From Lachnospiraceae bacterium (lineage in GTDB: Bacteria; Bacillota; Clostridia; Lachnospirales; Lachnospiraceae): a stretch of DNA of 6,277 bases. The stretch spans positions 1 through 6,277 of the forward strand of contig DNJW01000018.1 of assembly GCA_003488965.1 (NCBI GenBank). Direction: 5' to 3'. The translations under genes were made by a program, and so were the position numbers. Numbering within the stretch: the first letter of the stretch is position 1; each line of letters opens with the position of its first letter. Positions 1 through 6,277 of the stretch are shown here, one piece after another. A model generated the notes under the pieces. The model searched no databases. It saw only the letters and a list, made by a program, of their open reading frames with translations, and was not told the origin of the DNA.

Positions 1-24
1 CAGAGCGGAATCATGGAGGTTAGA

Positions 25-465
25 ATGAAGATTTCGACAAAGGGGCGTTATGCGGTCAGGGTGATGCTGGATTTGGCGGCTCATAATACGGGAGAAGCAA
101 TTAAGGTAAAGCAGATTGCGGAGCGTCAGGAAATATCGGAAAAGTATTTGGAACAGATTATTTCTGTGTTGAATAAGGCGGGATTTGTAAAAAGCACAAG
201 AGGGGCCCAAGGCGGATACCGGATTGCCGGAGACCCCAAGAATTATACGGTGGGTATGATATTGCGTCTTACAGAAGGAAGCCTCTGTCCTGTGGCATGC
301 CTGGAGGATGAAACCAATCAGTGCGGGCGCTGTGATACCTGTGAGACTCTGGCAGTGTGGAAAGAATTGCATGAGGCTATTAATAAGGTGGTAGACGGAG
401 TTACGATTGCGGATTTGGCAGAGAGGCATATGAAACGGGAGGAAGCCTTAAATTATTCCATTTAA
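25..465 (+). CDS. Rrf2-family transcriptional regulator (IscR/CymR-like), 146 aa
   Basis: This is a small winged-helix DNA-binding repressor or sensor of the Rrf2 family, whose members control Fe-S cluster assembly, cysteine metabolism or redox responses. The N-terminus starts MKISTKGRYAVRVMLDLA, the typical Rrf2 opening. The helix-turn-helix covers about residues 26-52 (IAERQEISEKYLEQII) and the wing holds the family motif STRGAQGGY (57-65). A cluster of five cysteines (C88, C92, C100, C103, C106) lies in the loop where IscR binds its cluster, so a Fe-S or metal cofactor is likely. The spacing differs from the three-cysteine pattern of E. coli IscR. The start at 25 is preferred over the in-frame ATG at 13 because GGAGG (15-19) sits 5 nt before it, and residues from 25 match the family start. 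Length is normal. The promoter lies upstream of the window. The next gene is ptsI rather than the usual cysteine desulfurase or nifU, so its target is unclear. Confidence 0.93.
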   Translation: MKISTKGRYAVRVMLDLAAHNTGEAIKVKQIAERQEISEKYLEQIISVLNKAGFVKSTRGAQGGYRIAGDPKNYTVGMILRLTEGSLCPVACLEDETNQCGRCDTCETLAVWKELHEAINKVVDGVTIADLAERHMKREEALNYSI

Positions 466-466
466 G

Positions 467-485
467 GGAAAAAAATATTTTTTCC
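467..485. repeat. AT-rich perfect palindrome just after the Rrf2 gene
   Basis: GGAAAAAA and TTTTTTCC face each other around a 3-nt ATA loop, starting 2 nt after the Rrf2 stop codon. Its position suggests a weak transcription terminator or an operator for the promoter that follows. The stem is almost all A-T and has no separate U-run beyond its own right arm, so it is not a canonical intrinsic terminator. Read-through into ptsI is quite possible. Confidence 0.35.
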
Positions 486-487
486 AG

Positions 488-516
488 TTTACTTCTTTTC
501 TCATATGCATTAAAAT
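488..516 (+). promoter_or_regulatory. Likely sigma-A promoter for ptsI
   Basis: A -35 box TTTACT (488-493) and a -10 box TAAAAT (511-516) are separated by exactly 17 nt. They match the TTGACA/TATAAT consensus at 4/6 and 5/6 positions. Transcription would start near 523, giving a leader of about 34 nt before the ptsI ATG at 557. The region is AT-rich, so chance matches are possible, but the spacing and placement are right. ptsI may also be transcribed by read-through from the Rrf2 gene. Confidence 0.5.
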
Positions 517-556
517 TAAGACAATAAATAATAATATCGTGGCAAGGAGGATATAT

Positions 557-2170
557 ATGACAGAGTATCAAGGAAAGTCTGTTTTTTCTGGAATTGCGAT
601 TGGCAAGATTGCAATATTGAAAAAGGACGGCCAGAGTGTAAAGAGAACCCATGTGGACGACACGGCAGGAGAATTAGAGCGGGTAAAGGAAGCGAAGGAA
701 AAAGCCATTGAGCAGCTGAAGGTTTTGTATGAAAAGGCAGTAAAGGAAGTCGGGGAATCGGGCGCGATGATTTTCGATGTGCATCAGATGATGCTGGACG
801 ACCAGGACTATCTGGATTCTATTGCCAATATGATTGAGACACAGAACATCAATGCAGAATATGCAGTAGCAGTGACCGGAGATAATTTTGCAAAGATGTT
901 TGCAGAGATGGACGATGATTATATGAAGGCAAGGGCGGCTGATGTAAAGGATATCTCGGAGCGTTTAATCCGTGTCCTGCAGGGCAATGACGGGGATGGC
1001 CTGGAAACGGATGAAGCAACGATTGTTGTAGCAGAGGATTTGGCTCCCAGCGAGACTGTGCAGATGGACAAGAGTAAGGTGCTGGCTTTTGTAACCAGAT
1101 TTGGCTCATCCAATTCCCATACAGCGATATTGGCACGGACAATGAATATACCGGCGCTTATCAGCGTGGAGTATGATGAAGAAATAGACGGAAAGATGGC
1201 AGTGGTAGACGGTTTTGAAGGGAAGCTTATCATTGATCCAAAAGAGGATGTGCTGGAAGCCTATCGGAACAGATACCAGCAGGAAGTGGAGAAACGCAAG
1301 CTTTTGCAGGATTTGAAGGGAAAGGAAAATGTTACCAAGAGCGGCAAGAAGATAAATATTTATGCCAACATAGGAAAGGTTTCCGATGTGGCGAATGTGC
1401 TGCAGAATGATGCCGGCGGTATTGGCTTGTTCCGAAGCGAATTTCTGTATCTGGAAAAGGATACTTTCCCTACCGAGGAAGAGCAGTATCAGGCATATAA
1501 GCAGGTGGCGGAGACTATGGCAGGGAAGAAGGTCATTATCCGTACTCTTGATATCGGCGCGGATAAGCAGGCGGATTATTTTGGGCTGGACCACGAAGAG
1601 AACCCGGCGATGGGATACCGTGCTATCCGTATCTGCCTGAACCAGCCGGATATTTTTAAGACCCAGCTGAGGGCATTGTTTAGGGCAAGTATATTCGGTA
1701 CAATATCCATTATGTATCCGATGATTATTTCGGTAAAGGAAGTAAGGCAGATTAAGGAAATTGTAGAAGAGGTAAAGAAAGAACTGACGGAAGAGGGAAT
1801 CCCCTTTGCAGACGTAGAACAGGGTATTATGATAGAGACCCCGGCGGCAGTTATGATTAGCGACTTGCTGGCAAAAGAGGTGGATTTCTTCAGTATCGGA
1901 ACGAATGACCTGACCCAGTATACGCTGGCGATAGACAGGCAGAATGCAAAGCTGGATAATATTTATGATTCCCATCATGAGGCTGTTCTAAGGATGATTA
2001 AAATGGTTGTGGATAACGCCCATAAGGAAGGTATCTGGGCAGGCATCTGCGGAGAATTGGGAGCCGATACGACCCTGACGGAAGAATTTGTCAGGATGGG
2101 ACTGGACGAACTGTCCGTGACACCTACTTTTGTACTTCCGGTGCGGAAGATTGTGCGGGAAATGGAATAG
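557..2170 (+). CDS. ptsI: Phosphoenolpyruvate-protein phosphotransferase (PTS enzyme I), 537 aa
   Basis: Enzyme I is the cytoplasmic first step of the sugar phosphotransferase system. It takes phosphate from PEP onto a histidine and passes it to HPr, releasing pyruvate. Domains are in the usual order: an N-terminal swivelling/HPr-binding part (about 1-220), a linker, and a PEP-binding TIM barrel (about 255-537). The phosphorylated histidine is H188 in GSSNSHTAILAR. PEP-site residues are visible: R293 (GLFRSEFLY), R329 (IIRTLDIGADK), E427 (IMIETPAA), and the second family signature DFFSIGTNDLTQYTLAIDR at 443-461. The catalytic cysteine is C498 in GICGELG. Length is close to that of other enzymes I, so it is intact. 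The start at 557 is set by AAGGAGG at 544-550, 6 nt upstream; an in-frame GTG at 539 lies before that site. No ptsH (HPr) flanks it, so HPr must be encoded elsewhere. The sequence before H188 is GSSNS rather than the GGRTS common in E. coli-type enzymes. Confidence 0.97.
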   Translation: MTEYQGKSVFSGIAIGKIAILKKDGQSVKRTHVDDTAGELERVKEAKEKAIEQLKVLYEKAVKEVGESGAMIFDVHQMMLDDQDYLDSIANMIETQNINAEYAVAVTGDNFAKMFAEMDDDYMKARAADVKDISERLIRVLQGNDGDGLETDEATIVVAEDLAPSETVQMDKSKVLAFVTRFGSSNSHTAILARTMNIPALISVEYDEEIDGKMAVVDGFEGKLIIDPKEDVLEAYRNRYQQEVEKRKLLQDLKGKENVTKSGKKINIYANIGKVSDVANVLQNDAGGIGLFRSEFLYLEKDTFPTEEEQYQAYKQVAETMAGKKVIIRTLDIGADKQADYFGLDHEENPAMGYRAIRICLNQPDIFKTQLRALFRASIFGTISIMYPMIISVKEVRQIKEIVEEVKKELTEEGIPFADVEQGIMIETPAAVMISDLLAKEVDFFSIGTNDLTQYTLAIDRQNAKLDNIYDSHHEAVLRMIKMVVDNAHKEGIWAGICGELGADTTLTEEFVRMGLDELSVTPTFVLPVRKIVREME

Positions 2171-2188
2171 GAAACATTCAAAACATTC

Positions 2189-2216
2189 AGAGTTGGCCTA
2201 ATGGCCAACTCTTTTT
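2189..2216 (+). terminator. Intrinsic terminator after ptsI
   Basis: A perfect 10-bp stem (AGAGTTGGCC, 2189-2198, pairing with 2203-2212) closes a TAAT loop and runs into a T-tract (2212-2216), starting 18 nt after the ptsI stop. On the minus strand the hairpin is followed only by a broken T-tract (GAATGTTTTG), so it is at best a poor terminator for the convergent GH2 gene. Confidence 0.93.
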
Positions 2217-2292
2217 GCGGCACAGACCTGCATAAGGAAGTTTGCTGCTAAGGCAACATGCGGGCCGCGCGGCGAGTGGGGGAAAATCCTCC
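2217..2292. other. GC-rich spacer between convergent ptsI and GH2 genes
   Basis: This 76-bp stretch holds no gene that I can support. It contains a 10-bp self-complementary palindrome GCCGCGCGGC (2264-2273) in an unusually GC-rich patch for this window. A short stem GGGGGA/TCCTCC (2278-2292) reads on the plus strand. No clear intrinsic terminator for the minus-strand GH2 gene is visible here. Confidence 0.4.
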
Positions 2293-4176
2293 TTACTTGA
2301 TTTTATAGGAAAGTTTGCAGATTTTTCTGTCATAGGTAAGAAGTCCGTTGACCTCTTCTTCCACATCGGACAGCTGGGTATAAACGGCGCCGCATAATCC
2401 CTTTTTAATAAGCGGTTTTAAGCCGGTTTGGATGAGTTTCCGGTACGCTTCGGAGAATTCTTCTTTGGTGGCAAATTTCTTATAACCGTAGATGCGTTCT
2501 ACGCTGGAGTGTCCTTTTATGCGGCAAGTGTAGCCGCCGTATTCGGAGATAACAAAGGCGCGGGAATCTGCAGCAACGCTTAACTTGCGGAAATAGTTGT
2601 GGACGCTTTTGAAGTCCCCGCCGCCTTGGTCGAACCAGCCGCTTGTCTGGTCGATGGGACGGGTGGGGTCTTTTTTCCAGATGAGTTCCGTAATATGGTT
2701 GGCATCAAATTGGCCCCAGCCTTCATTGAAAGGAACCCAGACAGCAATGGAGGGAACATTGTATAGATAGTCAATCGTATCGAGACATTCTTTTGTCCAT
2801 TCTTTCCGCCCTTCCTTGGAGGAACGGCCGAACAGCTTGTACCGGCTGTCTTTTAGATGACCGGAGATATTGGGAAAAAGAGTAGGGAAATAGCAGACAA
2901 TGGGAAGGGAGTAGGTAGAGCCTCCGCTTACCATATCCTGCCATACAATCATTCCCAGACGGTCGCAGTGGTAATACCAGCGCGCCGCTTCTATTTTTAT
3001 ATGCTTCCGTATCATATTAAAACCAAGTTCCTTCATGGAGCGGATGTCATAAATCAGCGCCTGGTCGGAAGGGGCGGTATAAAGGCCGTCCGGCCAATAG
3101 CCCTGGTCAAGCACTCCGTGGAGAAAGAGAGGGCTGTGGTTCAGGCAGAAACGCAGGATGCCGTTTCCGTCCGGTTCCATAGTGAACGAGCGCATGGCAA
3201 AATAGCTTTCCACACTATCGCTGCCAAACTGTATTTTCAGGGTATATAAAAAGGGATGTTCCGGTGTCCATGGATATACTTTGCTGATATTTGCGCGGAC
3301 AGAGAGGTTATATCCATCTGGATTTCTTTCAGAGGACTGATGTTGGCTGGAAGACGCTAAGCTTGTATCTTCTGTCCGGGATAGGACGGGCTGTTTATAG
3401 GCAGTATCAAAAATGCATTCGTTGCCGGCAAAAATCTGTATTTTTACAGGTGCGCTTCCTGCAGTCAGCATACGGATATGAAGTTCTTTCCTGTCATAAT
3501 CGGGAGTCAGGTAGAGTTTTTGGATATAATGTTCGGGAACCCATTCCATCCATACAGTCTGCCATATACCGCTTTGCGCAGTATAAAACATTCCGCCTCT
3601 TTTTAAAGTCTGTTTTCCTCTGGTGTGGAATGAGGTGTCGCTTACGTCTTGTACACATACGGACAGGGAATTCTCGCCTTCTTGTAAAAAAGAGGTAATA
3701 TCTGCTTCGAAAGGCAGATAACCGCCCGTATGGGTGCATACCATATGACCGTTCAGATAGACGCGGGCTGTCTGGTCTACCGCACCGAAATGAAGAAGCA
3801 GCCTTTTGGAGGAAGGGGAACCGGCATGGACGGAAGAAAGGCGGGCATATTCATCGGCTGAAATAGAAATACTGCGTTCATACCAAAGATATTCGTCCGG
3901 CTGCAGCTGCCTTTCCACACCTGACAGACTGCTTTCCGGGGAAAAAGGAACAAGAATTTTTCCGTCATATACGGAAGGGATTTGGGAAGATGCGGTAATG
4001 GCATAATTCCAATATCCGTTTAAAATAATATAATTATCCCTTTGCAGCTGGGGACGGGGATATTCTTCCAATACATGTTCCGAATCCAGCCCCTCCCCCC
4101 AGACCGTGGTAAGCCTGGCCAATACATCATTTTCATGTGACTTGTTAATACTGCGCAAACAATCCAAGATATCCAT
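2293..4176 (-). CDS. Glycoside hydrolase family 2 protein (beta-galactosidase/beta-glucuronidase-like), 627 aa
   Basis: This is a retaining beta-glycosidase of GH2, the family of LacZ and GusA; the sugar specificity cannot be told from sequence alone. An N-terminal jelly-roll sugar-binding domain covers about 47-215 (HFGAVDQTARVYLNG at 129-143, then GGYLPFEADIT). An immunoglobulin-like domain follows to about 335, with a serine-rich stretch near 272-282, then a TIM barrel to the end. The predicted acid/base is E485 in VPFNEGWGQ and the nucleophile E545 in VISEYGGY. Their spacing of 60 residues is shorter than in LacZ or GusA. Length is near GusA and well below LacZ, so LacZ-type C-terminal domains are absent. 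There is no signal peptide, so it should act in the cytoplasm on imported glycosides. I chose the ATG at 4176 because GGGGG lies 4 nt upstream; an in-frame ATG at 4197 would add 7 residues but lacks a ribosome binding site. No transporter or regulator gene is adjacent. Confidence 0.9.
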   Translation of the reverse strand: MDILDCLRSINKSHENDVLARLTTVWGEGLDSEHVLEEYPRPQLQRDNYIILNGYWNYAITASSQIPSVYDGKILVPFSPESSLSGVERQLQPDEYLWYERSISISADEYARLSSVHAGSPSSKRLLLHFGAVDQTARVYLNGHMVCTHTGGYLPFEADITSFLQEGENSLSVCVQDVSDTSFHTRGKQTLKRGGMFYTAQSGIWQTVWMEWVPEHYIQKLYLTPDYDRKELHIRMLTAGSAPVKIQIFAGNECIFDTAYKQPVLSRTEDTSLASSSQHQSSERNPDGYNLSVRANISKVYPWTPEHPFLYTLKIQFGSDSVESYFAMRSFTMEPDGNGILRFCLNHSPLFLHGVLDQGYWPDGLYTAPSDQALIYDIRSMKELGFNMIRKHIKIEAARWYYHCDRLGMIVWQDMVSGGSTYSLPIVCYFPTLFPNISGHLKDSRYKLFGRSSKEGRKEWTKECLDTIDYLYNVPSIAVWVPFNEGWGQFDANHITELIWKKDPTRPIDQTSGWFDQGGGDFKSVHNYFRKLSVAADSRAFVISEYGGYTCRIKGHSSVERIYGYKKFATKEEFSEAYRKLIQTGLKPLIKKGLCGAVYTQLSDVEEEVNGLLTYDRKICKLSYKIK

Positions 4177-4191
4177 ATTACCCCCATTTCC

Positions 4192-4197
4192 TTTCAT
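4192..4197. repeat. Left TTTCAT copy, possible target-site duplication
   Basis: This is the same 6-mer as at 4406-4411, in direct orientation, and each copy is separated by 2 nt from the outer stem of the inverted-repeat element. A 6-bp match could arise by chance, but the symmetric placement favours a duplication made on insertion. Confidence 0.4.
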
Positions 4198-4405
4198 TCA
4201 TTGCGAAACCAATAAACTTGCTGAATATTCTGCCAATCTATTTTATGAAAATCCTTTTTGTGCCATGGAACTGAGACCAAAACATCATGGAGGTGCAATC
4301 GCCGACATGATGTTGCATTACTGGGCTCAGTGGAATGTTTGGCACATTTGGATTTTCATAAAATAGATTGGCAGAATATTCTCTCAGCTTAAAGTTCCGC
4401 AATCG
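4198..4405. mobile_element. MITE-like nested inverted-repeat element in the GH2 leader
   Basis: The core is a perfect 32-bp inverted repeat, 4223-4254 against 4350-4381. Inside it further stems nest in register: 4259-4265 with 4340-4346 (7 bp), 4270-4275 with 4326-4331 (6 bp) and 4282-4289 with 4306-4313 (8 bp), leaving a 16-nt loop. Outside, ATTGCGAAAC (4200-4209) pairs 9/10 with 4394-4403. TTTCAT occurs on both sides (4192-4197 and 4406-4411), each 2 nt from the outer stem, and may be a target-site duplication. No protein is encoded. Non-coding DNA, terminal inverted repeats and flanking repeats are what miniature inverted-repeat elements show. A fixed regulatory hairpin is the alternative. 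I do not recognise the family, and the exact ends are uncertain because the outermost 2 nt do not match. Confidence 0.6.
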
Positions 4406-4411
4406 TTTCAT
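4406..4411. repeat. Right TTTCAT copy, possible target-site duplication
   Basis: This is the partner of the TTTCAT at 4192-4197. Removing the element and one copy would leave a normal short leader between the GH2 promoter and its ribosome binding site, which supports the insertion reading. Confidence 0.4.
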
Positions 4412-4424
4412 GTGCCATAATCTT

Positions 4425-4452
4425 ATTATAAGCAAAATAAGTGGGGTGTCAA
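4425..4452 (-). promoter_or_regulatory. Consensus sigma-A promoter for the GH2 gene
   Basis: Reading the minus strand, a perfect TTGACA (4452-4447) and a perfect TATAAT (4430-4425) are 16 nt apart. Transcription should start near 4418, giving a leader of about 240 nt that contains the whole inverted-repeat element before the GH2 start. A match at 12/12 positions makes this the strongest promoter in the window. It lies just downstream of the terminator of the 54-aa gene, so the GH2 gene is likely its own transcription unit. No obvious operator such as a cre box overlaps it. Confidence 0.8.
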
Positions 4453-4503
4453 ATAAGATGTTGATAAAAATGATAGAATATAAAAAATGCCCTTAAAGAG
4501 AAA

Positions 4504-4532
4504 CGCCGCCGAATGACTAAGTCCGGCGGGCG
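4504..4532 (-). terminator. Likely intrinsic terminator after the 54-aa gene
   Basis: On the minus strand CGCC-C-GCCG (4532-4524, one bulged C) pairs with CGGCGGCG (4511-4504) around a 12-nt loop, followed by TTTCTCTTT. The stem is GC-rich and begins 30 nt past the stop codon at 4563. The T-tract is interrupted, so it may be only moderately efficient. A second T-run lies further on (4488-4483). Confidence 0.65.
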
Positions 4533-4562
4533 TATCCTCAAACAAGGGGGTATAAAGAAAAT

Positions 4563-4727
4563 CTATATATAATTCAACAGCCAGATATCGGTGTTGAAGG
4601 GTTTTTGTTCCTTATAGGAAAGTTCTTCCAAAAAGGAATCGTGCAAGGCGGAATATTTGTTCCAGTTATTGTCTGCGGTAACAATATCGGATACAGATAA
4701 CCTCTTCAGTATGGAATCGTTTGACAT
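4563..4727 (-). CDS. Small protein of unknown function, 54 aa
   Basis: I do not recognise this protein. It starts MSNDSILKRLSVSDIVTADN and ends TDIWLLNYI. A perfect AAGGAGG (4740-4734) sits 6 nt before the ATG, and a hairpin terminator follows, so it looks like a real monocistronic gene. The product has no cysteine, signal peptide or membrane segment. It is rather acidic and polar in the middle (about 28-40, HDSFLEELSYKEQ), with a short hydrophobic C-terminal tail. A -10-like TATACT (4757-4752) lies 24 nt upstream of the start, but no good -35 box is seen, which hints at an activator or another sigma factor. It is divergent from lrgAB and upstream of the GH2 gene in the same direction. A peptide precursor is conceivable from size, but no maturation or export gene is nearby. 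Confidence 0.75.
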   Translation of the reverse strand: MSNDSILKRLSVSDIVTADNNWNKYSALHDSFLEELSYKEQKPFNTDIWLLNYI

Positions 4728-4865
4728 TTTTTTCCTCCTTTTGATAAATACAGTATAAGTCCGAAATATGAACGCAATGTGTTTAAACTCTTAAAGAACC
4801 CTTATTTTTGTTAGAAAAGAATGAGAAATTTATTAATTAAAAATAAATTGAATCGTAACGGGTAA

Positions 4866-4888
4866 CAGTTCAGCCAGAGGCTGGACTG
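4866..4888. promoter_or_regulatory. Inverted repeat upstream of the lrgAB promoter, candidate activator site
   Basis: CAGTTCAGCC (4866-4875) and GGCTGGACTG (4879-4888) form a 10-bp inverted repeat with one mismatch around AGA. It ends 10 nt before the -35 box, where activators usually bind. The left arm with the preceding A, ACAGTTCAGCCA (4865-4876), recurs as a 12-nt direct repeat at 5004-5015. The 9-mer ACAGTTCAG fits the published LytTR-type half-site pattern [TA][AC][CA]GTTN[AG][TG], and LytTR regulators control lrgAB in other Firmicutes. A second half-site at the usual ~21-bp spacing is not seen. No T-run follows, so it is not a terminator. Confidence 0.45.
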
Positions 4889-4898
4889 GGTAATGTGC

Positions 4899-4927
4899 TT
4901 GTCATCTTAGACAGAACATGGTAAAAT
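4899..4927 (+). promoter_or_regulatory. Likely sigma-A promoter for lrgAB
   Basis: TTGTCA (4899-4904) and TAAAAT (4922-4927) are 17 nt apart, each matching 5 of 6 consensus positions. Transcription should start near 4934, giving a leader of about 98 nt before lrgA. The inverted repeat at 4866-4888 lies directly upstream, and an AT-rich stretch (about 4801-4850) could act as an UP element. Confidence 0.65.
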
Positions 4928-4983
4928 AATGAAATTGCAGGATGAAAACCGGACTACAGATATATTCTATGAGCGGAAAGAAA

Positions 4984-5006
4984 ATTTTATGACATATTTT
5001 ATGACA
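4984..5006 (+). repeat. Two tandem 11-nt repeats in the lrgA leader
   Basis: ATTTTATGACA occurs at 4984-4994 and again at 4996-5006, a period of 12 nt. It runs into the second copy of ACAGTTCAGCCA (5004-5015). The block lies between the predicted transcription start and the lrgA ribosome binding site (GGAGG, 5022-5026). A repressor site or a leader RNA signal are both possible; neither is proven. Confidence 0.4.
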
Positions 5007-5031
5007 GTTCAGCCATATTTGGGAGGCCTCT

Positions 5032-5388
5032 ATGAAATATATGAAACAATTTGGAATTATAATAGCTATGACTTTAGCAGCAGAACTTTTGGAAAAGCTT
5101 CTTCCTCTGCCGGTTCCGGCAAGCATATATGGATTGGGGATTATGCTGGCTTTTCTGGTCAGCGGTTTTTTGAAGGTAGAAGCGGTAAAGGAAAGTGCGG
5201 ATTTTCTTATTGAAATCATGCCGCTGATGTTTATTCCGGCGGCGGCAGGGCTTATAGATTCGTATCATGGGCTGGACGGGATTCTCATTCCGGCGGCAGT
5301 GACGGTAGCCGTAACGACAGTGGCTGTAATGGCAGTGACAGGACGGTGTGCCCAAAGGATTATTAGGAAAGGACAAAACGGAAAATGA
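5032..5388 (+). CDS. lrgA: CidA/LrgA-family membrane protein, 118 aa
   Basis: This is a small integral membrane protein of the CidA/LrgA holin-like family. It acts with LrgB, in roles described as murein hydrolase/lysis control and, in Bacillus subtilis (PftAB) and Streptococcus mutans, as pyruvate transport. About four hydrophobic segments are seen (roughly 7-24, 29-47, 58-76, 84-104), followed by a basic tail. Family motifs are PVPASIYGLGIMLAFL (27-42) and MPLMFIPAAAGLID (63-76). Length is typical. GGAGG (5022-5026) lies 5 nt before the ATG, which fixes the start over the in-frame ATG at 5041. Its stop overlaps the lrgB start by 4 nt (ATGA), so the two are translationally coupled. Which of the two family roles applies here cannot be told from sequence. 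Confidence 0.93.
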   Translation: MKYMKQFGIIIAMTLAAELLEKLLPLPVPASIYGLGIMLAFLVSGFLKVEAVKESADFLIEIMPLMFIPAAAGLIDSYHGLDGILIPAAVTVAVTTVAVMAVTGRCAQRIIRKGQNGK

Positions 5389-6077
5389 AAGAACTTTTCG
5401 GAAACTCTTTGTTTTTTGGAGTAGCGGTCAGCGTGGCAGGGTATGAAATCGGTCTGATGCTGAAAAAAAAGCTGAAAAATCCGTTATGCAATCCTCTTTT
5501 GATATCGATTGCGTTTGTAATTCTTGTACTGAATGTTTTTGGGATAGAGTACAGCGATTATTATGAAGGGGGAAAATATCTCAGTTATCTTCTGACACCG
5601 GCTACGGTATGTCTGGCAGTACCTCTTTACCAGAAGCTGGAATTGCTGAAAAGGAACTGGACGGCTGTGATTGCCGCTATTTGTGCAGGTGTTTTTTCCA
5701 GTCTGGTTACTGTTTTTCTGATGGCAAAAATGTTTGGGTTCACTCATGAACAGTATGTGACTTTTCTGCCCAAATCAATTACAACGGCTATCGGGATGGG
5801 AGTATCCGAAAAGCTGGGCGGTATAGTGACGGTAACCGTAATCGTGATTATCATTACCGGAATTCTGGGAAATGTAATTGCGGAAAGTGTATTTAAGCTG
5901 TTCCGCATTGAGGAACCTATTGCCAAGGGGCTTGCTCTGGGAACCTCGTCCCATGCCATTGGGACGGCCAAAGCAATGGAGCTGGGAGAAATAGAAGGGG
6001 CAATGAGCAGCCTTTCCATTGTAGTTTCAGGAATATTGACTGTGATTGCCGCTTCGGTATTCGCCCGGCTGTTATAG
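5385..6077 (+). CDS. lrgB: LrgB/CidB-family membrane protein, 230 aa
   Basis: This is the polytopic inner-membrane partner of LrgA. The family is linked to control of autolysis and, in the PftAB/LrgAB cases studied, to facilitated pyruvate transport. It is hydrophobic throughout, with several predicted membrane segments. Conserved motifs are LLTPATVCLAVPLY (69-82), LPKSITTAIGMGVSEKLGG (128-146) and GTSSHAIGTAKAMELGEIEG (186-205). Length is normal and the frame is intact. The start overlaps the lrgA stop (ATGA, 5385-5388), with AGGAAAGGA (5365-5373) as a weak, distant ribosome binding site, which suggests coupling to lrgA translation. The stop at 6075-6077 directly abuts the stop of the convergent OadG-like gene, and no plus-strand terminator is seen in between. 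Confidence 0.95.
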   Translation: MKELFGNSLFFGVAVSVAGYEIGLMLKKKLKNPLCNPLLISIAFVILVLNVFGIEYSDYYEGGKYLSYLLTPATVCLAVPLYQKLELLKRNWTAVIAAICAGVFSSLVTVFLMAKMFGFTHEQYVTFLPKSITTAIGMGVSEKLGGIVTVTVIVIIITGILGNVIAESVFKLFRIEEPIAKGLALGTSSHAIGTAKAMELGEIEGAMSSLSIVVSGILTVIAASVFARLL

Positions 6078-6197
6078 CTATTTGGACAGTATACGGGAAA
6101 GAAGGGAAACGACTGCCACAATCAAGAGGGTGGCAGCAAAAATACCGGCCATTCCTTTCCCCATAATTTCTAAAGCAATTAGGATATTTTCACTCAT
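6078..6197 (-). CDS. OadG-like small membrane subunit of a Na+-pumping decarboxylase, 39 aa
   Basis: The 39-aa product has one membrane segment (about 15-35, GMAGIFAATLLIVAVVSLLS) after a short polar start (MSENILIALEIMGK) and ends in a small basic tail. This matches the gamma subunit (OadG) of oxaloacetate or methylmalonyl-CoA decarboxylases, which anchors the carboxyltransferase to the beta-subunit Na+ pump. LxxxLxIMGxGMxGIF is the usual opening. It is shorter than proteobacterial OadG (about 80 aa), as is common in Clostridia. AAGGA (6209-6205) precedes the ATG by 7 nt. The stop overlaps nothing but directly abuts lrgB. In this reading direction no other decarboxylase gene follows in the window, so any partner subunits would have to lie upstream, beyond position 6277, or elsewhere. 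A generic single-pass small membrane protein is the alternative. Confidence 0.72.
   Translation of the reverse strand: MSENILIALEIMGKGMAGIFAATLLIVAVVSLLSRILSK
6113..6136. repeat. Stem-loop inside the OadG-like gene near the convergent stops
   Basis: CTGCCAC (6113-6119) and GTGGCAG (6130-6136) form a perfect 7-bp stem with a 10-nt loop, 36 nt past the lrgB stop. On the plus strand it is followed by CAAAAATACC, not a T-run, so it is not a canonical lrgAB terminator. It could still stabilise the lrgAB mRNA 3' end. It may also simply reflect the coding sequence. Confidence 0.3.
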
Positions 6198-6277
6198 ATC
6201 TTTTTCCTTTCTTGTATTGTTGGGTTTGTTGCTGAAATAATTCCTTTATATAGTTAACGGCATTAGAAATTTCGTTT
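6190..6277 (-). CDS. C-terminal end of an unidentified gene (partial, 28 codons visible)
   Basis: On the minus strand an open frame enters at the window edge (first full codon at 6276) and ends in TGA at 6192-6190. The visible peptide begins NEISNAVNYIKELFQQQ and finishes with a basic tail, KKGKRYE. It overlaps the OadG-like start by 8 nt (ATGAGTGA), an arrangement typical of an operon. The helix-plus-basic-tail ending does not resemble the C-terminus of a decarboxylase alpha subunit that I know; the end of a regulator, for example LysR type, is possible but unproven. With only 28 codons, a chance open frame cannot be excluded. Confidence 0.45.
   Translation of the reverse strand, partial: NEISNAVNYIKELFQQQTQQYKKGKRYE

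Follow-up and report, generated by a model that had tools for sequence, protein, structure and literature searches.

The locus and its features

The window, which is the whole stretch of 6,277 nucleotides analysed here, contains a palindromic element that sits between a promoter-like site matching the consensus at all 12 positions and a GH2 family gene (Table 1). The ends of the window copy, TCA...TTC, are a decayed form of TAG...CTA, as the alignment with 33 other copies indicates. The first ATG of the GH2 open reading frame (4197) lies inside the element, and since the closest relatives of the protein align only from residue ~5-8, the gene more likely starts at an ATG near 4176. On the side of the element away from GH2, genes of the LrgA and LrgB families lie next to each other (5032-5388 and 5385-6077). 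An Rrf2-type regulator (31-465) opens the window and is followed by a PEP-utilising enzyme (557-2170), whose domains we take to be those of PTS enzyme I. The genome of origin (G000) is assembled in 440 contigs and is 65% complete.

Table 1. Features of the element and its surroundings, in positions of the window.
Feature	Position	Strand	Remarks
GH2 family gene (predicted sugar enzyme)	2293..4197	-	
Whole element	4194..4409	+	216 bp; ends placed from 33 other aligned copies
Left terminal inverted repeat TCATTCATTGCGAAAC	4194..4209	+	family form TAGnnAATTGCGAAAC
Left outer arm, perfect 32-bp inverted repeat	4223..4254	+	
Apical core	4259..4346	+	model R2, 81.7 bits
GGA, left side of internal loop	4267..4269	+	G 98%, G 89%, A 98% of 63 distinct rows
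A of conserved A.G mismatch	4276..4276	+	A 100% of 63 distinct rows
Innermost hairpin	4281..4314	+	RNA fold and DNA fold
G of conserved A.G mismatch	4325..4325	+	G 98% of 63 distinct rows
GGA, right side of internal loop	4332..4334	+	G 97%, G 67%, A 98% of 63 distinct rows
Right outer arm, perfect 32-bp inverted repeat	4350..4381	+	
Right terminal inverted repeat, decayed	4394..4409	-	
Promoter-like site TTGACA-16-TATAAT	4425..4452	-	12/12 match; directly upstream of element; also in locus L058

A non-coding palindrome

An earlier note, made from the letters of this DNA, had described a perfect 32-bp inverted repeat, nested inner stems and an outer stem (ATTGCGAAAC/GTTCCGCAAT). The repeat is exact, and both the inner stems and the outer stem are present in the folded region. 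In 200 shuffles of positions 4101-4500 the longest inverted repeat did not exceed 10 bp. The RNA fold of 4180-4425 has an energy of -95.6 kcal/mol (z -10.3), and the DNA fold of 4194-4409 has a z of -10.8. The palindrome is therefore real and far beyond chance.

The note had also called the element non-coding and self-complementary, and this agrees with the single open reading frame that covers most of it (4106-4366), which has no Pfam match. We also rejected a coding reading, for which frames on either strand contain EYSDNIFHENP, since indels break the frames and the tested frame had no Pfam match. No Rfam family reached its threshold in the window, and in six related loci the core had no match at a curated score. 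A mir-4716 match overlapping a hairpin of genome G146 was below the curated Rfam score and was taken as chance. At locus L325 (352-483), ~0.6 kb from a core copy, there is a sub-threshold match to Clostridiales-1 RNA (34 bits against a gathering score of 48).

Dispersed copies with shared ends

The genome of origin gave 51 BLAST matches to the element, fragments and one reverse self-match included, and 15 copies besides that of the window are near full length (157-204 bp, 78-82% identity by BLAST). Among 61 genomes, that is, our own and 60 relatives, six gave BLAST matches to the element, and all six belong to the same genus. Eight of the 16 genomes of this genus contain the terminal repeat YAGnnAATTGCGAAA, with 74 sites in the genome of origin against 0 for the reversed control. 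On the scale of the family, 56 of 299 genomes, one per genus, have the 16-bp terminal repeat; genome G215 has 98 sites, and the reversed control gave 9 sites altogether. The ends TAGGTAATTGCGAAAC are the terminal repeat of a miniature inverted-repeat transposable element (MITE), and they are common to elements of 65-344 bp with differing interiors.

Accordingly, the element is short (216 bp), multi-copy and non-coding and has terminal inverted repeats, as MITEs do. The earlier note had proposed a search for dispersed copies that share their ends, and such copies were found, with differing flanks. Its MITE-like reading is upheld by these copies, by target duplications, by an element-free locus and by a candidate parent transposase, and only its 6-bp target duplication fell away. 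We consider the MITE identity well established.

The copies vary in their apex, which gains and loses whole hairpins: one copy (L022) has no innermost hairpin, and another (L030, ~1035-1130) has several added nested hairpins in the apical region. Genome G146 carries GC-rich versions of the element (L326, L336, L344, L350) whose arms are about half identical between copies, and the palindrome of L326 extends over roughly 300 nt. At L053, L038, L325 and L463, two core copies lie in opposite orientation with their starts ~240-440 bp apart. In the genome of origin, many ends of contigs (C11, C16, C51, C92 and others) lie within ~150 bp of a terminal repeat, and the hairpins therefore probably break the assembly. 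Longer spacings between ends in this genome (C30, C200, C239, C295) were rejected as transposase copies, being assembly gaps of N, with additional nested hairpins in C239.

Target duplications and an element-free site

In the earlier note, TTTCAT on both flanks was read as a possible 6-bp target duplication. If so, this would be an unrelated MITE moved by another transposase. The hexamer is literally present on both sides (4192-4197 and 4406-4411), but both hexamers straddle the ends placed by homology (4194 and 4409), and copies with intact ends have duplications of 11-12 bp outside TAG and CTA. Two AT-rich flanks of 20 nt share a 6-mer in 8% of simulations. We consider the TTTCAT reading very improbable.

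Flank matches scoring at least 8 were found in 6 of 34 copies, the 34 including two that lacked a right flank; among mismatched pairs of flanks the rate is 0.27%. Three duplications of 11-12 bp abut TAG and CTA (AACGTACATTA, AATTAATCACAT and TTGAAyCTCAT), and three further ones are 8-10 bp long and lie at most 3 nt from the ends. Related elements in genome G012 have the duplications AACTTTGCAAA and ATAAATTTAyAG, and the G215 copies have duplications of 10-13 bp. The target duplication of the family is 11-12 bp long, outside TAG...CTA, as seen in copies with intact ends, although the window copy has no recognisable target duplication at its ends. For the core copies outside G215, 15 of 23 have no direct repeat of at least 9 bp in their flanks, and 7 have flank matches of 9-10 bp, mostly at uneven distances. 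One core copy (L329, genome G237) is flanked, at distances of 52 and 41 nt, by the 11-bp direct repeat TTTCTCCATAC. This genome is without an exact terminal repeat, and the 11-bp repeat may be a target duplication belonging to other ends.

A site without the element was found at locus L058 (JAETTM010000042.1). There, local alignments show that the orthologous GH2 gene keeps its coding start and, with 31 of 37 positions matching in the region of TTGACA and TATAAT, its promoter; the intervening leader is free of the element. As this leader differs from that of the window, the locus is an element-free site but not a base-exact empty one. The earlier note would have taken its reading as refuted if the element occurred only upstream of orthologous GH2 genes, were single-copy in the genome and had no empty site in any strain; none of this held, the element-free site being that of another species rather than another strain.

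A candidate transposase

In genome G086, an exact MITE end belongs to an insertion sequence of 1.76 kb whose transposase is broken. Insertion sequences of ~1.75 kb in related genera have one 16-bp end and duplications of 11-12 bp in common with the MITE. Relatives of this transposase occur in 22 of the 299 family genomes (at 1e-20), and 16 of these also have the terminal repeat; the co-occurrence (Fisher p 1e-8) is in part inherent in the count, to which the ends of the insertion sequence itself contribute. Both ends, with at most 2 mismatches, were found 1.3-1.85 kb apart in 10 of 25 loci, and four of these ten have exact duplications of 11-12 bp (L268, L271, L273 and L274). In three of the four, one end is identical to the MITE end and the second is a variant, TAGGCGTTTGCGAAAC or similar. 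The transposase with matching terminal repeats that the earlier note suggested looking for has thus a candidate, a predicted autonomous partner with one identical end and one variant end.

Two intact transposases, one of 501 aa (L273) and one of 485 aa, match the DUF772 domain above its cut-off. Against the IS1182 model NF033551 they score 77.9 and 76.4 bits, below the cut-off of 270, and by this measure they are not placed within the IS1182 family. The partner transposase also has a weak DDE similarity. Judged from sequence, the DUF772/IS1182-like transposase is likely the mover in trans. Cross-mobilisation is inferred, and several points speak against it. Besides the low IS1182 score and the variant second end, the genus yielded no more than a transposase remnant, in 1 of its 16 genomes (the genome of origin being 65% complete), and of the 56 genomes of the family that have the terminal repeat, 40 gave no transposase match at 1e-20.

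Other parents were considered and rejected. Among the PF01609 transposases found in the genus, 30 loci out of a longer list of matches were scanned, and the terminal repeat was present in none of these 30 with up to 1 mismatch allowed. An end pair 3.3 kb apart in genome G227 turned out to be two separate small elements. IS200/IS605 and REP-type elements make no target duplication and use a tyrosine transposase; identity with these was rejected because target duplications are present and the partner has a DUF772 transposase.

The apical core

The hairpin described by model R1 was found in at least 11 of the 299 family genomes, and its 87-nt apex (model R2) in at least 15, each of another genus, with weak matches in G030 and G185. 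Across the class, R2 was found in at least 3 of 391 genomes, all three of the same family; the number of candidates scored per genome was capped. The earlier note had recognised the nested stems of the interior, but not their covariation or their sharing with other genera.

The core alignment has 63 distinct rows, and as they were fitted to the model they lean towards it. In these rows, 97.7% of cells pair. Every one of the 27 core pairs varies on both sides: 523 cells are double-changed, 14 changed on one side only and 39 do not pair. The covariation of the core is 0.819, against 0.240 when shuffled and at most 0.127 when slid. Among the unpaired bases, A18 is fixed in 100% of rows and G9, A11, G81 and A91 in 98%, and their conservation across genera far exceeds that of the paired bases beside them. 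Within the genus, however, conservation is lower for the unpaired positions taken together (0.78) than for the paired positions (0.88), which counts against the explanation given below; only certain unpaired positions are fixed.

The arms change together

In an alignment of 32 copies made without reference to structure, two-sided changes occur at 42 of the 56 predicted pairs. Its 1776 cells comprise 1711 Watson-Crick, 22 G-T (1.2%), 17 A-C and 26 other combinations, and folding on the opposite strand gave 32 G-T and 19 A-C. As a control we used 30 RNase P RNAs of the same family, of which only 20 pairs were recovered and one sequence lay near a contig end; here, 131 of 600 cells were G-T (22%) and 18 were A-C. 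The ratio of two-sided to other changes is 2.2 in the element and 0.44 in the control. This paucity of G-U, which is unlike RNase P RNA, points to copying or folding at the level of DNA.

In 47 copies, outer arms pair at 0.95 when both come from the same copy and at 0.42 when they come from different copies. The corresponding values are 0.96 and 0.17 in genome G203 and 0.94 and 0.40 in G135, and the lowest within-copy values belong to single copies in G230 (0.74) and G027 (0.78). In G215, which has three near-identical copies, pairing within and between copies is equal. Three copies are orthologous between two genomes, with flanks 88-91% identical, one pair being identified by one flank only. 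In these three orthologous pairs, 7 of 185 base pairs switched from Watson-Crick to Watson-Crick on both sides, 12 involve a non-Watson-Crick state, and 1 went from A.A to T.T. By a rough estimate, independent change at ~10% divergence would give about 0.6 doubles. The seven double changes fit template switching, and strong selection is also possible.

It may be supposed that the element carries no function, that template switching alone matches the arms, and that the core is conserved only because the copies of a selfish MITE share a recent ancestor. In some genomes the arms are nearly unrelated between copies and yet self-complementary, and the mismatches resemble ordinary mutations, as would be expected in that case. 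However, copying alone is insufficient for the fixed unpaired bases of the core, which need selection, their conservation across genera being far above that of nearby paired bases. We consider an element devoid of function quite unlikely.

A second alternative is a structured RNA that rides on the MITE and acts at the level of the transcript (as a leader, or in processing or stability), so that selection on RNA keeps the pairing. The covariation of every core pair, the fixed loop bases and the position of the window copy downstream of a consensus promoter all agree with it. On alignments fitted to the model, G-T exceeds A-C (33 to 10 in the 47-copy arms and 18 to 6 in the core rows), which leaves room for selection at the RNA level. 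On the model-free alignment, however, G-T is about as rare as A-C and far below the RNase P control. Also, neither strand folds consistently better, the + strand fold being stabler in 11 of 32 copies. As to orientation, the core strand is opposite to the genes in 17 of 19 copies between tandem genes of this genus (p 0.0007, with a crude gene caller), and this too speaks for an RNA, but between tandem genes of other genera the count is 9 against 7, and the bias within the genus could reflect the direction of transcription or equally that of replication. Considering both sides, we regard the RNA as unlikely to account for the pairing.

Interpretation and relation to known systems

The explanation that we consider probable is a 216-bp palindromic MITE with many dispersed copies, likely moved in trans by an IS1182-like transposase, with its arms kept matched by copying of DNA. 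In this explanation, the transposase of the ~1.75 kb insertion sequences would move the MITE in trans. After insertion, the arms would stay matched mainly because one arm is copied from the other, presumably through template switching at the hairpin during replication. Selection would keep the fixed unpaired positions of the core, and some protein may recognise the folded DNA. Since the window element lies downstream of a consensus promoter and ahead of the start codon of GH2, we predict that it is transcribed as the 5' leader of the GH2 gene and folds in the mRNA. More tentatively, the apical core may be a fold at the DNA level, a hairpin found across the family whose GGA/GGA loop, A.G mismatch and bulge would allow it to be recognised in single-stranded, folded DNA; the arms would then rewrite each other, any pairing sequence would suffice, and the core would spread by borrowed transposon ends.

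Bacterial MITEs derived from insertion sequences are described as short, non-coding and multi-copy, with terminal inverted repeats, target duplications and a predicted stem-loop transcript (PMC10969869), and all of these traits are common to this element. Unlike in those MITEs, only the terminal repeat matches the candidate parent, and the interior is a hairpin core found across genera with arms that evolve in concert. MITEs of the IS1182 type are on record as the ISMac2 MITEs of Methanosarcina (PMC3852290). The candidate mover resembles the IS1182 family in its DUF772 domain and in C-terminal similarity to the IS1182 transposase model, but differs in scoring below the curated cut-off and in its duplications of 11-12 bp. 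IS1272, a relative of IS1182, is described as replacing inverted repeats and leaving no duplications (PMC5678879).

For the core, integron attC sites offer an analogy, and only that. They are described as having little sequence conservation and a stem-loop with few important extrahelical bases, and as being recombined as folded single-stranded DNA (PMC2727003). Low sequence conservation, a stem-loop and key unpaired bases may be likened to the core, although the core, unlike attC, lies inside an element with transposon ends. Template switching, in which both sides of a stem change in one step and covariation arises without G-U intermediates, has been described for RNA genes (PMC8794818); here, by contrast, a mobile palindrome is concerned, whose arms are nearly unrelated between copies. 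The bcr1 element of Bacillus cereus is dispersed and mobile-like and has a strong secondary structure. It is similar to this element by description only, and the hosts differ. In the literature searched, mostly non-subscription papers, we found no report of MITEs of this kind in Lachnospiraceae.

In summary, we consider the element a new MITE family with a mover of known type and an unusual hairpin that evolves in concert. What stands out is this hairpin, which is poor in G-U and whose function is putative. Double-sided covariation is usually strong evidence of a functional RNA. Here, covariation is extreme and poor in G-U in a natural family of many copies, with little strand bias on the model-free alignment. 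Accordingly, the family would test how far template switching or folding at the DNA level mimics the covariation of RNA. It also links MITEs across many genera of the family to a candidate transposase, and its hairpins would explain breaks in the assemblies.
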